Under the pieces are notes generated by a model. The model saw only the letters and a program-made list of their open reading frames with translations. It searched no databases and was not told the origin of the DNA. Positions 1 to 64,000 of a stretch of DNA of 64,000 bases are shown here, in pieces. The position numbers and the translations under genes are program-made. The DNA is from a virus: positions 1 to 64,000 of the IMG/VR virus record IMGVR_UViG_3300035183_000720. One strand, 5' to 3'. Every line of letters begins with the position of its first letter. Position 1 is the stretch's first letter.

Positions 1-260
1 GATAGCTACTAATGAGTCTGCCGTCTCGGTATTCAAAACTTTTACGGGTCGGTCTTGAATACCTACTCAGCTAAAGCTGAATCGGCGCCTTTGTCACCCT
101 TTCGGGTCAAAGCTGGATAGCCAGAACTAGTACCGCACTACCCAACTACCGCTTTCTGTCAGCACCGTTTTAAATGCCCCGTGGGTGCTGAGCGCTTGGC
201 TGCTGCCCTCATAGCTTACTCGCGGACCCCCTAATGAGGCTTGTGACTTGAGGGGGTGGC
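1..260. ncRNA. Structured RNA, truncated by window edge (unidentified)
   Basis: No reading frame is convincing here, and the stretch is more GC-rich than the AT-rich sequence after it. It is packed with consecutive hairpins: a 9-bp stem 28-36/55-63, a 5-bp TCAGC/GCTGA stem with a TAAA loop at 67-80, a bulged stem 90-93 + 96-99/104-107 + 108-111 with a TTTC loop, a 7-bp stem 160-166/184-190 and a 7-bp ACCCCCT/AGGGGGT stem 226-232/251-257. This density suggests a large folded RNA such as those phages carry (GOLLD- or ROOL-like). I see no tRNA T-arm, tmRNA tag, RNase P core or group I intron P7, so the class and strand are open. It continues off the left edge. Confidence 0.45.
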
Positions 261-594
261 ACAATACTCATAACAAATAACCTACGTGTCTCAATGAGAC
301 CCGACTAGTTTGTATCTTCTCATCATCCTTAATGATCCATCATTATTTATCAATTCTCGAATTGAGAATTAGCAATCTTTGCATCCTTTCACTATTATTT
401 ATATTGATCAACCCAAAAATCAATCAAAAAATTGTGTAATATTATTGAATTGACTGTTAATTTTTAAGCAACAATCCCATTGTCACTTCCCATATGAACC
501 AATATATAATCAGAGATCGGACATTTTCCGAACTTTGTACCATCTGTTTTATTTGATAACTGATTTAATTTTTGAAGCCTCTTTTTAAATTGGC
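261..594. other. AT-rich intergenic region, no gene seen
   Basis: No convincing coding sequence in six frames. It contains a 7-bp hairpin AATTCTC/GAGAATT at 352-370 and a short GTCTC/GAGAC hairpin just after 290. Neither is followed by a T-run, so neither is a clear terminator. It separates the structured RNA from the promoter region of the next gene. Confidence 0.5.
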
Positions 595-623
595 TTGAAC
601 TGATTTTCAATATGTGATATTAT
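595..623 (+). promoter_or_regulatory. Putative sigma70 promoter
   Basis: TTGAAC at 595-600, a 17-bp spacer and TATTAT at 618-623, upstream of the exported-protein gene at 686. The match is 4/6 and 5/6, weaker than other promoters in this window. Confidence 0.4.
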
Positions 624-649
624 ATAGTGGTGTTAGTTGAATATCAATC

Positions 650-657
650 GATAAATA
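650..657 (+). promoter_or_regulatory. T4-type late promoter box (GATAAATA)
   Basis: GATAAATA differs at one base from the T4 late consensus TATAAATA and lies 29 bp before the start codon at 686, after a GAGGTG ribosome site. It fits recognition by the phage's own gp55 sigma factor. Confidence 0.4.
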
Positions 658-685
658 CTTGTCTAATATTTTGTGAGGTGAATAC

Positions 686-1540
686 ATGAAAAAATATCTT
701 TTCCTTTTTGGTTTCTTGACATCGCAGGCTTTTGCTCAAACTCTTTTGGAAGAAGATTTTCAAGGAGTCATCATTAATAATGCCAATCAAGTTGAACCAG
801 TAAGTGCCATCAATGGATCTGAACATTGGAATTCTTTGAATTGTGCCAGTGCTCATTCTGCTCCTTCGAATTGTGCTGATCCTTCCGTTGAGGATGTTTT
901 TACATCTTTTACTAATACTGGAACTGGAAATGCTTCTGCCGCTTCATTCAATGTTAGGAATGGAATCAATCCTATTGATTTAGACAGTAATCCTTTTTCA
1001 ACTTTTGGTGATGATGATTTTGATAATAGTTTTGGGACATCAGCGAATAAATTTTTAGTTATTGGAGATAACGCAGGTGATTTGAGTGGCAATCCGAACG
1101 GAGGAGTAGTTAGAAATGGTTCGAGTTTAATGCAGATTGATTTCCCACTTTCTGCTGCTCATGGTACTCCGAAATGGCTGACGATAGAATTTGATTACGT
1201 CTTTGATGCGGATAACACGAATAACTCAGATGATTTTTGGGTTGAGTTAGTATTGGCTGACAATTCGACTATTCCTTTGCTCAGTCACAATTCTCCTTCA
1301 GCTGGCACTCGAGGGACTTTCTTCCTCACAATTCCCTATCCTCATGTATTGCCTGTATGTTTAAGGTTTAGTTTGAGGGAGTTTGTAGGAGCAGGTAGTT
1401 CAGCGGTAGGAATTGACAATATTGCCGTGAGGACTGTTCTGCCTGCAAATAGCTCAGTTGAAGAGCCTGGAATTTTGATGCTGTTTGGATTGGGATTGTT
1501 CATTTTAAATGGCGCTCGGACTCTGAAGCACAGGAATTAA
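686..1540 (+). CDS. Exported PEP-CTERM domain protein
   Basis: The N-terminus is a clear Sec signal peptide (MKKYLFLFGFLTSQAFA, likely cleavage before QT). The mature part is Asn/Asp/Ser-rich with few charged or Cys residues, like an extracellular beta-rich protein. The last ~27 residues have the tripartite PEP-CTERM pattern: an EPG motif, a hydrophobic segment (ILMLFGLGLFIL) and a basic tail ending KHRN. In bacteria this signal is cut and processed by exosortase (EpsH family) for surface or exopolysaccharide-linked proteins. A phage copy implies use of the host exosortase. Function is unknown; it could be a surface-coat or exclusion factor. The ATG follows GAGGTG. It is transcribed alone, with two tiny membrane genes after it. 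Confidence 0.75.
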   Translation: MKKYLFLFGFLTSQAFAQTLLEEDFQGVIINNANQVEPVSAINGSEHWNSLNCASAHSAPSNCADPSVEDVFTSFTNTGTGNASAASFNVRNGINPIDLDSNPFSTFGDDDFDNSFGTSANKFLVIGDNAGDLSGNPNGGVVRNGSSLMQIDFPLSAAHGTPKWLTIEFDYVFDADNTNNSDDFWVELVLADNSTIPLLSHNSPSAGTRGTFFLTIPYPHVLPVCLRFSLREFVGAGSSAVGIDNIAVRTVLPANSSVEEPGILMLFGLGLFILNGARTLKHRN

Positions 1541-1549
1541 GGAGGTTGC

Positions 1550-1714
1550 ATGTTGACATCTGCATTGCTTTGTTTGGGTGGTTTCATTCTTCTCATAATT
1601 TCGGATCGTGACCCAACTAGATTGGAGTTGATGGAGGTGATTTCTTATGTTATTATTCTCTGCGGGGCATTGACTGCAATTGAAGAGATTTTCAAACAAG
1701 AGGAGAAAACGTGA
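1550..1714 (+). CDS. Small two-segment membrane protein (54 aa)
   Basis: The ATG follows AAGGAGG at ideal distance. The protein has a hydrophobic N-terminal segment (SALLCLGGFILLIIS), a short charged loop (DRDPTRLE), a second hydrophobic segment (VISYVIILCGALTAI) and a charged tail (EEIFKQEEKT). It starts 10 bp after the PEP-CTERM gene and its stop overlaps the next start (GTGA). The small size and two helices would fit a holin or antiholin-like protein, but the sequence gives no proof. Family not recognised. Confidence 0.5.
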   Translation: MLTSALLCLGGFILLIISDRDPTRLELMEVISYVIILCGALTAIEEIFKQEEKT

Positions 1715-1827
1715 GAGTTGCAGATTTGATATTGGTATTTGTATTTGTTTGTACTTCGATTTTCCTGTTAGATTACGTGTCATTTCTTGTTTTCAATGAA
1801 CTGACAGATGGGTGTCCATGTGATTGA
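1711..1827 (+). CDS. Small membrane protein (38 aa)
   Basis: The GTG start overlaps the previous stop (GTGA), with GAGGAG just upstream as ribosome site. It has one hydrophobic helix (DLILVFVFVCTSIFLL) followed by YVSFLVFNELTDGCPCD, a short tail with a CPC pair. The translational coupling to the 54-aa membrane protein suggests that the two act together. The 3' end overlaps the next gene by 20 bp in another frame. Function unknown. Confidence 0.4.
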   Translation: MRVADLILVFVFVCTSIFLLDYVSFLVFNELTDGCPCD

Positions 1828-2053
1828 AAAATATCAATTCTTCTTTCGCAGTGATTACTCAGATTGGCCTCAGTGGCTAAAGGAAGCTTGGGCTAAGAAA
1901 CCTTCCATTCCAGGGTCTTTTTACCCTGCTTGGGGTCCTGAGGACATCCATTTTTTCATTTACACATATGATGGGCCTCAGCAAATTCGAGACGGTGATG
2001 TGCTGGTACATTCACCAACCACAGGTGAGATTTTGGTGGAGCCGAAAGAATAA
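1808..2053 (+). CDS. Hypothetical protein (81 aa)
   Basis: Soluble, rich in aromatic residues and Pro (EKYQFFFRSDYSDWPQW, PSIPGSFYPAWGPEDIHFF). It lies immediately before the terminase gene; its TAA (2051-2053) is followed directly by the terminase TTG start. The ribosome site for the ATG at 1808 is weak, and a GTG at 1820 is an alternative start. No family recognised. Its place just before gene 17 suggests a small packaging or late protein, but that is only context. Confidence 0.5.
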   Translation: MGVHVIEKYQFFFRSDYSDWPQWLKEAWAKKPSIPGSFYPAWGPEDIHFFIYTYDGPQQIRDGDVLVHSPTTGEILVEPKE

Positions 2054-3676
2054 TTGCCAGTGGCTGTTACTGACGTTCAAATAGACAGAACCAACTTGTG
2101 CTATGATGGGAACCCCAAGCTTAAAAAAGCTGGGGTATCCATTCCTTTTACGCAAGAGCAAATTGTTGAGTACATCAAATGCAAGAATGATATCATTTAT
2201 TTTGTGAAAAATTATGTGAAGATCATTTCTCTTGATAAAGGTATGGTCTTATTCGATTTGTATCCTTTTCAAGAGGATATGATTCGAACTTTCCAAGAAA
2301 ATCGTTTTGTGGTTTGTATGTTGTCGCGGCAGTCAGGAAAGACAACCACTGTCGCGGCTTATTTGCTTTATGAGGCTATTTTTAATGAAAACATGCGTAT
2401 TGCCGTCCTTGCTAATAAAGGAGACACAGCAAGAGAAATTCTTGATCGAATTAAAAAAATGTTTGAAGAGCTGCCTTGGTTCTTGAAGCCAGGAGTTCGA
2501 GAATGGAATAAAGGATCAATTGAATTGGGCAATGGAACGAGGATTATATCGGCTGCAACTAGTTCTAGCTCAATTCGCGGTCAGTCGATGAATGTCATTT
2601 ATTTGGATGAGCTTGCATTTATTCAGAATGATGTTGAGTTCTTTGCTTCAACTTATCCTGTCATCACATCTGGAAAAACCACAAAAGTAATTATTACCTC
2701 CACGCCGAAAGGTATGAATTTGTTTTATAAGATCTGGTCAGATGCCATAGCAGGCAGAAATAATTTTGTGCCTAAGAAATATGAATGGTGGCATCATCCT
2801 GAACGCGATGAGAAGTGGAAGGAAGAAACGTTGCGAAATATTTCTCAGCAGCAATTTGCTCAAGAATTTGAATGCGAATTTTTTGGTAGTGCTGGCACTC
2901 TTATAAGCGGTAATAAATTACAGCAACTCACCTTTGAAGATCCCATAAAATCCGATCGATACTTCAATGTATATCGTGAACCGAAAGAAGGAAATAGTTA
3001 TGTGGTTTCAGTTGATGTTTCTGAAGGAATAGGAAAAGATTATAGCATCATCAATGTTTTTGATATTACTAATCAGCCATATGAACAGGTTGCCATCTAT
3101 CGAAATAATCTCATTCCACCATTGATGTTGGCTGATGTTGCTCACAAAATTCTGTGCATGTATAACAATGCTTTTTGTATCATTGAAACAAATGGTATTG
3201 GTAAAATTGTGGCTGAAAATTTATATTTTGATTATGAATATGATAATATGCTCACCACCAATCGTTCTAAAGATGATGAAAATGTTATTAGTAGTAGCGG
3301 TAATATAATAGGTTTACGTCAAACGAAAAGAACAAAAATTGTTGGTTGTAATAATTTAAAAACGATGATCGAAAGCAACACGCTTCTGATACGAGATTTC
3401 ATGACTGTGCAAGAGCTTAGTACTTTTGTTAAAAGGCATAATACATATATAGCAGAAGAAGGTAAAACGGATGATATTGTTATGACTTTAGTGATGTTTT
3501 GTTGGTTTACAACTCAGCCGTACTTCGAGTATCTTACAGATGTAAACGTCAGAGATTTAATTAAAAGTAATTATTTGAAAGCTGAAGAAAATAATCATTT
3601 AATTTTTGGGTTCTACGATGACGGAATAAATGAAATTGATGGAGTTATAGAGGATCCAACTCTTTTGAAAAAATAA
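2054..3676 (+). CDS. 17: Terminase large subunit (gp17-like)
   Basis: This is the packaging motor ATPase and headful nuclease that drives DNA into the prohead through the portal. The N-terminal ATPase domain has Walker A SRQSGKTT near residue 92 and Walker B VIYLDELAF near residue 183 with its catalytic Glu. A coupling-type motif TSTPKG follows near residue 215. The C-terminal RNase H-like nuclease begins with the acidic strand VVSVDVSEG near residue 317. Its 540 residues are a little shorter than T4 gp17. The start is taken as TTG directly after the preceding stop. T4 order (17-18-19-20) follows. No small terminase (gp16) lies within the window. Confidence 0.95.
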   Translation: MPVAVTDVQIDRTNLCYDGNPKLKKAGVSIPFTQEQIVEYIKCKNDIIYFVKNYVKIISLDKGMVLFDLYPFQEDMIRTFQENRFVVCMLSRQSGKTTTVAAYLLYEAIFNENMRIAVLANKGDTAREILDRIKKMFEELPWFLKPGVREWNKGSIELGNGTRIISAATSSSSIRGQSMNVIYLDELAFIQNDVEFFASTYPVITSGKTTKVIITSTPKGMNLFYKIWSDAIAGRNNFVPKKYEWWHHPERDEKWKEETLRNISQQQFAQEFECEFFGSAGTLISGNKLQQLTFEDPIKSDRYFNVYREPKEGNSYVVSVDVSEGIGKDYSIINVFDITNQPYEQVAIYRNNLIPPLMLADVAHKILCMYNNAFCIIETNGIGKIVAENLYFDYEYDNMLTTNRSKDDENVISSSGNIIGLRQTKRTKIVGCNNLKTMIESNTLLIRDFMTVQELSTFVKRHNTYIAEEGKTDDIVMTLVMFCWFTTQPYFEYLTDVNVRDLIKSNYLKAEENNHLIFGFYDDGINEIDGVIEDPTLLKK

Positions 3677-3679
3677 ATA
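3672..3679 (+). promoter_or_regulatory. Late promoter box (AATAAATA)
   Basis: AATAAATA overlaps the terminase stop codon and lies about 50 bp before the sheath gene. It differs at one base from the T4 late box TATAAATA. The same variant recurs before several virion genes in this window. Confidence 0.5.
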
Positions 3680-3729
3680 TTCCCGGAGACATCTTCATGG
3701 TTGGCAAAAAACGAATTTAGGAGATTTAA

Positions 3730-5697
3730 ATGATAAATGTAACACAACTTAGCCCTGGGGTCGCTATCAAAGAAGTCGACCTCACCAATTTTTTATCTAA
3801 TACTGGTGTAAGTGGCGGTGCGTTTGTTGGCCAGTTTATTTGGGGTCCAGTGATGAAATATACCATTGTGGACGATGCCAATGAACTCACTAAAACTTTT
3901 GGTAAACCAACTGACGCGAATTATATTGATTGGTACACCGCTAGCAATTTTTTAGCTTATACGAGTAACTTAAATATTATTCGGGTTATAGATAGTACAG
4001 CTAAAAATGCAACAGGCGATGGTCTTGGGTTACTCATAAAGAATGAGACTCATTTTCAAAGTATTTTTGGCACGAATCAATCCGCTTTATTCGCCGCTCG
4101 TTATCCCGGTGCACTTGGCAATAGCTTAAAAGTCAGCATGGCTGATTCTGCGACTTTTTCAACTTGGGATTACAAAGAACATTTTGACTTTGCTCCTGGT
4201 ACAAGTGAGTTTGCTGCCGCTCTTGGTGCTTCTAATGATGAGGTTCATATTGTTGTAGTTGATGAAGATGGTTTGTTTACAGGCACCCCTGGGTTGATCT
4301 TAGAAAAATATGCTTTCTTAAGTAAAGCCTCTGATGCGAAGCAACTGGACGGTTCTCCTGCTTTCTATGGAAATGTCCTGAATAATCAGAGTCGTTATGT
4401 TTATTACTTAGGCGCCCCATCTGATGCCGATTTAGCTACTAATCTCAAAGTAACGAGCGTGAATATTACCAGTGGTGGATCTGGTTACACATCTGCAACA
4501 GTCACATTTTCTTCTGCCCCGGTGGGAGGTGTAACTGCGACTGGTACCGCTGTTATTTCTGGTGGGGTTATTACGGCTATCAATATTACAAATCCCGGTT
4601 CGGGTTATTTAACCGCGCCGACGATTACTATTACAGGAGATGGTTCGGGGGCTACTGCAACCGCAGTTATGGGGGATGTTGACGCGGACGATTGGGCGCA
4701 GAATGCTCTAGATGAAAGTGGTCATCCTCGTAAATTTGCTAATCTTGCTGGCCAATTCAATAGGAGTTTATCTGGCGGTGCTAATGGATCTACCCCAACG
4801 AGTGCAGATTTAATTGCAGGTTGGGATATGTTCCGCAATTCTGAGGAAGTTGATGTGAGTTTACTTATTATGGGAGCCGCTGGCGGTTCTGCTTCTAGTA
4901 CTACTGTTATTCGTCATGTAATTGACAATATTGCTGAAGTTCGTAAAGATTGTATGGTGTTTTTCAGCCCAGATTTACAAGACGTTTTGAATAAGACGCA
5001 AACTGAAGCGACTACTAATGTTGTCGCCAAGCGTAATGGTATCGCCCGTGATTCGAGTTACGCTGTGATGGATAGCGGTTGGAAACTCCAGTATGACGTA
5101 TTTTTCGATAAGTACCGCTGGATTCCTTTGAACGCTGACGTAGCAGGGTTATGTGCCAGTACTGATCAGAATTATGATCCTTGGTGGAGCCCTGCAGGAT
5201 TCAATCGCGGGAAAATTAAGAATGTCGTCAGTCTTGCATTCAATCCTAATAAGACTTCGCGCGATGAATTATATAAGAACAATATCAACCCTGTAGTTAC
5301 TTTTACAGGTGAAGGTACTGTACTTTATGGCGACAAGACGCTACAACCAAAAGCTAGTGCGTTTAGTTATATCAATGTGCGTCGCTTGTTTATTGTGCTC
5401 GAGAAGATGATTTCTAGAGCTGCTAAATACCAGCTATTTGAATTTAATGATCAGTTCACGCGTGCTCAGTTCAAGAATATGGTTGAGCCGTTCTTGCGCG
5501 AAGTTAAAGGTCGACGCGGTATCTACGATTTTGCTGTAATTTGCGATGAAACAAATAATACTCCTACAGTTATTGATAGAGGTGAATTTGTAGCTAGCAT
5601 ATTCGTTAAACCGGCTCGCAGCATCAATTACATCACTCTTAACTTCGTCGCTGTCCGGACGGGCGTTGAGTTTACTGAAGTAGTGGGATCAGTTTAA
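3730..5697 (+). CDS. 18: Tail sheath protein (gp18-like) with inserted domain
   Basis: Contractile sheath subunit that surrounds the tail tube. The N-terminus (LSPGVAIKEVDLT) and the C-terminal region (NYITLNFVAVRTGVEFTE) are typical of T4-like sheaths. It follows terminase and precedes tube, as in T4. Residues ~237-319 form an insertion with two imperfect Gly/Thr/Ser repeats (GGSGYTSATVTFSSAP, PGSGYLTAPTITITGDGSG), a beta-structured repeat type seen in surface-exposed phage and bacterial proteins. It probably decorates the outside of the sheath. Start ATG follows TTAGGAG. Confidence 0.93.
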   Translation: MINVTQLSPGVAIKEVDLTNFLSNTGVSGGAFVGQFIWGPVMKYTIVDDANELTKTFGKPTDANYIDWYTASNFLAYTSNLNIIRVIDSTAKNATGDGLGLLIKNETHFQSIFGTNQSALFAARYPGALGNSLKVSMADSATFSTWDYKEHFDFAPGTSEFAAALGASNDEVHIVVVDEDGLFTGTPGLILEKYAFLSKASDAKQLDGSPAFYGNVLNNQSRYVYYLGAPSDADLATNLKVTSVNITSGGSGYTSATVTFSSAPVGGVTATGTAVISGGVITAINITNPGSGYLTAPTITITGDGSGATATAVMGDVDADDWAQNALDESGHPRKFANLAGQFNRSLSGGANGSTPTSADLIAGWDMFRNSEEVDVSLLIMGAAGGSASSTTVIRHVIDNIAEVRKDCMVFFSPDLQDVLNKTQTEATTNVVAKRNGIARDSSYAVMDSGWKLQYDVFFDKYRWIPLNADVAGLCASTDQNYDPWWSPAGFNRGKIKNVVSLAFNPNKTSRDELYKNNINPVVTFTGEGTVLYGDKTLQPKASAFSYINVRRLFIVLEKMISRAAKYQLFEFNDQFTRAQFKNMVEPFLREVKGRRGIYDFAVICDETNNTPTVIDRGEFVASIFVKPARSINYITLNFVAVRTGVEFTEVVGSV

Positions 5698-5713
5698 ATT
5701 AGGAGACTAGAAG

Positions 5714-6256
5714 ATGCCAAACCCCAGTATTAATAGTTTTATTGCTAATTTTCAAGGAGGTGGGGCTCGTCCTAACCTCTATGAGGTGATTTTGACCTTT
5801 CCTGCATTAGTTTCGAATCCGTTTGCTACATTGAAGGCTAGTTTTACTTGCAAAGCCGCGACCATTCCTGCTAGCAATCTTGGGTCCATCGATGTTCCTT
5901 ACATGGGACGTGTCGCAAAAGTTGCAGGTGACAAAACTTTTGATGATTGGACTGTAACGATTATCAATGATACTGATTTTAGTGTTCGTGATACTTTTGA
6001 GCGTTGGTTAGATCGTATTAGTGGTCATGAAAGTAACGTTTCTGCAGCTAGTTGGGAAAATCCTTCTAATTATTATGCAAATGCAATTGTGCGTCAATTC
6101 GGGCGCGAGCATCAAGTACTGAAAGAATATTTTATTGAAGGCATGTTCCCGACACAAGTCGGCGAAATTCAATTAGGCTATGATCAAAATGATCAAGTCG
6201 AGGAGTTCCAAGTTACTTTTGCGATCAATTACTGGAGATCTAATACGACAACCTAA
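5714..6256 (+). CDS. 19: Tail tube protein (gp19-like)
   Basis: Inner tube subunit that stacks as hexamers within the sheath. Its 180 residues, its place between sheath and portal, and features such as a FKAATIPASNLG-like stretch (TCKAATIPASNLGSIDVPYMGR), DWTVTIINDTDF and the C-terminal VTFAINYWRS match T4-like tube proteins. It starts 17 bp after the sheath stop with a TTAGGAG site. A strong hairpin terminator follows. Confidence 0.93.
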   Translation: MPNPSINSFIANFQGGGARPNLYEVILTFPALVSNPFATLKASFTCKAATIPASNLGSIDVPYMGRVAKVAGDKTFDDWTVTIINDTDFSVRDTFERWLDRISGHESNVSAASWENPSNYYANAIVRQFGREHQVLKEYFIEGMFPTQVGEIQLGYDQNDQVEEFQVTFAINYWRSNTTT

Positions 6257-6263
6257 GAATGAA

Positions 6264-6297
6264 ATAGGGGAGGTGAAATTCCTCCCCTATTATTTTT
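6264..6297 (+). terminator. Rho-independent terminator after gene 19
   Basis: A perfect 10-bp stem ATAGGGGAGG/CCTCCCCTAT (6264-6273/6281-6290) with a 7-nt loop, followed by TATTTTT. It ends the sheath-tube transcript. Confidence 0.85.
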
Positions 6298-6317
6298 AAT
6301 TTGGTTGAGGAATATCC

Positions 6318-7820
6318 ATGAATATTTTCGGCTTTAGTATTACGAAGAACAAGAAGAAAGCTAAATTAGATACATTTCAGGTAGAACCTGACGCTTCGGC
6401 TGAAGTTTTAAGCGCAGGCTCTGCTGGGGTTGTATTATACAACTATGATCTCGTTACAGTTCCTGAAAATGAAGCAGAATTAATCAGAACTTATCGTAGA
6501 ATTTCTCTGAGTCCAGATATTGATTTAGCTCTCACAGAAATAAAAAATGAGATTTTTATTTTTGATGTGACTGGTCGACGTGCTATTGATATTGGATTTG
6601 TCAGTGATTCGAAATTAAGCGAGGCGCTACAAAAGAAAATAATTGAAGAATTTGTTAATGTTTATGATATACTTGATTTTAGTAACAATGGTTTGGCGTT
6701 GTTTATGGATTGGTATATTGATGGGAGATTATTTTTACATAAAGTTATTGATTCTGCCAATCCTAAAGAAGGCATCAAGAAAATTATTTCTATCGATCCA
6801 TTAAAGATCAAAAAAGTTCGGGAAATTCCTAAACCTGATGAAAAAGGAATTTACAATATAGCTGACATCACCGAATATTATGTTTATGTTGATTCACCTA
6901 GCGGCATAAACAAAGCAACCCAAGCAGAAATAAACCGCGGACTTAAAATTCAACCGGATGCTATTACATATTCTGATAGCGGAATCTACGATAAAAATTC
7001 AAATTGCGTGCTGGGATATTTGCATAAGGCAATTGTTCCTTTCAATAATCTTCGCTTGATGGAAGATAGTCTTATCATTTATCGGGTGAGTCGCGCTCCT
7101 GAACGTAGAGTAATTTATGTGGATGTCGGTAATCTTCCCAAGAATAAAGCTGAACAATACATTCATGATTTAATGAATCGGTTCAAGAACAAACTCGTTT
7201 ATGATAGCAAGACAGGTAGCGTTGCTGATAGAAAAAACGTGCTGAGTATGATCGAGGACTATTGGTTACCGCGTCGTGAAGGAGGGCGAGGGACAGAAAT
7301 TTCAACGCTTCCTGGTGGTGATAATCTCGGCATTGTTGATGATGTGAATTATTTTAAGAAGAAGCTGTATCAAAGTTTGAATGTTCCTATAAGTCGATTT
7401 TTAGACGATGCACCTACTTTCGTTTTCGGTAAAGGTGTAGAAATAAATCGCGATGAGTATCGTTTCAAGAAATTCATAGATCGTTTGCGCCAGCGTTTCA
7501 TGGTGATCTTTGAAGATTTATTGAAAACGCAGCTGCTTCTCAAAAAAATTATCACTGAACAAGATTGGGAAGATATACGCCGCGAAATTCAGTGGATATA
7601 CGCTGAAGATAACAATTTCGTTGAATATAAAGAGAGCGAAATTTTAAATAATAGAATAAACACTCTAACACAAATCGATCCATTCGTAGGCAAATACTTT
7701 ACTCGGGAATGGGTTATGAAAAATGTATTACGTATGAGTGATACTGAAATTCAAGATTTAGTTCAAAAAATTAGTACAGATTCAGAAAACAATTCTGAGT
7801 CGGAAAATGAATCTGCATAA
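6318..7820 (+). CDS. 20: Portal vertex protein (gp20-like)
   Basis: Dodecameric portal through which terminase pumps DNA and on which prohead assembly begins. Recognisable gp20-type stretches include RTYRRISLSPDIDLALTEI near residue 55, IYRVSRAPERRVIYVDVGNL near residue 255, and YFKKKLYQSLNVPISRF with FVFGKGVEINRDEYRF near residues 345-385. Its 500 residues are close to T4 gp20. It has a short Ser/Glu-rich C-terminal tail. ATG follows GAGGAAT just after the gene 19 terminator. Confidence 0.95.
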   Translation: MNIFGFSITKNKKKAKLDTFQVEPDASAEVLSAGSAGVVLYNYDLVTVPENEAELIRTYRRISLSPDIDLALTEIKNEIFIFDVTGRRAIDIGFVSDSKLSEALQKKIIEEFVNVYDILDFSNNGLALFMDWYIDGRLFLHKVIDSANPKEGIKKIISIDPLKIKKVREIPKPDEKGIYNIADITEYYVYVDSPSGINKATQAEINRGLKIQPDAITYSDSGIYDKNSNCVLGYLHKAIVPFNNLRLMEDSLIIYRVSRAPERRVIYVDVGNLPKNKAEQYIHDLMNRFKNKLVYDSKTGSVADRKNVLSMIEDYWLPRREGGRGTEISTLPGGDNLGIVDDVNYFKKKLYQSLNVPISRFLDDAPTFVFGKGVEINRDEYRFKKFIDRLRQRFMVIFEDLLKTQLLLKKIITEQDWEDIRREIQWIYAEDNNFVEYKESEILNNRINTLTQIDPFVGKYFTREWVMKNVLRMSDTEIQDLVQKISTDSENNSESENESA

Positions 7821-7844
7821 CAAGTAAAATTTTAAGGAGAAGCC

Positions 7845-8639
7845 GTGGATAAACAAGAGTTTGTAAACAAAATTGCAGATAGCATAAAACAGAATAATTC
7901 TTTAGAGTTCCATAAAGTATTCGCTGAGCGTCTGAATGAATTATTGAGCCAGAAGACGACGCAACTAAAAGAAGATGAAGATATTGATCCAGAAATGGAT
8001 GCAGTAACGAAAATTCAGGTGGCGGCTAAGAATTATGGCGCAGGTGAAGTATCGTATGATCAAGGGGTGCTTATTGCTGTTTTGCGTAACAAGCAAGCTG
8101 CCATTGAATTCAGTGATTGGCTCGAAGATTGCGATTGTGTTGATAGCTACGGAATGGAAGTAATTCATAACAAACCTCTGAAAGGATATTTTGATAAGGA
8201 TGATGTTGATATTGATTCTATAACTGATGATCGCAATTTCCAATTCCTGTTTACAATTTACCTCGATCCTGAACTTGTGCAGTATGCTCCTTATAGTGGT
8301 GAGGAAGATGAAGAAGAGTATGACGAAGACGAATATGATGAGGATGATCAGGAGGAAATGGGTGAAAGTGTTGAAAATATCGATGAAGTGGAACGTAAAA
8401 TTAAAGTAACCTCAAGAGGCCAGAAGTGGATTAAAATGCAATGTCCTCGAGGATTCAAGTGGAATCCTGAAACAAAGGCATGTGAGAAAATTTCTGGCGC
8501 TGAATTAGCAAATATGCGCAAGGCAATTCGCAAAGCGTTGATAACGAAAAAATCTCTTGGCAATGTATATCGCATGCGAATCATTCGCAAAATGAAAAAA
8601 GCCTTGCGTTATCGGAAACAGATGGGTTTATCGGTGTAG
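7845..8639 (+). CDS. Prohead core protein (gp67-like acidic core with basic C-terminus)
   Basis: It sits between portal and prohead protease, where T4 has the small core genes 67 and 68. The N-terminus (VNKIADSIKQNNSLEFHKVF) resembles the gp67 start. Residues ~150-180 are an extreme acidic run (EEDEEEYDEDEYDEDDQEE), and the C-terminal ~60 residues are strongly basic (RKAIRKALITKK, RIIRKMKKALRYRK). At 264 aa it is much longer than either T4 core protein and may combine the gp67 and gp68 roles. Start GTG follows AAGGAGAAGCC. Likely degraded by gp21 during maturation. Confidence 0.65.
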   Translation: MDKQEFVNKIADSIKQNNSLEFHKVFAERLNELLSQKTTQLKEDEDIDPEMDAVTKIQVAAKNYGAGEVSYDQGVLIAVLRNKQAAIEFSDWLEDCDCVDSYGMEVIHNKPLKGYFDKDDVDIDSITDDRNFQFLFTIYLDPELVQYAPYSGEEDEEEYDEDEYDEDDQEEMGESVENIDEVERKIKVTSRGQKWIKMQCPRGFKWNPETKACEKISGAELANMRKAIRKALITKKSLGNVYRMRIIRKMKKALRYRKQMGLSV

Positions 8640-8643
8640 AGCC

Positions 8644-9297
8644 ATGAAACTCTTAGTCGAATTAAACGACAGTTTAGATGTACAAGTATTGACTGAAGGT
8701 ACAGGGAAGGAAAAACAATATTTTATTGAAGGTGTGTTTCTGCAAGGTGAAGTTAAAAATAAAAACGGACGTTTATATCCTATAGAGGTATTACGGAGGG
8801 AAACTGATCGTTATATTAAGGACTATGTTGAGGCTAATCGAGCTCTCGGTGAATTAGGACATCCTACTAATCCTTCTATTAATCTAGACAGGGTTTCCCA
8901 TAAAATCATTGGTTTGCGGGAGGATGGTAATAATATTGTCGGGAAAGCCAAGATTATGGACACTCCATATGGGAAAATTGTTAAAAGTTTAATGGACGAA
9001 GGAGTTAAGTTTGGGGTTAGTAGTCGGGGGTTAGGTAGTCTTCGCGAGAAGGATGGTGTTAAAGTAGTTTGTGAAGATTTTCATTTGATTACTGCAGCTG
9101 ATATTGTAGCTGATCCTTCTGCACCTGATGCGTTCGTCACTAACATTATGGAAAATAAAGAATGGGTTTGGGAAAATGGGAAATTGATTGAACGTGAAGT
9201 GGAAATTAAAAACATTATAAATAAAACAGCGAAAAAAGGTAAATTAAATGAAGAAAATTTGATTAAAATTTTCGAATATATTTTATCACAAGTCTAA
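8644..9297 (+). CDS. 21: Prohead protease (gp21-like, peptidase S80)
   Basis: Serine protease that cleaves core, scaffold, capsid and internal proteins after L/I-x-E during head maturation. Visible features are YFIEGVFLQGEVKNKNGRLYP, the GELGHP segment near residue 72 with the likely catalytic His, GVSSRG near residue 125 with the likely Ser, and ITAADIVADPSAP near residue 155. The length (217) matches the T4 enzyme. It starts 4 bp after the core protein stop. Its cleavage rule is central to the leader-peptide proteins found elsewhere in this window. Confidence 0.93.
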   Translation: MKLLVELNDSLDVQVLTEGTGKEKQYFIEGVFLQGEVKNKNGRLYPIEVLRRETDRYIKDYVEANRALGELGHPTNPSINLDRVSHKIIGLREDGNNIVGKAKIMDTPYGKIVKSLMDEGVKFGVSSRGLGSLREKDGVKVVCEDFHLITAADIVADPSAPDAFVTNIMENKEWVWENGKLIEREVEIKNIINKTAKKGKLNEENLIKIFEYILSQV

Positions 9298-9306
9298 GGA
9301 GAACTC

Positions 9307-10017
9307 ATGGATATTACAAAAGAATTGAAAAATCTTCTCGAAGGTTTAGAGCTCTCTGAGGATACTTTAGTCAAGTTGAAACTCATGATCGAAAAAGCAA
9401 TTCAGGAACGCACAGCTTCTTTGCAAGAGAAAGTTGAAGACGCTAAGAAAGAAGCTGAACTCCAGATTGAATCGATCAAGGTGAAAGCTGACGAGTATGC
9501 TCAGTACGTAGTTCAAGAAATAAGCGAAAAAGTTGATTCTTACGCTGAGTATGTAGTAGAGAAATTCATCAATGATAACAAAGCTGCTTTAGTTGAACAT
9601 CAAGAATATGAGCGCATGAAGCATATTTTTGAAAACATCAAGCGTGCTTTTGAGGATGGATTGTTCAAGTTAGATGAATCTTCTGCGCTTCAGAAGATGC
9701 AGGAGAAACTTGATGAAGCTGCTGAAGCTTATAATAAATTGTTTGAAGAAATGGTGACTCTCAAGAAGCAGCTTGAGGAACAGCAATTTGCGATCGTTTT
9801 TGAAAATCTTACAAGAGATTTAGCTGACACACAGCGCGAAAAGATTTCGAAATTGATCGAAAATATAAGTTTCGCTTCCATTGATGAATTTAAACGTGGA
9901 GTAGAATTGATGATTGAGGAAATCGTTTCTTCTAAGAAGGAACAGGTAAATGAGGTTAATGAAAAGCCTCAGCCTCAAATTGGTAATAAGATGAAAGAAT
10001 ATTTAAGTCATCTTTAA
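9307..10017 (+). CDS. 22: Prohead scaffold/core protein (gp22-like)
   Basis: Major scaffold protein around which the capsid assembles; removed by gp21 proteolysis. The 236-aa protein is highly charged and almost entirely alpha-helical coiled coil (Glu/Lys heptad-like stretches such as QEKVEDAKKEAELQIESIKV). It holds the gp22 position between 21 and 23. It has a tandem internal similarity: DEYAQYVVQEISEKV and DSYAEYVVEKF. ATG follows AAGGAGAACTC. Confidence 0.88.
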   Translation: MDITKELKNLLEGLELSEDTLVKLKLMIEKAIQERTASLQEKVEDAKKEAELQIESIKVKADEYAQYVVQEISEKVDSYAEYVVEKFINDNKAALVEHQEYERMKHIFENIKRAFEDGLFKLDESSALQKMQEKLDEAAEAYNKLFEEMVTLKKQLEEQQFAIVFENLTRDLADTQREKISKLIENISFASIDEFKRGVELMIEEIVSSKKEQVNEVNEKPQPQIGNKMKEYLSHL

Positions 10018-10026
10018 TCAACTAAT

Positions 10027-10034
10027 TATAAATA
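10027..10034 (+). promoter_or_regulatory. T4 late promoter (perfect TATAAATA)
   Basis: The exact T4 late consensus TATAAATA, 40 bp upstream of the major capsid start. It is the only perfect late box I found and precedes the most highly expressed virion gene. Confidence 0.85.
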
Positions 10035-10073
10035 AAAAGTGTTAAATTTTTCTGATTTAAAGGAGAAAAATAA

Positions 10074-11252
10074 ATGAGTCAAACATTACTCGAAAAATGG
10101 GAACCTGTTCTCGAGTCTGATAAGGTCGAGAAGATTACTGATCCCTATCGTAAAAAAGTTACTGCTCAGCTGTTAGAGAATCAAGAAAAATTCCTGGCTG
10201 AGACTGCACAAACTGTAGCGGGCAATATACAAAATTGGGATCCTGTATTGATCAGCTTAGTTCGCCGTATGGCGCCTAAGTTAATCGCTTATGATGTTTG
10301 CGGGGTACAACCCATGACGGGCCCTACTGGATTAGTTTTTGCGCTCCGTGCTCGTTACACCAATGCCACTGGCGCTGAAGCTTTATTCAATGAAGCTGAT
10401 ACTGATTTTTCTGGTACTGGTACTCATGCGGGTAGCGATCCTTTTGCTGTCGGTTATACTACCGGTACTGGTAAAGCTACCAACGATGGTGAGGCAGATC
10501 CTTGGCCTTCCATGTCGATGACCATTGAGAAGACAAGTGTTACTGCCCGCACTCGTCAACTTCGTGCTGACTACAGCTTAGAGTTAGCTCAAGATTTGCG
10601 CGCTATGCACGGTTTGGATGCTGAAAATGAGTTAGCAAATATTCTGTCGTCCGAAATTATTAGTGAAATCAATCGCGAGGTAGTTCGTACTATTTACGCG
10701 ATTGCCAAGCCAGGCGCTCAATTTGCATCGACTGCTGGCACGTTTGACCTTCAAAGCGATTCTGACGGCCGTTGGTCGGTAGAGCGTTTCAAAGGTCTTC
10801 TGTTCGCTATTGAGCGGGATGCCAATGCAGTTTCTATAGAAACTCGTCGCGGTAAAGGTAATATCATCATCACTTCCGCGGATGTTGCTTCTGCGTTAGT
10901 GATGGCAGGCGTTCTTGATTATGCTCCTGCTCTTCAGAGCAGCACCGCTATGGATGTCGATGCGACGGGAACGACTTATGCAGGCCAGATGGGTCGTTTC
11001 AAAGTTTTTGTAGATCCGTTTTTGGGCGCTGACGGTTATGTTGTTGGCTACAAGGGCACGAATGCTTATGATGCAGGCATGTTCTATTGTCCTTATGTTC
11101 CTTTACAGATGGTTCGTGCTACGGATACTGCTACGTTCCAACCGGCGATTGGTTTCAAGACGCGTTATGGGATGATTGCTAACCCGTTCACGACTTTGAA
11201 CGCCAATCAGAACATTTACTACCGTAAGGTTAAGGTCCTGCACTTGCTGTAG
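10074..11252 (+). CDS. 23: Major capsid protein (gp23-like)
   Basis: HK97-fold hexamer subunit of the head shell. Recognisable gp23 segments include LISLVRRMAPKLIAYDVCGVQPM near residue 60 and PTGLVFALRARY, AEADPWPSMSMTIEK-like (residue ~143) and RLRADYSLELAQDLRAMHGLDAE-like (~residues 165-185), and the C-terminal GFKTRYGMIANPF. At 392 aa it is shorter than T4 gp23 (521 aa). The N-terminal ~55 residues probably form the propeptide removed by gp21. AAGGAGAAAAATA ribosome site. Terminator follows. Confidence 0.95.
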   Translation: MSQTLLEKWEPVLESDKVEKITDPYRKKVTAQLLENQEKFLAETAQTVAGNIQNWDPVLISLVRRMAPKLIAYDVCGVQPMTGPTGLVFALRARYTNATGAEALFNEADTDFSGTGTHAGSDPFAVGYTTGTGKATNDGEADPWPSMSMTIEKTSVTARTRQLRADYSLELAQDLRAMHGLDAENELANILSSEIISEINREVVRTIYAIAKPGAQFASTAGTFDLQSDSDGRWSVERFKGLLFAIERDANAVSIETRRGKGNIIITSADVASALVMAGVLDYAPALQSSTAMDVDATGTTYAGQMGRFKVFVDPFLGADGYVVGYKGTNAYDAGMFYCPYVPLQMVRATDTATFQPAIGFKTRYGMIANPFTTLNANQNIYYRKVKVLHLL

Positions 11253-11281
11253 AACTAGAATAATAACGTTTCTGTATTTCG

Positions 11282-11307
11282 AAGCCTAGGGAAACCTAGG
11301 CTTTTTT
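11282..11307 (+). terminator. Rho-independent terminator after gene 23
   Basis: A 9-bp stem AAGCCTAGG/CCTAGGCTT with a GAAA tetraloop and a T-run to 11307. Confidence 0.9.
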
Positions 11308-11311
11308 GTTG

Positions 11312-11319
11312 AATAAATA
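11312..11319 (+). promoter_or_regulatory. Late promoter box (AATAAATA)
   Basis: AATAAATA directly after the gene 23 terminator and 27 bp before the lysozyme start, consistent with late expression of lysis enzyme. Confidence 0.5.
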
Positions 11320-11345
11320 TTATCATCTAATTTCAGGATACTATC

Positions 11346-11816
11346 ATGAAAGTATCGCAGCAAGGATTAGAACTCATAAAAGCATTTGAAGGTTTCAGGT
11401 CGAGATCATATCAAGATGTAGTCGGTGTTTGGACGATTGGTTACGGCACAACTCGTGTGGATGGGCAGCCTGTTTGTCAAGGCATGGTTTGTACGCGAGA
11501 GCAAGCAGAAGAATGGCTCCGCGAGGATGTTGAGAAGCATCTACAAGAAGTTTCATTTTTGATCAATCCTAAGATAAAACTCACCCAAAATCAGGTTGAC
11601 GCCATTGCGAGTCTTGTTTATAATATTGGTGTGGGTAATTTTAGTAGAAGTACACTTTTGAGGCTTATCAATGTGGGTGATATGGAAGGAGCTGCGAAGC
11701 AATTTCTTCGTTGGAATAAAGCTGGCGGTAGAGTAGTAGAAGGGTTGGTTCGCCGACGTCAAGCAGAAGCTGAATTATTCATGACCCCAGACGAGCAAAA
11801 TATATGGGAAATTTAA
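11346..11816 (+). CDS. Endolysin, GH24 phage lysozyme
   Basis: Muramidase that cleaves the MurNAc-GlcNAc bond in peptidoglycan at lysis. It is a 156-aa soluble protein with the GH24 catalytic signature: KAFEGF with Glu15, then YGTT (WTIGYGTTRVDG) near residue 33. NQVDAIASLVYNIGVGNF and LRRRQAEAELF-like (VRRRQAEAELF) C-terminal motifs are typical of the P22/lambdoid RrrD-type lysozymes. No signal or SAR helix is seen, so it needs a holin. The 3' end overlaps the next gene by 13 bp. Likely late-expressed. Confidence 0.93.
   Translation: MKVSQQGLELIKAFEGFRSRSYQDVVGVWTIGYGTTRVDGQPVCQGMVCTREQAEEWLREDVEKHLQEVSFLINPKIKLTQNQVDAIASLVYNIGVGNFSRSTLLRLINVGDMEGAAKQFLRWNKAGGRVVEGLVRRRQAEAELFMTPDEQNIWEI
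11596..11624 (+). promoter_or_regulatory. Putative sigma70 promoter inside the lysozyme gene
   Basis: TTGACG at 11596-11601, a 17-bp spacer and a perfect TATAAT at 11619-11624. It lies ~180 bp before the tube-like gene that starts the uvsY-uvsW-55-47-46 run, so it could supply early transcription of the recombination genes independent of the late lysozyme transcript. Confidence 0.55.
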
Positions 11817-12262
11817 ACTACAATCTCGCAACAAATACCAATTTCAAAATTGAGATCGCAGGGGCACCTGAATTCAATTACTTCGTTCAAAGTGTCAGTT
11901 TGCCTGGCATCTCGATGGGTGGCGTTGAAATCGATTACATAAATAATCAAGTATTCATGCCTAGTGATAGAATTGATTACGACCCACTTGTTTTTACATA
12001 TGTTTTATCAGAAGATTGGGGAAATTATAGGTTTCTTCATCAATGGATGCGCGACATTCGATCGGTAGATTATCCTCCTAGACATTTTCGTGATGTCACA
12101 TTACATATACTCAACAATAATAAACTTGAGAATTTTAAAATTCTATTCTATGATTGCTTCCCGTCATCTCTCTCAGAAATTGATTTAGAGTCTGCTGTTA
12201 CTGACACATCACCATTAGTATCAACTGCAACTATTCGTTATCAATATTTTGATATAAGGTGA
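11804..12262 (+). CDS. Tail tube-fold structural protein (gp19-like paralogue)
   Basis: A 152-aa protein with a tube-protein-like opening (TNFKIEIAGAPEFNYFVQSVSLPGISMG) and an end pattern (STATIRYQYFDIR) resembling the strand that closes tube-fold proteins. Such proteins in T4-like phages act as tube, tube initiator or baseplate-tube junction parts. Which role applies cannot be decided from sequence alone. It overlaps the lysozyme end by 13 bp and is followed 4 bp later by uvsY. Confidence 0.6.
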   Translation: MGNLNYNLATNTNFKIEIAGAPEFNYFVQSVSLPGISMGGVEIDYINNQVFMPSDRIDYDPLVFTYVLSEDWGNYRFLHQWMRDIRSVDYPPRHFRDVTLHILNNNKLENFKILFYDCFPSSLSEIDLESAVTDTSPLVSTATIRYQYFDIR

Positions 12263-12266
12263 AAAG

Positions 12267-12695
12267 ATGAAAATTGAAGATATTCGTGATTTGATGGAAA
12301 AAGATAGCAAGATTGATGACACGGCTCTTGATGCTGAAAGTCTCAAAATTCCTTACTTACATAGCAAATGGTACAGTATTTTCATAGATGAATTGCGTTT
12401 ATTGAGAGGTCTCGAACAAGAGTACAATCGCCTACATAAAGAAAAAACTGAGTATTATCTCGGTAAAGCTGATGATGAAGTTTATGAAAAGAAACCTCTT
12501 GATCACAAAATTCTCAAGCAAGATCTCGATATCTACTTAAAAGCGGACGATGATCTGATGAAACTTGAAAGTAGGAAAATTTTGCAACAAATGAAAGTTG
12601 AAATGATTGAGAGCTTCATAAAGAACATCAATCAACGCACTTTCATTATTCGAAATGCCATCGAGTTCATGAAATTTAAAAACGGTATTGCGTGA
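12267..12695 (+). CDS. uvsY: UvsY recombination mediator
   Basis: Loads UvsX recombinase on gp32-coated ssDNA. Its 142 residues match the T4 UvsY size (137). The layout is similar too: an opening (MKIEDIRDLMEKDSKID) like T4 MRLEDLQEELKKDV, the HSKWYSIF tract like YSKWLN, the EYYLGKADDEVYEKKPLD stretch, and a helical C-terminus (NQRTFIIRNAIEFMKF). It overlaps uvsW by 4 bp (GTGA), as the T4 genes are adjacent. Confidence 0.9.
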   Translation: MKIEDIRDLMEKDSKIDDTALDAESLKIPYLHSKWYSIFIDELRLLRGLEQEYNRLHKEKTEYYLGKADDEVYEKKPLDHKILKQDLDIYLKADDDLMKLESRKILQQMKVEMIESFIKNINQRTFIIRNAIEFMKFKNGIA

Positions 12696-14188
12696 CGGCT
12701 GATATTAAAGTCTATAAGTACAACGAACTTTACATTCGAATTGATTCTGAGCGTAGCATACTTTACGAGATTCAGGATCATTTTAGTTTCTTAGCAAGGA
12801 ACTACAAATTCATGCCGCAATATAAACATGGAGGTTGGGATGGTAAAGTTCGTCTCTTCAATGTTGCCACGAGGCTACTCCCTTCAGGATTGCTCGTTGA
12901 TTTAGTAAAATTTTGCGAGAAATACAACTATTCAATTGAGCTTGTAGATAAGAAGAAATTCAAGCCTGTTGATTTTAAAGAAGATATTGAAGAATTTCTG
13001 AAAGATTTGCCCACCATTACAAAAATGTCAGTGGAAGGCGAATATCAGTATCAGTTGGATGCTTTTTTGAAATGTCTCAAGTACAATAAAGCACTCGTAT
13101 TATCTCCTACTGGTTCTGGTAAGAGCCACATCATATATCTCATTACTCGTTTCTTACACAGATATACTGACGAATCGATTCTCATCTGTGTTCCTACCGT
13201 ATCATTAGTCGAGCAGATGGTGAGTGATTTTGCCAGCTACGCGAATGACGGTTTCAATGCTAAATTTGAATGTCATAAGATTTATAGTGGCAAAGCTAGA
13301 AAATCTGACAAGAGAATTGTCGTAACTACTTGGCAAAGCATCTATAAACTACCGAAAGAATGGTTCAGTAATTTTGGTAGTTTTATTTGTGATGAAGCCC
13401 ACCAAGCCGACAGTAACAGTATCACTAAAATCATTCGTAATCTTCCTCATGCGCCCTTTAGGTTTGGATTTACAGGGACGTTAGATGGGAGTAGAACTCA
13501 TGAAATGTGTTTGCGGGGAATGTTCGGTCCTATCTTGAAAACGACAACAACGAAAAAACTCATGGATGAGGGTGTCTTAGCTAAATTGAGAATTGATGTT
13601 GTGGTGCTTCAGTACAGCACAGAAGAACGTAAGCACGTCCATAAAAATTGCAAAACGTATCATGATGAGATCAGCTGGTTGGTGGATCATGACAAAAGAA
13701 ATAAATTTATAGTTGCTACTGCACTCTCGCAACCAAAGAACACATTGGTGCTTTTCAATTTCATTGAAGGACATGGTGAAAAATTATATAATCTCGCAAA
13801 GACATACGCAAAAGAACTTGGAAAAGAAGTTTTCTTCGTTCATGGTGATGTGAAAGTCGGAGAAAGAGAGCAAATTCGTCATCTAGCCGAGAAGCAAGAT
13901 AATATTATTATTTTTGCCAGTTACGGCACATTCAGTACGGGTATTAACATCAAGAATCTTCATACCGTTATATTCGCACATCCTTTCAAAGCTCGAATTC
14001 GAAACCTACAATCTATTGGCAGATCATTACGTAAAAGTAGCGGGAAAGAAGAGGCGAAATTAATTGACATTAGTGACAATCTATCATATGGTAGTAAGCG
14101 CAATGTGACATTTGAACATCTTTTAGAAAGGCTTAAGATTTATGCGGCTGAGCAATTCAGATATACCACCAGAGAACGAAAACTTTGA
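12692..14188 (+). CDS. uvsW: UvsW helicase (SF2 recombination helicase)
   Basis: Unwinds branched DNA and R-loops during recombination-dependent replication. SF2 motifs are in order: Walker A SPTGSGKSH near residue 140, DEAH box CDEAHQADS near residue 234, GFTGTLDG near residue 260, motif V (TFSTGINIKNL) and motif VI (QSIGRSLRKS) near residue 445. The N-terminal HGGWDGKVRLF stretch is typical of UvsW. Its 498 residues match T4 (~500). GTG start coupled to uvsY. Confidence 0.95.
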   Translation: MTADIKVYKYNELYIRIDSERSILYEIQDHFSFLARNYKFMPQYKHGGWDGKVRLFNVATRLLPSGLLVDLVKFCEKYNYSIELVDKKKFKPVDFKEDIEEFLKDLPTITKMSVEGEYQYQLDAFLKCLKYNKALVLSPTGSGKSHIIYLITRFLHRYTDESILICVPTVSLVEQMVSDFASYANDGFNAKFECHKIYSGKARKSDKRIVVTTWQSIYKLPKEWFSNFGSFICDEAHQADSNSITKIIRNLPHAPFRFGFTGTLDGSRTHEMCLRGMFGPILKTTTTKKLMDEGVLAKLRIDVVVLQYSTEERKHVHKNCKTYHDEISWLVDHDKRNKFIVATALSQPKNTLVLFNFIEGHGEKLYNLAKTYAKELGKEVFFVHGDVKVGEREQIRHLAEKQDNIIIFASYGTFSTGINIKNLHTVIFAHPFKARIRNLQSIGRSLRKSSGKEEAKLIDISDNLSYGSKRNVTFEHLLERLKIYAAEQFRYTTRERKL

Positions 14189-14573
14189 AATGCCTCTGAG
14201 GCTCATTAGTCTGTCTAACGGTGCTCTTGTTTTAGGAAAAATAGCTGCAATAGAGCAAAATATAGTTCAGATGGTGTTTCCTGTTTCACTGAGAGTCGTT
14301 TATGATGGCGAAGGGGATATTGTTACTACTAGCGCTATTCCCTATCAGATGCCATTCGCAGTACTAAGTCCTTTCAGTGTCGTTAATTTCAATCTCAGTC
14401 AGATAGTGAGTTTCGCTGAACCTGCTCCGGAATTGATTGAACAATATAAGAGTATTATGCAAAAAGTAACAGAGAAGTTTGTGTTAACCACGATGAAAGA
14501 TATGAAACAAATTTCTGATGAGACGAATAAAACAGATGATATATGGGAGTACTACCTAAAAACAATTCATTGA
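14142..14573 (+). CDS. Sm-like fold candidate protein (paralogue of 21051 gene)
   Basis: 143 aa. The core (LRLISLSNGALVLGKIAAIEQNIVQM...PVSL...PYQMPFAVLSPFSVVNFNLSQIVSF) has the short strand-turn-strand look of Sm/Lsm small beta-barrels, followed by a helical tail (ELIEQYKSIMQKV). The gene at 21051 has the same plan. The ATG at 14142 overlaps uvsW by 47 bp; an in-frame ATG at 14190 starts just after uvsW and at the conserved core, and may be the real start. RNA binding is inferred only. Confidence 0.5.
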   Translation: MRLSNSDIPPENENFEMPLRLISLSNGALVLGKIAAIEQNIVQMVFPVSLRVVYDGEGDIVTTSAIPYQMPFAVLSPFSVVNFNLSQIVSFAEPAPELIEQYKSIMQKVTEKFVLTTMKDMKQISDETNKTDDIWEYYLKTIH

Positions 14574-14581
14574 GGATATCT

Positions 14582-15046
14582 ATGGCAACAAACTATGTGG
14601 ATAATACGAAGTTTCTTAATTTACTGAACGAATATATTGAAGAACGCGAGAAACGGAAGCAACAAGGTTTACCTCCCCCTAAAATTTCGAATGAAATTGG
14701 CAAGATCTTCATTGACATTGCAAAAAATTTAAGTCTTCGTTATAATTTTAATGGATATACTTTCAGGGATGAGATGATTGGAGATGGTATCTTGAATGCA
14801 GTAGAAGCAATTGATAGTTTTGACCCTCAGAAGAGCAATAATCCTTTTGCATATTTCACGCAAATCATTTATTGGGCATTTGTTAGACGTATAGAAAAGG
14901 AAAAGAAAGAAAGAGATGTTCGCGATAATATGATGTTTGATGTTGAAATTGAGACTTACACAACTATTGAGGGTGAAAAGTTCAATTTAAATCAAGATAA
15001 TCTTTACCTGTGGTATTATAACCAAAACAAGGAAAGGTTAGAATGA
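14582..15046 (+). CDS. 55: Late sigma factor (gp55-like)
   Basis: Sigma-70-family factor that directs host RNA polymerase to TATAAATA late promoters. The ATG at 14582 follows TGAGGATATCT; upstream in-frame ATGs lie inside the previous gene. Conserved segments match T4 gp55: MATNYVDNTKF at the start, LSLRYNFNGYTFRDEMIGDGI (T4 LSKRFNFSGY...EMIADGI), FDPQKSNNPFAYFTQIIYWAFVRRI and KKERD. At 154 aa it is shorter than T4 (185) and ends ...LWYYNQNKERLE, without an obvious SLDFL-type clamp-binding tail. Overlaps gene 47 by 4 bp. Confidence 0.92.
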   Translation: MATNYVDNTKFLNLLNEYIEEREKRKQQGLPPPKISNEIGKIFIDIAKNLSLRYNFNGYTFRDEMIGDGILNAVEAIDSFDPQKSNNPFAYFTQIIYWAFVRRIEKEKKERDVRDNMMFDVEIETYTTIEGEKFNLNQDNLYLWYYNQNKERLE

Positions 15047-16107
15047 AAATTGCGATGATAACGGACATTCACTTTGGTGTCCGTAATGATTCGAAGTTCT
15101 TTCATGATAATCTTTTCAAGTTCATCGAAAATACTTTCTTGCCGTACATCAAAGAAAATAATATTAAGACTTTACTCATTTTAGGTGATACGTGGGATCG
15201 TCGAAAATATATCAATTTTTATACATTTTATGATGTTCGCAAGCGATTTTTTGATAAGTTGCGCGATTTAGACGTTGAAACTAAAATAATCTACGGGAAT
15301 CATGACGTTTATTTCAAGAATGTGAATGATGTGAATGGTATTGATTTCTTAGCGCAAGCTTATCCTAATATAGAAGTAGTTGAAACATATAAAGTTTTTG
15401 ATTTCGATGGATTAAAATTGGGCATGATTAGTTGGATTCATAATGGAAATTTAGAAGAAAGTCTTGACTGGATTTCGAAAGTTGATTGTGATGTGCTTTG
15501 CGGTCATTTTGAGATCAAAAATTTTGAAATGATCAAAGGACAATATTGTGAGCATGGTTTTGAGGCTAACATCTTCAATCGATTCGAATATGTTTTCAGT
15601 GGACATTTTCATGTTACCAGTTCAGATGGTCGAATTTTTTATCTAGGCAATCCGAATCAAACTAATTGGAGTGATTATGGCCTAAAGAAAGGTTTTCATG
15701 TTTTCGACACTCGAACGAGAGAATTAGAGTTCGTAGAGAATCCTTTCTATGTCTATAAAAAGTATCAGTACGATGAGTCAGTTGATTTGTTGACATTCAA
15801 CTATGATGAATTTCAGGATAAAATTGTAAGGGTTTATGTAAATACATTTGACCTTTTGAATCGACGTAAATTTGATCTCTTCATCGATAAGTTATCGCAG
15901 ATCGCTTTTAATGTTGATGTGCAAGAAACAGATACTACTTTGAATGAGATTGATCCTGATGAAGCATCTGCAATTCAATATACAGATACTATGAGTTTGA
16001 TCGATCAGTACATCGAAGCTATCAACTCAGAAGGTTTAGATAAGAAGAAGCTGCGTTCATATTTCCAAGAAATTTATAATGAAGCTTTGGAAAAGATGGC
16101 TGTATGA
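15043..16107 (+). CDS. 47: Recombination nuclease subunit gp47 (Mre11-like)
   Basis: Metallophosphoesterase nuclease that works with gp46 in DNA end resection and host DNA breakdown. Motifs visible in order: ITDIHFGVRND (D, H), ILGDTWDRR (D), IYGNHDVYF (N, H), CGHFEI and FSGHFHV with the metal-binding His residues. 354 aa, close to the T4 protein. Overlaps 55 and 46 by 4 bp each, so translation is coupled. Confidence 0.95.
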   Translation: MKIAMITDIHFGVRNDSKFFHDNLFKFIENTFLPYIKENNIKTLLILGDTWDRRKYINFYTFYDVRKRFFDKLRDLDVETKIIYGNHDVYFKNVNDVNGIDFLAQAYPNIEVVETYKVFDFDGLKLGMISWIHNGNLEESLDWISKVDCDVLCGHFEIKNFEMIKGQYCEHGFEANIFNRFEYVFSGHFHVTSSDGRIFYLGNPNQTNWSDYGLKKGFHVFDTRTRELEFVENPFYVYKKYQYDESVDLLTFNYDEFQDKIVRVYVNTFDLLNRRKFDLFIDKLSQIAFNVDVQETDTTLNEIDPDEASAIQYTDTMSLIDQYIEAINSEGLDKKKLRSYFQEIYNEALEKMAV

Positions 16108-17831
16108 TTACATTCCATACTATTCGTTATAAGAATCTCTTGAGTTTCGGTAATATGATGACTGAAATTCAGCTTGATCGAAGCCCTACCACTCTCATTC
16201 AGGGTAGAAATGGTAGTGGCAAAAGTGCTCTATTGGATGGAATCTGTTTTGCTTTATTCGGCAAGCCATTTCGAAAGATTAATCGACCTCAGTTAGTCAA
16301 TTATAAAAATCGCAAAGAGCTTTTAGTTGAGATTGAATTTTCGACTAGAGGCAGCCGTTATATGATTCGACGTGGAATGAATCCACAAGTTTTTGAGATT
16401 TACAAGGATGGAGAACTCATCAATCAGAATGCCGCTTCACGCGATTACCAAGAATATCTTGAGAGAAATATTCTGAGTTTTGATTATTCAGCCTTCACGC
16501 AAATCGTTATTCTAGGTAAGGCGACTTATGTGAGTTTCATGCGGCTGAATGCTGATCAGCGTCGAAAGTTTATTGAAAGTATACTTGGCTTGAATATCTT
16601 CAGTGCAATGACTGAAGTTCATCGTTCAAAGTTATCGGAGCTCAAGGAGAAAATCAATGAAGTGAAGAATGCGATAACAATCACAAAAGAAAAGATTGAG
16701 CTTCGCGAAAATTATATTCATAAGTTAGAAGCAGATGCGGCCGCAAAACGTGAAGAGTTGACTACTAAAATTGAAGCTCAGATTGAAACTATTCAACGAG
16801 AAATCGCGGATATAGATAAACAAATACAAGAGATAAGCAGCCAAAAACAAGAAATCGATACTGAAAAGCAAGAGAGTTTGAAAGCTCGCATTCAGCAGCT
16901 CAATGGATTGATTGCTAAAAGTGAAATTCGACAGAAGCAATTATTAAGTGATATTCATTTTTTTATGGGAAATGATGCTTGTCCTACTTGTGGTCAATCT
17001 ATAGAAGAAGACTTTAAGAAAATTAAAATTTCTGAGCTTGAGAATAAATCAAAAGAAATTTCAAAAGTAATTGAGGAATTAAGTAAGAAAAGCAATGAAG
17101 CGGTTTCAGCTTTAAATGAATTCAATCATGCCGTTGAAACCAATCATAAGTTAGCCAAACAAATATCAGCGTTGGTTGCCAGTAAAGATGAAAAGTACAA
17201 ACAAATTGCCTTGTTGAGATCTGAAAAAGAAAAGGAATGTGATAATGATATGGAGAAAGTAGAAGCCGAAAGAAAGAAATTGGATGATCTTCGTGACTCT
17301 TACAATAAATTATTAGACAAGAAATCAGAATTGCTTGAACGCCTTGAGTATTTTGAATTGATTTCAAGTATGTTGAAGGATACTGGCATCAAGCGCATGG
17401 TGATTCGAAAGTACATTCCTTACATTAATAATATCACTAACGCGTACTTGAAAAATCTTGGTTTCTTTGTTAAATTTACACTGGATGAAAACTTTGATGA
17501 GAAGATTTTAGCTAGAGGCATCGATGAACTGAGTTACAATAATTTCAGTGAAGGTGAGAAGTTGAGAATTGATCTTGCTATCTTACTGACCTGGCGAGAA
17601 GTTGCTAAGATGAGAAATAATATGAGTACTAATTTACTCATTTTCGATGAAATTTTTGATAGTTCGATGGATCAAGCAGGCGTGGATGCTTTTGTTGAAT
17701 TGTTAGGGAAGATGAAGAACACGAATGTTTTTGTCATCAGCCATACGCCTGACAAGCTAGCAGATAAGTTCCATAGCAGCATCAGCTTCAGTAAAGAAAA
17801 TGGGTTCAGTAAGATGACAAATTTTGCTTGA
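16104..17831 (+). CDS. 46: Recombination nuclease subunit gp46 (Rad50-like SMC ATPase)
   Basis: ATPase partner of gp47. Walker A GRNGSGKSA near residue 36, a long coiled coil (~residues 170-430) interrupted by the zinc-hook CPTC near residue 295 (GNDACPTCGQSIEEDF), the ABC signature NFSEGEKLRIDLA near residue 480 and Walker B LLIFDEIFDSS near residue 513. 575 aa, as in T4. The stop codon TGA is embedded in the -35 box of the gene 45 promoter. Confidence 0.95.
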   Translation: MITFHTIRYKNLLSFGNMMTEIQLDRSPTTLIQGRNGSGKSALLDGICFALFGKPFRKINRPQLVNYKNRKELLVEIEFSTRGSRYMIRRGMNPQVFEIYKDGELINQNAASRDYQEYLERNILSFDYSAFTQIVILGKATYVSFMRLNADQRRKFIESILGLNIFSAMTEVHRSKLSELKEKINEVKNAITITKEKIELRENYIHKLEADAAAKREELTTKIEAQIETIQREIADIDKQIQEISSQKQEIDTEKQESLKARIQQLNGLIAKSEIRQKQLLSDIHFFMGNDACPTCGQSIEEDFKKIKISELENKSKEISKVIEELSKKSNEAVSALNEFNHAVETNHKLAKQISALVASKDEKYKQIALLRSEKEKECDNDMEKVEAERKKLDDLRDSYNKLLDKKSELLERLEYFELISSMLKDTGIKRMVIRKYIPYINNITNAYLKNLGFFVKFTLDENFDEKILARGIDELSYNNFSEGEKLRIDLAILLTWREVAKMRNNMSTNLLIFDEIFDSSMDQAGVDAFVELLGKMKNTNVFVISHTPDKLADKFHSSISFSKENGFSKMTNFA

Positions 17832-17856
17832 CATTTGAGAGTCTTTGTGGTATAAT
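17828..17856 (+). promoter_or_regulatory. Consensus sigma70 promoter for gene 45
   Basis: Perfect TTGACA (17828-17833), a 17-bp spacer and perfect TATAAT (17851-17856). The -35 box overlaps the stop of gene 46. It should give strong early expression of clamp, clamp loader, regA and downstream genes. Confidence 0.9.
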
Positions 17857-17895
17857 TGTTTTTCCTGGTGGTAATAATTTGGATGGAGGATTCAA

Positions 17896-18549
17896 ATGAA
17901 ATTATCTAAGCAAACTGTTGAAGTATTGAAGAATTTTAATGGCATCAACCAAGGTCTTCTTTTCCGTAAAGGTAATGTGATCAGAACTATGAGCGTCATG
18001 AAGAACATTTTTGCCACTGCCGTTGTTGCGGATGAATTTCCAAGGGATTTTGCGATTTATGATTTGAGCGAATTTTTATCGACAGTAAGTCTTTTTAATG
18101 ATCCTGAGCTTCAGTTCAAGGATGAATATTTCGTCATTTCTGAAGGTAATATGAGGGTTAAATATTTCTACAGCAACTCAAGTGTAATTGTAAGCCCTCC
18201 TGATAAAAATATTGCTATGCCAACGCCTGATGCGACTTTTACGATAACTAAGTCGCAGTTAGAGCAGATCTTGAGAGCAGCTGCGGTGATGAAGTTGAAG
18301 GATTTTGCAGTGACTCAGGAAGGATTGAAAGTTTTTAATCGCAGTGGTGTTGGAAATGAATATACGATTGAGATGCAAGTTGAATCTGATGATGTTGTTT
18401 TTGAATATATACTAAAAGTTGAGAATCTCAAGTTGATTCCAACTGATTATGAGGTTGCGATGACGAAGAAAGGTATTGCACAATTCAAAGCAGAAGCCAC
18501 TAAAGAAACTCCCAGCCTCGAATATTTTGTTGCACTTGAATCTGAATAA
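17896..18549 (+). CDS. 45: Sliding clamp (gp45-like)
   Basis: Trimeric DNA clamp that tethers polymerase and, in T4, also activates late transcription through gp33/gp55. 217 aa versus 228 in T4. It has the typical opening (MKLSKQTVEVLKNFNGINQGLLFRKG-like start at residues 1-26) and the late FTITKSQLEQILRAAAVMKL segment. First gene after the consensus promoter. ATG follows TGGAGGATTCAA. Confidence 0.93.
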   Translation: MKLSKQTVEVLKNFNGINQGLLFRKGNVIRTMSVMKNIFATAVVADEFPRDFAIYDLSEFLSTVSLFNDPELQFKDEYFVISEGNMRVKYFYSNSSVIVSPPDKNIAMPTPDATFTITKSQLEQILRAAAVMKLKDFAVTQEGLKVFNRSGVGNEYTIEMQVESDDVVFEYILKVENLKLIPTDYEVAMTKKGIAQFKAEATKETPSLEYFVALESE

Positions 18550-18566
18550 CTGATTGAGGTAATACT

Positions 18567-19514
18567 ATGTCTGAACGTGAAGAGTTTTTATGGGTCGAAA
18601 AGTATCGCCCTCAAAAAATCGCTGATTGTATCTTACCTGATCGTTTGAAGGATTATTTCATTAGTATGGTCGAAAAAGGTGAGCTACAAAATATGCTCTT
18701 GGTCGGAGGACCAGGGACAGGTAAAACTACCGTCGCAAGAGCGCTTTGTAATGAGTTAGGTCTGGATTATTTGATGATCAATGCCTCTGAGAATGGTAAT
18801 ATTGATACATTACGTACAACTATTCGTAGTTTTGCTTCAACTATGTCATTTACGAGTAGTTATAAGGTGGTAATTCTTGATGAGGCAGATTATCTGAATC
18901 CTAATTCAACGCAACCTGCACTTCGAAACTTCATTGAGGAATTTAGCAAAAATTGTCGTTTTATTATGACGGCAAATTATGCTAATCGAATTATCGATCC
19001 TTTGAAGAGTAGATGTGCGGTGGTTGATTTTCATTTTTCCAAGGAAGAGAAACAAGAGATGGTCATTGCTTTTGATCGTCGTGTCAAAGAAATTCTCGCC
19101 AAGGAAGGCGTTGAATTTGATAAGAAAGTACTTGCGCAAATACTCGTTAAGTACTTCCCAGACTTTCGAAAGATTCTGAATGAACTTCAGCGTCATTCAT
19201 CTGGTGGAGTACTTAAGAATACGGTTCTTACTAGCTTAAGTGATGATAATATTCGAAAGCTTTATGGTTATCTTCGTGATACTAGTAAGTGGCCAGAAAT
19301 GCGTAAGTGGGTGGCTGATAATTTAGATAATGATTTTAATCTTATTTGTCGAGCTCTTTATGAGAAAGCTGATGAGTATGTGAAACCAGGTAGTATTCCT
19401 CAACTGGTTTTGACTCTAGCCCAGTATGATTACAAGAACAGCTTCGTGATGGATAAGGAAATCAATTTAGTGGCAATGTTAACTGAAATCATGGCACAGG
19501 TGGAATTCAAATGA
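18567..19514 (+). CDS. 44: Clamp loader large subunit (gp44-like AAA+)
   Basis: ATPase subunit that opens gp45 and loads it at primer ends. WVEKYRPQKI near residue 9, Walker A GGPGTGKTT near residue 47, Walker B ILDEADYL near residue 105 and the SRC sensor (LKSRCAVVDF) near residue 148. 315 aa, as in T4 (319). Ends coupled to gene 62 by a 4-bp overlap. Confidence 0.95.
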   Translation: MSEREEFLWVEKYRPQKIADCILPDRLKDYFISMVEKGELQNMLLVGGPGTGKTTVARALCNELGLDYLMINASENGNIDTLRTTIRSFASTMSFTSSYKVVILDEADYLNPNSTQPALRNFIEEFSKNCRFIMTANYANRIIDPLKSRCAVVDFHFSKEEKQEMVIAFDRRVKEILAKEGVEFDKKVLAQILVKYFPDFRKILNELQRHSSGGVLKNTVLTSLSDDNIRKLYGYLRDTSKWPEMRKWVADNLDNDFNLICRALYEKADEYVKPGSIPQLVLTLAQYDYKNSFVMDKEINLVAMLTEIMAQVEFK

Positions 19515-19897
19515 GTGAAAAATTAGGTTTGTTTGATATCATCAACAATATATACGAGAAGAAAGGAGGATTTCTTTCTTCGGATGAGCTGAAAAGTTAT
19601 CAACCGTATATGGTGAATCGAGCTCTTAGTCAGCACAGGGATTTGGTTTTTTTGGCTAACGAGCTAAATAGCTTGTATAATATTGATAAAGACATGCATT
19701 ATGCGTTTTTGTACTATGGCGTACCGAAAAAACGACGTTATGGTAAATGGGCTAAAAATGAGGATGACAAGGATAAGATTGCTGTGATTCAAGAGTATTG
19801 TAGGTATTCTTACCGCCGAGCTAAAGAGGTTTTGCCGATGTTGGTTGATAAAATCTCTGAACTTGAACAAAAACTAAAAAAAGGTGGAAAAAAATGA
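19511..19897 (+). CDS. 62: Clamp loader small subunit (gp62-like)
   Basis: Non-ATPase clamp-loader subunit that forms the 4:1 complex with gp44. Recognised by position between 44 and regA and by NNIYEKKGG, SYQPYMVNRALSQHRD, the DKDMHYAFLYYGVPKKRRYGKWAK core and a basic C-terminal helix. At 128 aa it is shorter than T4 gp62 (187). Overlaps both neighbours by 4 bp. Confidence 0.88.
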   Translation: MSEKLGLFDIINNIYEKKGGFLSSDELKSYQPYMVNRALSQHRDLVFLANELNSLYNIDKDMHYAFLYYGVPKKRRYGKWAKNEDDKDKIAVIQEYCRYSYRRAKEVLPMLVDKISELEQKLKKGGKK

Positions 19898-20316
19898 GTG
19901 ACAAAGAAAATCTTTTAGATACTTTTATTGAAATCGAACCTGTTGATAACAACGAGTTTTTGAAAATTAAGGAAACTTTGACACGCATTGGGGTTGCGAG
20001 TAGGAAATCTGGCAAGGAAAAACCTACTCTTTGGCAAAGTTGCCACATCTTGCATAAAAAGGGCAGATACTACATTGTTCATTTCAAGCAACTTTTTCTG
20101 CTGGATGGGCGCGATGATAGGACTGAACTTACACAGCAGGATTTAGATCGTACTGCTTTGATTGCGAGTATGTTGGAGCAATGGGGTTTGGTTAGATTGA
20201 AAAAGGAATTGCCTGAATTCGATCGAACTGTCAAAACGGTAGTGATTCCTTACAAGGAAAAAGAAAATTGGAATTTGCAAGCAAAGTATAATATTGGTAA
20301 GAAGGTGAGAAAATGA
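19894..20316 (+). CDS. regA: RegA translational repressor
   Basis: Binds ribosome-binding sites of early mRNAs and shuts off their translation. Residues ~24-70 match T4 RegA closely: FLKIKETLTRIGVA, WQSCHILHKKGRYYIVHFK and LDGR. The C-terminal KENWNLQAKYNIGKK also matches (T4 HEWKLVPKYTIGN). 140 aa versus 122, with extra N-terminal residues. Overlaps gene 62 and the dUTPase gene by 4 bp, so it is made from the same mRNA it may regulate. Confidence 0.95.
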   Translation: MSDKENLLDTFIEIEPVDNNEFLKIKETLTRIGVASRKSGKEKPTLWQSCHILHKKGRYYIVHFKQLFLLDGRDDRTELTQQDLDRTALIASMLEQWGLVRLKKELPEFDRTVKTVVIPYKEKENWNLQAKYNIGKKVRK

Positions 20317-21041
20317 CTACTCAAAAACGTCGTAGCTCGAAGAAAGCTGAATCAATTGATCTTGGTGTGATTGAAATGCTTCCAGTTGATACGGACGAAG
20401 AAGAGTTATCTGATGAAACGATTGTGGTGGACGAAACGAAATTGAATGTCACTATGACAGCAAATCTTTCAAATGCGGTGCAAACAGTCTTATCGAATGA
20501 AATTATCACCAGACCGCGAATCTCCGTCGGCATATATAAATTATCTGACACGGCGAGAACGCCGACTTATGCTACTTCTGGAAGTGCTTGTTTTGACTTG
20601 TACGCTGACTTTTCTGGGGTTAGCATTGTTAGAGTTCACACTCCTTCTAATTTCGAAACAGAACGTTTCGTGCAGGGTTTCCCTGAGTATGGTGGCGTCC
20701 AAGGTGTGGTGATTGATTCAGGGGAAAGAGCACTCATTCCTACGAATTTGATTTTTGATATTCCTGAAGGATGGAAGATGTTGATATATGCTAGGAGTGG
20801 GAATGCTTTGAAATTTGGCATGTCGTTAGCGAATAGTGTGGGTGTGGTTGATCATGATTATATTAATCCGACGTATATTATTGTTTCTAATCAGAGCAAA
20901 GAGCGTCTTGTTATTAAACAAGGCGATCGTATAGCTCAAGCTGAATTAGTTCCCATTCATCAAGTCGTCTTCAATTCTTTGGCTGAGGCCCCCAGCCAAA
21001 AGACTGAACGTGATGGCGGATTTGGTTCAACTGGTCAATGA
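20313..21041 (+). CDS. dut: dUTPase (trimeric type) with N-terminal extension
   Basis: Hydrolyses dUTP to dUMP, keeping uracil out of DNA and feeding dTMP synthesis. Motifs in order: SGSACFDLYAD (motif 1) near residue 90, YARSGNALKFGMSL (2) near 158, NSVGVVDHDYINP (3) near 174, GDRIAQAELVP (4) near 210 and the P-loop-like RDGGFGSTGQ (5) at the C-terminus. The catalytic core has a ~35-residue insertion before motif 2. The first ~75 residues are a charged extension rich in Lys, then Asp/Glu, not usual for dUTPases. Confidence 0.9.
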   Translation: MTTQKRRSSKKAESIDLGVIEMLPVDTDEEELSDETIVVDETKLNVTMTANLSNAVQTVLSNEIITRPRISVGIYKLSDTARTPTYATSGSACFDLYADFSGVSIVRVHTPSNFETERFVQGFPEYGGVQGVVIDSGERALIPTNLIFDIPEGWKMLIYARSGNALKFGMSLANSVGVVDHDYINPTYIIVSNQSKERLVIKQGDRIAQAELVPIHQVVFNSLAEAPSQKTERDGGFGSTGQ

Positions 21042-21050
21042 GGTAATTAC

Positions 21051-21374
21051 ATGGAGATTAAAGCAGTTTTCTTAAATACGGGTCTTGTGATGGGTGTTTT
21101 TGAAGAAGTCATTGAAGGTTACTACAAGATCAATAAACCTGCGCTTGTCCTAGCCACGCGCGATAATGTTACCCTTGTACCTTTCCTGAATATGATGGAA
21201 GAGCAATCAATCACAATTGAATCGAGTGATTGTTTGTATGGCCAAGTATTCACGCCTATCACTGAGCTTCGAAACTACTATAATCAAGTTTTCGGTTCTA
21301 ATGTCATAGACGCCATGGACGAAGATGTCATGGATGATGATGAAGATGATGAGAGCGAAGTCGAGAGCGCGTAA
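21051..21374 (+). CDS. Sm-like fold candidate protein with acidic tail
   Basis: 107 aa. IKAVFLNTGLVMGVFEEVIEGYYKINKPALVL...LVPFLNMMEEQSITIESSDCLYGQVFTPITELRNYYNQVFGS follows the same order as the protein at 14142 (SNGALVLGK..., PFAVLSPF..., LSQIVSF..., ELIEQYKSIM), so the two look like paralogues. The last ~20 residues are nearly all acidic (DEDVMDDDEDDESEVES). Such small Lsm-like proteins occur in T4-like phages near replication genes; RNA binding is inferred. GAGGTAATTAC ribosome site. Terminator follows. Confidence 0.55.
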   Translation: MEIKAVFLNTGLVMGVFEEVIEGYYKINKPALVLATRDNVTLVPFLNMMEEQSITIESSDCLYGQVFTPITELRNYYNQVFGSNVIDAMDEDVMDDDEDDESEVESA

Positions 21375-21398
21375 TCCTAAACGGAGTTAGACGATAAA

Positions 21399-21423
21399 GA
21401 AGCGGGGAACAGAACCCCGCTTC
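21399..21423. terminator. Hairpin between convergent genes
   Basis: A perfect 9-bp stem GAAGCGGGG/CCCCGCTTC with a 7-nt loop, between the plus-strand gene ending at 21374 and the minus-strand gene ending at 21424. There is no long T-run on either side, so it may act as a bidirectional but weak terminator or RNA stabiliser. Confidence 0.6.
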
Positions 21424-21876
21424 TCATTCATCAGGATTATCAATTTTCGAAGCACGAAAACGTTTTCTTCTTTTTGGTGCTATTTCTTCGCAATCTTCAT
21501 CAGCATATTCTTCAGTTACATAAGTTGGTTGTTTTTTTGTTTGGAATGCGTTATATTTGTGCTTTATCCATTTATTAGCGACAGCATTGCTGGCAACAAC
21601 GCCAAGATATATCAGCCAGATCATTTCAAAAGAATCTGGAGTAGTAGTACTGAATAAATTCAAGCTGAGAAAGGCAAGTGTCGCGGCAAAATATGCCACG
21701 TTGCTCCAGAATTTAGTATGACTTAGATGACTAGATGCTTCATCTCTAAAAAGTTCAGTCATATCTATTTTTTTGCCCAATTTGAGCATTACTATGAATA
21801 AAGTTATGAGAAACAGTGATAAGAAAGCGAAGCTTACTATTTTGAATGAATCCGTTAGAAGATGGCTAAAGTCCAT
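21424..21876 (-). CDS. Three-helix membrane protein (holin-like candidate)
   Basis: 150 aa with three hydrophobic helices: ~12-31 (IVSFAFLSLFLITLFIVML), ~57-77 (WSNVAYFAATLAFLSLNLF) and ~83-104 (MIWLIYLGVVASNAVANKWI). A charged tail follows (EDCEEIAPKRRKRFRASK). The helix count and size resemble 3-TM phage holins and gene-transfer-agent holin families, but I cannot confirm this. It is a lone minus-strand gene inside the plus-strand replication block, and its start is 12 bp from the divergent gene 43 start. The ribosome site is weak. Confidence 0.6.
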   Translation of the reverse strand: MDFSHLLTDSFKIVSFAFLSLFLITLFIVMLKLGKKIDMTELFRDEASSHLSHTKFWSNVAYFAATLAFLSLNLFSTTTPDSFEMIWLIYLGVVASNAVANKWIKHKYNAFQTKKQPTYVTEEYADEDCEEIAPKRRKRFRASKIDNPDE

Positions 21877-21888
21877 GAGGGTTTACCG

Positions 21889-23361
21889 ATGAAAGAATTT
21901 TACATGTTCGCGGATGAACAAGGATCTCGTATTTTTCATCGTTATTGGGACGGTCAAGAAAGAAAAATGGAAGTTATTGATGGTTTTCCAATTGAGCTAT
22001 TTATCGAAGGTGGGCGTAAAGATGCTCGGGGCTTGAGAGGCGAAAATCTTAGTCGGGTTGAATTTACTAAGATCGATGATGCACAGGAATTCATCAGAGA
22101 GTATAAGGATATCACACCAATTCATGGTCTGACGAGTCTGGTGCATCAGTTTTTGGCTTATCGATATCCTGAGGAAATTGAATTTGATATTTCGAAGTTT
22201 GTAATAGCCAATATCGACATAGAAACTAGATTCGACAATGGATTTCCTTCTCCTGATCGGGCTGATCAAGAAATAATTTCAATTACATTGAAATGTTTCA
22301 ATGATAACAAATTTGTGAGTTGGGGCATTAAACCTTATAAAGTAAAAAATGAGAATGATGAATATGTCTTATGTGAAGATGAAAAGGATTTGCTGATCAA
22401 ATTTGTGAATTATTGGAGTCGCTTAAAACCAGATATCGTCACAGGTTGGAATATTCAAGGATTTGATATTCCTTATCTCATCAATCGCATCACTAATGTT
22501 CTAGGTGAAAAAGTTGCGGCTAAATTATCGCCTTTCAATGCCTATACTTCTAAAGTTTTTAGTGATTTTGAAATTCAAGGCGGACAAAAGAGCTATCGCA
22601 TCTTAGGCGTGACTGTATTTGATTATATTGAGTTGTACAAGAAGTTTAGTTACAAGAAACTTGAACGTTATTCTCTTGATTTTGTCTCGCATGTTGAATT
22701 AGGGGAACGAAAAGTTGATTATTCTGAGTATGGGAACCTGATGAATCTTTATAACACTAACTATGAATTGTTTATGGATTATAATATCCATGACGTACAA
22801 TTAGTTGAAAATCTTGATAAGAAACTGAACTTCATGTTCTTGGCGCTCACGTTGGCATTCATGGGGCGTGTGAGAATGAATGAAATTTTCTCACAGGTTC
22901 GATTCTGGGATATGTTGGTGTGTAACAAACTTCGTCAAGAAGGAATTCAGGTCCCTCCGCATATCCGAAGAAAGGGTTCGGGGGATATTGAAGGTGCTTA
23001 TGTAAAAGACCCTGTGCCTGGTTTATACAAATGGGTGGTAAGTCTCGACTTGACTTCTCTGTACCCATCTATTATGATGCAATACAACTTATCTACAGAG
23101 ACAGTCGTCGATCCCGCTACTGGTAATTTGGTTGATAAGTTGCTTGATATGTCTTATGATACAGGTTTTTTAAAAGAAAGAGACCTAACTATGACAGCCA
23201 ATGGCGCGACTTTTACACGCAAATTCAAGGGTGTGATGCCTCGTTTAGTTGAAGCAATGTTCAATGACCGCAAGAAGTACAAGAATATGATGCTTGATGT
23301 CAAGCGTGAAATAGAAGCCATCAAAGTTGAGATGGACAAACGAGGCTTGAAATATGAATGA
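21889..23361 (+). CDS. 43: DNA polymerase N-terminal part (gp43A: exonuclease, palm motif A)
   Basis: N-terminal half of a family B polymerase split in two genes. The start at 21889 gives MKEFYMF, like T4 gp43 MKEFY, with a GAGGGTTTACC site; an in-frame ATG at 21862 lacks support. It has exonuclease motifs NIDIETRFDNGFPSP (~residue 105), WNIQGFDIPYLINR (~190) and YNIHDVQLVENL (~300). Polymerase motif A SLDLTSLYPSIMMQYNLS lies near residue 395. It ends in the fingers helix after NDRKKYKNMMLDVKREIEAI. Motifs B and C are on the next gene, which overlaps by 8 bp in another frame. The two products must assemble to act. Confidence 0.93.
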   Translation: MKEFYMFADEQGSRIFHRYWDGQERKMEVIDGFPIELFIEGGRKDARGLRGENLSRVEFTKIDDAQEFIREYKDITPIHGLTSLVHQFLAYRYPEEIEFDISKFVIANIDIETRFDNGFPSPDRADQEIISITLKCFNDNKFVSWGIKPYKVKNENDEYVLCEDEKDLLIKFVNYWSRLKPDIVTGWNIQGFDIPYLINRITNVLGEKVAAKLSPFNAYTSKVFSDFEIQGGQKSYRILGVTVFDYIELYKKFSYKKLERYSLDFVSHVELGERKVDYSEYGNLMNLYNTNYELFMDYNIHDVQLVENLDKKLNFMFLALTLAFMGRVRMNEIFSQVRFWDMLVCNKLRQEGIQVPPHIRRKGSGDIEGAYVKDPVPGLYKWVVSLDLTSLYPSIMMQYNLSTETVVDPATGNLVDKLLDMSYDTGFLKERDLTMTANGATFTRKFKGVMPRLVEAMFNDRKKYKNMMLDVKREIEAIKVEMDKRGLKYE

Positions 23362-24574
23362 TCTTTCAAAGCTTTCAAATGAAGAATTATTGGCTTTATA
23401 CAAAGAAAAGAAAAACAGAGAAGCGACTTACGAAGCCATGCAAATGGCCTTGAAAATTACTTTAAATTCATTGTATGGCGCACAAGCAAATGAACATTTC
23501 CGTTATTATTCTACGGATATCGCAGAAGGTATTACATTAACAGGTCAATTTACCATTCGGTATATTTCGAATGTTTTGAATGAATTTTTAAATAAGAAGT
23601 TGAAGACAGATGGGGTTGATTATGTAGTTGCAAATGATACAGATTCTGCATACATTCGTCTTGATACTCTAGTTGAAAAGATTGTGCCTAAAGACACTCC
23701 AATTCAAAAAATTGTTGATTTTCTTGATAAATTTGTCTCAACTGTACTCGAACCATTGATCGCTGAAAAATTTGAAGCTTTGGCTGCTTACATGAATACA
23801 CCTGAAAACAAGATGCATATGAAACGGGAAGCCATAGCTGACCGCGCTATTTGGAGAGCTAAGAAGAATTATATTTTGCAAGTTTATGACAATGAAGGCG
23901 TTCGGTACAATGAGCCGAAGTTGAAGACAGTTGGAATCGAAACAGCAAGGTCTAGTACACCGGAGCTAGTTAGAAAAGCTTTGGAGAAATCTCTTCTCAT
24001 ATTGTTGAATGAAGATGAAGGGGATCTTCATACATTCGTGAAAGAATTTCGCGAGACATTTATGAATGCACCTGTTGAGGATATTGCATTTCCTCGTGGG
24101 GTAACAGATTTGGATAAGTGGGTAGATCCGACTGGACGAGAGTCATGGAAATTAGGCGCCCCAGTACATGTCAAAGCCTCGTTAGTTTATAATGAGCGAT
24201 TGCGAACGACTGGATTGATTAAAAAGTATCCTGTGATTAAGAATGGGGATAAGATCAAGTTTGTGTATCTCAAACAACCCAATCCTGTTAGAAATAATGC
24301 TATTGCATTCACCGATGTTTTTCCACCTGAGTTTGAGATGGATGAGTATATTGATCGGGAACTTCAGTTCGAAAAGACATTTCTTGAACCACTTCGTAGC
24401 TTCACAGACATCATTGGCTGGCAAACTGAGAAGGTTAACACCTTGATGGATTTTTTCAGCGAAGAAGGTCCAGTGACGCAAACGAAGGCGTTGACAACCT
24501 CAAAAGAGTCTGTTAAAATTAATAAACAGCCTGCTGGTAAGCAGACACGCGTGACATTGGAATCATTCTTTTAA
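23354..24574 (+). CDS. 43: DNA polymerase C-terminal part (gp43B: fingers, palm motif C, thumb)
   Basis: C-terminal half of gp43. The ATG overlaps the end of gp43A as ATGAATGA. After ~30 charged residues come motif B ALKITLNSLYGAQANEHFRYYS (~residues 32-53) and motif C VANDTDSAYIRLD (~92-104). The thumb follows, with NYILQVYDNEGVRYNEPKLKTVGIE and a C-terminal tail RVTLESFF that resembles the clamp-binding tail of T4/RB69 gp43. Split gp43 genes are known in some Aeromonas T4-like phages. Here no inserted endonuclease remains between the halves. A sequencing frameshift is possible but less likely given the paired stop/start. Confidence 0.92.
   Translation: MNDLSKLSNEELLALYKEKKNREATYEAMQMALKITLNSLYGAQANEHFRYYSTDIAEGITLTGQFTIRYISNVLNEFLNKKLKTDGVDYVVANDTDSAYIRLDTLVEKIVPKDTPIQKIVDFLDKFVSTVLEPLIAEKFEALAAYMNTPENKMHMKREAIADRAIWRAKKNYILQVYDNEGVRYNEPKLKTVGIETARSSTPELVRKALEKSLLILLNEDEGDLHTFVKEFRETFMNAPVEDIAFPRGVTDLDKWVDPTGRESWKLGAPVHVKASLVYNERLRTTGLIKKYPVIKNGDKIKFVYLKQPNPVRNNAIAFTDVFPPEFEMDEYIDRELQFEKTFLEPLRSFTDIIGWQTEKVNTLMDFFSEEGPVTQTKALTTSKESVKINKQPAGKQTRVTLESFF
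24491..24519 (+). promoter_or_regulatory. Sigma70 promoter for uvsX, inside gp43B
   Basis: Perfect TTGACA (24491-24496), a 17-bp spacer and TAAAAT (24514-24519), about 70 bp before uvsX and within the 3' coding end of gp43B. Confidence 0.7.
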
Positions 24575-24589
24575 GATAAGAGGAGTCTT

Positions 24590-25666
24590 ATGGTATCAAT
24601 CACTGATTTTTTAAAATTGACTGGCAATGAATTTGCTAGTGTTGCTGCGGATGGTATTGCAGCCGGGGATGTTTCAGGGTGGGTTGATAGTGGAAGTTAT
24701 GCTTTGAATGCCCTCTTAAGTGGAGATATCTATAAGGGATTTCCCGGAAATAAGATTGTTGTTATTGGTGCAGATCCTGCGACAGGTAAGACTTTTTTCG
24801 CTCTTGGAGCAGCAAAGAATTTTTTAGATCAAAATGAAAATGGTATTGTGATTTGTTTTGAAACTGAAAGTGCCATCACGAGTGATATGCTAAAAGAGCG
24901 CGGCATAGATGTTAAGCGCTTTGGTATCGTACCAGTTTCGACTGTTCAAGAGTTCAGGACCCAAGCCTTGCGAATTATCGACAACTATGAAAAACAAGAT
25001 AAAGAAGAGCGCCCTCCTTTGTTTTTCATTTTAGATTCTTTAGGTATGCTGTCAACTGATAAAGAAATGGGGGATAGCGTCGAAGGTAAGGATGCCAGGG
25101 ACATGACACGAGCGCAATTGCTTAAAGCTGCTTTTCGCGTGCTAACTTTAAAGTTGGGTCGCGCTGGGATTCCAATGTTAGTCACAAATCATGTTTATGA
25201 TGACATTTCGGGCGGTCCTTATGCGTCTAAAAAACAATCAGGAGGAAGTGGGGCAGTATATGCCTCAAGTACCATATTAGGTTTAAGTAAAGCCAAGGAG
25301 CGTGATACCAGCACGAATGAAGTGACGGGAGTAATTATTACGGTGACGGCAATCAAAAGTCGCTTAACAAAAGAAAATAGCAAAGTAAAATGTTTAATTC
25401 GTTATGATGGAGGGCTTGATCGCTATTTTGGTTTATTAGAATTGGCAGAGGAAGCAGGGGTATTCAAGAAAGTCAGTACTCGTTATGAGCTAGAGAATGG
25501 CACGAAGGTATTTGGGAAGACGATTATTGAGAATCCTGAAAAATATTTCACAGATGACGTATTAAAGAGGATTAATGAATATGTTAAACGAAAATTCTGT
25601 TATGGAAATGGAAAAGACGAAACAGGAATTACTGAACCTGCTGAAGACGAAGAAAGTCAAGGTTGA
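24590..25666 (+). CDS. uvsX: UvsX recombinase (RecA/Rad51 family)
   Basis: Forms filaments on ssDNA and carries out strand exchange in recombination-dependent replication. Walker [12 protein letters not shown] near residue 63, Walker [11 protein letters not shown] near residue 143, and a [20 protein letters not shown]2-like segment near residue 204. 358 aa, as in T4 (391) and relatives. AGAGGAGTCTT site. The final 90 bp overlap the next gene in another frame. Confidence 0.95.
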
Positions 25667-25859
25667 ATTCAAGAGGTTAGATGGAAGTACACGCGTGATG
25701 GTTTGTCTTCCATATGATAGCATACTGGAAGAGCATAAACCGAAATTGGCCGATCCGACGAAAGATGTTCATCCTACACTTATAAAAGTGTACGAAGAAG
25801 GTGTCGGTTGGCGTAGCTTCCACACAACTAATATTATTTCCTGCGAGGTAATTGAATGA
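25575..25859 (+). CDS. Small SH3-like beta-barrel candidate protein
   Basis: 94 aa. After a helical lead ([16 protein letters not shown]) comes [21 protein letters not shown] and a [23 protein letters not shown] end, a pattern of small beta-barrel proteins frequent in T4-like phages. The start at 25575 has AAAGAGG just upstream and overlaps uvsX by 92 bp; ATGs at 25581 or 25602 are alternatives. Overlaps the next gene by 4 bp. Function unknown. Confidence 0.6.
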
Positions 25860-26182
25860 ATAAATCAACTGATTTCATTATTTTAAAAGCCGAAACGTAT
25901 GAGCAAGAAGGTGATGAAAAATTTCGATTCGCAGTCTCAACGACAGACGATGAAGATACTTCAGGGGTGATTTTCATGTTCAACGACTATACTTTAGTTG
26001 AGTGCGGCGGCGATGTTCAAGCACAATGCTTTGTTCATTTTGGCGAAACAAAAGATGATAAAATTGTTCCAATAACAAAAAATGATCCTCGTTATGACAA
26101 GTTGTACGAGAAAGCACATGAAATTCTAGAGCAGATAACCAAACCTCATATTGATGAATTGTTATCAATGACTGAAAACTAA
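25856..26182 (+). CDS. Hypothetical protein (108 aa)
   Basis: Acidic soluble protein (FIILKAETYEQEGDEKFRFAVSTTDDEDTSG) with alternating strands, then a helical C-terminus (YEKAHEILEQITKPHIDELLS). Start coupled to the previous gene (ATGA overlap). No family recognised. It is the last gene before the deazaguanine cluster. Confidence 0.6.
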   Translation: MNKSTDFIILKAETYEQEGDEKFRFAVSTTDDEDTSGVIFMFNDYTLVECGGDVQAQCFVHFGETKDDKIVPITKNDPRYDKLYEKAHEILEQITKPHIDELLSMTEN

Positions 26183-26225
26183 ATACTCGTATTCAAATCA
26201 TCCTGCGTAAGGAAAGGAGAAATAA

Positions 26226-26897
26226 ATGAGCTTCCAGAAAACAAAAATCGATGCATCTCTTGGTCTCCGCGTTAATCAGTACTTATCTGATATTGGAGTT
26301 CAGACTCCTTTGAAAGATAACGGATTGACAAATCAGCAAAAAATTGATATAATTGAAGAGAAGGTCAAGGAAATTTTAGAGACATTAGGGCTTGACTTGA
26401 GTGATGATAGCCTAGCAGAAACACCCCGTCGTGTTGCGAAGATGTTCGTGAATGAGATTTATTGGGGATTAGATCCAGAAAAATTTCCCAAATGTACACT
26501 AGTAGAGAATAAGATGAGATATGATGAAATGGTGATTGAGCAAAATATAAAAGTAATGTCTGATTGCGAGCATCATCTGAGACCGATTAGTGGCGTTGCT
26601 CATGTCGCTTACATCCCTAAGGATAAAGTGCTCGGTCTGTCTAAAATGAATCGCATCGTAGAATATTTTTCTCGGCGTCCTCAGATTCAGGAACGATTAG
26701 CCGAGCAAATTTACCATGCTCTTTCTTTTATTCTAGGAACTGAAGATGTGGCGGTTGTAATTAAAGCGGAACATTTCTGCGTGAAGCAACGAGGTGTGGA
26801 AGATCAGAACAGCTATACCGTGACGAGTAAATTAGGTGGTAAGTTCTTAAAGGATCCTACAGTTCGTGCCGAGTTTATGAGTATCATTCATTCGTGA
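26226..26897 (+). CDS. folE: GTP cyclohydrolase I (FolE)
   Basis: Converts GTP to 7,8-dihydroneopterin triphosphate, the first step to 7-deazaguanine (preQ0). Key residues: zinc/catalytic DCEHHLRP near residue 116, LGLSKMNRIVEYFSRRPQIQERL near residue 138, and EHFCVKQRGVED near residue 183 with the second zinc Cys. 223 aa, typical of FolE type I. AAAGGAGAAATAA site. First gene of the run folE-queC-amidotransferase-dpdA-queE. QueD is not in this window, so that step may be done by the host enzyme or an outside gene. Confidence 0.95.
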   Translation: MSFQKTKIDASLGLRVNQYLSDIGVQTPLKDNGLTNQQKIDIIEEKVKEILETLGLDLSDDSLAETPRRVAKMFVNEIYWGLDPEKFPKCTLVENKMRYDEMVIEQNIKVMSDCEHHLRPISGVAHVAYIPKDKVLGLSKMNRIVEYFSRRPQIQERLAEQIYHALSFILGTEDVAVVIKAEHFCVKQRGVEDQNSYTVTSKLGGKFLKDPTVRAEFMSIIHS

Positions 26898-26905
26898 GGT
26901 GAACA

Positions 26906-27637
26906 ATGAAAGAGATGTTTTTGAAAGAATTCCCTGAAGCGTCTAAAGCTGTGATAGTGATGAGTGGCGGCATGGATAGTGCTATCGCGGCTCGTTTAAC
27001 GGTTGAAAAATTAGGCACCGAGAATGTTCACGCTCTCAGTTTCTTCTACGGCCAGAAGCAGAGCATCGAGCTCGAGAAGGCCCAGATCAATTCGAAGAAG
27101 CTAGGCATCGCAAAACACACAATCGTTGATATTTCTTTTCTTGGCGACATGGTGCGCGGCGTAAGTTCTAATATTTCTGGTGGGCTCGAAATGCCTACGA
27201 TTAAGGATATTCTCGGTGATCCACAGCCTGTTACTTATGTTCCGAATCGTAATGCTATTCTGCTCATGATTGCAGCGAGTTATGCTGAAGCGAATGGAAT
27301 CGATCTGGTTGTGACGGGGTTGCAAGCACAAGATGAGTATTCATATTGGGATACGACTCCTTCGTTTGTTTCCGCAGTCAACAATCTACTTTCACAGAAT
27401 CGTCAGAAGAAGATTCGTGTTCATGCTCCTTTCATGGGTAAGAACAAAGCAGAAGAGTTGAAGCTTCTTCAGGAGCTCGATGGTAATGTAGATTTGACAA
27501 AAACTACTATTACTTGTTATAATCCTGCTGGTGATGTGAGTTGCGGTAAATGTCCTAGCTGCGCTGAGCGGATCGCAAATTTCAAGAAAGCAGGCTTGGT
27601 TGATTCGATTAAGTATGCAATTGATATTCAATGGTGA
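26906..27637 (+). CDS. queC: 7-cyano-7-deazaguanine synthase (QueC)
   Basis: ATP-dependent conversion of 7-carboxy-7-deazaguanine to preQ0. PP-loop SGGMDSAIAARL near residue 20, YVPNRNAILLMIAASYAEA near residue 113, GLQAQDEYSYWDT near residue 138, and the zinc-binding Cys set CYNP...SCGKCPSC near residues 211-228. Starts 8 bp after folE with GAGGTGAACA. 243 aa, normal length. In some phages QueC is fused to an amidotransferase; here that domain is the next separate gene. Confidence 0.95.
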   Translation: MKEMFLKEFPEASKAVIVMSGGMDSAIAARLTVEKLGTENVHALSFFYGQKQSIELEKAQINSKKLGIAKHTIVDISFLGDMVRGVSSNISGGLEMPTIKDILGDPQPVTYVPNRNAILLMIAASYAEANGIDLVVTGLQAQDEYSYWDTTPSFVSAVNNLLSQNRQKKIRVHAPFMGKNKAEELKLLQELDGNVDLTKTTITCYNPAGDVSCGKCPSCAERIANFKKAGLVDSIKYAIDIQW

Positions 27638-27648
27638 GGAGCTAATAG

Positions 27649-28263
27649 ATGTGTGGCATATTTTGTAGTTTTGAACGTGATAAGCTCATTGAGCTTTCGA
27701 AACTGAACAGTTACCGAGGAAGTCATAGTTTCAGTTTTATGCGAGTTGGTGATAGCCCGATACGAGGCCTCGGTAAATTTGATACTTCATTGGCTGATCA
27801 AGAAGGATATAAAATTTGTCATGTTCAGGCGCCAACAACGGAAGTGCGTGATGCTTCTAGCATTCATCCCGCAGAATATCCAGGAGTAAGACTTTGGCAC
27901 AATGGCATCGTGAAAGATTTTGATGTTAGGCGACTTCAAGAAAAGCACGGTGTAAGTGAAGCATGGGACACGAAACTTATTTTGCTTGAATTGTTAGAGG
28001 ATAATTGGCTTGAGAATTTAAGTGAAATAAATGGTAGTTTTGCTTGCGTCTTTCAAGAAGATGATATGCACTATGTTTTCAGAAACGAGATTTCGCCTTT
28101 GTTCTTCGATTATGATCTCAATATAAGTAGTGTACGTTTTGAAGGATCTTTTTCTTTGCCTCCCAATAAAGTTTTCATTCTTGATTTAGAAAACAGGGAA
28201 CTCTCAGAAACAGAATTCGAATTTTCGACTAAAGAAAATCCCTACTACTTTGGGGGCGTGTAG
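27649..28263 (+). CDS. Class II glutamine amidotransferase (stand-alone Gat of Gat-QueC type)
   Basis: An N-terminal-nucleophile amidotransferase: MCGIF exposes catalytic Cys2, with YRGSHSFSF (RG motif) near residue 21, the oxyanion HNG motif (WHNGIV) near residue 84 and WDTKLILLELL near residue 104. It follows queC by 11 bp. In phages such as 9g a Gat domain fused to QueC is linked to making deoxyarchaeosine (dG+). A separate gene here could donate ammonia to the preQ0 nitrile to give the amidine (G+), but that is inference. Directly abuts dpdA. Confidence 0.82.
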   Translation: MCGIFCSFERDKLIELSKLNSYRGSHSFSFMRVGDSPIRGLGKFDTSLADQEGYKICHVQAPTTEVRDASSIHPAEYPGVRLWHNGIVKDFDVRRLQEKHGVSEAWDTKLILLELLEDNWLENLSEINGSFACVFQEDDMHYVFRNEISPLFFDYDLNISSVRFEGSFSLPPNKVFILDLENRELSETEFEFSTKENPYYFGGV

Positions 28264-29574
28264 ATGAAACTCAGATATGTTTTCAGTGCTCCAGGTATGT
28301 TTTCTTTAAATTCCTGTGGTCGGGAGATGGATAATCCCGAGGAGTATATTAAATTCGCTGAGATGGTAAAAGAAGGTGTAGATTTAATACGCACTGACAT
28401 CAATAAAAAAATTGATGGCGTAAAATTTGGCATGGATGTTTTGTTTAATGCTTTCACCGAAAAGCATGTTGGCGAATGGCTCCGTAAATATGGCACTTTC
28501 GGTTTTGAGAAATTATATGCAGACTCAGGCGGTCTACAGATTGTGACATTAGGTAAGCAAATTGATGATGAGATGAAGTACAAAATCTATGGCACACAAA
28601 GTTGTGCTGATTTTGCGATGTGTTTTGATGAAATTCCTGTGAGAGTTGTTAATGCTTTTGATTCTAAAAGCAATCGCACTGTTATAGGAAACAGACTTTA
28701 TTATCCCAGTCTCAAGAAAGAATCAGCCATAAAAACTGCAAATAATATCAAAGAACAGATTGAGATTCTTGACAAATTTAAAACTGACACATTGGTTCAT
28801 TATATTGTGCAGGGCAATAATCATCAGGACATGTATGAGTGGTTTGATGATGGCGCTAGAATTCTAACCGATAAACATTTTGAAAAGATTGGCGGCGTTT
28901 CTATAGGATTTGTTTGTTTAGGTAATGGGCAATTAGAATCTATAGAAATGCTTGTTGGTTATCATAGGATTATGAAGGATTTTGGTATTGAAAAAACTAA
29001 GAAACATGTTCATTTATTAGGATTTGGGAGTGTGAAACGTTTGCTGCCAGTTTTATACATTATGAAAAGTAAATTACTTCCTGATGATCTTACAATCAGT
29101 TTTGATAGCACTTCTTTTAGTATGAGTTACATAATGGGTCGATTCACGGACGATGAAGGTAAAGAAGTTGGAAAAGATCCAGAAGATGTAAGGAGAATGT
29201 TTGAAAAAGTTTACAATTATTTTCAAGACATATACCATAAGCATGTCCCCAATCTAGACAAAGAAAGATTCATTGATCATCTTGTAAAAGAAGTTCGTAG
29301 TATTGCCAATACGATTAACAATGCCCCAGACGATATAAGACCTGTTGTCCATGCCAATACTGTATTGACTACTTGTTGGCAACTTGTTGGATTTGCCGAA
29401 CAAGTAAAAAGAATTTTACAAAAAGCAGAAAATGATAATTCTCCTTTAGGCATGATTAAACATGTAAAAGATTTTAATGATTATGAAGCCTGGTATCGCG
29501 AATTCGGAAAATTTGTTAAAAGTAATAGAGTCAAGCGAGAGAGTTTTGTGACGCTTGACAGTTTCTTTGAATAA
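28264..29574 (+). CDS. dpdA: DpdA-type deazaguanine DNA transglycosylase
   Basis: TGT-family enzyme predicted to swap guanine in DNA for a 7-deazaguanine base. Typical signature YADSGGLQIVTLGKQI near residue 85 (first catalytic Asp), CFDEIPV near residue 119, GGVSIGF near residue 214 and the second Asp in ISFDSTSFS near residue 284. 436 aa. It starts right after the amidotransferase stop. The extreme C-terminus, FVTLDSFFE, nearly duplicates the polymerase tail VTLESFF and looks like a gp45 clamp-binding peptide, suggesting modification during or right after replication. Confidence 0.85.
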   Translation: MKLRYVFSAPGMFSLNSCGREMDNPEEYIKFAEMVKEGVDLIRTDINKKIDGVKFGMDVLFNAFTEKHVGEWLRKYGTFGFEKLYADSGGLQIVTLGKQIDDEMKYKIYGTQSCADFAMCFDEIPVRVVNAFDSKSNRTVIGNRLYYPSLKKESAIKTANNIKEQIEILDKFKTDTLVHYIVQGNNHQDMYEWFDDGARILTDKHFEKIGGVSIGFVCLGNGQLESIEMLVGYHRIMKDFGIEKTKKHVHLLGFGSVKRLLPVLYIMKSKLLPDDLTISFDSTSFSMSYIMGRFTDDEGKEVGKDPEDVRRMFEKVYNYFQDIYHKHVPNLDKERFIDHLVKEVRSIANTINNAPDDIRPVVHANTVLTTCWQLVGFAEQVKRILQKAENDNSPLGMIKHVKDFNDYEAWYREFGKFVKSNRVKRESFVTLDSFFE

Positions 29575-29583
29575 AATTAAAAT
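29555..29583 (+). promoter_or_regulatory. Sigma70 promoter for queE
   Basis: Perfect TTGACA (29555-29560), a 17-bp spacer and TAAAAT (29578-29583), overlapping the 3' end of dpdA. It gives queE and helicase 41 their own start. The -35 box is part of the codons for the clamp-binding-like tail. Confidence 0.7.
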
Positions 29584-29613
29584 AGATGGTATGTTAAATT
29601 AAGAGGTGAGTTT

Positions 29614-30507
29614 ATGAAAATTCGAACCAGTGAGGTTTTTGCAAGTTTTCAAGGTGAAGGTCCTTTCGCGGGGGTGCCGAGTTTGTGGGTTAGATTTTTC
29701 GGTTGTAATTTGTTGTGCAATGGTTTCGGTCAGAAAGATCCTTGTAATCCTGAAACTTATGTATTGCCATACCAGACAATAGATATCAGTAACATCAAAC
29801 GCATGGAAGATCTTCCCGTGTTTGAATATGGCTGTGATTCGAGTTATAGTTGGAGTCCGAGATTCAAACACTTAGCTAGAGATTGGGATGAAAAAGAATT
29901 GGTTGATGAATTATATCGTCTCGGTGTTGAACGTTTTGGGATGGCTGAAGGTTGGTTTAATCAAAGAACTCTTCAAGAAATTCAACTTTGTTTCACAGGC
30001 GGAGAACCGATGCTCCAGCAGAGAGCTATGATGGCTATTCTTGCTGAAGCCAATGAGAGATTCGGAGCTTCGGGCCCTAAACTTGTCACGATTGAAACTA
30101 ATGCCACCAGATTTCTAACTGAAGATTTTAAGAAATTTCTTTATGATAGAGATTTTGAATTAACTATTGCCTGTTCTCCGAAATTATTCACGGTAAGCGG
30201 AGAAAAGAATGCAGTTCGTTTAGATGTCATTAAAGAATATATGCATTATGCTGACACGGGTATCTTGAAATTTGTAGTGAATGGTACTAAGGAATGTTGG
30301 GATGAACTTGATAGCTACACGGATAAATTAGCTGAGCTTGTTAGCGAAGATAGATTCTGGAGCCTTTGGGTGATGCCTGTTGGGGCAACTAAAGAACAGC
30401 AAGAATCGCCGAGTATAGCAGAGATTGCCAATGAGGCAATGCGCCGTGGATTTTATGTTGCGACACGTAATCATACTTATGTTTACGGTAATGTTGTGGG
30501 TAGCTGA
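29614..30507 (+). CDS. queE: 7-carboxy-7-deazaguanine synthase (QueE, radical SAM)
   Basis: Converts carboxy-tetrahydropterin to 7-carboxy-7-deazaguanine. SEVFASFQGEGPFAGVPSLWVRFFGCNLLC opens the protein as in QueE (residues 5-35). The iron-sulfur Cys motif is unusual: after C-x3-C the third expected Cys (as in CDSSYSW) comes about 40 residues later, following an insertion. Then ELVDEL, LCFTGGEPMLQQ near residue 127 and the SPKLFTVSGEK segment. 297 aa. Overlaps gene 41 by 1 bp. Confidence 0.9.
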   Translation: MKIRTSEVFASFQGEGPFAGVPSLWVRFFGCNLLCNGFGQKDPCNPETYVLPYQTIDISNIKRMEDLPVFEYGCDSSYSWSPRFKHLARDWDEKELVDELYRLGVERFGMAEGWFNQRTLQEIQLCFTGGEPMLQQRAMMAILAEANERFGASGPKLVTIETNATRFLTEDFKKFLYDRDFELTIACSPKLFTVSGEKNAVRLDVIKEYMHYADTGILKFVVNGTKECWDELDSYTDKLAELVSEDRFWSLWVMPVGATKEQQESPSIAEIANEAMRRGFYVATRNHTYVYGNVVGS

Positions 30508-31883
30508 TGGATGTCACAAGTGAGAAGCTCATCTTAAGTTCTTTAGTTCAAGATGAAGATTATGTACGTCAAGTATTACCATTCTTAAAGAACGAATATT
30601 TCAACGATAAAGTCGAAAGAGCAGTTTTTGAAACTATTCGTTCGTATCTTCTAGAATACAATACCCTGCCCAATAAAACTACTCTGTTGGTTGACATTCG
30701 CAATCATGATGGTCTAAATGAAAAGGAGATTACCGAAGCCGAATCTATCATTCGTGATATTTTCAGAATTGAACGTCCAACTGATTCCAAGTGGCTGATT
30801 GAACAAACAGAAGAGTTTTGTAGAACGAAAGCCATCTACAATGCCATCGTGAAGGCAATTTCAATATATGATGGTACTGACAAAACCATGACTCCACATG
30901 CCATTCCTGATATGATAAAGGAGGCGGTGAGTGTAAGTTTTGATAGCCACATAGGCATGGACATATATGATGATGCAGGGATTCGTTATGATTATTATAC
31001 ATTACCAGAAAGTAAGATTCCTTTTGACATTGATCTATTGAATGATATTACAAATGGTGGAGTCGGTCGAAAGACATTGAATGTTGTTGTCGCAGGGGTG
31101 AATGTTGGTAAGACTTTGTCTCTGATACATTTTGCTTGTGCTTATGCTCGGGCAGGTTACAATGTGCTTTATTTCACTTTGGAGATGCGAGAGGAAGAGA
31201 TCTTGAAGCGAATGGATGCTAATATGTTGAAAATTTCAATTAATGAATTAGGTAAATTAGGACGCGAAACGTTTATTGATGAGGTTGAGAAACTTCGAGC
31301 GAAATCTTATGGTAAAATAAAAGTAAAGGAATATCCTCCAGGTTCAGCGCATGCGGGCCATTTCAAGCATATCATCAATGAATTGAAATTAAAACAACGT
31401 TTCATTCCTGATGCCATCATAGTGGATTACATTGGAATAACAGGTAGTTCAAGGATAAGAGCAGGTCAACAGAATAGTTATTTTTATTTGAAGGCTGTGG
31501 CTGAAGAATTGCGCGCTTTGGCTGTCGAAACTAACACCATTCTTTGGACAGCAATGCAACTAACTCGAAGTGGCATAACAAACACAGACGTAGAAATCAC
31601 TGATGTTTCTGAGTCGATGGGTATTCCAGCAACTGCAGACTTCATGATATCTGTTACTCGAACAGAAGAATTGGATGGCTTAGGACAAGTACTTTTCAAA
31701 CAGCTTAAGAATCGTTATGGTAATAAATCGAATAGGTTGAGATTTGTAGTAGGTGTCGATCTAGATAAACAAACACTATATAATGTCAGTAGCAGTGAAC
31801 AAGATGATATAATTGCTCAAGAAAGAATAGTAACTAATACGGCTAGTCTGAAAGAGAAATTCAAGCAGCTGAATGGTGATTGA
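30507..31883 (+). CDS. 41: Replicative DNA helicase (gp41-like, DnaB family)
   Basis: Hexameric fork helicase that pairs with primase gp61. N-terminal helical domain, Walker A AGVNVGKTLSL near residue 186, YFTLEMREEEILKRMDANM near residue 210, Walker B AIIVDYIGI near residue 303 and the arginine-finger/H4 region. 458 aa, T4-like (475). Starts on the last base of queE. A late box for the next gene overlaps its stop. Confidence 0.95.
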   Translation: MDVTSEKLILSSLVQDEDYVRQVLPFLKNEYFNDKVERAVFETIRSYLLEYNTLPNKTTLLVDIRNHDGLNEKEITEAESIIRDIFRIERPTDSKWLIEQTEEFCRTKAIYNAIVKAISIYDGTDKTMTPHAIPDMIKEAVSVSFDSHIGMDIYDDAGIRYDYYTLPESKIPFDIDLLNDITNGGVGRKTLNVVVAGVNVGKTLSLIHFACAYARAGYNVLYFTLEMREEEILKRMDANMLKISINELGKLGRETFIDEVEKLRAKSYGKIKVKEYPPGSAHAGHFKHIINELKLKQRFIPDAIIVDYIGITGSSRIRAGQQNSYFYLKAVAEELRALAVETNTILWTAMQLTRSGITNTDVEITDVSESMGIPATADFMISVTRTEELDGLGQVLFKQLKNRYGNKSNRLRFVVGVDLDKQTLYNVSSSEQDDIIAQERIVTNTASLKEKFKQLNGD

Positions 31884-31889
31884 TAAATA
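31882..31889 (+). promoter_or_regulatory. Late promoter box (GATAAATA)
   Basis: GATAAATA overlaps the gene 41 stop. A late transcript would begin ~10-12 bp downstream, which excludes the upstream in-frame ATG at 31873 and favours the ATG at 31912 for the next protein. Confidence 0.5.
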
Positions 31890-31911
31890 TTCAGAAATGA
31901 AACAAAAAGCC

Positions 31912-33018
31912 ATGTTAACGTTCAAGCAATTTTTCTTACTCGAAGGCGGAAATGTAGTCATAGATGACCAAGAAGCAACTCGTATCGATCTCAATAAAGT
32001 TAAGAGATCAGAGATTGTGAAGTTGCTGCTTACTGGTCTGGATGCTATCAATCGCGCATTCGAAAAACAGCATGGCTTGCCCCTTTGGAGTAAAGACTTA
32101 TTCAAATCTAGAGAATTTTTAAGTGGCAGTGCTTTTCATTTCTTTGATCTTGGAAAAATAAGCGATGAAGAATTTGTTAATGTCAAATCTACCGTCGGGG
32201 ACATTGATACCCAGGTTGATAGTAACTTAGATAAGTCCATCGTAGAGTTCTTGAACGCAAATAAAGGGAAGAGTTTTGGGCCATTGACTCTAATTGGATA
32301 TAAAACAAGTGCTGGACAGCACATCACACTGTGGCGCCTCGACAAGTATAACATGAACATTCAGATTGATCTGGAACTAGTTGAATTTGGTCCAGATGGT
32401 AAACCGACTCCTTGGTCTAAGTTCAGTCATTCTAGTGCCTGGGAAGATTTGAAAGCAGGATTGAAAGGCGTTGCACACAAATATCTGCTGCAAGCTTTAA
32501 ATGCTCGAGGGTTGCACGACCTAGTCATTAAAGCTAAAACATCTCGCGGCAAAGATAAGGTTGTGAAGAAAAGTATTATGGCATTTTCTGTGACGCATGG
32601 ATTGCGTCAACGCTTAGTGCCAGTAAGAGATGAGCAAGGCAATCATGTTCATGTAGATGGCTTGCCAGCTTATCACGAGATTAGTACATCAGAAAGTAAG
32701 AACACCACGGATCTGGATCAAATTTTCAAAATATTTTTCAATCGAGAACCCACCCCTGAAGATCTCAAAGATATGGGTAGTTTCATTGGACTCGAAAAAT
32801 TGATTACTCGTTACTACAATAAACAAGAGCAACAGATGGTGGTTGATGGCTTCATGAACAAACTTTGGGGTCCAGGAGCTCAAGGTCTTTATCGAGGGGA
32901 TAAAGAACGGGATTATCGAGAAAAGCTCGCCATGGCAAAACATCTTCTTCAAACGTTTGGTGGCTCTCTCGACAAGTATCAAGAAATGATTGAAGACTAT
33001 TACAAGAGCTACAAATAA
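31912..33018 (+). CDS. Nucleotidyltransferase-fold candidate with capsid-targeting-like leader
   Basis: Started at 31912 because the late box at 31882-31889 precedes it and because the product then begins MLTFKQFFLLEGG. That leader is like the T4 internal-protein propeptide (MKTYQEFIAE) with a gp21-type site L-L-E before GG. About 57 residues in, FLSGSAFHFF followed by TVGDIDTQVD resembles the GS...DxD signature of polymerase-beta-type nucleotidyltransferases. The C-terminal ~110 residues are helical. First of three linked enzyme genes; overlaps the next by 1 bp. Family assignment is tentative. Confidence 0.6.
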   Translation: MLTFKQFFLLEGGNVVIDDQEATRIDLNKVKRSEIVKLLLTGLDAINRAFEKQHGLPLWSKDLFKSREFLSGSAFHFFDLGKISDEEFVNVKSTVGDIDTQVDSNLDKSIVEFLNANKGKSFGPLTLIGYKTSAGQHITLWRLDKYNMNIQIDLELVEFGPDGKPTPWSKFSHSSAWEDLKAGLKGVAHKYLLQALNARGLHDLVIKAKTSRGKDKVVKKSIMAFSVTHGLRQRLVPVRDEQGNHVHVDGLPAYHEISTSESKNTTDLDQIFKIFFNREPTPEDLKDMGSFIGLEKLITRYYNKQEQQMVVDGFMNKLWGPGAQGLYRGDKERDYREKLAMAKHLLQTFGGSLDKYQEMIEDYYKSYK

Positions 33019-33911
33019 TGTTAAGTTTCAAAGAATTCATTGAAGAACAAGTTGCGCCGACAACCAGACAAGGAATCACTCATCTTCAGGACATGAAACC
33101 TGAAGAGTTTATATCTTGGATCAAGGAAGTTAAAGCAGCAGGAGGAATTCTTTCGAATTACAAAGTCGTAATGAAAATTGATGGGCTTGGTGCTCGTTTC
33201 GGTAAAGCAAAAGATGGTAGACCATTCTTTGAAGGTAGTAGAACAGGACCGATTTTCGATTCAGGGGCATTCAGCGCTTATGCCTTAGCAAAAGGAGCTT
33301 CTGAAGAGATCTTATTGCGCGCGAAACATTATGATGATATGCTTGAAATTATAAAGAATGCTGAGTTCATGAAAGTGATCCCTAATGACACGAAAATTGT
33401 TTGTGAAATATTTTATAATCCTATGGCTCATGAAGATGAAGATGGAATTACTTTCGTGACGGTAAAATATGATAAAAGTAAACTCGGCAAACTTATGAGC
33501 ATCATGCCCTATACTGTCTTACAAGCCAGTACGGGATTGGATCATCCACAGAAACAAGAAATTTTGGATGCTCTTTATAAACAAAGCAATGATAAAATTC
33601 GTATCATAGATCCGAATTTGAAGATGCATAGTATTGACATCAACGGCATCATCGATACCGTACATACTCTCGATGATGATGCTCTCAGAATACTTAAAAG
33701 CAGAAAAGCTTCTGACCGAGAAGCAAGACAAAATATTCTAGCTATCATTCAGAAAGCAAAAGATGGATTAGCCAAGTACTTGCTTGCTCATCCTGGCATC
33801 GAAGGTAAATTTAAACTCGGGCCGAATATCGAAGGTATCGTCATACACATTAATAATAAGCCGTACAAGATCACGACTGATGAATTCAAAGCTAGCAAAA
33901 GGAAAGCTTGA
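33018..33911 (+). CDS. DNA/RNA ligase-like nucleotidyltransferase with capsid-targeting-like leader
   Basis: 297 aa. Begins MLSFKEFIEEQ, a leader with a predicted I-E-E cleavage site. Ligase-family motifs: KIDGLGARFG (KxDG, lysine that would be adenylylated) near residue 54, FFEGSRTGP (Arg) near residue 70, KIVCEIFYNP near residue 127, EGIVIHINNKPYKIT (EG[IV]V) near residue 276 and a final Lys-rich motif V. There is no room for an OB-fold domain at the C-terminus, so this is a minimal nucleotidyltransferase core. ATP- or NAD-dependence cannot be told. Late gene by context; TAATG and TGATG junctions couple it to both neighbours. Confidence 0.75.
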   Translation: MLSFKEFIEEQVAPTTRQGITHLQDMKPEEFISWIKEVKAAGGILSNYKVVMKIDGLGARFGKAKDGRPFFEGSRTGPIFDSGAFSAYALAKGASEEILLRAKHYDDMLEIIKNAEFMKVIPNDTKIVCEIFYNPMAHEDEDGITFVTVKYDKSKLGKLMSIMPYTVLQASTGLDHPQKQEILDALYKQSNDKIRIIDPNLKMHSIDINGIIDTVHTLDDDALRILKSRKASDREARQNILAIIQKAKDGLAKYLLAHPGIEGKFKLGPNIEGIVIHINNKPYKITTDEFKASKRKA

Positions 33912-34615
33912 TGGAAGAGAAGAAAGAATATCCGAAACCTGGATCCAAGAAAGTCCAGCTCTTTATAGGTCGAATGCAGCCCGTCCATCTGGGCCATAAG
34001 AAGATTATTGACAGTATGACTAATCCCGTGATTGTTATTGTGAAAGGTGAAAAGTCTAGCGAAGATCGCCTCAGAAATCCATTCAGCGCAGAATATCAGG
34101 TTAAACTCATCAAAAAGATTGCTCCTCAGGCAGAAATTATTACCGCGTCTAGTGGTTACCTCCCGAAAATAATGGCGCAACTTCGTGAAAAAGGCATGGA
34201 AGTAGATACGGTTTATGCGGGAGCAGATCGAATTGCAGGTTACAAGAAACAAGTTGAAAGCGCTAATGCCAAGATGGATCCTGAATACAGATATAATGTT
34301 AAGTTCAAAGAAACTGATAGGGTGACAAGTGCAACAGCAGTCCGCGATGCTATTCGCGCGGGTGATGAGCAAGAATTTAGGAAACTCATGCCAAAAGAAC
34401 TTTGGGGAGAATTTGAAACCATGAAGGAAATACTTAGTGAGTCTTTCAATTTTGATTTGTTGTCATTTGAAGAATGGTTGAACGAAGAAGGCGAAGGTCC
34501 TGCACTGAACGCATCGGATCAGATAGCCCAGAAAGATCAACCTCTCGGGATTAAAAAGAAGAAAAAGAAGAATGAAGAAGATGAATGCGAGGAGGATGAA
34601 TCTGAATCTGAGTAA
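33911..34615 (+). CDS. NMN adenylyltransferase-like protein with internal leader-like motif
   Basis: Nucleotidyltransferase of the HxGH superfamily. LFIGRMQPVHLGHKKII near residues 17-33 matches nicotinamide-nucleotide adenylyltransferases (NadM/NadR style), and SATAVRDAIRAG near residue 138 matches the ISTxxR-type motif. It would make NAD from NMN and ATP, relevant to the PARP genes downstream. Near residue 183 comes LLSFEEWLNEEGEG, the same leader-like motif seen at other N-termini, then a Lys-then-Glu-rich tail (KKKKKKNEEDECEEDE). Start ATG 33911 overlaps the previous stop (TGATG). Confidence 0.75.
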   Translation: MEEKKEYPKPGSKKVQLFIGRMQPVHLGHKKIIDSMTNPVIVIVKGEKSSEDRLRNPFSAEYQVKLIKKIAPQAEIITASSGYLPKIMAQLREKGMEVDTVYAGADRIAGYKKQVESANAKMDPEYRYNVKFKETDRVTSATAVRDAIRAGDEQEFRKLMPKELWGEFETMKEILSESFNFDLLSFEEWLNEEGEGPALNASDQIAQKDQPLGIKKKKKKNEEDECEEDESESE

Positions 34616-34629
34616 CATGAGGATTTGAT

Positions 34630-35397
34630 ATGGCATTACCTACCGTAAAATATCCGACTTTTGAGCTGACTGTTCCAAGTACTAAAAAGAAAATTAAGTT
34701 TCGTCCTTTTTTAGTCAGAGAACATAAGTTATTATTACAAGCCATTGAACTAAATGATAGCGCCAATTTCATCAACACAATTTACAAAATAATTGAAGCT
34801 TGCACTTTTGGGAAGGTTGATGTTGAAAATCTTGCAATGTATGATATTGATTACATTTTCTTAATGCTTCGCGCCCGCAGTATTGGTGAATTGGTTCCTG
34901 TTGAATATAAATGCATAGCTGAAGTCAAAAAGACGAATGAAGATGGTGAAGAAATTACTGAAACTTGTAACAATAAAGTTCGTCTGAATCTTGATCTGAA
35001 CCAAGTGGAAGTTCATATTCCTGAAGGATATGAAAAGAATCGTATCATTATGATAGGTCCTGATATGGGACTTAAATTACGAGCTCCGACTTTTGCACAA
35101 TTTAAAGAACTGAGTAAAATTGAAAACGTCGGGGGTTTATTTGACGTCACAGAAGCTTTCATCTATAGTTGCACAGAGTGCGTTTTTGATGGAGATAAGA
35201 TTTTTGTTCCTGGAAAAGATTTTACGCAACAAGAGTTATCAGAGTTCATAGAAAATTTACATGGCGATGCAATTGATAAGATCAATGAATTTTTTGCTGA
35301 TATGCCTTATGTAGCATTAAACATACATGTTCGTTGCCCCAAATGTGGCAATGAAGATGATATGGAAATCAGAGGCTTAGAGGATTTTTTCGTGTGA
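34630..35397 (+). CDS. 26: Baseplate hub protein (gp26-like, T4 baseplate family)
   Basis: 255 aa with the T4_baseplate-family layout: FELTVPSTKKKIKFRPFLVREHKLLLQA near residue 10-40, IDYIFLMLRARSIGELV near residue 75, and a C-terminal zinc-ribbon-like ending (CPKCGNEDDMEIRGLEDFF), plus an inner pair C-x-C region near residue 95. Acts in assembly of the baseplate hub. GAGGATTTGAT site. Overlaps the next small gene (TGATG). Confidence 0.82.
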   Translation: MALPTVKYPTFELTVPSTKKKIKFRPFLVREHKLLLQAIELNDSANFINTIYKIIEACTFGKVDVENLAMYDIDYIFLMLRARSIGELVPVEYKCIAEVKKTNEDGEEITETCNNKVRLNLDLNQVEVHIPEGYEKNRIIMIGPDMGLKLRAPTFAQFKELSKIENVGGLFDVTEAFIYSCTECVFDGDKIFVPGKDFTQQELSEFIENLHGDAIDKINEFFADMPYVALNIHVRCPKCGNEDDMEIRGLEDFFV

Positions 35398-35570
35398 TGA
35401 TTGGTAATGGCGAGCTGCTTGATCTCATGAAGAGTAATTTTTTGCTAATGAATGAACATCATTTCAGCTTGTCAGAGATCGAAGATATGGTACCATACGA
35501 ACGAGAAATTTACATCATGTTGCTTTTAGATCACCTGGAACTTAAGAAAAAAGCAGCACAGCAGAAGTAG
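35397..35570 (+). CDS. Small baseplate hub assembly protein (gp51-like candidate)
   Basis: 57 aa, MIGNGELLDLMKSNFLLMNE at the start, then HHFSLSEIEDMVPYERE and IYIMLLLDHLELKKKAAQQK. The PYEREIYI...LL core and the position directly after the gp26 gene are shared with small hub-assembly proteins of T4-like phages. It is translationally coupled to gp26 (shared A of TGA/ATG) and ends 2 bp before the next start. Assignment is by context and short motif. Confidence 0.55.
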   Translation: MIGNGELLDLMKSNFLLMNEHHFSLSEIEDMVPYEREIYIMLLLDHLELKKKAAQQK

Positions 35571-35572
35571 AC

Positions 35573-38356
35573 ATGTTACCTGTATTTTTAGCCGCAGCCA
35601 GAACAATTGCTCGTAGTGCTAGTATTTCTCGCGCCATCAATGGAATCAAAACTGGTAATTTAAGAGAAATTGCTAGAAAAGTTAGACGAGAAGCCCCTGA
35701 GGCGGTTTGGCGCTCAGCGGGCGGTAATCAAGTGCCTGTGTTGGATGCCATATTCAATAAATGGAATAAGAGAAGGATTTCTCGTCTTGATGAAATGGAA
35801 GGTGATGATACCGCAGAAAACAAGAAAGTTAAAGCAGATGATGCTAAATTTGAGCGCGAGATAAATCGCGAACGGGCGGTTAATAGAAAAATACAAGAAG
35901 AAATCTTGAGAAAAGAAGAAGCAGATAGAGTCGCGGCGGCCCATGAAGCTGCCCATCAGAGAGCTATTGCGGCGACTTTAGGTAGAGAAGAAGTCAGCTA
36001 TCTTCAGCGGATTAGTTATGACATCGCGCAATTGAAAGAGTACATGCTCAAACATGGAATGTGCTGTGATTCTGGTGATGAGGATAAAAAATCAAACGGA
36101 TTATTTAAAGGGTTGCTCAGTATTTTACCTTCAGGGCTCCCATCTCTTGGTAAGAAAATTTTAGGGGCTTTTGGAGGAAGAATAAGTACCATTAAAAACA
36201 TTGGTAGTAAAGCAATTGATCTGGTCGGAGCTGGTGGAAGGAGAATCGCTGGGGCTGCTAAAAATTCTGTGCCTAAAATTAAAAGATTTCTGGGAGGCAT
36301 AACTGGGTCGATAGGAAAATCGATAAAAGGATTAAAAACAGGCGCAGCGGATGTGGTCGCCCATGGGGGTATGCTAGAAGGAGCAAAGAATGCATCTTCT
36401 GGTGTATTAAAAGGCGTAGGAGCTGTAGGTAGAACTGCTGGTGCCGCCAAAAATATTGCCTCTTCACTCTTGGGTGTTGTCGCAGATTTTGAGAATCCTA
36501 TTGAAGCGGTCCAATCTGCGGCAACGACTGGTTGGGAAATTGGCAAATGGCTCAATGAAAGCATGGAAGGGACGGAAGTTGGTAGGATCAAGGATGCGAT
36601 TTTCAATAAAATCTTTTCGACTATAGATGTTTTAACTGGTGGCGGAATCAGTGGAAATAAAGATATTGCTAAACAGCTTCAGGGAGAAAGTTTTCTTGGT
36701 GAATCTACTGCAAGTACGGAACAGAAAGTTTCAGACGCACAGGCAGCTGGTGATATTAAACAGAAAGTAGCCAGTACTGTCGCTAGTGCTGTTGCACAAA
36801 AAATGGTTGATATTGCTGCGCAAAAAGTAGCGGGCGTTATTATTCCATCTTCAGATAATGTTACAAAAAAAGTAGTTGATATTATTTCTCCAGTCGCTGA
36901 TGATGCTAAACAGAAAGTGGCTGATACTATTGCCCCATCTATTGGTGATGCTCTAATGAAGGTAGTTGATACTATTGTGCCGTCTGCAGGGGCCGCAGAA
37001 GTTGACGAAAAGATAGAAAAGCAAAAGTTTCAGAGAATTGAATTACAGAAGTTCGATAGAATGGAAAAGATTGATAAAGATTTGATTGCTGCTATCAATG
37101 CTAATAATGAAAAATTAGATCAGACGAATGAATCTTTAGAAATTATTAGTAGTGATAACTGGCTTGAAAAATTAGGGGATAATCTAAAAAATGGAATGGG
37201 TTTCCTAGCAAGTCGATTCAGTGAAAGGTTGAGAAGCGGCGCTCAAAAATTAGAGGAATGGGGAAGAAAACTCCAAGAAGGTACTGGTACTGGAGTCGCT
37301 CAGAGATTGAAAAGATTTGTAGGCGGAGTTGCTGAAAAAGTTGGTTCTGGTTTAGAATCTACTGCTATGAAAGCAGGTGAAATTGGTTATGATTTGCAGA
37401 AAGGAAGTAAAAATCAACTTGAATTGGCGAGATCATTCCAAGGTAGTAAAACTATAAAGGGCTTAACACCCGAGCAAACGAAAGCTTACGCCGGTAATGT
37501 AGCGGCTACTGAAAGTGGCGGGAAAGTAGACATAGTAAATTCATTTGGTTTTATGGGGCAATATCAGTTTGGCGCGGATGCTTTAGCTGATCTTGGGTTC
37601 ATAGATAAAGAGAAACTTGCTAGAGCAAAAGCCGAGGCTAGAGCTGCAGGTAAGGATTGGTATAAGAGTGGCTTACATAAAAGATTCTTAGAAGATCCTA
37701 GCAATTGGATTAACAAGGGTGGCCGTGAAGCTTTCATAAAAAATAAAAAAATTCAGGATGATCTCTTCGTCGAGTATACAAACAGAAATATTGAAGCAGG
37801 ATTTAAAAGCGGTGCACTTACCAAAGAAAGTACTCCTGAACAAGTAGTTGCTTATGCCAAAGCGGCGCATCTAAAAGGAGTCGGAGGGGCTAACAATTAC
37901 TTCTTACGGGGAATAGATAGTGCAGATGCTTATGGCACTACGGTCAGTAAGTATGCGAAGGATGCCGCTGAAAATGTAATAGCCTTGAGCAGACAAGTTA
38001 ATGTTCAGCCAGTTACAAATAAAGCTGAAATGAGCATATTTCCCCTCACTCATGATAATTCTTTAGCGACATCTGGTAAGATTGAGATGGCCTCAGCCAA
38101 TGATTTGACAAGACTGATGCCTGTCTCTCAAGCAAATATTGGGGATGTTGTCAGTTTACAAACGATGGAAACAAGAAAGGCTGAACAACAAAGTCTTCAG
38201 CCTGTTGTTATCAATGCTGGTGGGTCAGCTCCAGCGCCTGTGGTTGTTCCGACAAATAAAGTATCTAATACTGGATCTGCACCTATGGTCACTCGCAATC
38301 AAGACAGTAGCATTCGCCGCGTCACCGATGCATTGATGAGCTACGGTTTGTCTTGA
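35573..38356 (+). CDS. Large tail/baseplate structural protein with lysozyme-like domain
   Basis: 927 aa. N-terminal ~130 residues are charged coiled coil. Residues ~170-370 are Gly/Ala-rich with amphipathic hydrophobic segments, as in tape-measure or injected tail proteins. Residues ~385-480 contain repeats around QKVADTIAPS / KKVVDIISPV. Near residues 625-800 lies a goose-type/SLT-like lytic domain (NVAATESGGKVDIVNSFGFMGQYQFG with the catalytic Glu, then KAAHLKGVGGANNY). It probably drills peptidoglycan during DNA entry. It follows the hub genes. Its last 16 bp overlap the convergent spanin gene. Confidence 0.72.
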   Translation: MLPVFLAAARTIARSASISRAINGIKTGNLREIARKVRREAPEAVWRSAGGNQVPVLDAIFNKWNKRRISRLDEMEGDDTAENKKVKADDAKFEREINRERAVNRKIQEEILRKEEADRVAAAHEAAHQRAIAATLGREEVSYLQRISYDIAQLKEYMLKHGMCCDSGDEDKKSNGLFKGLLSILPSGLPSLGKKILGAFGGRISTIKNIGSKAIDLVGAGGRRIAGAAKNSVPKIKRFLGGITGSIGKSIKGLKTGAADVVAHGGMLEGAKNASSGVLKGVGAVGRTAGAAKNIASSLLGVVADFENPIEAVQSAATTGWEIGKWLNESMEGTEVGRIKDAIFNKIFSTIDVLTGGGISGNKDIAKQLQGESFLGESTASTEQKVSDAQAAGDIKQKVASTVASAVAQKMVDIAAQKVAGVIIPSSDNVTKKVVDIISPVADDAKQKVADTIAPSIGDALMKVVDTIVPSAGAAEVDEKIEKQKFQRIELQKFDRMEKIDKDLIAAINANNEKLDQTNESLEIISSDNWLEKLGDNLKNGMGFLASRFSERLRSGAQKLEEWGRKLQEGTGTGVAQRLKRFVGGVAEKVGSGLESTAMKAGEIGYDLQKGSKNQLELARSFQGSKTIKGLTPEQTKAYAGNVAATESGGKVDIVNSFGFMGQYQFGADALADLGFIDKEKLARAKAEARAAGKDWYKSGLHKRFLEDPSNWINKGGREAFIKNKKIQDDLFVEYTNRNIEAGFKSGALTKESTPEQVVAYAKAAHLKGVGGANNYFLRGIDSADAYGTTVSKYAKDAAENVIALSRQVNVQPVTNKAEMSIFPLTHDNSLATSGKIEMASANDLTRLMPVSQANIGDVVSLQTMETRKAEQQSLQPVVINAGGSAPAPVVVPTNKVSNTGSAPMVTRNQDSSIRRVTDALMSYGLS

Positions 38357-38862
38357 CTATACTTGTCGAGTAGCTCTTTCACTTCTTTTGCCCAGGACTT
38401 GCAAAGATTAAGCTGTTCGACTACTGTGTCTGCTCGAGCGGCTTCAGAGAGAAGAAATCTACTAGCCTCTTCAGAAAGTTCGGTTCCTGTTCCTCCTGTA
38501 GTACTGGCGGTAGAGGAGGAATCTGTGGAAGAGGTGTTTTGACAACTCGAACGGGAGCCTGGATCGCGCAGCCTGTGACCAGCGCTGATAGCAGAATTGT
38601 ACTTATTAAGTAATGCTTTGGTGCGTTTTTCGTTTTCAGCATAGGCCAGTTCTAGTTTATCTCTAGTTGTAAGAAGTTCATGTTCAACTTGTGTGGCACG
38701 TTCTCTTTCTTGTTGTAAAGCTTCATTAGCTATTCGTTCAATTTCAGCAATCCTTTGTGCGTATATAGCATCTTTGTACTTTGCGGTGAAATGAATTGAG
38801 ATAGCGCTGCTAGCAGCCGCCGCAGCAATTGTTGCTAATGCGATTATTCTAACGTCGAACAT
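38341..38862 (-). CDS. Inner-membrane spanin (Rz-like i-spanin)
   Basis: 173 aa, type II membrane protein. It has an N-terminal anchor (IIALATIAAAAASSAISIHF) and then a long Glu/Arg/Gln-rich coiled coil (IERIANEALQQERERATQVEHEL) and a Cys-containing C-terminus (LNLCKSWAKEVKELLDKY). With the o-spanin it joins and fuses inner and outer membranes at lysis. The o-spanin gene is fully embedded in the +1 frame, the lambda-type arrangement. Minus strand, convergent with the tail lysozyme gene and overlapping it by 16 bp. Confidence 0.85.
   Translation of the reverse strand: MFDVRIIALATIAAAAASSAISIHFTAKYKDAIYAQRIAEIERIANEALQQERERATQVEHELLTTRDKLELAYAENEKRTKALLNKYNSAISAGHRLRDPGSRSSCQNTSSTDSSSTASTTGGTGTELSEEASRFLLSEAARADTVVEQLNLCKSWAKEVKELLDKYSQDKP
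38421..38642 (-). CDS. Outer-membrane spanin lipoprotein (Rz1-like o-spanin), embedded in Rz
   Basis: 73 aa lipoprotein: basic start (MLKTKNAPKHY), hydrophobic signal (LISTILLSALVTGC) with lipobox Cys near residue 25, then a Pro-rich mature region (PLPQIPPLPPVLQ), all typical of Rz1. It lies wholly inside the i-spanin gene in another frame. It confirms a Gram-negative host with an outer membrane. Confidence 0.88.
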   Translation of the reverse strand: MLKTKNAPKHYLISTILLSALVTGCAIQAPVRVVKTPLPQIPPLPPVLQEEQEPNFLKRLVDFFSLKPLEQTQ

Positions 38863-38952
38863 CTTTGCTCACCAGGTGGTATCTCTTTGCAGTATCGTTT
38901 AAAATATCATCGACGATTCTGTTTGATTCAGTTTCATCATCCCAAAGGCAAT
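38863..38952 (-). pseudogene. Orphan 3' fragment of the 40402 gene family
   Basis: Read on the minus strand this encodes WDDETESNRIVDDILNDTAKRYHLVSKDVRR-stop, split here only for length. It is a diverged copy of the end of the intact gene at 40402-40809 (WEDETESNRIIDDILADTAKRYH). It joins the i-spanin start with a stop/start overlap, so it probably shows the original gene order and the original C-terminus. It has no start or body. Confidence 0.75.
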
Positions 38953-39075
38953 AGCATCCGTCGTATCACGGATGCAATAATGAGTTATGGATTATCTTGA
39001 TTTGCTTGGTATTTATCCAGTAGATTCTTCACTTCTTTTACCCAAGCCTTACACAGAGGTTGAACTGCTCGACAA
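38947..39075. repeat. Diverged duplicate of the 38308-38435 gene-junction region
   Basis: From AGCATCCGTCGTATCACGGA onward this matches the end of the tail lysozyme gene (SIRRVTDALMSYGLS becomes SIRRITDAIMSYGLS-stop). It then matches the minus-strand end of the i-spanin gene (KSWAKEVKELLDKY-type codons), with many substitutions. Similarity ends at about 39075 where the TnpB element begins. The join with the fragment before it occurs at a shared AGCAT. This is a leftover of an old tandem duplication or of recombination with a related phage. Confidence 0.75.
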
Positions 39076-39144
39076 ATATAATCAGAATGATCATTGAACA
39101 AATTTGAAGAATTCTAGCAATTAACATAGAACATAAATAACATC

Positions 39145-40401
39145 ATGAAACAACTCTGCGCTTACAAATACCGAATTTATCCGACGGAAGAACAACAAGT
39201 TCTTCTGTCTAAAACCTTTGGTTGTAAGCGCATGATCTATAATTATTATCTCGAAGTACAGCAAACCAGATTCAAAAATAAAGAACCTCTGTTAAGTCAT
39301 TTCGACATTAATAGGGATATCACTAAACTGAAAAAAGAAAAGGAATGGCTGCGTGAAGTTGACTCAAATGCCCTATTAGCGGCAGCAGCAGATTTATGGT
39401 CCGCTTTTAATAATTTCTTCAAGTCGATCAAAGGTAGGAGAAAAGGTCCAAAGGTATCTCCTCCAAAGTTTAAGACTAAGAAATCTCGCCAGTCGTATCG
39501 AACAGAATATGTTCATATCAATGATGACGGAACAATACATATTCCAAAACTGAAAGCCGTCAAAGCAGTTATTCACAGAAAAATTCCAGAAGGCTCGATA
39601 ATCAAATCAGCCACGATTTCAAAAGACCCAGATGGAAGATACTATGCGTCAATTCTGGTTGAAACAGAAGTAGCTTTAAAACCGATGACAGGTAGAGAAG
39701 TTGGTTGTGATCTGGGTCTCAAGGATTTATTCATCATGTCGAACGGATTGAAATTCAAGAAGCCTGATGATTTACCGAACATTGCGAGAACCAAGCAATT
39801 GTTGAAATTGAGACAAAAACAGTTCGCGAGAACTGTCAAAGGCAGCAAAAATCATGAATCTCTGAGGCTTCGAGTAGCACGTTTGTACTCGAAATTAACA
39901 AGACAAAGAAATGAGTATTACCATTTGATTAGTAGATTCTTAGTTGATAATTATGATTCCATCTATCTTGAAGACTTGTCGAGTAAGAACATGCTACAAA
40001 ACAAGAAGCTGAGTAGGGCAATTCATGAAGTAGCATGGTCAACCTTAGTGAGAATGATCGAATACAAATCGTCCTGGTATGGTCGAACATTCCATAAGAT
40101 TGATCGTTGGTATCCGTCAAGCAAGACTTGTTCTTGTTGCGGTCATGTACTTGAGAAATTAGATCTCGACATAAGAAAATGGACTTGCCCTGCTTGTAAT
40201 GAACACCATGATCGAGATGTCAATGCTGCCAAGAACATTCTCCGTATCGGTCAAACAGACTGCTACGGAGGACCTATGAAGTCGCAGACGACAGGCGACT
40301 TGGGACTAGAAATCCCAATGGCCCTTCAGAAAATGATCGTTAAAACCGAGAGGTCTGGCGTATCTTCGCCAGTTGATCATGGGAGGGGGCAAGCTGCATG
40401 A
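39145..40401 (+). CDS. tnpB: TnpB RNA-guided nuclease (IS605 OrfB family)
   Basis: Programmable nuclease ancestral to Cas12; cuts DNA matching a guide encoded past the element's right end. N-terminal YKYRIYPTEEQQ, RuvC Asp in VGCDLGLKDLF near residue 189, Glu in IYLEDLSSKNM near 276, a four-Cys zinc finger (CSCCGH...CPACN) near 331-352, and the last Asp in HDRDVNAAKNIL near 358. The triad is intact. 418 aa, normal length. No TnpA neighbour. The 3' end probably also encodes the guide RNA scaffold. Confidence 0.93.
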   Translation: MKQLCAYKYRIYPTEEQQVLLSKTFGCKRMIYNYYLEVQQTRFKNKEPLLSHFDINRDITKLKKEKEWLREVDSNALLAAAADLWSAFNNFFKSIKGRRKGPKVSPPKFKTKKSRQSYRTEYVHINDDGTIHIPKLKAVKAVIHRKIPEGSIIKSATISKDPDGRYYASILVETEVALKPMTGREVGCDLGLKDLFIMSNGLKFKKPDDLPNIARTKQLLKLRQKQFARTVKGSKNHESLRLRVARLYSKLTRQRNEYYHLISRFLVDNYDSIYLEDLSSKNMLQNKKLSRAIHEVAWSTLVRMIEYKSSWYGRTFHKIDRWYPSSKTCSCCGHVLEKLDLDIRKWTCPACNEHHDRDVNAAKNILRIGQTDCYGGPMKSQTTGDLGLEIPMALQKMIVKTERSGVSSPVDHGRGQAA

Positions 40402-40437
40402 TTAAAGATCATGTGGTAGTCGGCGAAAAAACCATTG
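40255..40437 (+). ncRNA. Candidate TnpB guide RNA (omega RNA) scaffold
   Basis: In this family the scaffold overlaps the tnpB 3' end and runs to the right end. Here that span holds hairpins CTGGCG/CGCCAG near 40358-40375, GACTTGGGACTAG-type pairing and CATGAT/ATCATG near 40398-40414. The guide would be the flanking sequence from ~40438, the end of the adjacent phage gene. Prediction from family knowledge and position. Confidence 0.5.
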
Positions 40438-40809
40438 GTGGTATCTCTTTGCGGTATCGGCTAATATGTCATCGATGATTCTGTTTGATTCAGTTTCATC
40501 CTCCCAAAGGCAATAACATCCGATAAAAAGAAGCATGCTTTTGGCGACAGAAAATTCATCATCCGACAAGATTATACGAAGTATTTGATTGATTTTTTTG
40601 ATACCAAAAGTGTTGATTGAAATTATGATATTATTTAAGAGCAATTTCTCATTGATCATACCCGTTCTTAAGAAACGGGCAATCATTTTTCGGATGATGA
40701 AGAGATTGTATATGTCTTTTTTGAACTCAATTTCATCGGAGAAACCATTGATGGCATAACCATCCTTGGCAATTTCTATGATTTTCTTTTTTCTGCCGCG
40801 GTTCGCCAT
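40402..40809 (-). CDS. Unknown helical protein; C-terminus replaced by TnpB element sequence
   Basis: 135 aa. Basic N-terminus (MANRGRKKKIIEIAKDGYAI) then all-helical (LFIIRKMIARFLRTGMINEK, IKKINQILRIILSDDEFSVAKSM). The last natural residues are DTAKRYH; the following QWFFRRLPHDL and stop are encoded by the TnpB element's right end, which overlaps this gene from 40402 to 40437. An orphan copy at 38863 keeps the likely original ending (HLVSKDVR). Function unknown. Upstream neighbour 40810 abuts it. Confidence 0.7.
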   Translation of the reverse strand: MANRGRKKKIIEIAKDGYAINGFSDEIEFKKDIYNLFIIRKMIARFLRTGMINEKLLLNNIIISINTFGIKKINQILRIILSDDEFSVAKSMLLFIGCYCLWEDETESNRIIDDILADTAKRYHQWFFRRLPHDL

Positions 40810-41091
40810 TTACTGCGCGGTTTTCGAACTTTTTACCCGACGGCGAGGCTTCTTTTCTGCTTCATCATCATCTGCTTTGGTTTCTACTTCAACTGGAATT
40901 TGTTCTGGTTCAGTTTCAGCAACTTCCACAGGAACTTTCCCCTTATATGGCCGATTAGGTACAAATCCCTCGACTGGATTGGGTAGTCCTCGTACACAGA
41001 CTAGTACTTCGCCAGTTTTGGGAAGAGCCCAACCGTAAATAGTAGGAATTGCATCTGGATGTGGTTTTCGAAAACGTCTTTCAGTTGACAT
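40810..41091 (-). CDS. Hypothetical protein with basic/acidic tail (93 aa)
   Basis: N-terminal region RRFRKPHPDAIPTIYGWALPKTGEVLVCVRGLP looks like a small beta-structured domain. The rest is Pro/Val/Glu-rich and ends in a Lys/Arg-rich tail (AEKKPRRRVKSSKTAQ). AAGGAGATTAATACAA ribosome site on the minus strand. Ends on the base before the next minus-strand gene's start. Its start codon overlaps the -35/-10 region of a plus-strand promoter. No family recognised. Confidence 0.6.
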   Translation of the reverse strand: MSTERRFRKPHPDAIPTIYGWALPKTGEVLVCVRGLPNPVEGFVPNRPYKGKVPVEVAETEPEQIPVEVETKADDDEAEKKPRRRVKSSKTAQ

Positions 41092-41113
41092 TTGTATTAA
41101 TCTCCTTTATAAT
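41085..41113 (+). promoter_or_regulatory. Perfect consensus sigma70 promoter (plus strand)
   Basis: TTGACA (41085-41090), a 17-bp spacer and TATAAT (41108-41113). It starts inside the first codons of the divergent minus-strand gene. It would transcribe the short structured interval before primase. Confidence 0.85.
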
Positions 41114-41119
41114 ATATTA

Positions 41120-41200
41120 ACATGAGCTAACACACAGCCAAAGACTGCATGTCTTCCGGACTCATCGACTCAGCCACTGCTGACGCCTCCTCCGGTTTTT
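41120..41200 (+). ncRNA. Candidate small RNA (or attenuated leader of gene 61)
   Basis: About 80 nt between the perfect promoter and a terminator-like end. It contains TCAGC/GCTGA with a CACT loop (41170-41183), enclosed by CCGGA (41158-41162) and TCCGG (41191-41195), followed by TTTTT. No reading frame. It could be an independent small RNA, or a leader controlling the primase operon 80 bp downstream. Confidence 0.5.
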
Positions 41201-41237
41201 GTTTAATGTCCGACTTGGCTCCCAAACCAGACGATAT

Positions 41238-41245
41238 TATTTATG
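41238..41245 (-). promoter_or_regulatory. Late promoter box on the minus strand (CATAAATA)
   Basis: On the minus strand this reads CATAAATA, one base from TATAAATA. It could drive late expression of the minus-strand block including the spanins. It is about 147 bp from the 41091 start, so support is modest. Confidence 0.35.
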
Positions 41246-41279
41246 ATAATTTATTCACTATCAGTCGCATCATAATTTA

Positions 41280-42338
41280 ATGCACCATGTAGACTACAAG
41301 TACATGCTACTCGTCAGCCCAAGACTTGAGTTATTCAAGGACTTGGGGAATGATATTTACAATTTCAGATGTCCTTTCTGTGGTGATAGTAAAAAGAAAA
41401 AGAATAGAGCCCGTGGTTACTTTTTCCCTGTGGATGATACGGTTATTTTTAAATGTCACAATTGCGGAAAAAGTGTCAACCTTCCGAATTTTCTTCAAGA
41501 ATTGGACTATGGGTTGTTCACGCAATATAAGTTAGAGAAAATTGGTAAGCCCAAGCAAACTGACGCTTTTCCTGAATTAGTTTCTGTGAAACAAAAAGAA
41601 CTTGCTTTGAAAGCAAATGATGCTCTCCGAGAATGCTATAAGTTAAGTGATGTTCCTGAAGATTTAAAATCTGTGCTCGAATATGCTAAAAGCCGTTGTA
41701 TTCCTGAAGTATTTTTCGAAAAGCTTTATGCTGCGAGAAGTTTGAATTTAATTGCGAAACATATTGATCGTTACAAAGATAAAGAATTTTCTGATTTTCC
41801 TATCTTAGTTATTCCTTTCTTTAGAGTAGATGGCAGTTACAGCTACATACAATGTAGGAGTATTGATTCAGAAACTCCGTCGCATCTACGTTTTGTCACG
41901 TTTGGTGTCGATACCAATGCGCCAAAATTGTGGGGCGAGTTTCGCGTGAATTGGAACAAGCCAATCTATATACTAGAAGGACCAATAGATGCTATGTTTG
42001 TAGTGAATGGTTTGGCTATAGCAGGCGCGATGCATACAGGCACCATAGATTACATAAAAGAATGTCAAGTTAAATTTCGCGATGAACTGAACTTGAAGGA
42101 TATTTGTTTTTGTTATGATAATGATTATTCGACGAATCAAGATATTATGAAACAATTATTGAAAAGAATCGATGAAGGATTCAGTGTAGTCATTTATGAT
42201 AAGAAGTTTAAATTCAAAGACATCAATGATGCCATAAAAGGTGGATGGAATATTCAAGAAATAAATACTTATATTCGAAGTAGAACATTTAGTGGATTAA
42301 CCGCAAAACTAGAGCTCAGTAAATTAGGCAGAAATTAA
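41280..42338 (+). CDS. 61: DNA primase (gp61-like)
   Basis: Makes RNA primers for lagging-strand synthesis with helicase gp41. N-terminal zinc-binding domain: CPFC near residue 31 and CHNC near residue 59. Toprim domain: ILEGPIDAMFVVNGLAI near residue 230 and CYDNDYSTNQD near residue 279. 352 aa, T4-like (342). Preceded by a consensus promoter and the small structured interval. Confidence 0.93.
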   Translation: MHHVDYKYMLLVSPRLELFKDLGNDIYNFRCPFCGDSKKKKNRARGYFFPVDDTVIFKCHNCGKSVNLPNFLQELDYGLFTQYKLEKIGKPKQTDAFPELVSVKQKELALKANDALRECYKLSDVPEDLKSVLEYAKSRCIPEVFFEKLYAARSLNLIAKHIDRYKDKEFSDFPILVIPFFRVDGSYSYIQCRSIDSETPSHLRFVTFGVDTNAPKLWGEFRVNWNKPIYILEGPIDAMFVVNGLAIAGAMHTGTIDYIKECQVKFRDELNLKDICFCYDNDYSTNQDIMKQLLKRIDEGFSVVIYDKKFKFKDINDAIKGGWNIQEINTYIRSRTFSGLTAKLELSKLGRN

Positions 42339-42339
42339 C

Positions 42340-43614
42340 GTGGCATCTATCAAAGATCTTCAAGAAAAAATTAAGATTAGCACAGGGTACGACAGCTCAA
42401 TCAGTAAAAAGAGCAGTACCGTTCTCATTGTCGAAACGTCAAAAGGAGAAGATCGCAAAGAAATCTTGCGTGATATCATTGCGCCATTAGTTGGCGGAGA
42501 ATATGTCCCTGGCAACAGATTAAAAAGCACCGCAAAATCTAGCAAAGGTGGTGTAATTGTCGATAACATCACCATAATCGCAAAAGAAGTTATCAATGGC
42601 AAAACTGTCAGCCAATTAGATGCCCGAACTTTTACAGCAGGAGCTAAGAAAACGACTATCGATTACAATGGCAGCGAGGTTCTTTGTTATGTGTTCGGCG
42701 ACGCAGAAGAAATCGAAGAAAGTATTATAAAAGGATGTCTGCAAGATCCATTGCTCGGAGAAAATGTCGCTGACACGTTCACGGATTTCTTTAAAAATGG
42801 ATTTTTTACTTGGGGTAAAGTCGTACCAGAAACGCTGCTTAACAAAATTGGTGTTTATGCAGGTGAATTATTGAGTGGATGGGTGCTTCTCAGAGGGCTG
42901 CAAGCAAAATATATGGTTGGTAATACTCCTTTCAAAGGAAAAGCAAAATGTTTTTATATTCCGGATGATCCTAGTTTTAATGTAGTTGACTCGATAGTTG
43001 ATATGGCTGATGGTAACACTTATGCCATTTCTAGTAAATTTGATAGAGGCGCCGCAGCTAGTCTTTTTGCGAATGTGCTTCCAGGCGCAATCAAAAGATT
43101 AAACTTGCTCAAAAATAATACGCTGAAAGAACTTGCTACTATTTGCAAGAAAGGAAATATAGATCCAGGTAAAAACTCAAAGAAGATTGTTTATGAATGG
43201 GGCGTTAACTATTTGCTTGGCATGAACATGAGAAATCCTGAAAAAATTGCGGATGTGATTAGAATGGATAAAACTTCACCTGAACAAATGGCTGTGTGTG
43301 GTCGTGTAATGGACATTATGAAGAAAGAAAATGACCCTCGTTATGAGAAAATGAATCGCAGTTTGAGTAGTTTCTTTAACAAAAAATTGGCTGAAGCCTT
43401 GACAGAAGACAGCAAAGATGATATAATTAGTATCGTGAGTGCGAAGAGTTACTATCAATTGAATCTCGACAAGAAATCTTTCATGAAAGGAGTGCTGAAA
43501 TTTCAATGTGTTAAAGCTGGGGATACTGAAATTATCATTAAAGGTAACAAGTCGAGTCAGGATGACATCACTTGCAAACAAGGGTGGGTGAATTATGAAA
43601 TCGTAAAGAAGTGA
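42340..43614 (+). CDS. Unknown protein (424 aa)
   Basis: GTG start one base after the primase stop. N-terminal ~120 residues are strand-rich (STVLIVETSKGEDRKEILRDIIAPLVGGEYV, GGVIVDNITIIAKE); the rest is mixed and helical, with KCFYIPDDPSFNVVDSIVDM and GNTYAISSKFDRGAAASLFANVLPGAIKRLN. No motif that I recognise. Lack of signal or membrane segments suggests a soluble protein. Lying between primase and PhoH, it may act in DNA metabolism, but that is only context. Confidence 0.7.
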   Translation: MASIKDLQEKIKISTGYDSSISKKSSTVLIVETSKGEDRKEILRDIIAPLVGGEYVPGNRLKSTAKSSKGGVIVDNITIIAKEVINGKTVSQLDARTFTAGAKKTTIDYNGSEVLCYVFGDAEEIEESIIKGCLQDPLLGENVADTFTDFFKNGFFTWGKVVPETLLNKIGVYAGELLSGWVLLRGLQAKYMVGNTPFKGKAKCFYIPDDPSFNVVDSIVDMADGNTYAISSKFDRGAAASLFANVLPGAIKRLNLLKNNTLKELATICKKGNIDPGKNSKKIVYEWGVNYLLGMNMRNPEKIADVIRMDKTSPEQMAVCGRVMDIMKKENDPRYEKMNRSLSSFFNKKLAEALTEDSKDDIISIVSAKSYYQLNLDKKSFMKGVLKFQCVKAGDTEIIIKGNKSSQDDITCKQGWVNYEIVKK

Positions 43615-43657
43615 GTACATTAAATAATCATGTCAAAAACAAACAAGAACTCACTCA

Positions 43658-44440
43658 ATGGCAAAGAAACGGATAAAAATCAGCTACCGTTCCGTTCTCT
43701 CTACAAACGACGCCCTTTCCAATCTAAAGCCATTTAAACCACTCACGCCTAATCAAGATTTAGCTTATCAGGAGTTCAAGCAAGGTAAAAATTTGTTTTT
43801 GTACGGATATGCAGGTACTGGCAAAACTTATCTCGCCTGTGCATTCGCGATTGAATCTCTTAAGAAAAGAGAAGTGAGTCAAATTCGCATAATCAGAAGT
43901 TCAGTTCCCACACGTGATATTGGATTCTTGCCTGGCACAGAAGAAGAGAAAATGGCTGCTTATGAAACTCCCTATGCGGCAATTTTCAATACGATCCTAG
44001 GGCGCGGAGATGCTTATAGTATCATGAAACAAAAAAGTATGGTTATTTTTGAAAGTTCAAGTTTTCAGAGAGGTATTACTTATGATAACACTTTTTTGAT
44101 TATTGATGAATTTCAGAATATGAGTTTCGAAGAACTGAACACTATCATCACACGTATTGGTGAAAATACTCGTATTATCTTCTGTGGTGATATTCGGCAA
44201 TGTGATTTGGGGAAGCAGGAAAGTGGATTTGGTGTGATGAAAAAAGTCTTGACATCTTTGGAGAAGTACTTTAAAATGATTGAAATGGGTCAGGACGATA
44301 TTGTCAGGTCTGATCTTGTACGTGACTACATCATTGCTCTAGAGAGGCTTAAAGATGAAAGATGCAATTCGAAAAAAGTTGAGATTAACGATTCTGATCA
44401 TAGGGCTATTTCTCGCCTTCTGTCCACTGCAGTTGGTTAG
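43658..44440 (+). CDS. phoH: PhoH-like P-loop ATPase
   Basis: 260 aa. LTPNQDLAYQEFKQGKNLFLYGYAGTGKTYLACA holds Walker A (GYAGTGKT, residues ~49-56). VPTRDIGFLPGTEEEKMAAY near residue 87 is the PhoH signature and LIIDEFQNM near residue 150 is Walker B. GDIRQCDLG follows. Widespread in T4-like and marine phages; role proposed in RNA metabolism or phosphate response, not proven. Its 3' end overlaps the next gene by 86 bp. Confidence 0.9.
   Translation: MAKKRIKISYRSVLSTNDALSNLKPFKPLTPNQDLAYQEFKQGKNLFLYGYAGTGKTYLACAFAIESLKKREVSQIRIIRSSVPTRDIGFLPGTEEEKMAAYETPYAAIFNTILGRGDAYSIMKQKSMVIFESSSFQRGITYDNTFLIIDEFQNMSFEELNTIITRIGENTRIIFCGDIRQCDLGKQESGFGVMKKVLTSLEKYFKMIEMGQDDIVRSDLVRDYIIALERLKDERCNSKKVEINDSDHRAISRLLSTAVG
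44249..44277 (+). promoter_or_regulatory. Sigma70 promoter inside phoH
   Basis: Perfect TTGACA (44249-44254), a 17-bp spacer and TAAAAT (44272-44277), ~80 bp before the exported-protein gene at 44355. Confidence 0.65.
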
Positions 44441-44702
44441 TGCTCAGCAATTTAATATCAATGTCTGGGCCCCAGGAGGTTTGGGATTCTCAATGGGGCC
44501 CTATGGCACAACAATGAGTGTGATGGTGCCTGGTATGGCTTCATTTAATGGTTACTATCCGAGCTACTATCAGCCTGTGCGCCAAGTTTTCATTGAAAGA
44601 ACGATTGTGTATCCTTCTTGGCCTGATGGGTACTTTGAAACTGGTAGGGCTTGTCATTCAAATGTTGTTTGTATAAATGGTGCTTGTTACAGGTGCAACT
44701 GA
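44355..44702 (+). CDS. Exported Cys-rich small protein
   Basis: 115 aa. Basic N-terminus and hydrophobic signal (LTILIIGLFLAFCPLQLVSA, cleavage before QQ). The mature part is Gly/Pro/Tyr-rich (VWAPGGLGFSMGPYGT, FNGYYPSYYQPV) and ends with a four-Cys cluster (CHSNVVCINGACYRCN) fit for disulfides. Likely periplasmic or surface. It has its own sigma70 promoter in phoH, so early expression and a host-takeover or exclusion role are possible, but function is unknown. It overlaps phoH by 86 bp in another frame. Confidence 0.6.
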   Translation: MKDAIRKKLRLTILIIGLFLAFCPLQLVSAQQFNINVWAPGGLGFSMGPYGTTMSVMVPGMASFNGYYPSYYQPVRQVFIERTIVYPSWPDGYFETGRACHSNVVCINGACYRCN

Positions 44703-44713
44703 GAGGTGTAGAA

Positions 44714-44899
44714 ATGTCTAGTCGTCGTGATAAATTTGATGAAGATCAATTTGAAATTCATCATACTATCATTCAGAAGAAACGGGAGCGAAACAAACAA
44801 AATTTCAGATGTGTGAATGCACGTGAAATTCTCGAGGATGACTGCGGTGATGAAGAAATGTATGCTCACTTTGAACGGTTTCATAGGAGACGTGGATGA
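44714..44899 (+). CDS. Hypothetical small charged protein (61 aa)
   Basis: Start chosen at 44714 after GAGAGGTGTAGAA. MSSRRDKFDEDQFEIHHTII, then basic QKKRERNKQNFR and [21 protein letters not shown]. Highly charged, probably nucleic-acid or protein-binding. Overlaps RNase H start by 4 bp, so co-translated. Confidence 0.55.
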   Translation: MSSRRDKFDEDQFEIHHTIIQKKRERNKQNFRCVNAREILEDDCGDEEMYAHFERFHRRRG

Positions 44900-45750
44900 T
44901 TTTATTTGATTTCTCGCAAGTTGTGGTTGGTGCCGCTCTCGAATATCATGCACGAACAAAGGAACTAATCGATGTGCCACTTTTACGACACATTTCTCTT
45001 AACAATACTCTGAGTCTTAAAGATAAACTTCGTAAGTATTCTGATGAAATTGTTCTATGTCTAGATGGTCGCAATTACTGGCGCAAGAAAATTTTCCCCT
45101 ACTACAAGCAAAACCGTAAGAAAAGCCAAGAGAAGCAAACATTCGACTGGAAAACTTTCCATGAGTCATTTAATATTATCAAACAAGAATTTATTGAAAA
45201 TTTGCCATACAAAGTAATCGAGATTGAAGGTGTAGAAGCAGATGATATCATCGCGGTACTTTGCACTATTTTTGGCAATCAGCGAGATGTTGTTGTAGTT
45301 AGTTCTGATAAAGATTTGTTACAGATTCAAATGAACATTGCTTCTCGTGTAAAGCAGTATTCTCCTTTCCATAAAAAATTCCTTCAACCAGACTCCTATA
45401 GTCTCTTTGAGCATGTCGTTAGAGGTGATCCTGGAGATGGCATTCCGAATATTCTGAGTGATGATGATGTTTTCTTATGTGAAGGTAAAAGAAGCAGGCC
45501 AATTCGAACGAGTCAAATAGAAGCCTGGAGCAAATTTGGTCTTGATAATCCAGAAGGTTTCTGTAATGATCTAGTAGAACTAGAAAAGTTTCGTCGAAAT
45601 CGCACGCTCATCGATTTACGGATGATTCCTGAAGAAGTGGTTGATTCGATTGCTTCGACTCATCAGAATGCAAAACCGCATGCAGATAATACTTTCAACT
45701 ACCTAGTGAAGCACAAGATGAGAAAAATTCTTGAAAGAGGAGACTTCTGA
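44896..45750 (+). CDS. rnh: RNase H / 5'-3' exonuclease (T4 Rnh-like, FEN family)
   Basis: Removes RNA primers from lagging-strand fragments. [10 protein letters not shown] (first Asp), [23 protein letters not shown] near residue 52, [13 protein letters not shown] near residue 113 and [12 protein letters not shown] near residue 131, with [12 protein letters not shown] near residue 177, are the FEN-type metal-binding motifs. 284 aa, near T4 RNase H (305). Follows T4-like context near genes 33 and 32. Confidence 0.93.
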
Positions 45751-45751
45751 G

Positions 45752-46009
45752 ATGCCAATATATGACTATAAATGTCAGGCTTGCTCGCATCATTTCACTG
45801 AAATGAAGCGCATGGATGATAGAAAAGTACCAGAAAGTGAACCTTGTCCGTCTTGTGGAAAAGTGGGTGAAGTGAAGCAAATTATTACGACAAATTTTGA
45901 ACTGATGGCACCAGATCAACTTGGACGTGTTAAGCCGCCATCAGATTGGAGAAACTTTCTTCAAAATTTGAAACGAAAAAATCCTGGTTCTGATTTTACA
46001 ACTTACTGA
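45752..46009 (+). CDS. FmdB-type zinc-ribbon protein
   Basis: 85 aa. [18 protein letters not shown] with CxxC, then [14 protein letters not shown] with a second CxxC: the FmdB/regulatory zinc-ribbon pattern. Start at 45752 follows GAGGAGACTTCTG. C-terminal half is Pro/Lys-rich. Role unknown; such proteins are common in phages. Confidence 0.8.
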
Positions 46010-46019
46010 GGGGGTCACC

Positions 46020-46148
46020 GTGAAGAAGATTATTAAAAATTCTGATGTTGCATTTTTCATTGCATTCTTCTTCGTTGAATTTGTTAGTCTTGCTCTTCTG
46101 TCTTCTATCCTGCTTTGGTTGTTTGATGCTATCATCAAAAAATCATGA
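46020..46148 (+). CDS. Small single-pass membrane protein (42 aa)
   Basis: GTG start with GAGGGGGTCACC upstream. MKKIIKNSDVAFFIAFFFVE and FVSLALLSSILLWLFDAIIKKS: basic N-terminus, one long or two short hydrophobic segments, basic C-terminus. It overlaps the next gene as ATGA. Too small for family assignment. Confidence 0.5.
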   Translation: MKKIIKNSDVAFFIAFFFVEFVSLALLSSILLWLFDAIIKKS

Positions 46149-46849
46149 ATGTTTCAGAATGCAAAATCAAACTGAAAAACTTTGAATCTCAAGCAAGAGT
46201 AATACGTGACAGAATTGAACCTTCAGTTGGTCGCATATACACCACCCCTGAAGGGAAAGAATATGTTTCTGTTACGACTGTCTTGTCTGCCGTTTCTGAT
46301 AAAACTTGGCTTGAAGACTGGAAAAAACGAGTAGGAGAAGATGTAGCCAATCGAATTACCCAAGCAGCTGCAGCTAGAGGCTCTAGCTTGCATGATATTA
46401 TTGAAAGACATTTCAAAGGAAATTTGAACAAGGAGGATCAAGCGGCGTCAGGGTGGAAGTTGTATAAATCATTGAGGATTCATTTAAATAAGATAGAGCC
46501 TCTTTCTCTTGAATTGCCACTATGGTCTGATCATTTACGTATTGCAGGCAGAACAGATTGTATTGGGATTTATGAGGGGAAATTGAGTATTATTGATTTC
46601 AAATCAAGTCGACGTGAAAAACGGGAAGAAGAAATAAATAATTATTTTCTCCAATGTGCATTATATGCCTTGATGTTATATGAGTTACTAGACATTGAAT
46701 GTAAGCAAATTGTAGTGCTGATTGGTAACGATAGTGGATTCCCTCAGGAGTTCAAAAGAAAAACTCGTACTCATGCGAGAGAAGCTATCGAAGCTGTTAG
46801 GCGCTATCATTCTCTTTTCGAGCACAGCCGCGATGTCTGCGCAGTATAA
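46145..46849 (+). CDS. PD-(D/E)XK exonuclease (RecB/Cas4-like)
   Basis: 234 aa. RGSSLHDIIERHF near residue 80 (His motif), RIAGRTDCIGIYEGKLSIIDFKSSRREK near residues 132-158 with Asp, Asp and Lys of the nuclease site, and a following QCALYALML helix (QxxxY). Typical of RecB-family single-domain exonucleases in T4-like phages. Role probably in DNA processing or host DNA degradation. The 3' end overlaps the hydrolase gene. Confidence 0.88.
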   Translation: MNVSECKIKLKNFESQARVIRDRIEPSVGRIYTTPEGKEYVSVTTVLSAVSDKTWLEDWKKRVGEDVANRITQAAAARGSSLHDIIERHFKGNLNKEDQAASGWKLYKSLRIHLNKIEPLSLELPLWSDHLRIAGRTDCIGIYEGKLSIIDFKSSRREKREEEINNYFLQCALYALMLYELLDIECKQIVVLIGNDSGFPQEFKRKTRTHAREAIEAVRRYHSLFEHSRDVCAV

Positions 46850-47252
46850 CACCAAGAAAGAGATTGAGTGCTTAGCAAAAACGATTTATCATGAAGCGCG
46901 TGGTGAACCAGAAATTGGCAAGAAAGCGGTTGCCATAGTGCTAATGAATCGAGCGAAGAGTGCAAACTTTTCTAACTCGATTTGCCGCGTTGTGCTCGAA
47001 GAAGGGCAATTCCCCTGGAAGTTGAATAGGAGGATTGCAAAGAAAGATGCTCAAACGTTCATGAAGATTCGCAAATTGGCAACTTCTTTGTATAAGAGCT
47101 ATCACGTGAAACGGAGGTTGCCAAGAGGCTTGACAATTCTTAGAAATGCATTATTCTTTAGTAAAAAAGGGTTCAAGAACAGGAACTTGAAGTTTGTTGC
47201 GAAGATTGGCAGTCATAGATTTTACACGGTAATTGGGAGTGAGGTACATTAG
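46773..47252 (+). CDS. Exported SleB/CwlJ-like cell-wall hydrolase
   Basis: Start at 46773 gives MREKLSKLLGAIILFSSTAAMSA, a clean signal peptide (cleavage before QYNTK). CLAKTIYHEARGEPEIGKKAVAIVLMNRAKS is the hydrolase_2 (SleB) signature with catalytic Glu; the C-terminal GSHRFYTVIGS fits too. A second peptidoglycan enzyme besides the lysozyme at 11346. Export by Sec could let it act without a holin. The coding overlap with the nuclease gene is 77 bp. An upstream start at 46722 is possible. Confidence 0.8.
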   Translation: MREKLSKLLGAIILFSSTAAMSAQYNTKKEIECLAKTIYHEARGEPEIGKKAVAIVLMNRAKSANFSNSICRVVLEEGQFPWKLNRRIAKKDAQTFMKIRKLATSLYKSYHVKRRLPRGLTILRNALFFSKKGFKNRNLKFVAKIGSHRFYTVIGSEVH

Positions 47253-47480
47253 ATGAGCTACAGCGAGGAAGCATTGTTACGCATTCAAGAAATTGCCCAT
47301 GAGCAAGGTGTTGATATTGTAGAAGCTACTTCTCTTTTCTGTGAAGAGAACAATATCGAAGTACATGATTTCATCAAAATGATTGACAAGAACTTCATTG
47401 ATCTGTTAAAATATACTGCAATTGAAATGCGTAAAGTTAGGAAATCAGTAGCTAAGCCCATTAGTAAACTACCCATCTGA
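47253..47480 (+). CDS. 33: Late transcription coactivator (gp33-like)
   Basis: 75 aa. SYSEEALLRIQEIAHEQGVDIVEATSLFCEENNIEVHDFIKMI corresponds to T4 gp33 (EEFGMSYLEATTAFLEENSIPETQFAKFI), followed by DLLKYTAIEMRKVRKS. It bridges RNA polymerase and the clamp in T4 late transcription. It is shorter than T4 (112) and ends KPISKLPI, lacking the LDFLL clamp-binding tail. The position shortly before gene 32 matches T4, but T4 gene 59 (helicase loader) is absent between. Confidence 0.8.
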   Translation: MSYSEEALLRIQEIAHEQGVDIVEATSLFCEENNIEVHDFIKMIDKNFIDLLKYTAIEMRKVRKSVAKPISKLPI

Positions 47481-47514
47481 AAGCAGTGTTGTCATGTGAT
47501 TAGTGAAAATTTTG

Positions 47515-47543
47515 TTGACGGGTGACTAAAAATCTTTTATACT
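47515..47543 (+). promoter_or_regulatory. Sigma70 promoter for gene 32
   Basis: TTGACG (47515-47520), a 17-bp spacer and TATACT (47538-47543), ~105 bp before gene 32. The leader 47550-47647 is long enough for the autoregulatory RNA structure known from T4 gene 32, though I could not fold it. Confidence 0.65.
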
Positions 47544-47647
47544 TGATCGTGTTGGAGGTATAATTGATGAAACGTTGACATAATTTGACCATAAAACAGA
47601 TGATTCAATTCTCAAACTATGTATTGCATGTAACAAGAGGTAAACAT

Positions 47648-48541
47648 ATGAGCTTTGCAGCTTTGAAAAAATCTAGCAAAACTTCCTTCGCCGCTCTCGT
47701 TGAGAAAATCAAAAATGAACAGAAAAAGATGGCTGATTTCAATGAAGGGTTTTGGCAGCCAGAAGTAGATAAAGCAGGAAATGGCTATGCAGTCATTCGG
47801 TTTTTACCGCCCGCTGATGGTGAGGATATGCCTTATGTGAAGTTGTATAATCATGGGTTCAAAATTGGGGATCGATGGTATATTGAAAATTGCCCAACGA
47901 CTATCGGCAAGAGGTGCCCGGTTTGTGATGCAAACAACGAATTGTGGGGAAGCGGTATTCAAGCAAACCAAGATTTAGTTCGTTTCGAACGTAAACGTCG
48001 CCTGAGTTACATTTCTAATATTTTGGTGATTTCTGATCCCAAACATCCCGAAAATGAAGGGAAAGTGTTCTACTTCCGTTACGGGGCGAAAATCTTTTCT
48101 AAGATTATGGGCGCGATTCAACCCGAATTTGAAGATGAAATACCATTCAATCCTTTTGATTTTTGGGCTGGGGCAAACTTCAAATTGAAAATTCGTAATT
48201 TTGAAGGTTATCGTAATTATGATAAGAGTGAATTTGAATCACCCTCTGCTTTGTTTGATGGTGATGATGAAGCACTAGAAGCTCTTTGGAAGTCTGAGAA
48301 ACCGCTTAAGGTTTTGGTGGATGAATCTCAATTCAAATCATATGAAGAGCTGAAAAAGAAGTTTGATGAATTGTCGGGCGCAAAATCTCCATTTGTAGCG
48401 ACTCAGGTTCGTACAGACCAAGAAGTTGATGATGAACCACCATTTGATGTAGATCCTCCGAAACATTCCAACAAATCTACGACTCCGGTAGAGGATGAGG
48501 ATGATTTAGCGATGTATGCTAAATTACTTGAAGGTGAGTGA
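47648..48541 (+). CDS. 32: ssDNA-binding protein (gp32-like)
   Basis: Coats ssDNA in replication, recombination and repair. Start at 47648 (AAGAGGTAAACAT) gives MSFAALKKSSKTSFAAL. The core matches T4 gp32: NGYAVIRFLPP, YNHGFKIGDRWYIENCPTT, zinc ligands H and C (CPVCDANN), SYISNILVISDPKHPENEGKVF and GANFKLKIRNFEGYRNYDKSEF. An acidic C-terminal tail (EDEDDLAMYAKLLEGE) recruits partners. 297 aa. Followed by a strong terminator. Confidence 0.95.
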   Translation: MSFAALKKSSKTSFAALVEKIKNEQKKMADFNEGFWQPEVDKAGNGYAVIRFLPPADGEDMPYVKLYNHGFKIGDRWYIENCPTTIGKRCPVCDANNELWGSGIQANQDLVRFERKRRLSYISNILVISDPKHPENEGKVFYFRYGAKIFSKIMGAIQPEFEDEIPFNPFDFWAGANFKLKIRNFEGYRNYDKSEFESPSALFDGDDEALEALWKSEKPLKVLVDESQFKSYEELKKKFDELSGAKSPFVATQVRTDQEVDDEPPFDVDPPKHSNKSTTPVEDEDDLAMYAKLLEGE

Positions 48542-48563
48542 TTAGCTGTCGTATGGCCGGAGA

Positions 48564-48591
48564 GAGGGGCTTCGAAGCCCCTCCTTTTTTT
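48564..48591 (+). terminator. Rho-independent terminator after gene 32
   Basis: GAGGGGCT/AGCCCCTC 8-bp stem with TCGA loop, followed by C and a run of seven T. Confidence 0.93.
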
Positions 48592-48596
48592 AAAAA

Positions 48597-48604
48597 AATA
48601 AATA
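48597..48604 (+). promoter_or_regulatory. Late promoter box (AATAAATA)
   Basis: AATAAATA directly after the gene 32 terminator and 44 bp before the first PARP gene, marking it as a late (virion) gene. Confidence 0.5.
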
Positions 48605-48647
48605 TTTGGACTGCATTTCAGATAATCGAATAAACAAGGACAAACGC

Positions 48648-51600
48648 ATGAGATTTAAAGAATTTATTCAACTCCAGGAAAATAGTTTATACACCGATCC
48701 CGCCAGCAAAGCCGCTCTTCTTGCAGATAAAGAGCGAGTGATGGATAGTTTGATGTTCAACTTTTTTGGCTTTCTTGGATTGTATAAGCTGAGCGACACT
48801 CGTGGTTACATGAAAAGTTATGAAACGACTGAAGGGAAGTTGATTGTTCATAACATTGGTGATACTAACCACGACGTAAGTTTATCGATTAAATTGGCTT
48901 ATGATGCAGGTTTATTGAATTTGGATGTCGTGAATAAGATGACGCGTCTGCTTGCATTGATCAAACAGAAAAGATTGAAGAGCGAGGATCTTAATGAAAC
49001 TTTAATTAGGGCTCTATTAGATGAAATTCATTATGCTACCCATAAGCCTAGCTTAAGAGTTTTTTCAATCATACAAGCTTTTCATAATGGTGCTCTCGAT
49101 TTACCTAATTTAGCAAAAGAACTTTATCAACTCGCAAAGTTGCGGGAATATAAAAACATTACAGGTGAATTTCGTGATTTAGTTTTGAAGGGACAATATA
49201 ACAGTCTTTTCGCGAAATTGAAACCTCAGGCGAATGTCACTAATGATTCCCCGACCACTTCTGAAATATCTGCGGCTGACATTCAAGATGTAAACAAGCA
49301 AAGTCAACCTAAGTCTTCTGAACCAGAAAAACCGGTTTCGCCACCACCTTCAAAATTAGGGCAAACAGATGAGTTCATGGATGGAATTTTTGAAGCTAAG
49401 GATCAAGCGCAGTTTAAAGAATTGTTCAAAACTTATGATGTCAAGGAATTTGATTTTGATAAGTTCATGAAGTGGTTCAAATCACCCAAAAACAAAGAAA
49501 AGTTTCCTCCTGGGGCACTGGACAGCCCTCTTTACAAATGGCTTCTAGAAACTTTAAATTCTTCGACAGATCAAAAAGTACGTCAAACTGTTAATGGCAT
49601 TTTAGAAAAAATTCTGGTTAATTTTATTTCGAGCTACGCAACCTCGAAAGATGTCAGAGGATTTCTTGAAGCTATCAAAGACATCGATCCGAAAGTTGTT
49701 TATACAGACGAAATTTCTAAAAAAAGCCAGAAGATACTTTTAGACGCTCTAGATGAGCTTTTAGACCTTTTTGTTTCTAATGTTGTTGGAAACGCTCCTG
49801 ATTTTTCAGATGCTACATTGGCGCAACTCAAAAAACAATATGAATCTTTTAAAGCGTTTGCATGGAAGTTTGGGTCTGAAGCTAAATTAAATGCAGTTAA
49901 AACAAAGGAAATTTTTAAGACCGGATTCGATAAGATTAGCGTCTATGCTTTGGTTCTTGATCTTGCATACATTACTTACGCTGAAATTAATTTGGTTGCT
50001 TGGCTTGAAAAAACTTTTGGCCGCGGGAGTGTGCTCGTCACTTCTAGAACAAATTATAGGGTGCCGTCTTTTGAGCTAAGAAAGAGCGCTTACGATCAAG
50101 CCCCAGAAGAAGCTCAGCAGGCTTTTGAATTGTTAATTCGAAATAAAATTCAGAACGCGAAATTAATTGACATTAAAAACAATGGGGTGGAATGGGCAAG
50201 ACATTGGATTTATGAGGGAAGTATAGATTCAAGAGACGCTCATTATAAAATGAATAGTTATGATAAAGTTGATCTCAAAACATTTACAAAGAAGGAAATT
50301 GATTCGGCATATGAAGTATTCGCTGATTTAACACCTACTGTTCTTATTAATTGTATAAAAACATTTTGTAAAATTCGCACAGCGAGATTGAATGATAATG
50401 GAAATGCTTATTATAAAAATTTAAAGGATATAGTCATTAAATTAGTGAAAGCAGATAAAATTGAAGATGTCAATTGGCTCGTTGTTTGTGCTGGTTTGGA
50501 TGATTTGTTATTTGATGAAGTTACTAAATTGATTTCGAATAATAAAAAATACTTGGATAATTTAAATGGCGCCATAGAGCGCTTGATTGATAATAGAAAT
50601 GATTATGATATAACATATGCTTCAATTGAGAAGATTTATACATGGTATTCAAAGTTAGTTGAACAAGGAAAGATTATTCCCACAGCAAAAGTAATTATCG
50701 GAATTAGGCTTCATGGGAATGATATTTACATTATGCCTAAGCAAGAAGATATTGAAGAAGTTTTTCGTGAATTGAAGAGCAGCCGAGGGTCGTTGAATTA
50801 TCTCCGTTGGTTAGTTAAACATAACGATGATTTAAGGAAAAAAATTATTAAATATAATACAACAGCCGGGCATGGCGGTGAGGTTAATCCCGCTAGAGTG
50901 CCTTATTCCGCAATCTTCTTGTCTGATGAAGATGTTACTGTTGGGATTATTGAAAATTTCAAACAACAGTGGATGATCAATCCTAAATTTGATAACATTG
51001 CGGATTATGCCTTCAGCAAGAAATTGACGGATGCTTGCTATGAAACGATGAAAGAGGCGTTAAAAACGTCTGATAATAAATTGCTTATACTGAAGGCATT
51101 AAGTGCCGTTGATGGGAAATCATTTAACGATTATTTCAATAATACAGATATTTCGGTGATAAAAGGTGTTTTTTCTGACAGACTGGTAGGGTCAGGAGAT
51201 ATTATTAATGTGCTCAGGACAATGGCGGGTAATAAAGAATTCATTTCCGATATTGAGCCTGCTGCTGCTGCTAAATTCACAACAGTTCTCCAAGAATCCT
51301 TTCAAGATAAGAAAAAATTTGACAAGTCTGATCGCGATGAGTTGGGCATGTTGCTCTGTGAGCTTATGGCTTCAGGAATACAAATTAACAAATATGATGT
51401 ATTGGAGGAGATTTTTAATAATTTAAAAGGAGAACTCAGGAAAACAATCATTGGATATTTTGTGGGTTATAATTTCGCAGAAAGAGCGCTAAAGGTTATC
51501 TACGCAGACGATGTTTTGATTAAGCCTTATGAGAAATTAAATCATCAGCGTCTACTTGATGTTCTTCGTTATAACCACGTTGACCCACCTTCTGTATCAA

Positions 51601-52574
51601 TTCGTGAAGCCCCGGCCTTTAAGACTCTTTTGCAAAGGGCAAACATGGCGAATGCTGTCATTTCTGATCTAAATGTCGAACAAGTGGATAATGATGAAGA
51701 GACTTTAGAACGAAAGAGCGTCGAGTATGATGTGTTTAACAAATATCGTCATGGACAGATTGCTGTTAAATTCCTTCGTGAGTTTAGAGTTAATATCCCC
51801 GAGCAAGAGAAAGGACAGCAAGAGTTTCTGAAGTACATGCCCAATACAGATGAGATTGATCCCGCCTTTCATGGTACAGGATCGGTCGCCGCCTCTATGG
51901 TCTTGCGTTATGGATTTGCCGTTATTAGAAGTGGCGACGAGTCGGTCGTTGGCCGCATGTTGGGTAATGGAATCTATTTCTCAAATGTGCTTGATAAGGT
52001 TGCTCAATATGTATCAGATGAAGGTTATACACGCGGAATTGGCACTAGGGGTTATATCTTTCAAATGCATGCATTGCTTGGCGAAGAAGGTGTTGATTAT
52101 AGATCCGCTGGACTTGGTAATGACCATATTGTTTCACCTGAGTGGTGTGTGTTCCAGCCCAACAAACAACTTAAAATTTACAAGGCATATGAAGTCGAAA
52201 TCATTAGTAAAGATGACATGGATGCCTTGAAAGCAAAATACAAGATAAATGAGGAAACGGCGGTTAAGATGCTCTCTTTCAAAGAATTTTTACGCGAAGC
52301 AAGGACTCCAGGCAAACAAGTGACTACTTATGTGTTTGTCGATGGAACAATTCCTGTTTCTGAACATAAAGCAGTTGATTTTGAACAATTCAAACCTGAA
52401 CAATTCGGTCCTCATGTATGGCTCGAACCATCGAAGAATGGTCCTATGGTCTGTATTGAACACGATGGAGATCAAAGCGAAGCATTTTGTGTAAGATTTA
52501 CGAATGCTTTCATGAGACAAGGGCAAGATTTGATGAAGTTCTTGAATTTGCTTCGGAAAAATGGCGCTCGGTAG
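48648..52574 (+). CDS. Giant PARP-domain protein 1 with capsid-targeting-like leader
   Basis: 1308 aa from ATG 48648. Leader MRFKEFIQLQENSLY has a gp21-type L-Q-E site. Residues ~20-1030 are mostly helical with no family I recognise. Residues ~1060-1180 are an ADP-ribosyltransferase with a full PARP1-style H-Y-E set: FHGTG (His ~1075), GNGIYFSNV (Tyr ~1110) and SPEWCVF (Glu ~1165). A leader-like MLSFKEFLREARTPGK recurs near residue 1208, before a ~100-aa C-terminal domain (VTTYVFVDGTIPVSEHKA, GPHVWLEPSKNGPMVCIEHD). T4 Alt is a packaged ART of another type; by analogy this may ADP-ribosylate host proteins or RNA after injection. Confidence 0.82.
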   Translation: MRFKEFIQLQENSLYTDPASKAALLADKERVMDSLMFNFFGFLGLYKLSDTRGYMKSYETTEGKLIVHNIGDTNHDVSLSIKLAYDAGLLNLDVVNKMTRLLALIKQKRLKSEDLNETLIRALLDEIHYATHKPSLRVFSIIQAFHNGALDLPNLAKELYQLAKLREYKNITGEFRDLVLKGQYNSLFAKLKPQANVTNDSPTTSEISAADIQDVNKQSQPKSSEPEKPVSPPPSKLGQTDEFMDGIFEAKDQAQFKELFKTYDVKEFDFDKFMKWFKSPKNKEKFPPGALDSPLYKWLLETLNSSTDQKVRQTVNGILEKILVNFISSYATSKDVRGFLEAIKDIDPKVVYTDEISKKSQKILLDALDELLDLFVSNVVGNAPDFSDATLAQLKKQYESFKAFAWKFGSEAKLNAVKTKEIFKTGFDKISVYALVLDLAYITYAEINLVAWLEKTFGRGSVLVTSRTNYRVPSFELRKSAYDQAPEEAQQAFELLIRNKIQNAKLIDIKNNGVEWARHWIYEGSIDSRDAHYKMNSYDKVDLKTFTKKEIDSAYEVFADLTPTVLINCIKTFCKIRTARLNDNGNAYYKNLKDIVIKLVKADKIEDVNWLVVCAGLDDLLFDEVTKLISNNKKYLDNLNGAIERLIDNRNDYDITYASIEKIYTWYSKLVEQGKIIPTAKVIIGIRLHGNDIYIMPKQEDIEEVFRELKSSRGSLNYLRWLVKHNDDLRKKIIKYNTTAGHGGEVNPARVPYSAIFLSDEDVTVGIIENFKQQWMINPKFDNIADYAFSKKLTDACYETMKEALKTSDNKLLILKALSAVDGKSFNDYFNNTDISVIKGVFSDRLVGSGDIINVLRTMAGNKEFISDIEPAAAAKFTTVLQESFQDKKKFDKSDRDELGMLLCELMASGIQINKYDVLEEIFNNLKGELRKTIIGYFVGYNFAERALKVIYADDVLIKPYEKLNHQRLLDVLRYNHVDPPSVSIREAPAFKTLLQRANMANAVISDLNVEQVDNDEETLERKSVEYDVFNKYRHGQIAVKFLREFRVNIPEQEKGQQEFLKYMPNTDEIDPAFHGTGSVAASMVLRYGFAVIRSGDESVVGRMLGNGIYFSNVLDKVAQYVSDEGYTRGIGTRGYIFQMHALLGEEGVDYRSAGLGNDHIVSPEWCVFQPNKQLKIYKAYEVEIISKDDMDALKAKYKINEETAVKMLSFKEFLREARTPGKQVTTYVFVDGTIPVSEHKAVDFEQFKPEQFGPHVWLEPSKNGPMVCIEHDGDQSEAFCVRFTNAFMRQGQDLMKFLNLLRKNGAR

Positions 52575-52622
52575 TCTAAATTGATGTGAGAAGTTATGTT
52601 TATACTATTTTCATATTTCAAG

Positions 52623-52630
52623 AATAAATA
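52623..52630 (+). promoter_or_regulatory. Late promoter box (AATAAATA)
   Basis: AATAAATA in the 113-bp gap between the two PARP genes, 58 bp before the second start. Each paralogue thus has its own late box. Confidence 0.5.
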
Positions 52631-52687
52631 AAAGGTATTTGGCTTCTCTAAGATTGTCGTTTCACGGTTATCTACTTTGAGGGACAC

Positions 52688-55600
52688 ATGAAATTCAAAG
52701 AATTTTTAGAACTCCAGGAAAATAGTTTGTACACGGATTCTGCCACGAAAAACGCTCTTCTTGCAGACAAAGAACGCGTGATGGATAGTTTGATGTTCAA
52801 CTTTTTTGGTTTTCTTGGATTGTATAAGCTGAGCGATACTCGCGGTTACATGAAAAGTTATGAGACGACTGAAGGTGAATTGACGATTCATGATATTGGC
52901 GACACTAACCACGATGTGAGTTTATCAATTAAATTGGCTTACGATGCTGGTTTGCTGAATTTGGATGCCGTGAATAAGATGACTCGCTTGCTCATACAGA
53001 TTAAGCAGAAAAAGCTAAAGAGTGAAGATCTTGATGAAACTTCGATTAGAGGTTTATTAGATGAAATTCATTATACCACTCACAAACCTAGCCTGAGAGT
53101 TTTTTCAATCATACAAGCATTTCATAATGGCGCCCTCGATTTACCTAATTTAGCAAAAGAACTTTATCAACTAGCAAAGTTGCGAGAGTATAAAAGCACC
53201 ACGAAAGAATTTCGCAATTTAGTTTTAAAAGGGCAGTATAATAGTCTTTTTGTGAAATTGAAGTCCCGAGTGAATACTATTAGTGATACCGCCGCCGCTC
53301 CCGAAATATCTGCAGTTGGCATTCAAAATGCGAACAAACAAAATAAATCTAATTCCCCAAAAGCAGATAAATTAACACCGCCCCCTTCTTCAAAATTAGG
53401 GCAAACAGATGAGTTCATGGATGGAATTTTTGAAGCTAAGGATCAAGCGCAGTTTAAAGAATTGTTCAAAACTTATGATGTCAAGGAATTCGATTTTGAC
53501 AAATTCGCAAAATGGTTCAAATCATCCAAGAACAAAGAAAAGTTTCCTCCTGGAGTATTGAATAGTCCTCTTTGTAAATGGCTTCTAGAAACTTTAAATT
53601 CTTCGACAGATGAAAAAGTGCGTCAAGCCATTAATGATATTTTAGAAAAAATTCTAGTTAATTTTGTTTCGAGTTATACCACCTCGGGAGATATCAGAGG
53701 ATTTCTTGAAGCTATCAAAGACATCGATCTAGAAGTTGTATCTACAATAGAAATTTCTAGAAAAAGTAAAAAGACTCTTTCGAATTCTTTTGATGAACTA
53801 TTAGATCATTTCGTTTCTGATATCATCGGAAATGCTCCTGATTTTTCAGATGCTACGCTGGCGCAACTTAGAAAACAATACAGGTCTTTCAAAGCATTTG
53901 CTTGGGAGTTTGGTGTTGAAATAGAATTAAGCGCAGCAAAAGCAGAAAAATTTTTCGATGCTGGGTTTAATAAGATTAGCGTCTATGTTTTAGCTTTAGA
54001 TCTTGCCTATCTTACTTCTGCGCAAATTGATTATGTGAAATGGCTTGAAAAAGCTTTTGGTTCTGGAAGTGTGATTATCAAAGCTAATGGAAGTTCTAGA
54101 GCATTACCTCTTATACTGAAAAAAAGTGCTTATGATAAAGCCCCAGAAGAAGCCAAGCAAGCTTTTCAGTTGTTAATTCGAGATAGAGTTCAAGGCGCAA
54201 AGATAGTCGATGATGATAATGCTGGGGTGTCATGGGCGAAGCATTGGATACATAATGTAGAATTGGCAAGATATGGTATTTATAATGAAATTGACAAATA
54301 TAATGAAGTTGATCTTAAAGCATTTACTGAAAAGGAAATTGATGAGGCATATGAAGTATTCGCTGCCCTGACGCCCGCAAAACTTACTAATTGTGTAGAA
54401 GTATTTTGTAAATTCGATACAGAAGGTTTAAGCGATAATGGGAGAGCTTATCTCAAAAATTTAGCAAAAGTGTTTGCTAAGTTAATAAAAGCAGGTAAGG
54501 TTAAAGATACCAATTTGCTTGTTGCCTGTGCGGCCAAAGATGGTGTATTATTCGATGCGGTCACTGAAGCGATTTCGAATGATAATGAGCATTTAAATAA
54601 TTTAAATGCCGCTTTAGAAAATATATCCTCTACCTCTGAACAAATCAAATATGGTGTAACTTCAGGGTCAGTACAAAAAATTTATAAATGGTACACAGAA
54701 CTTGCTGATCAAGGAAAAGTTACCCCCACAGCAGATATAATTCTTGATATTATTAAATTTAAAGGGGAAAATCTTTTTCTTATGCCTAAACAGGAAGATG
54801 TTGAAAAGGTTTTTTCCACACTCAAAGGCCGCCAAGAGTCAATTGATTATCTTCGCTGGCTGGTTAAACAAGACACTAAACTAAGAGAAAAAATTATCAA
54901 ATATAACGAGACTGCCAGTCATGGCGGAGATGTTAACCCCGATGAAGTACCTTATTCCGCAGTCTTTTTATCTGACAAAGAAATTACTGATGGGATTATT
55001 GAAAATTTCAAACAACAGTGGTTAACCAACCCCAAGTTTAATAACATCTTAGATTATACTTTCAGCGAGAAATTAACTAATGCTTGCCGCGAAACAATGA
55101 AGAGGGTGTTGGAAACATCTGATAGTAAACCGTTTATATTAAAGGCGTTGAGTGCCGTTGACGGGAAAACATTCAATGATTATTTTAATAATACAGATAT
55201 TTCTAAGGTGAAAGGGGTTTTTTCCGACAGTTTAACAAAGCCAGAAGATGTCGCTAATATACTCAGATCAATAGCCAGCGATAAGAAATTCATCGCTGAT
55301 GTTGGACCCGCTGCTGCTGCCAAGTTTGTAGTTACTCTCCAGCAAACTCTTGGAGATAAGAAAAAATTTGATAAATCTTATCGAGATGAAATTCACAAGT
55401 TGTTCTGTGAATTTATGGTCCCGGGAATTGAATCTAATAAATATGATGTTTTAGAGGAGATTTATAAAAACGCAAAGGGAGAATTCAAGAAAGCAATTGT
55501 TGATTATTTTGTGGGCTATGGTTTTTTGAAAAAAGCATCAGAAGCTATTTTCAGGGGTGACGATTTAATTAAACCTTACGATAGATTAGATTCACAGCGT

Positions 55601-56626
55601 CTACTTGACGTTCTTCGTTACAATAATGTTAATCCACCTTCCTTAACTGTCCGTGAAGCTCCAACTTTTAAAATGCTCTTACAAAGAGCAGATGCTGCAG
55701 GGGACATTATTCCCGATTTGAAGGTCGAACAAGTTGAGCATGATAAAGAGTCTCTGGAACGAAAAAGTGTTGAGTACGATGTATTTAACAAATATCGCCA
55801 TGGACAGATTGCGGTTAAATTCCTCCGTGAATTCAAAGTCAATATTCCGGAGCAAGAGAAAGGACAGCAAGAGTTTCTGAAGTACATGCCCAATACAGAT
55901 GAGATTGATCCCGCCTTTCATGGTACAGGATCAATTGGCGCGTCCATGATTTTGCGTTATGGGTTTGCAGTCATTAAAAGGGGAGATGAAATGGTCGTTG
56001 GACGCATGTTAGGTGATGGAATCTATTTCTCGAATGTGCTCGATAAGGTTGCTCAGTATGTGTCAGATGCAGGTTATACGCGTGGTATTGGTTCTAGAGG
56101 TTATATCTTTCAAATGCATGCATTGCTCGGTAAAGAAGATGTTGATTATAGAGCCGCTGGTCTTGGGGGTGATAATATCATTTCTCCTGAATGGTGTGTA
56201 TTTCAACCTAACAAACAACTTAAAATTTACAAGGCATATGAAGCTGAAATCATTAGTAAGAATGACATGGACGCACTGAAAGCAAAGTATAACACAAATG
56301 AAGAAACAGCGGTGAAGATCCTCTCTTTCAAAGAATTTTTACGTGAAGCAAAAACTCCAGGCAAACAAGTAACTACTTATGTGTTTGTCGACGGAACAAT
56401 TCCTATCTCAGAGCGCGAAGCAGTTGATTTTGAACAATTCAAACCTGAGCAATTCGGCCCTCACGTATGGCTTGAGCCGTCTCAGAATGGGCCTATAGTT
56501 TGCATCGAACACGATGGGGATCAGAGCGAAGCATTTTGTGTAAGATTTACACATGCTTTCATGAGTTATAAAGATGATTTGAATAAATTTTTAAGTTTAT
56601 TGAGAAGAAAAACAGTGGTTACTTAA
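52688..56626 (+). CDS. Giant PARP-domain protein 2 (tandem paralogue)
   Basis: 1312 aa, colinear with the preceding gene. Leader MKFKEFLELQENSLY with an L-Q-E site. The first ~190 and last ~280 residues are very similar; the middle is diverged. H-Y-E set intact: FHGTG, GDGIYFSNV, SPEWCVF near residues 1080-1170. The internal MLSFKEFLREAKTPGK and C-terminal domain are present too. Two stretches are identical at DNA level in both genes (53388-53490 = 49349-49451; 55850-55932 = 51801-51883), which points to gene conversion. Diverged middles may set different targets. Confidence 0.82.
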   Translation: MKFKEFLELQENSLYTDSATKNALLADKERVMDSLMFNFFGFLGLYKLSDTRGYMKSYETTEGELTIHDIGDTNHDVSLSIKLAYDAGLLNLDAVNKMTRLLIQIKQKKLKSEDLDETSIRGLLDEIHYTTHKPSLRVFSIIQAFHNGALDLPNLAKELYQLAKLREYKSTTKEFRNLVLKGQYNSLFVKLKSRVNTISDTAAAPEISAVGIQNANKQNKSNSPKADKLTPPPSSKLGQTDEFMDGIFEAKDQAQFKELFKTYDVKEFDFDKFAKWFKSSKNKEKFPPGVLNSPLCKWLLETLNSSTDEKVRQAINDILEKILVNFVSSYTTSGDIRGFLEAIKDIDLEVVSTIEISRKSKKTLSNSFDELLDHFVSDIIGNAPDFSDATLAQLRKQYRSFKAFAWEFGVEIELSAAKAEKFFDAGFNKISVYVLALDLAYLTSAQIDYVKWLEKAFGSGSVIIKANGSSRALPLILKKSAYDKAPEEAKQAFQLLIRDRVQGAKIVDDDNAGVSWAKHWIHNVELARYGIYNEIDKYNEVDLKAFTEKEIDEAYEVFAALTPAKLTNCVEVFCKFDTEGLSDNGRAYLKNLAKVFAKLIKAGKVKDTNLLVACAAKDGVLFDAVTEAISNDNEHLNNLNAALENISSTSEQIKYGVTSGSVQKIYKWYTELADQGKVTPTADIILDIIKFKGENLFLMPKQEDVEKVFSTLKGRQESIDYLRWLVKQDTKLREKIIKYNETASHGGDVNPDEVPYSAVFLSDKEITDGIIENFKQQWLTNPKFNNILDYTFSEKLTNACRETMKRVLETSDSKPFILKALSAVDGKTFNDYFNNTDISKVKGVFSDSLTKPEDVANILRSIASDKKFIADVGPAAAAKFVVTLQQTLGDKKKFDKSYRDEIHKLFCEFMVPGIESNKYDVLEEIYKNAKGEFKKAIVDYFVGYGFLKKASEAIFRGDDLIKPYDRLDSQRLLDVLRYNNVNPPSLTVREAPTFKMLLQRADAAGDIIPDLKVEQVEHDKESLERKSVEYDVFNKYRHGQIAVKFLREFKVNIPEQEKGQQEFLKYMPNTDEIDPAFHGTGSIGASMILRYGFAVIKRGDEMVVGRMLGDGIYFSNVLDKVAQYVSDAGYTRGIGSRGYIFQMHALLGKEDVDYRAAGLGGDNIISPEWCVFQPNKQLKIYKAYEAEIISKNDMDALKAKYNTNEETAVKILSFKEFLREAKTPGKQVTTYVFVDGTIPISEREAVDFEQFKPEQFGPHVWLEPSQNGPIVCIEHDGDQSEAFCVRFTHAFMSYKDDLNKFLSLLRRKTVVT

Positions 56627-56644
56627 ATCATTCTGCTATTACAT

Positions 56645-56688
56645 CAGATGCCAAGTATTAATTTTGCGATTGAAATACTTGGCATCTG
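56645..56688 (+). terminator. Long hairpin after the PARP genes
   Basis: A perfect 15-bp stem CAGATGCCAAGTATT/AATACTTGGCATCTG (56645-56659/56674-56688) with a 14-nt loop. The T-stretch after it is short (ATTTTTA). Its 3' arm contains the -35 box of the next promoter. Confidence 0.75.
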
Positions 56689-56707
56689 GCGATTTTTATG
56701 TTATAAT
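56679..56707 (+). promoter_or_regulatory. Sigma70 promoter for dexA, overlapping the hairpin
   Basis: TTGGCA (56679-56684), a 17-bp spacer and perfect TATAAT (56702-56707). Start would be near 56714, so the dexA start must be the ATG at 56764. Confidence 0.75.
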
Positions 56708-56763
56708 GTCAATTGATGATATCAAATGTTACACAAAATTTACACAGAATCAAAGAAAACGCA

Positions 56764-57354
56764 ATGATCACACATCTAAACTTCGACATTGAAACACTTG
56801 GTAAAAAATCTGATAGCGTGGTATTAAGTTTGTCATGTGTTGCTTTTACATTTGAGGATGATACTCCTTATTCGGAATACATACTAAATGGATTTTATGT
56901 TAAATTTGATCCTGTAGAACAAGTTAAGATGGGAAGAACGGTTGATCAGGATACAATAGAATGGTGGAAGAAACAAAGTGAAGAAGCTCGTAAAGTCACG
57001 AAACCTAGTAAAGACGATGTTCATCTCAAACAAGGGCTAAAATTACTGCGAGAATACATTAAAAAAACAGACTATGATTGGAAGGTTGGTTACTGCTGGA
57101 GTCGCGGCAATTACTTTGACTTTCCCGTCATAGAGGATCTTCATCGACAAATTGGCTTGGAATTACCATTCAATACTTGGAAGATTCGTGATATTCGAAC
57201 CATGATTGATGTATTAACGGGTGATGATAGAGGGCAATATGAGTTACGTAACGGATTGCCTGCTGAGTACGTTGCTCACCATGCTCTGCACGACGCAGCG
57301 TTAGATGTGATGCGAATGAAAGAAATATTTAAAAGTCTGTTGGAAGGAGTGTGA
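56764..57354 (+). CDS. dexA: DexA-like 3'-5' exonuclease (DEDD family)
   Basis: 196 aa. LNFDIETLGKKSDSVVLSLSCVAF (first Asp, Glu) at residues ~5-28, WSRGNYFDFPVIEDL (Asp) near residue 117 and AHHALHDAALDV (His, Asp) near residue 175 form the DEDD active site, as in T4 exonuclease A. An ATG at 56713 is in frame, but it lies at the predicted transcription start; 56764 is preferred. Followed 1 bp later by dsbA. Confidence 0.88.
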   Translation: MITHLNFDIETLGKKSDSVVLSLSCVAFTFEDDTPYSEYILNGFYVKFDPVEQVKMGRTVDQDTIEWWKKQSEEARKVTKPSKDDVHLKQGLKLLREYIKKTDYDWKVGYCWSRGNYFDFPVIEDLHRQIGLELPFNTWKIRDIRTMIDVLTGDDRGQYELRNGLPAEYVAHHALHDAALDVMRMKEIFKSLLEGV

Positions 57355-57355
57355 T

Positions 57356-57649
57356 ATGAAAAAATTTGATTCTTTGACGTCTGAAATGGGTGTAACAATT
57401 CCCTCGAATCCGCAAGATCGTGCAGCCATCAAAGCTGTCATGCGAGATATCAGTGATGCAATGACCATGATTGAAGCCAGACGTGAATTCATTAAGGAAG
57501 AACTGAAAGCTCTTGCGGAGAAGTATGAAATGCCAGTGAAATTGTTAAGAAAAATGGCAAAAGCCTTTCATCGGCAAACCTTTGAAAAAGAAAGACAAGA
57601 AATGGAAGATTTTGAGATTTTGTATTCTTCCATCATTGGAGAAGAATAA
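57356..57649 (+). CDS. dsbA: dsDNA-binding protein (DsbA-like)
   Basis: 97 aa, helical and charged. RAAIKAVMRDISDAMTMIEARREFIKEELKAL followed by MPVKLLRKMAKAFHRQTFEKERQEMEDFEILYSSI matches the layout of T4 DsbA (IRIRAKDELGVDGKMFNRLLALYHKDNRDVFEAETEE), a dsDNA-binding protein thought to aid late promoters. Spacing 1 bp to dexA. A late box overlaps its stop. Confidence 0.75.
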   Translation: MKKFDSLTSEMGVTIPSNPQDRAAIKAVMRDISDAMTMIEARREFIKEELKALAEKYEMPVKLLRKMAKAFHRQTFEKERQEMEDFEILYSSIIGEE

Positions 57650-57652
57650 ATA
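57645..57652 (+). promoter_or_regulatory. Late promoter box (AATAAATA)
   Basis: AATAAATA overlaps the dsbA stop and is 38 bp before the leader-bearing AAA+ gene. Confidence 0.5.
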
Positions 57653-57689
57653 ACAACGAATTAAAAATTTTTCATTTAGGAGTCTTCAC

Positions 57690-59165
57690 ATGCTTTCTTT
57701 CGAAGAATGGTTGACAGAAGCTTTTTCAGCTGCCAGTTCTAATCGAGTTAATGAGCTCATCCGAAAATATCTTGAAAAGAAACTGGGCGGAAGAGTAGTT
57801 AAGATGCCTGGTATTGAAGAATTCAGTAATAGTATTGAAAAAGGTTTTGGTATTCGTTATTTTTATGGTGGAAATAAGAGTGTTCGTTTCAATTGGAAGT
57901 CAGCCATTAGTGCTATAAATCTTCATTCGGTTGACATTTGGTTAGGGAAAGGTCACGACCCTGATTTTCATATCGAATTTGATCAGGATGTTAGCATCGT
58001 CAAGATTTTGCCTAGTATTGTTGATGTATTGAAGAATCCTACAATTGGCACATTTGAAGCCGTTCCTGCCGATAATTTGAACGAAGATACTGGTATTTCG
58101 ATTGTCGCTGAAGCGACCATTCATGATATTTGGGATGAAGTCATGAAGTATATCAAGAATGGCCAGCCTGTTCGTGTCGCAGAGATTTTTAAAACGCTAG
58201 GAAGTCGTGGTTATAAAATTATTAATGCTATTCGCGCTGAATTCCCAGATTCTTTTTCACAAGAAGGACGTACTATTGTATTTAATGGCGATGTACATGC
58301 CATTTATATCGCGAAAGATAAAATTCTGAATAAAATTGGCGGGATTAAGATGCGAGTCACAAAAGGTGGCTCGAATGATACTGTTAAAGTTGATCCCAAG
58401 ATAGAAGCGTTAGAAAAAGAAGGACTTGATAAGGTAGCTTATGAAGATCAATTGAAAGATCTTAGTGGTCTCGTCAAGTTGGTTGTGAAAGGAGCTTCGA
58501 ACGCGCTTTTTGTTGCCGGTAGAGGTGGAATTGGTAAAACCCATACCGTCGAGTCTGTTCTGAATGAATTAGGGTTACATGACGGCGAAGGCTATTTTAA
58601 GAACACCGGCAGTGCATCGGCTATTGGAATCTACAAGTTACTGTATAAACATCGTGATGATATCATTCTTTTCGATGATAGTGATGGGGCTCTTGCTGAT
58701 CAAGATAGTCGAAATCTTCTCAAAGCCGCAACTGATACTAAGAAAGTCCGCAAGCTAGTTTGGAATAAGGACAGTAAGAATCTGGTTGATCCTGAAGAAA
58801 TGGATGAAGATGATGATACTAAGATTCCCAAGTACTTTGAATTTACTGGAAAAATTATTTTCATTTCAAATCTTAGCATCGATAAACTTGATCCCGATGG
58901 TGCGCTGAGAACCCGCGCTTTAATGATTTCCATCGATCCGTCTGACGAAGAAGTTCTCAATTTCATGGAAAAAATCGTCAATAAAATTCCACTTGAGGAT
59001 GGCCTGGAACTTGATGAAGCTGCTCGAAAAGAAGTTGTTGAGGTAATGCGAAAGAATATGCGGAAGGGTGATATCAATCTCCGTAAATTGGTCAGAGGTC
59101 TGAATATGCGTGCAGCTTTAGGTCCTGGAGATGAATGGGTACGTTTAGTTAAACTGTATGCCTAA
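57690..59165 (+). CDS. AAA+ ATPase with capsid-targeting-like leader
   Basis: 491 aa. Starts MLSFEEWLTEAFSAAS, a leader with L-T-E cleavage site. Residues ~20-130 form an unknown mixed domain. Residues ~150-205 (IHDIWDEVMKYIKNGQPVRV) look like a small helical domain. The P-loop part has Walker A VAGRGGIGKTHT near residue 275, Walker B IILFDDSDGAL near residue 327, IIFISNLSIDKLDPDGALRTRAL (sensor 1/arginine finger) near residue 394. Similar AAA+ proteins occur in other T4-like phages. The leader and late box suggest packaging in the virion. Possibly acts on DNA or protein complexes on entry. Confidence 0.8.
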   Translation: MLSFEEWLTEAFSAASSNRVNELIRKYLEKKLGGRVVKMPGIEEFSNSIEKGFGIRYFYGGNKSVRFNWKSAISAINLHSVDIWLGKGHDPDFHIEFDQDVSIVKILPSIVDVLKNPTIGTFEAVPADNLNEDTGISIVAEATIHDIWDEVMKYIKNGQPVRVAEIFKTLGSRGYKIINAIRAEFPDSFSQEGRTIVFNGDVHAIYIAKDKILNKIGGIKMRVTKGGSNDTVKVDPKIEALEKEGLDKVAYEDQLKDLSGLVKLVVKGASNALFVAGRGGIGKTHTVESVLNELGLHDGEGYFKNTGSASAIGIYKLLYKHRDDIILFDDSDGALADQDSRNLLKAATDTKKVRKLVWNKDSKNLVDPEEMDEDDDTKIPKYFEFTGKIIFISNLSIDKLDPDGALRTRALMISIDPSDEEVLNFMEKIVNKIPLEDGLELDEAARKEVVEVMRKNMRKGDINLRKLVRGLNMRAALGPGDEWVRLVKLYA

Positions 59166-59168
59166 ACC

Positions 59169-59525
59169 ATGAAACCTGCAGTAATAAATCTCACCATCTA
59201 TCAAGGCAGTACTTTTTCACAAAAGTTCAAATGGAAGACAGGCAATCCTGCAACTCCTGTTAATTTGGCTGGATATACAGCTAGGATGCAGATTCGTGAA
59301 AAAATCAAATCTCCGAACTATATCATAAATTTAACCACAGAAAATGGCGGGATTGTAATAACAAATGCCGCTAATGGAGAATTTTCAGTTGAAATTCCTG
59401 CTACCGTCACTGCTTCTATGAATTTCAAAGTTGGAGTATATGATCTTGAATTTGTTTCATCTGGCGGAATTGTGGAGAGATTATTTCAAGGGACTATTAC
59501 ACTTTCTCCTGAGGTAACTAGATAA
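59169..59525 (+). CDS. Tail-fibre region structural protein (118 aa)
   Basis: IYQGSTFSQKFKWK, LAGYTARMQIREKI, LTTENGGIVITNAANGEFSVEIPATVTASMNF and final QGTITLSPEVTR are the pattern of a small beta-sandwich virion protein common beside tail-fibre genes in many phages. Starts 3 bp after the AAA+ stop; overlaps the next gene by 1 bp. Exact place in the virion is unknown. Confidence 0.7.
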   Translation: MKPAVINLTIYQGSTFSQKFKWKTGNPATPVNLAGYTARMQIREKIKSPNYIINLTTENGGIVITNAANGEFSVEIPATVTASMNFKVGVYDLEFVSSGGIVERLFQGTITLSPEVTR

Positions 59526-59761
59526 TGTCTGAGACTATCGTTGTCGTAGAAAACGACACTATAGTAATTACTGTAGAAAAAGATCCTATTGTGATTGAAA
59601 AGATTGAAGTAGGGCCACAAGGGCCGCCAGGGCCTTCAGGGCCTCCAGGGCCGCCAGGACCTTCGGGGGTAATTAGCGCAGATGATGGAAATGCACTTAC
59701 ACATGGATCTGATGGTGGTTTATATTGTCCTGCGGTTATAAGTTCAACAACACATTGGTAA
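59525..59761 (+). CDS. Short collagen-like repeat protein
   Basis: 78 aa. N-terminal beta-like part, then a collagen G-X-Y run VGPQGPPGPSGPPGPPGPSG (residues ~29-48) and a short C-terminus (DDGNALTHGSDGGLYCPAV). The run would trimerise, as in fibre shafts. Coupled to the previous gene by 1-bp overlap. Probably a fibre attachment or spacer. Confidence 0.75.
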   Translation: MSETIVVVENDTIVITVEKDPIVIEKIEVGPQGPPGPSGPPGPPGPSGVISADDGNALTHGSDGGLYCPAVISSTTHW

Positions 59762-59776
59762 ATCTAGAGAGGTTAT

Positions 59777-60343
59777 ATGGCACTCATCAAAATTCATAAA
59801 ACTACTACTTTGCCCGGCACGCTCGAAGGGCATAGTGTCTATCTCGTCGCGCCATCAACAAAACCCAATTACGTCGAGATGTATGTCACCAATGCGGCGG
59901 GTACTCAGGCGCGACGCATTATTAACTCAGATGACATCCAGGCGATGATTGATGCGTCCCTAGCGGGTTCTGGTAGTAATATCGAGATCGTCGCGGATAT
60001 TGCCGCGCGTGACGCTCTCACAAAAACTAATGGCAAATACGTACTAGTACTTGATGCGACCGGCGATTCGACTGTTAACAGTGGCGCGGCGTCTTATGTT
60101 TGGCGAGCAGCTACCAATCAGTGGATCAAGCTGACTGAATACGAGTCGATGGATCTGACCATCACCTGGGCAATGATCCAGGGCAAACCATCTTCGTCTC
60201 CCTCGGCTATCGACACTGCAGTGTCAAACAGCCACACGCACCCCAATCTTACGCAACTTGGTAAGGTCGGGGAGGATGCCAACGGCGATTTTACCTATAA
60301 CGGCGACTATCCGCGGGCGAGGTTAGAAACATCAGGCTGGTAA
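59777..60343 (+). CDS. Tail-fibre associated protein
   Basis: 188 aa. Start IKIHKTTTLPGTLEGHSVYLVAPSTKPNYVEMYVTN and NGKYVLVLDATGDSTVNSGAASYVW resemble fibre-module proteins; the end SNSHTHPNLTQLGKVGEDANGDFTYNG is the HTHPN-type motif common at fibre ends. Composition is clearly more GC-rich than its neighbours, a sign of separate origin. AGAGAGGTTAT site. Confidence 0.65.
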   Translation: MALIKIHKTTTLPGTLEGHSVYLVAPSTKPNYVEMYVTNAAGTQARRIINSDDIQAMIDASLAGSGSNIEIVADIAARDALTKTNGKYVLVLDATGDSTVNSGAASYVWRAATNQWIKLTEYESMDLTITWAMIQGKPSSSPSAIDTAVSNSHTHPNLTQLGKVGEDANGDFTYNGDYPRARLETSGW

Positions 60344-60346
60344 GGC

Positions 60347-60559
60347 ATGGCTGCAATACGATTTACTAAAGTTGTAGCAAATTTACCAGCAACGCTTGAG
60401 CCCAATACACTTTACTTAGTGCGAGTCGGGGCAGGCTTTGACTTGTATGCTTCTGATATGACAGGAAGCGTCGCGTACTTAATTAACAAAGACACTTCAA
60501 CCCCCTCTACCAACCTAGGACTTGTATATGCTATGCGCCTTAATATGTTTGTGCTTTAA
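60347..60559 (+). CDS. Small fibre-module protein (70 aa)
   Basis: IRFTKVVANLPATLEPNTLYLVRVGAGFDLYASDMTGSVAYLINKD has the same opening plan as the preceding protein (K-I-H-K-T-T-T-LPGTLEGHSVYLV). It may be a shortened paralogue of its N-terminal domain. Starts 3 bp after it. Likely structural. Confidence 0.6.
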   Translation: MAAIRFTKVVANLPATLEPNTLYLVRVGAGFDLYASDMTGSVAYLINKDTSTPSTNLGLVYAMRLNMFVL

Positions 60560-60571
60560 GGAGTAAAACAC

Positions 60572-61312
60572 ATGGCTGCTAATACCTCACCGATCTTTTC
60601 TCGTGCTGGCGACATTCAAGGCGGTGTAGTTCTAACTACCGCTGCCAATGATTATAATGGACAAAATGCCAACAACGCCGTAGTTTTCACTGCCGATTCT
60701 ACGAATGGCGGATATATTCAGCGTTTGCGCTTCAAAGCGCTAGGTACTAACGTCGCTACGGTGTGTCGAATCTATATTAATAACGGCCAAGGGCGTTTTG
60801 CTTCAGTTGTTTCAGCGCCTTCTTCCGCCCCTACAGGAACTGCCTCTACGTCAGGGGGCAGTCTACAATCGGGGTCCTATTACGCTAAGATCGTTGCCGT
60901 CGATCAATACGGTGTCCCAACCTCACCGTCGCCAGAATCCACAGCCGTTTCAGTCACTGGCCCTACGGGATCTATCACTTGGAACTGGACAGCGGTGACA
61001 GGCGCAGTAAGTTATATGATCTTTGTGGGGAGTGTTTCGGGTGGACAAGTATCGTACTTCACTTCAAACACAAATTCATTTACTCAGACGGCCCCTACTG
61101 GAATTGTCAAATCTATAAACGGCTCAACTACTAATAACTGGCTGTACGGTGAACTTTCTTTACCAGCCACCACGGCCTCTGCGACTGCAGCTACTATCGA
61201 GGCTGATTACCCACTGAACTTTGTTCTACCTCCAGGGTATTCTATTATAGTCGGTCTAGGAACAACGGTTGCCGCTGGTTGGGCAGTTACTGCCATTGGA
61301 GGCAAGTACTGA
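60572..61312 (+). CDS. Virion surface/fibre protein with fibronectin-like insertion
   Basis: 246 aa. N- and C-terminal parts (GGVVLTTAANDYNGQNANNAVVFTADSTNGGYIQRLRFKA; EADYPLNFVLPPGYSIIVGLGT) form one domain. Residues ~85-175 hold an inserted Fn3-like stretch (YYAKIVAVDQYGVPTSPSPES, ITWNWTAVTGAVSYMIFVGSV). Such surface proteins bind receptors or decorate capsids or fibres. GGAGTAAAACAC site. Stop overlaps the adhesin start (TGATG). Confidence 0.65.
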   Translation: MAANTSPIFSRAGDIQGGVVLTTAANDYNGQNANNAVVFTADSTNGGYIQRLRFKALGTNVATVCRIYINNGQGRFASVVSAPSSAPTGTASTSGGSLQSGSYYAKIVAVDQYGVPTSPSPESTAVSVTGPTGSITWNWTAVTGAVSYMIFVGSVSGGQVSYFTSNTNSFTQTAPTGIVKSINGSTTNNWLYGELSLPATTASATAATIEADYPLNFVLPPGYSIIVGLGTTVAAGWAVTAIGGKY

Positions 61313-62253
61313 TGCTAGATGTGATGCATTTAGCTGAACAGCCAGGCGCGGATGTTCAGATTTTTAGAGGTACGGGAGCGACTGGTGCTCCCGCATGGTT
61401 GACTTGGCAGAAACGCCGCGGTGTGTCGATGTGCTATATGATTTGTATTGGTGGCGGTGGCGGAGGAGGATCAGGAGCGGTTGGCGCGGCTTCTACTGCG
61501 GCAGGCGGCGGAGGAGGAGGATCAGGCAGTCAATCTATGTTAGTTATCCCTGCCTGCCTCTTACCTGATACTTTATTTGTAAGCGTAGGTAGAGGAGGGG
61601 ATCCAGGTACAGCGGGTGCACAATCAATTGTTTCAACTCAGCCTCATACTTCGAATATACAGAATTATGTTTTACTTGCCAATGGTGGTGGCGCTGGTGG
61701 TATCGCTTCAGGCTCAACCGCTGGTGCTGCTGGCAATGCTGGTTCAGCTGCTACAATAGCCTCCTGTCCTCTTGCTGGGTTGGGGGTTTACATTTTCCTT
61801 GCCGGTCAAGCTGGCGGGGCTGGAGGTGGTACGGTTATCGGCACTTCAATCACATACCCCACAAATGGCGTAGTTGTTACTGGCGGGGCTGGAGGTGGAG
61901 GACTTCCTGCGCTTTCGACCGCAGGAAGTAACGGCGGAGTAATTACTGCTCTTACGCAACCAACGTATTTTGTCGGTAGCCCAGGAGGAGTCGGCGGAGC
62001 TGCAAGTAACTCCCCAGGTAGTAATGGATCAAACGGAGCTAGCTTGTTTCCGAAGCTGCTTTATGGTTGGGGTGGAACAGGTGGGGGAAGTGGCGGTTTA
62101 GGTGCATCAGGTGCTTCTACAGCCGCAGGGGGTCGAGGTGGTGATGGCGGTATGGGTTCTGGTGGCGGAGGCGGTGGGGGGGGATTTACTGGAGCTACGC
62201 AAGCCACGGGCGGTCGAGGCGGAGATGGTATTGTTATTATCATTTCATGGTGA
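61312..62253 (+). CDS. Glycine-rich tail-fibre adhesin
   Basis: 313 aa from ATG 61312. After ~50 residues (MLDVMHLAEQ) come many Gly-rich segments (GGGGGGGSGAVG, AAGGGGGGSGSQ, GGAGGGTVIG, GGTGGGSGGLG, GGRGGDGGMGSGGGGGGGG), ending GGRGGDGIVIIISW. Poly-Gly sandwich architecture and the final hydrophobic strand resemble T-even gp38-type adhesins and glycine-rich fibre tips that contact host receptors. Part of the compositionally distinct module, so host range here is likely exchanged by recombination. Confidence 0.72.
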   Translation: MLDVMHLAEQPGADVQIFRGTGATGAPAWLTWQKRRGVSMCYMICIGGGGGGGSGAVGAASTAAGGGGGGSGSQSMLVIPACLLPDTLFVSVGRGGDPGTAGAQSIVSTQPHTSNIQNYVLLANGGGAGGIASGSTAGAAGNAGSAATIASCPLAGLGVYIFLAGQAGGAGGGTVIGTSITYPTNGVVVTGGAGGGGLPALSTAGSNGGVITALTQPTYFVGSPGGVGGAASNSPGSNGSNGASLFPKLLYGWGGTGGGSGGLGASGASTAAGGRGGDGGMGSGGGGGGGGFTGATQATGGRGGDGIVIIISW

Positions 62254-62285
62254 ACATTTTCGAGGAAAGGAAAGGAGATTCAAAA

Positions 62286-62507
62286 ATGAAAACATTCGAT
62301 GAATTTCTCAAAGAAAGACATCTTACGCCAGCTGAATTAGAGAAACGCGAAGAAATTGCAAAAGCTATCGAAAAAGAACATCCTGATATACCCAAGGATC
62401 AAAAGATGGCAATTGCCACCGCGGCAGCTAAAAAAGCACTCAGGAAGAAAAAGAAGAAGAAAGGGATGGAAGGGAACGAAGAAAACAAAGAGAACGAGTC
62501 CATGTAA
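62286..62507 (+). CDS. Internal-head-protein-like small basic protein
   Basis: 73 aa. MKTFDEFLKERHL is strikingly close to T4 internal protein III (MKTYQEFIAEA), with an L-K-E gp21-type cleavage site. The rest is helical and highly charged (AELEKREEIAKAIEKEHP, then AKKALRKKKKKKG) with an acidic end. T4 internal proteins are packaged with DNA, cut by gp21 and injected to counter host defences. ATG 62286 follows AAAGGAGATTCAAAA. Confidence 0.7.
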   Translation: MKTFDEFLKERHLTPAELEKREEIAKAIEKEHPDIPKDQKMAIATAAAKKALRKKKKKKGMEGNEENKENESM

Positions 62508-62519
62508 AAGGAGTTCTAC

Positions 62520-63065
62520 ATGAATATCATAACCATATTTGATAAAATTTTTGGGAGCCCAAAACCCGAAGAACAAGCAAACAATGAAGGAGTTGAAAAC
62601 TTGAAGCCAAAATTTCATGTGCAATTAGCTCTATATAAAGGTCCGCCGAGGTATGATTGGCGGAACATTCTCTTCCACTATGCGGTTCGTCTACGAACTT
62701 TAAGCGAATGGAGCCATGCTGAACTAGTCATCAATGATGTTTGTTGGTCATCATCTGGCAGGGATGGGGGTGTTCGCGGCAAGATAATCAATCTCAATAG
62801 TGGAAGATGGGACGTACTCGATCTAAATTTAACTGACGAGCAGGCGGCTAAAGCTCTCGCTTGGTTCAAGACTCATGAAGGAGAAGGATATGATTGGTTG
62901 GGTGTTCTTTGCTTTATCCTACCTTTCGTGAAACAAGAACGTAAGCGCTGGACTTGCTTCGAGGCAATTGGTGAGGCTCTAGAGATGGAAAATTCTCATT
63001 GTTTGGATGCAAATGATCTCTTCGACTGGGCTCTTGAACATCTAGAGTCCGATGTCAAAGAATGA
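62520..63065 (+). CDS. Permuted papain-like / NlpC-P60 superfamily peptidase candidate
   Basis: 181 aa. WSHAELVINDVCWSSSGRDGGVRGKII near residues 62-90 (His), WDVLDLNLTDEQAAKALAWFKTHEGEGYDWLGVL near 95-125, and WTCFEAIGEALEM near residue 142 (candidate Cys) follow the YiiX-like permuted papain fold found in many phages. The reaction could be amide or thioester hydrolysis; target unknown. AAAGGAGTTCTAC site. Last gene before the two early cassettes. Confidence 0.65.
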   Translation: MNIITIFDKIFGSPKPEEQANNEGVENLKPKFHVQLALYKGPPRYDWRNILFHYAVRLRTLSEWSHAELVINDVCWSSSGRDGGVRGKIINLNSGRWDVLDLNLTDEQAAKALAWFKTHEGEGYDWLGVLCFILPFVKQERKRWTCFEAIGEALEMENSHCLDANDLFDWALEHLESDVKE

Positions 63066-63082
63066 AAATTTTTTAAAAAATT

Positions 63083-63120
63083 GCTTGACATCTTGTGAAG
63101 GTTGTGCTATAATATAATCG
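63083..63120 (+). promoter_or_regulatory. Consensus sigma70 promoter, copy 1 of a 38-bp direct repeat
   Basis: TTGACA (63085-63090), a 17-bp spacer and TATAAT (63108-63113). The 38 bp from 63083 to 63120 are repeated without change at 63497-63534. Both are followed by a conserved TGTGAAAAGGAGA leader with the ribosome site. Confidence 0.92.
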
Positions 63121-63144
63121 AAAGTTGTGAAAAGGAGACATATC

Positions 63145-63417
63145 ATGAAAAACGATCTTTTGTATACGATTGCGTTGAATGGCCATGACGTCCTTGCAGT
63201 CATTCCGCAGGGCCAAGGCAGAAGCGTGAAAGCTACGATTCAAACAGCAGTCGATGAAGCTGGAATCACTGACTACAGCGGAATTCAGATCTTCCTCAAC
63301 TGCGAGCTAAAAGATGAAGCGTTCGAAGGTGATTTGGTTCTGTATCGCTCGAAGAAAACAGGTGATCTGATTGATGCTCGCGGCAATCCTCGGCTCTGTG
63401 CCATCTTGCCTGAGTAA
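63145..63417 (+). CDS. Small unknown early protein (90 aa)
   Basis: Start ATG 63145 after AAAAGGAGACATATC. DLLYTIALNGHDVLAVIPQGQGRSVKATIQTAV and EGDLVLYRSKKTGDLIDARGNPRLCAILPE. Compact, strand-rich. Strong early promoter and own hairpin make it a one-gene early cassette, the usual setting for host-takeover proteins. Function unknown. Confidence 0.65.
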   Translation: MKNDLLYTIALNGHDVLAVIPQGQGRSVKATIQTAVDEAGITDYSGIQIFLNCELKDEAFEGDLVLYRSKKTGDLIDARGNPRLCAILPE

Positions 63418-63457
63418 TTACATGCAGATCCTTTCGCTCTCAAAACTAACATGTTTA

Positions 63458-63473
63458 AGGACAAGGATGTCCT
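63458..63473 (+). terminator. Short hairpin ending early cassette 1
   Basis: AGGACA/TGTCCT 6-bp stem with AGGA loop, followed by CCCCTAAAAATTTTTC. The near-identical hairpin recurs at 63983-63998 after cassette 2. Confidence 0.5.
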
Positions 63474-63496
63474 CCCCTAAAAATTTTTCAAAAAGC

Positions 63497-63534
63497 GCTT
63501 GACATCTTGTGAAGGTTGTGCTATAATATAATCG
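63497..63534 (+). promoter_or_regulatory. Consensus sigma70 promoter, copy 2 of the 38-bp repeat
   Basis: TTGACA (63499-63504), a 17-bp spacer and TATAAT (63522-63527), identical over 38 bp to the promoter at 63083-63120. Confidence 0.92.
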
Positions 63535-63557
63535 TGAAATGTGAAAAGGAGAATATC

Positions 63558-63965
63558 ATGATGAAAAAGTTCACTCTTTCAGCTGGCAAGTACTACCTCG
63601 GTGATCCTCGTCGCGTCATTTCTGATCGCGATGCGTGGATTGAGTTCCTTGATAGCTGCGGATATCTTGTAGCTTCTCCTGAAGCTCGCAACGGAGAAGA
63701 CAAATTTTGGGCTTACGGAACTACTATTGGTAGTAAGACCTATCATTGCAGCAAAGGCAAAGAGTTGCATTCTGATTCTGGATTAGTTGGAATTGTTCCT
63801 CTCAATGTCGTCGAAAAGTACTACCGCGGAGATATCAATAAAATCAGTGACCTCGGTATCATCGTTGAGTTTGGCGATACATTCGACGCAATCTTCGATA
63901 CCAAAAATGAAGTAACTCACGTCTTTGGTGACATTCATGTCTACGCAGGTAATGATGGGCAGTGA
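63558..63965 (+). CDS. Unknown early protein (GKYYLGDP family)
   Basis: 135 aa, start ATG 63558 after AAAAGGAGAATATC. KKFTLSAGKYYLGDPRRVISDRDAWIEFLDSCG opening is shared with a widespread family of small phage proteins (KYY[LI]GDP) of unknown function; WAYGTTIGSKTYHC and SDSGLVGIVPLNVVEKY follow the same family pattern. Own consensus promoter and hairpin, so an early cassette like the one before it. Confidence 0.75.
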   Translation: MMKKFTLSAGKYYLGDPRRVISDRDAWIEFLDSCGYLVASPEARNGEDKFWAYGTTIGSKTYHCSKGKELHSDSGLVGIVPLNVVEKYYRGDINKISDLGIIVEFGDTFDAIFDTKNEVTHVFGDIHVYAGNDGQ

Positions 63966-63982
63966 CTGCGAGCACCTGCTGA

Positions 63983-63998
63983 AGGACAGGGATGTCCT
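63983..63998 (+). terminator. Short hairpin ending early cassette 2
   Basis: AGGACA/TGTCCT stem with GGGA loop, matching 63458-63473. The window ends 2 bp later, so any T-run is not visible. Confidence 0.4.
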
Positions 63999-64000
63999 CT

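Follow-up and report, generated by a model that had tools for sequence, protein, structure and literature searches.

A putative gp45-type clamp-binding tail on the phage DNA-guanine transglycosylase DpdA2 that co-varies with the polymerase tail

It is not well understood how phages complete the modification of their DNA in time to escape restriction while wasting no precursor on the DNA of the host. The locus described here raises the question of why a DNA-modification enzyme ends in the same way as the DNA polymerase of its own genome. The window, i.e., the whole stretch of 64,000 nucleotides that was analysed, comes from a virus record of 67,143 bases and takes up most of it. It carries a T4-like replication cluster (gp45, gp44, gp62, regA, split gp43 and uvsX), and uvsX is followed by folE, queC, a glutamine-amidotransferase-like gene, dpdA, queE and a gp41-like helicase gene (Table 1). 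The genes of preQ0 synthesis, FolE, QueC and QueE, are in the same cluster as dpdA, which lies among the replication genes, between those of the polymerase and the helicase, as it also does in Moby. The genome encodes both gp45 and its loader (gp44, gp62). The preliminary description had assigned the gp45 gene, had pointed out that DpdA ends FVTLDSFFE and gp43B RVTLESFF, and had cited the clamp-binding C-terminus of T4 gp43. The family and structure matches in Table 1 bear out the gp45 assignment. Both endings were confirmed in the ORF translations, where gp43B reads KQTRVTLESFF before the stop, and T4 gp43 does end ASLDFLFG. The family-B polymerase of the window is encoded by two overlapping ORFs (21862-24574) and is likewise split in the contigs L008, L059, L060 and L061. 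A transposase-family gene (39145-40401; PHROG 506, E=3e-120) also lies within the phage record.

Table 1. Features of the dpdA locus and of related genes; positions are those of the window unless a contig is named.
Feature	Position	Strand	Basis
gp45 sliding clamp, proposed DpdA partner	17896-18549	+	PHROG 223, E=1e-68; T4/RB69 gp45 structures, E~2e-22
gp44 clamp loader subunit	18567-19514	+	PHROG 168
gp62 clamp loader subunit	19511-19897	+	PHROG 225
gp43A, N-terminal half of split polymerase	21862-23361	+	PHROG 262 / 2062
gp43B, C-terminal half of split family-B DNA polymerase	23354-24574	+	PHROG 262 / 1918
Polymerase clamp-interacting peptide TLESFF, extreme C-terminus of gp43B	24554-24571	+	Sequence; corresponds to T4 gp43 SLDFLF
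FolE GTP cyclohydrolase I, preQ0 pathway	26226-26897	+	PF01227, E=2e-63
QueC 7-cyano-7-deazaguanine synthase	26906-27637	+	PF06508, TIGR00364 above cut-off
Class-II glutamine-amidotransferase-like protein, upstream of dpdA	27649-28263	+	PHROG 12378; weak PF13537, E=0.0045
dpdA, DpdA2-type DNA-guanine transglycosylase, 436 aa	28264-29574	+	PHROG 10773, AlphaFold2, Foldseek
Variable linker from folded DpdA body to tail, about residues 419-429	29518-29550	+	Column entropy
C-terminal clamp-interacting peptide (putative) TLDSFFE, DpdA residues 430-436	29551-29571	+	Sequence, conservation, PolB co-variation
QueE-like radical SAM protein, preQ0 pathway	29614-30507	+	PHROG 2076, E=6e-49
gp41-like replicative helicase	30507-31883	+	PHROG 19
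GT-B-like glycosyltransferases near dpdA (examples)	L002:10533-11876, L413:8634-10004, L374:8640-10004, L390:11293-12621, L134:3715-5103		

NCBIfam and Pfam contain no model matching DpdA2. Megablast of the window dpdA against phages gave no match, and a single-protein scan of viral sequences with the window DpdA gave one relative. Therefore, alignments were used as queries. The alignment of the window DpdA with its relatives recovered the DpdA2 of Vibrio phage nt-1 at 3e-141. The window protein belongs to the sequence family shared with the KVP40/nt-1 DpdA2, and it has PHROG 10773 in common with the DpdA of Acidovorax phage ACP17. The best Foldseek match of its AlphaFold2 model (mean pLDDT 91) is 7ui4, the bacterial DNA preQ0 insertase DpdA, and the model matches tRNA-guanine transglycosylases (TGT) with a Z of 18, i.e., it has a TGT-type fold. 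Judged by its family and its predicted fold, the gene product is a DpdA2; the insertion of 7-deazaguanine into DNA is inferred, without an assay. Its C-terminal end in the ORF translation is KRESFVTLDSFFE, followed by the stop. The last residues are VTLDSFFE, with the core TLDSFF encoded by 29551-29568, which is the gp45-type form, [ST]-L-[DE]-x-[FL]-F or a near form, plus one residue. In the model the body is ordered and the tail is of low confidence (pLDDT 53 for the last six residues), with a one-turn helix predicted at residues 431-434. A flexible, divergent linker to the folded body is seen both as a drop in pLDDT and in the entropy profile.

In T4, the similar C-termini of gp43, gp55 and gp33 bind gp45 and are mutually interchangeable (PMC2988020). 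The T4 polymerase peptide SLDFLF enters the gp45 pocket as a one-turn helix, and the polymerase without its last six residues loses clamp association (PMC12746103). We scanned eight proteomes (the window record, ZZ01, Moby, KVP40, pf16, X1, CP220 and T4; 1,872 ORFs) with the strict C-terminal pattern [STA][LIM][DE]x[FLM][FY], placed no more than four residues from the protein end. Only 14 ORFs matched: seven PolB, the T4 sigma factor gp55 (which ends SLDFLYEAND), four DpdA (window, ZZ01, Moby and X1), one glycosyltransferase, which adjoins dpdA in ZZ01, and one small ORF of 125 aa in KVP40. A looser pattern additionally matches T4 gp33 (TLDFLL), and so all three T4 gp45 binders with similar C-termini are recovered. 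The ligase gp30 is also a gp45 ligand. In the 67-kb record of the window, gp43B and DpdA alone fit the strict pattern. With a false-positive rate of about 1/1,800, two matches in so short a record, the polymerase among them, can hardly be accidental. On this pattern evidence, the agreement of the DpdA and gp43B tails is not due to chance.

Campylobacter phage CP220, which presumably has modified G, was tried as a test case. An alignment search found no DpdA2 relative in it and the scan found no protein with the strict tail, so that it is uninformative. A look-alike, GLEDFFV, ends a gp26-type baseplate protein of the window (PF12322; 34630-35397), after a zinc-ribbon-like CPKCG, and similar endings occur in ZZ01, Moby, KVP40, pf16 and X1. 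The presence of GLEDFF on a structural protein counts against the clamp-peptide reading, and this look-alike remains unexplained.

Viral contigs, scanned twice with alignments as queries, yielded about 160 DpdA2 loci. The preliminary description had suggested checking whether DpdA homologues keep the tail. Behind a variable linker, 87 of 115 distinct DpdA2 C-termini carry the gp45-type tail, which is still found at 25-30% identity to the window protein. The remaining 28 are without the motif, although gp45 is present in at least KVP40, 6E35 and pf16, which counts against clamp binding by the tail. Among 56 divergent tails with the consensus [ST]-L-[ED]-x-[LF]-F, 52 have L at position 2 (0.43 bits) and 55 have F at position 6 (0.13 bits). 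The column entropy is about 2-3.3 bits in the linker versus 0.1-1.3 bits at tail positions 2, 3, 5 and 6. On a DpdA tree of 60 rows, built without the tail region, the tail is present on 42 rows and absent from 18. Parsimony gives nine changes of tail presence, at least six of them on well-supported branches, and the tail was lost in several DpdA2 lineages that keep the enzyme. Tail-less lineages include KVP40/6E35/nt-1, a clade ending LPI or VTLG, and pf16 (NVTLDLMCA). DNA modification in nt-1 is very low, dPreQ0 being about 0.11% and dG+ about 0.02% of G (PMC6884629). This is compatible with a role of the tail in efficiency, but it is no proof. As for the proposed partner, gp45 was present in all eight DpdA2 records first checked and in 28 of 50 metagenomic DpdA2 contigs, many of which are fragments.

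Just two of the 115 DpdA2 tails look beta-clamp-like. A few DpdA2 (L127, L128, L133; L116) end NNQSTLFDLAG or YQEINLFDFL, nearer the beta-clamp motif, and the polymerases of L128 and L133 keep SLEDFFS despite this. The DpdA2 variants of L378, L405, L406, L414, L415 and L422 end [ST]LPE[DE]F, unlike the L405 and L415 polymerases, which end TLDDLF.

Position 5 of the tail was classed as F or non-F and counted where the PolB and DpdA tails of a genome were both readable and alignable. Genomes without an alignable DpdA tail (KVP40, pf16, L102 and others) were left out, as was L129, in which both tails are irregular. It turned out that the classes agree in 29 of 30 genomes (12 F/F, 17 non-F/non-F). 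The only mismatch is L390, whose polymerase tail, GPPQSFF, is non-canonical. After thinning to 16 genomes, eight are F/F, eight non-F/non-F and none mixed (Fisher p=1.6e-4). The PolB-DpdA similarity also exceeds that of all 20,000 random re-pairings (p about 5e-5); neither test was corrected for shared ancestry. Odd spellings go together as well: TIDDWF/SIDDWI in L111, TVDDLF/TVDSLF in L122 and TLAGLF/TLGDMF in L132. ACP17 was a prospective case, in which the DpdA tail, TLDELFE, was read first and the polymerase tail found later was SLDDLFE. On the DpdA tree the position-5 class changes six to seven times, and the supported independent pairs agree in 4/4 or 3/4 cases. Since there are only about four supported independent changes, a tree-aware sign test cannot reach significance. 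Among gp45 columns that track the F/L class in 23 sequences, we found several weak candidates and none that is convincing. For these genomes, which share ancestry, the aligned endings show that changes in the DpdA2 tail go along with changes in the tail of that genome's polymerase.

The tail has a second carrier. In 27 distinct DpdA2 loci, a gene near dpdA encodes a GT-B-like glycosyltransferase; the assignment rests on weak Pfam matches (Glycos_transf_1 / Glyco_trans_1_4) and on alignment. The gp45-type tail is present on 25 of the 27 distinct proteins, and its position 5 agrees with that of DpdA in 25/25. In ZZ01, the glycosyltransferase, DpdA and polymerase tails are all F-class. However, 24 of the 25 tailed glycosyltransferases are L-class and mostly related, which makes the agreement a weaker test than it looks. 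The protein is a candidate DNA hypermodification enzyme. Its substrate is unknown, and glycosylated 7-deazaguanine as its product is a guess. Near dpdA in L070 (13618-14280), a 220-aa protein of unknown family ends SSSLDGLFVK and is another possible clamp ligand.

PSI-BLAST started from DpdA1, the phage 9g family, does not reach DpdA2, nor the reverse (PMC6884629). A clamp-family gene (PHROG 947) lies no more than 4 kb from dpdA in 71 of 76 viral DpdA1 loci, and in 54 of the 76 it is the next ORF. This clamp is modelled with the fold of a bacterial beta clamp (Foldseek E=4e-21, TM 0.79). According to the preliminary description, the same motif on DpdA of phages lacking gp45 would have refuted clamp binding. 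We looked for the gp45-type tail in DpdA1, and none of the 61 distinct C-termini has it. Near the end of 46 of them stands Q.{1,2}[LM][FYW], as in QPELF, QQELF, QQDLF, RQRRLF and IQELF, and most others end ELF or another LF form; a closely similar pattern occurs in 1 of 611 other ORFs. The E. coli beta-clamp consensus is Q-phi-x-[LM]-[FL] (PMC11139829). VQELF, the commonest DpdA1 form, has its Q one place late by comparison, and the fit to the beta-clamp motif, as far as the letters can tell, is good, not perfect. We have shown by comparing C-termini that, in DpdA1 phages with a beta-type clamp, the gp45-type tail is replaced by one that appears beta-clamp-like. DpdA1 genes beside a beta-clamp-fold processivity factor and with Qx(x)LF ends were seen in L239-L318, in phages 9g, RHEph04, Me-ZS1 and in others. 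The DpdA of the actinophage Typha has neither tail type. A DpdA1 profile scan of bacterial and archaeal genomes gave 20 loci; LF ends are found on those most similar to the phage family and not on the remote ones.

We propose that a T4 gp45-type clamp-interacting peptide makes up the final six to seven residues of DpdA and hangs by a flexible linker behind an enzyme with the TGT fold. The tail would dock in the gp45 pocket used by the polymerase tail. DpdA would thereby be tethered to clamps loaded on phage DNA and concentrated on newly replicated, clamp-bearing DNA, to which the exchange of guanine for 7-deazaguanine would be delivered. We consider this explanation as a whole very probable. 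Clamp binding by the tail had been suggested in the preliminary description, and the comparative tests (conservation in DpdA2, co-variation with PolB and tail replacement in DpdA1) support it strongly. There are no binding data and no co-fold; physical binding is inferred, as are any benefit to processivity or timing and a preference for replicated phage DNA over that of the host.

The site of action is a separate matter. That 7-deazaguanine is installed right behind the fork is an inference, and the timing at the fork is unproven because gp45 has a role in late transcription too, away from the fork. It is quite possible, at a little under even chances, that the tail binds gp45 but DpdA rides clamps left after synthesis and modifies DNA throughout infection. 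This is a variant of the explanation proposed above, and the two do not exclude each other. It agrees with the ability of gp45 to track DNA away from the polymerase and to activate late transcription via the same kind of tail (PMC2988020, PMC7892883), and with the view that DpdA, like TGT, works by exchanging bases, in its case in DNA (PMC6884629). The position of dpdA in the replication cluster of the window and Moby points the other way, although gene position does not fix the site of action, and neither the fork nor the clamps left behind are favoured by the data.

It is also conceivable that the tail is part of the fold or of a dimer interface and is clamp-like by ancestry or chance. Inheritance within the family (87/115 DpdA2) would fit, and yet we regard this as highly improbable. 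The tail is predicted as a low-confidence extension (pLDDT 53), it is conserved while the linker is variable, and several lineages lost it and kept the enzyme. Moreover, the DpdA fold explains neither the agreement with the tail of an unrelated polymerase nor the presence of the tail on an unrelated glycosyltransferase. We cannot fully rule out recruitment to another reader of the motif, such as the clamp loader, RNA polymerase factors or the host beta clamp, given that short hydrophobic tails can be promiscuous and that the C-terminal clamp motif of E. coli Pol III alpha also binds tau (PMC11139829). We give this very little credence, since the tails of DpdA2 follow those of the polymerases with which they share a genome, the C-ends of T4 gp43, gp55 and gp33 are interchangeable for gp45 (PMC2988020), and a beta-clamp-like form is so rare in DpdA2 (2/115).

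If gp45 is the partner, a sliding-clamp tether would give DpdA access to fresh phage DNA and explain both selectivity and speed. A vague "post-replicative" step would become a defined protein contact that is testable by a short peptide or a six-residue truncation. Co-varying tails would also be a route to new clamp clients from sequence alone, for example, the putative DNA glycosyltransferase found here. Clamp tethering may even be a general rule in the way phages put 7-deazaguanine into their DNA: two remotely related DpdA families have clamp-matched tails (gp45-type in T4-like phages, beta-type in siphophages whose dpdA adjoins a beta-like clamp gene), and the tailed GT-B protein may act on the inserted base, all in one clamp-borne line. 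We incline only slightly towards this generalization.

In the literature searched (titles and abstracts, with many subscription papers outside the coverage), we found no link between DpdA and a sliding clamp. The earlier view that the coupling is undescribed holds for DpdA, but the idea is not wholly new, as T4 alpha-glucosyltransferase (alpha-GT) binds gp45 (Sommer 2004; confirmed in PMC13216743). Clamp-bound DNA modification is already known in kind; what is new is the DpdA version with a testable, widespread signature.

Like T4 gp43, gp55 and gp33, DpdA2 has [ST]L[DE]x[FL][FYL] as its very end, joined to the body by a flexible linker; those proteins are a polymerase and transcription factors, whereas DpdA2 is a base-exchanging DNA-modification enzyme. 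T4 alpha-GT, too, modifies phage DNA after replication, and it binds the sliding clamp; by analogy it is a precedent in concept for the coupling proposed here. However, it is without the C-terminal peptide (it ends EQFDIITK) and has another chemistry and another fold. Its clamp binding was judged not decisive in vivo, where promoter strength, not mainly gp45 binding, sets its share of glucosylation (PMC13216743). The DpdA and DpdA2 of 9g and nt-1 (PMC6884629) and the bacterial DpdA (7ui4) are DNA-guanine transglycosylases with preQ0 genes nearby, as in the window. No clamp coupling was found described for them in the literature searched, and the DpdA2 of nt-1 and KVP40 differ from the window protein in having no tail. 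In animals, a short peptide also tethers a DNA-modifying enzyme, DNMT1, to the sliding clamp PCNA, although the enzyme, the clamp ligand and the purpose, which for DNMT1 is maintenance methylation, are unrelated to those of DpdA and gp45.
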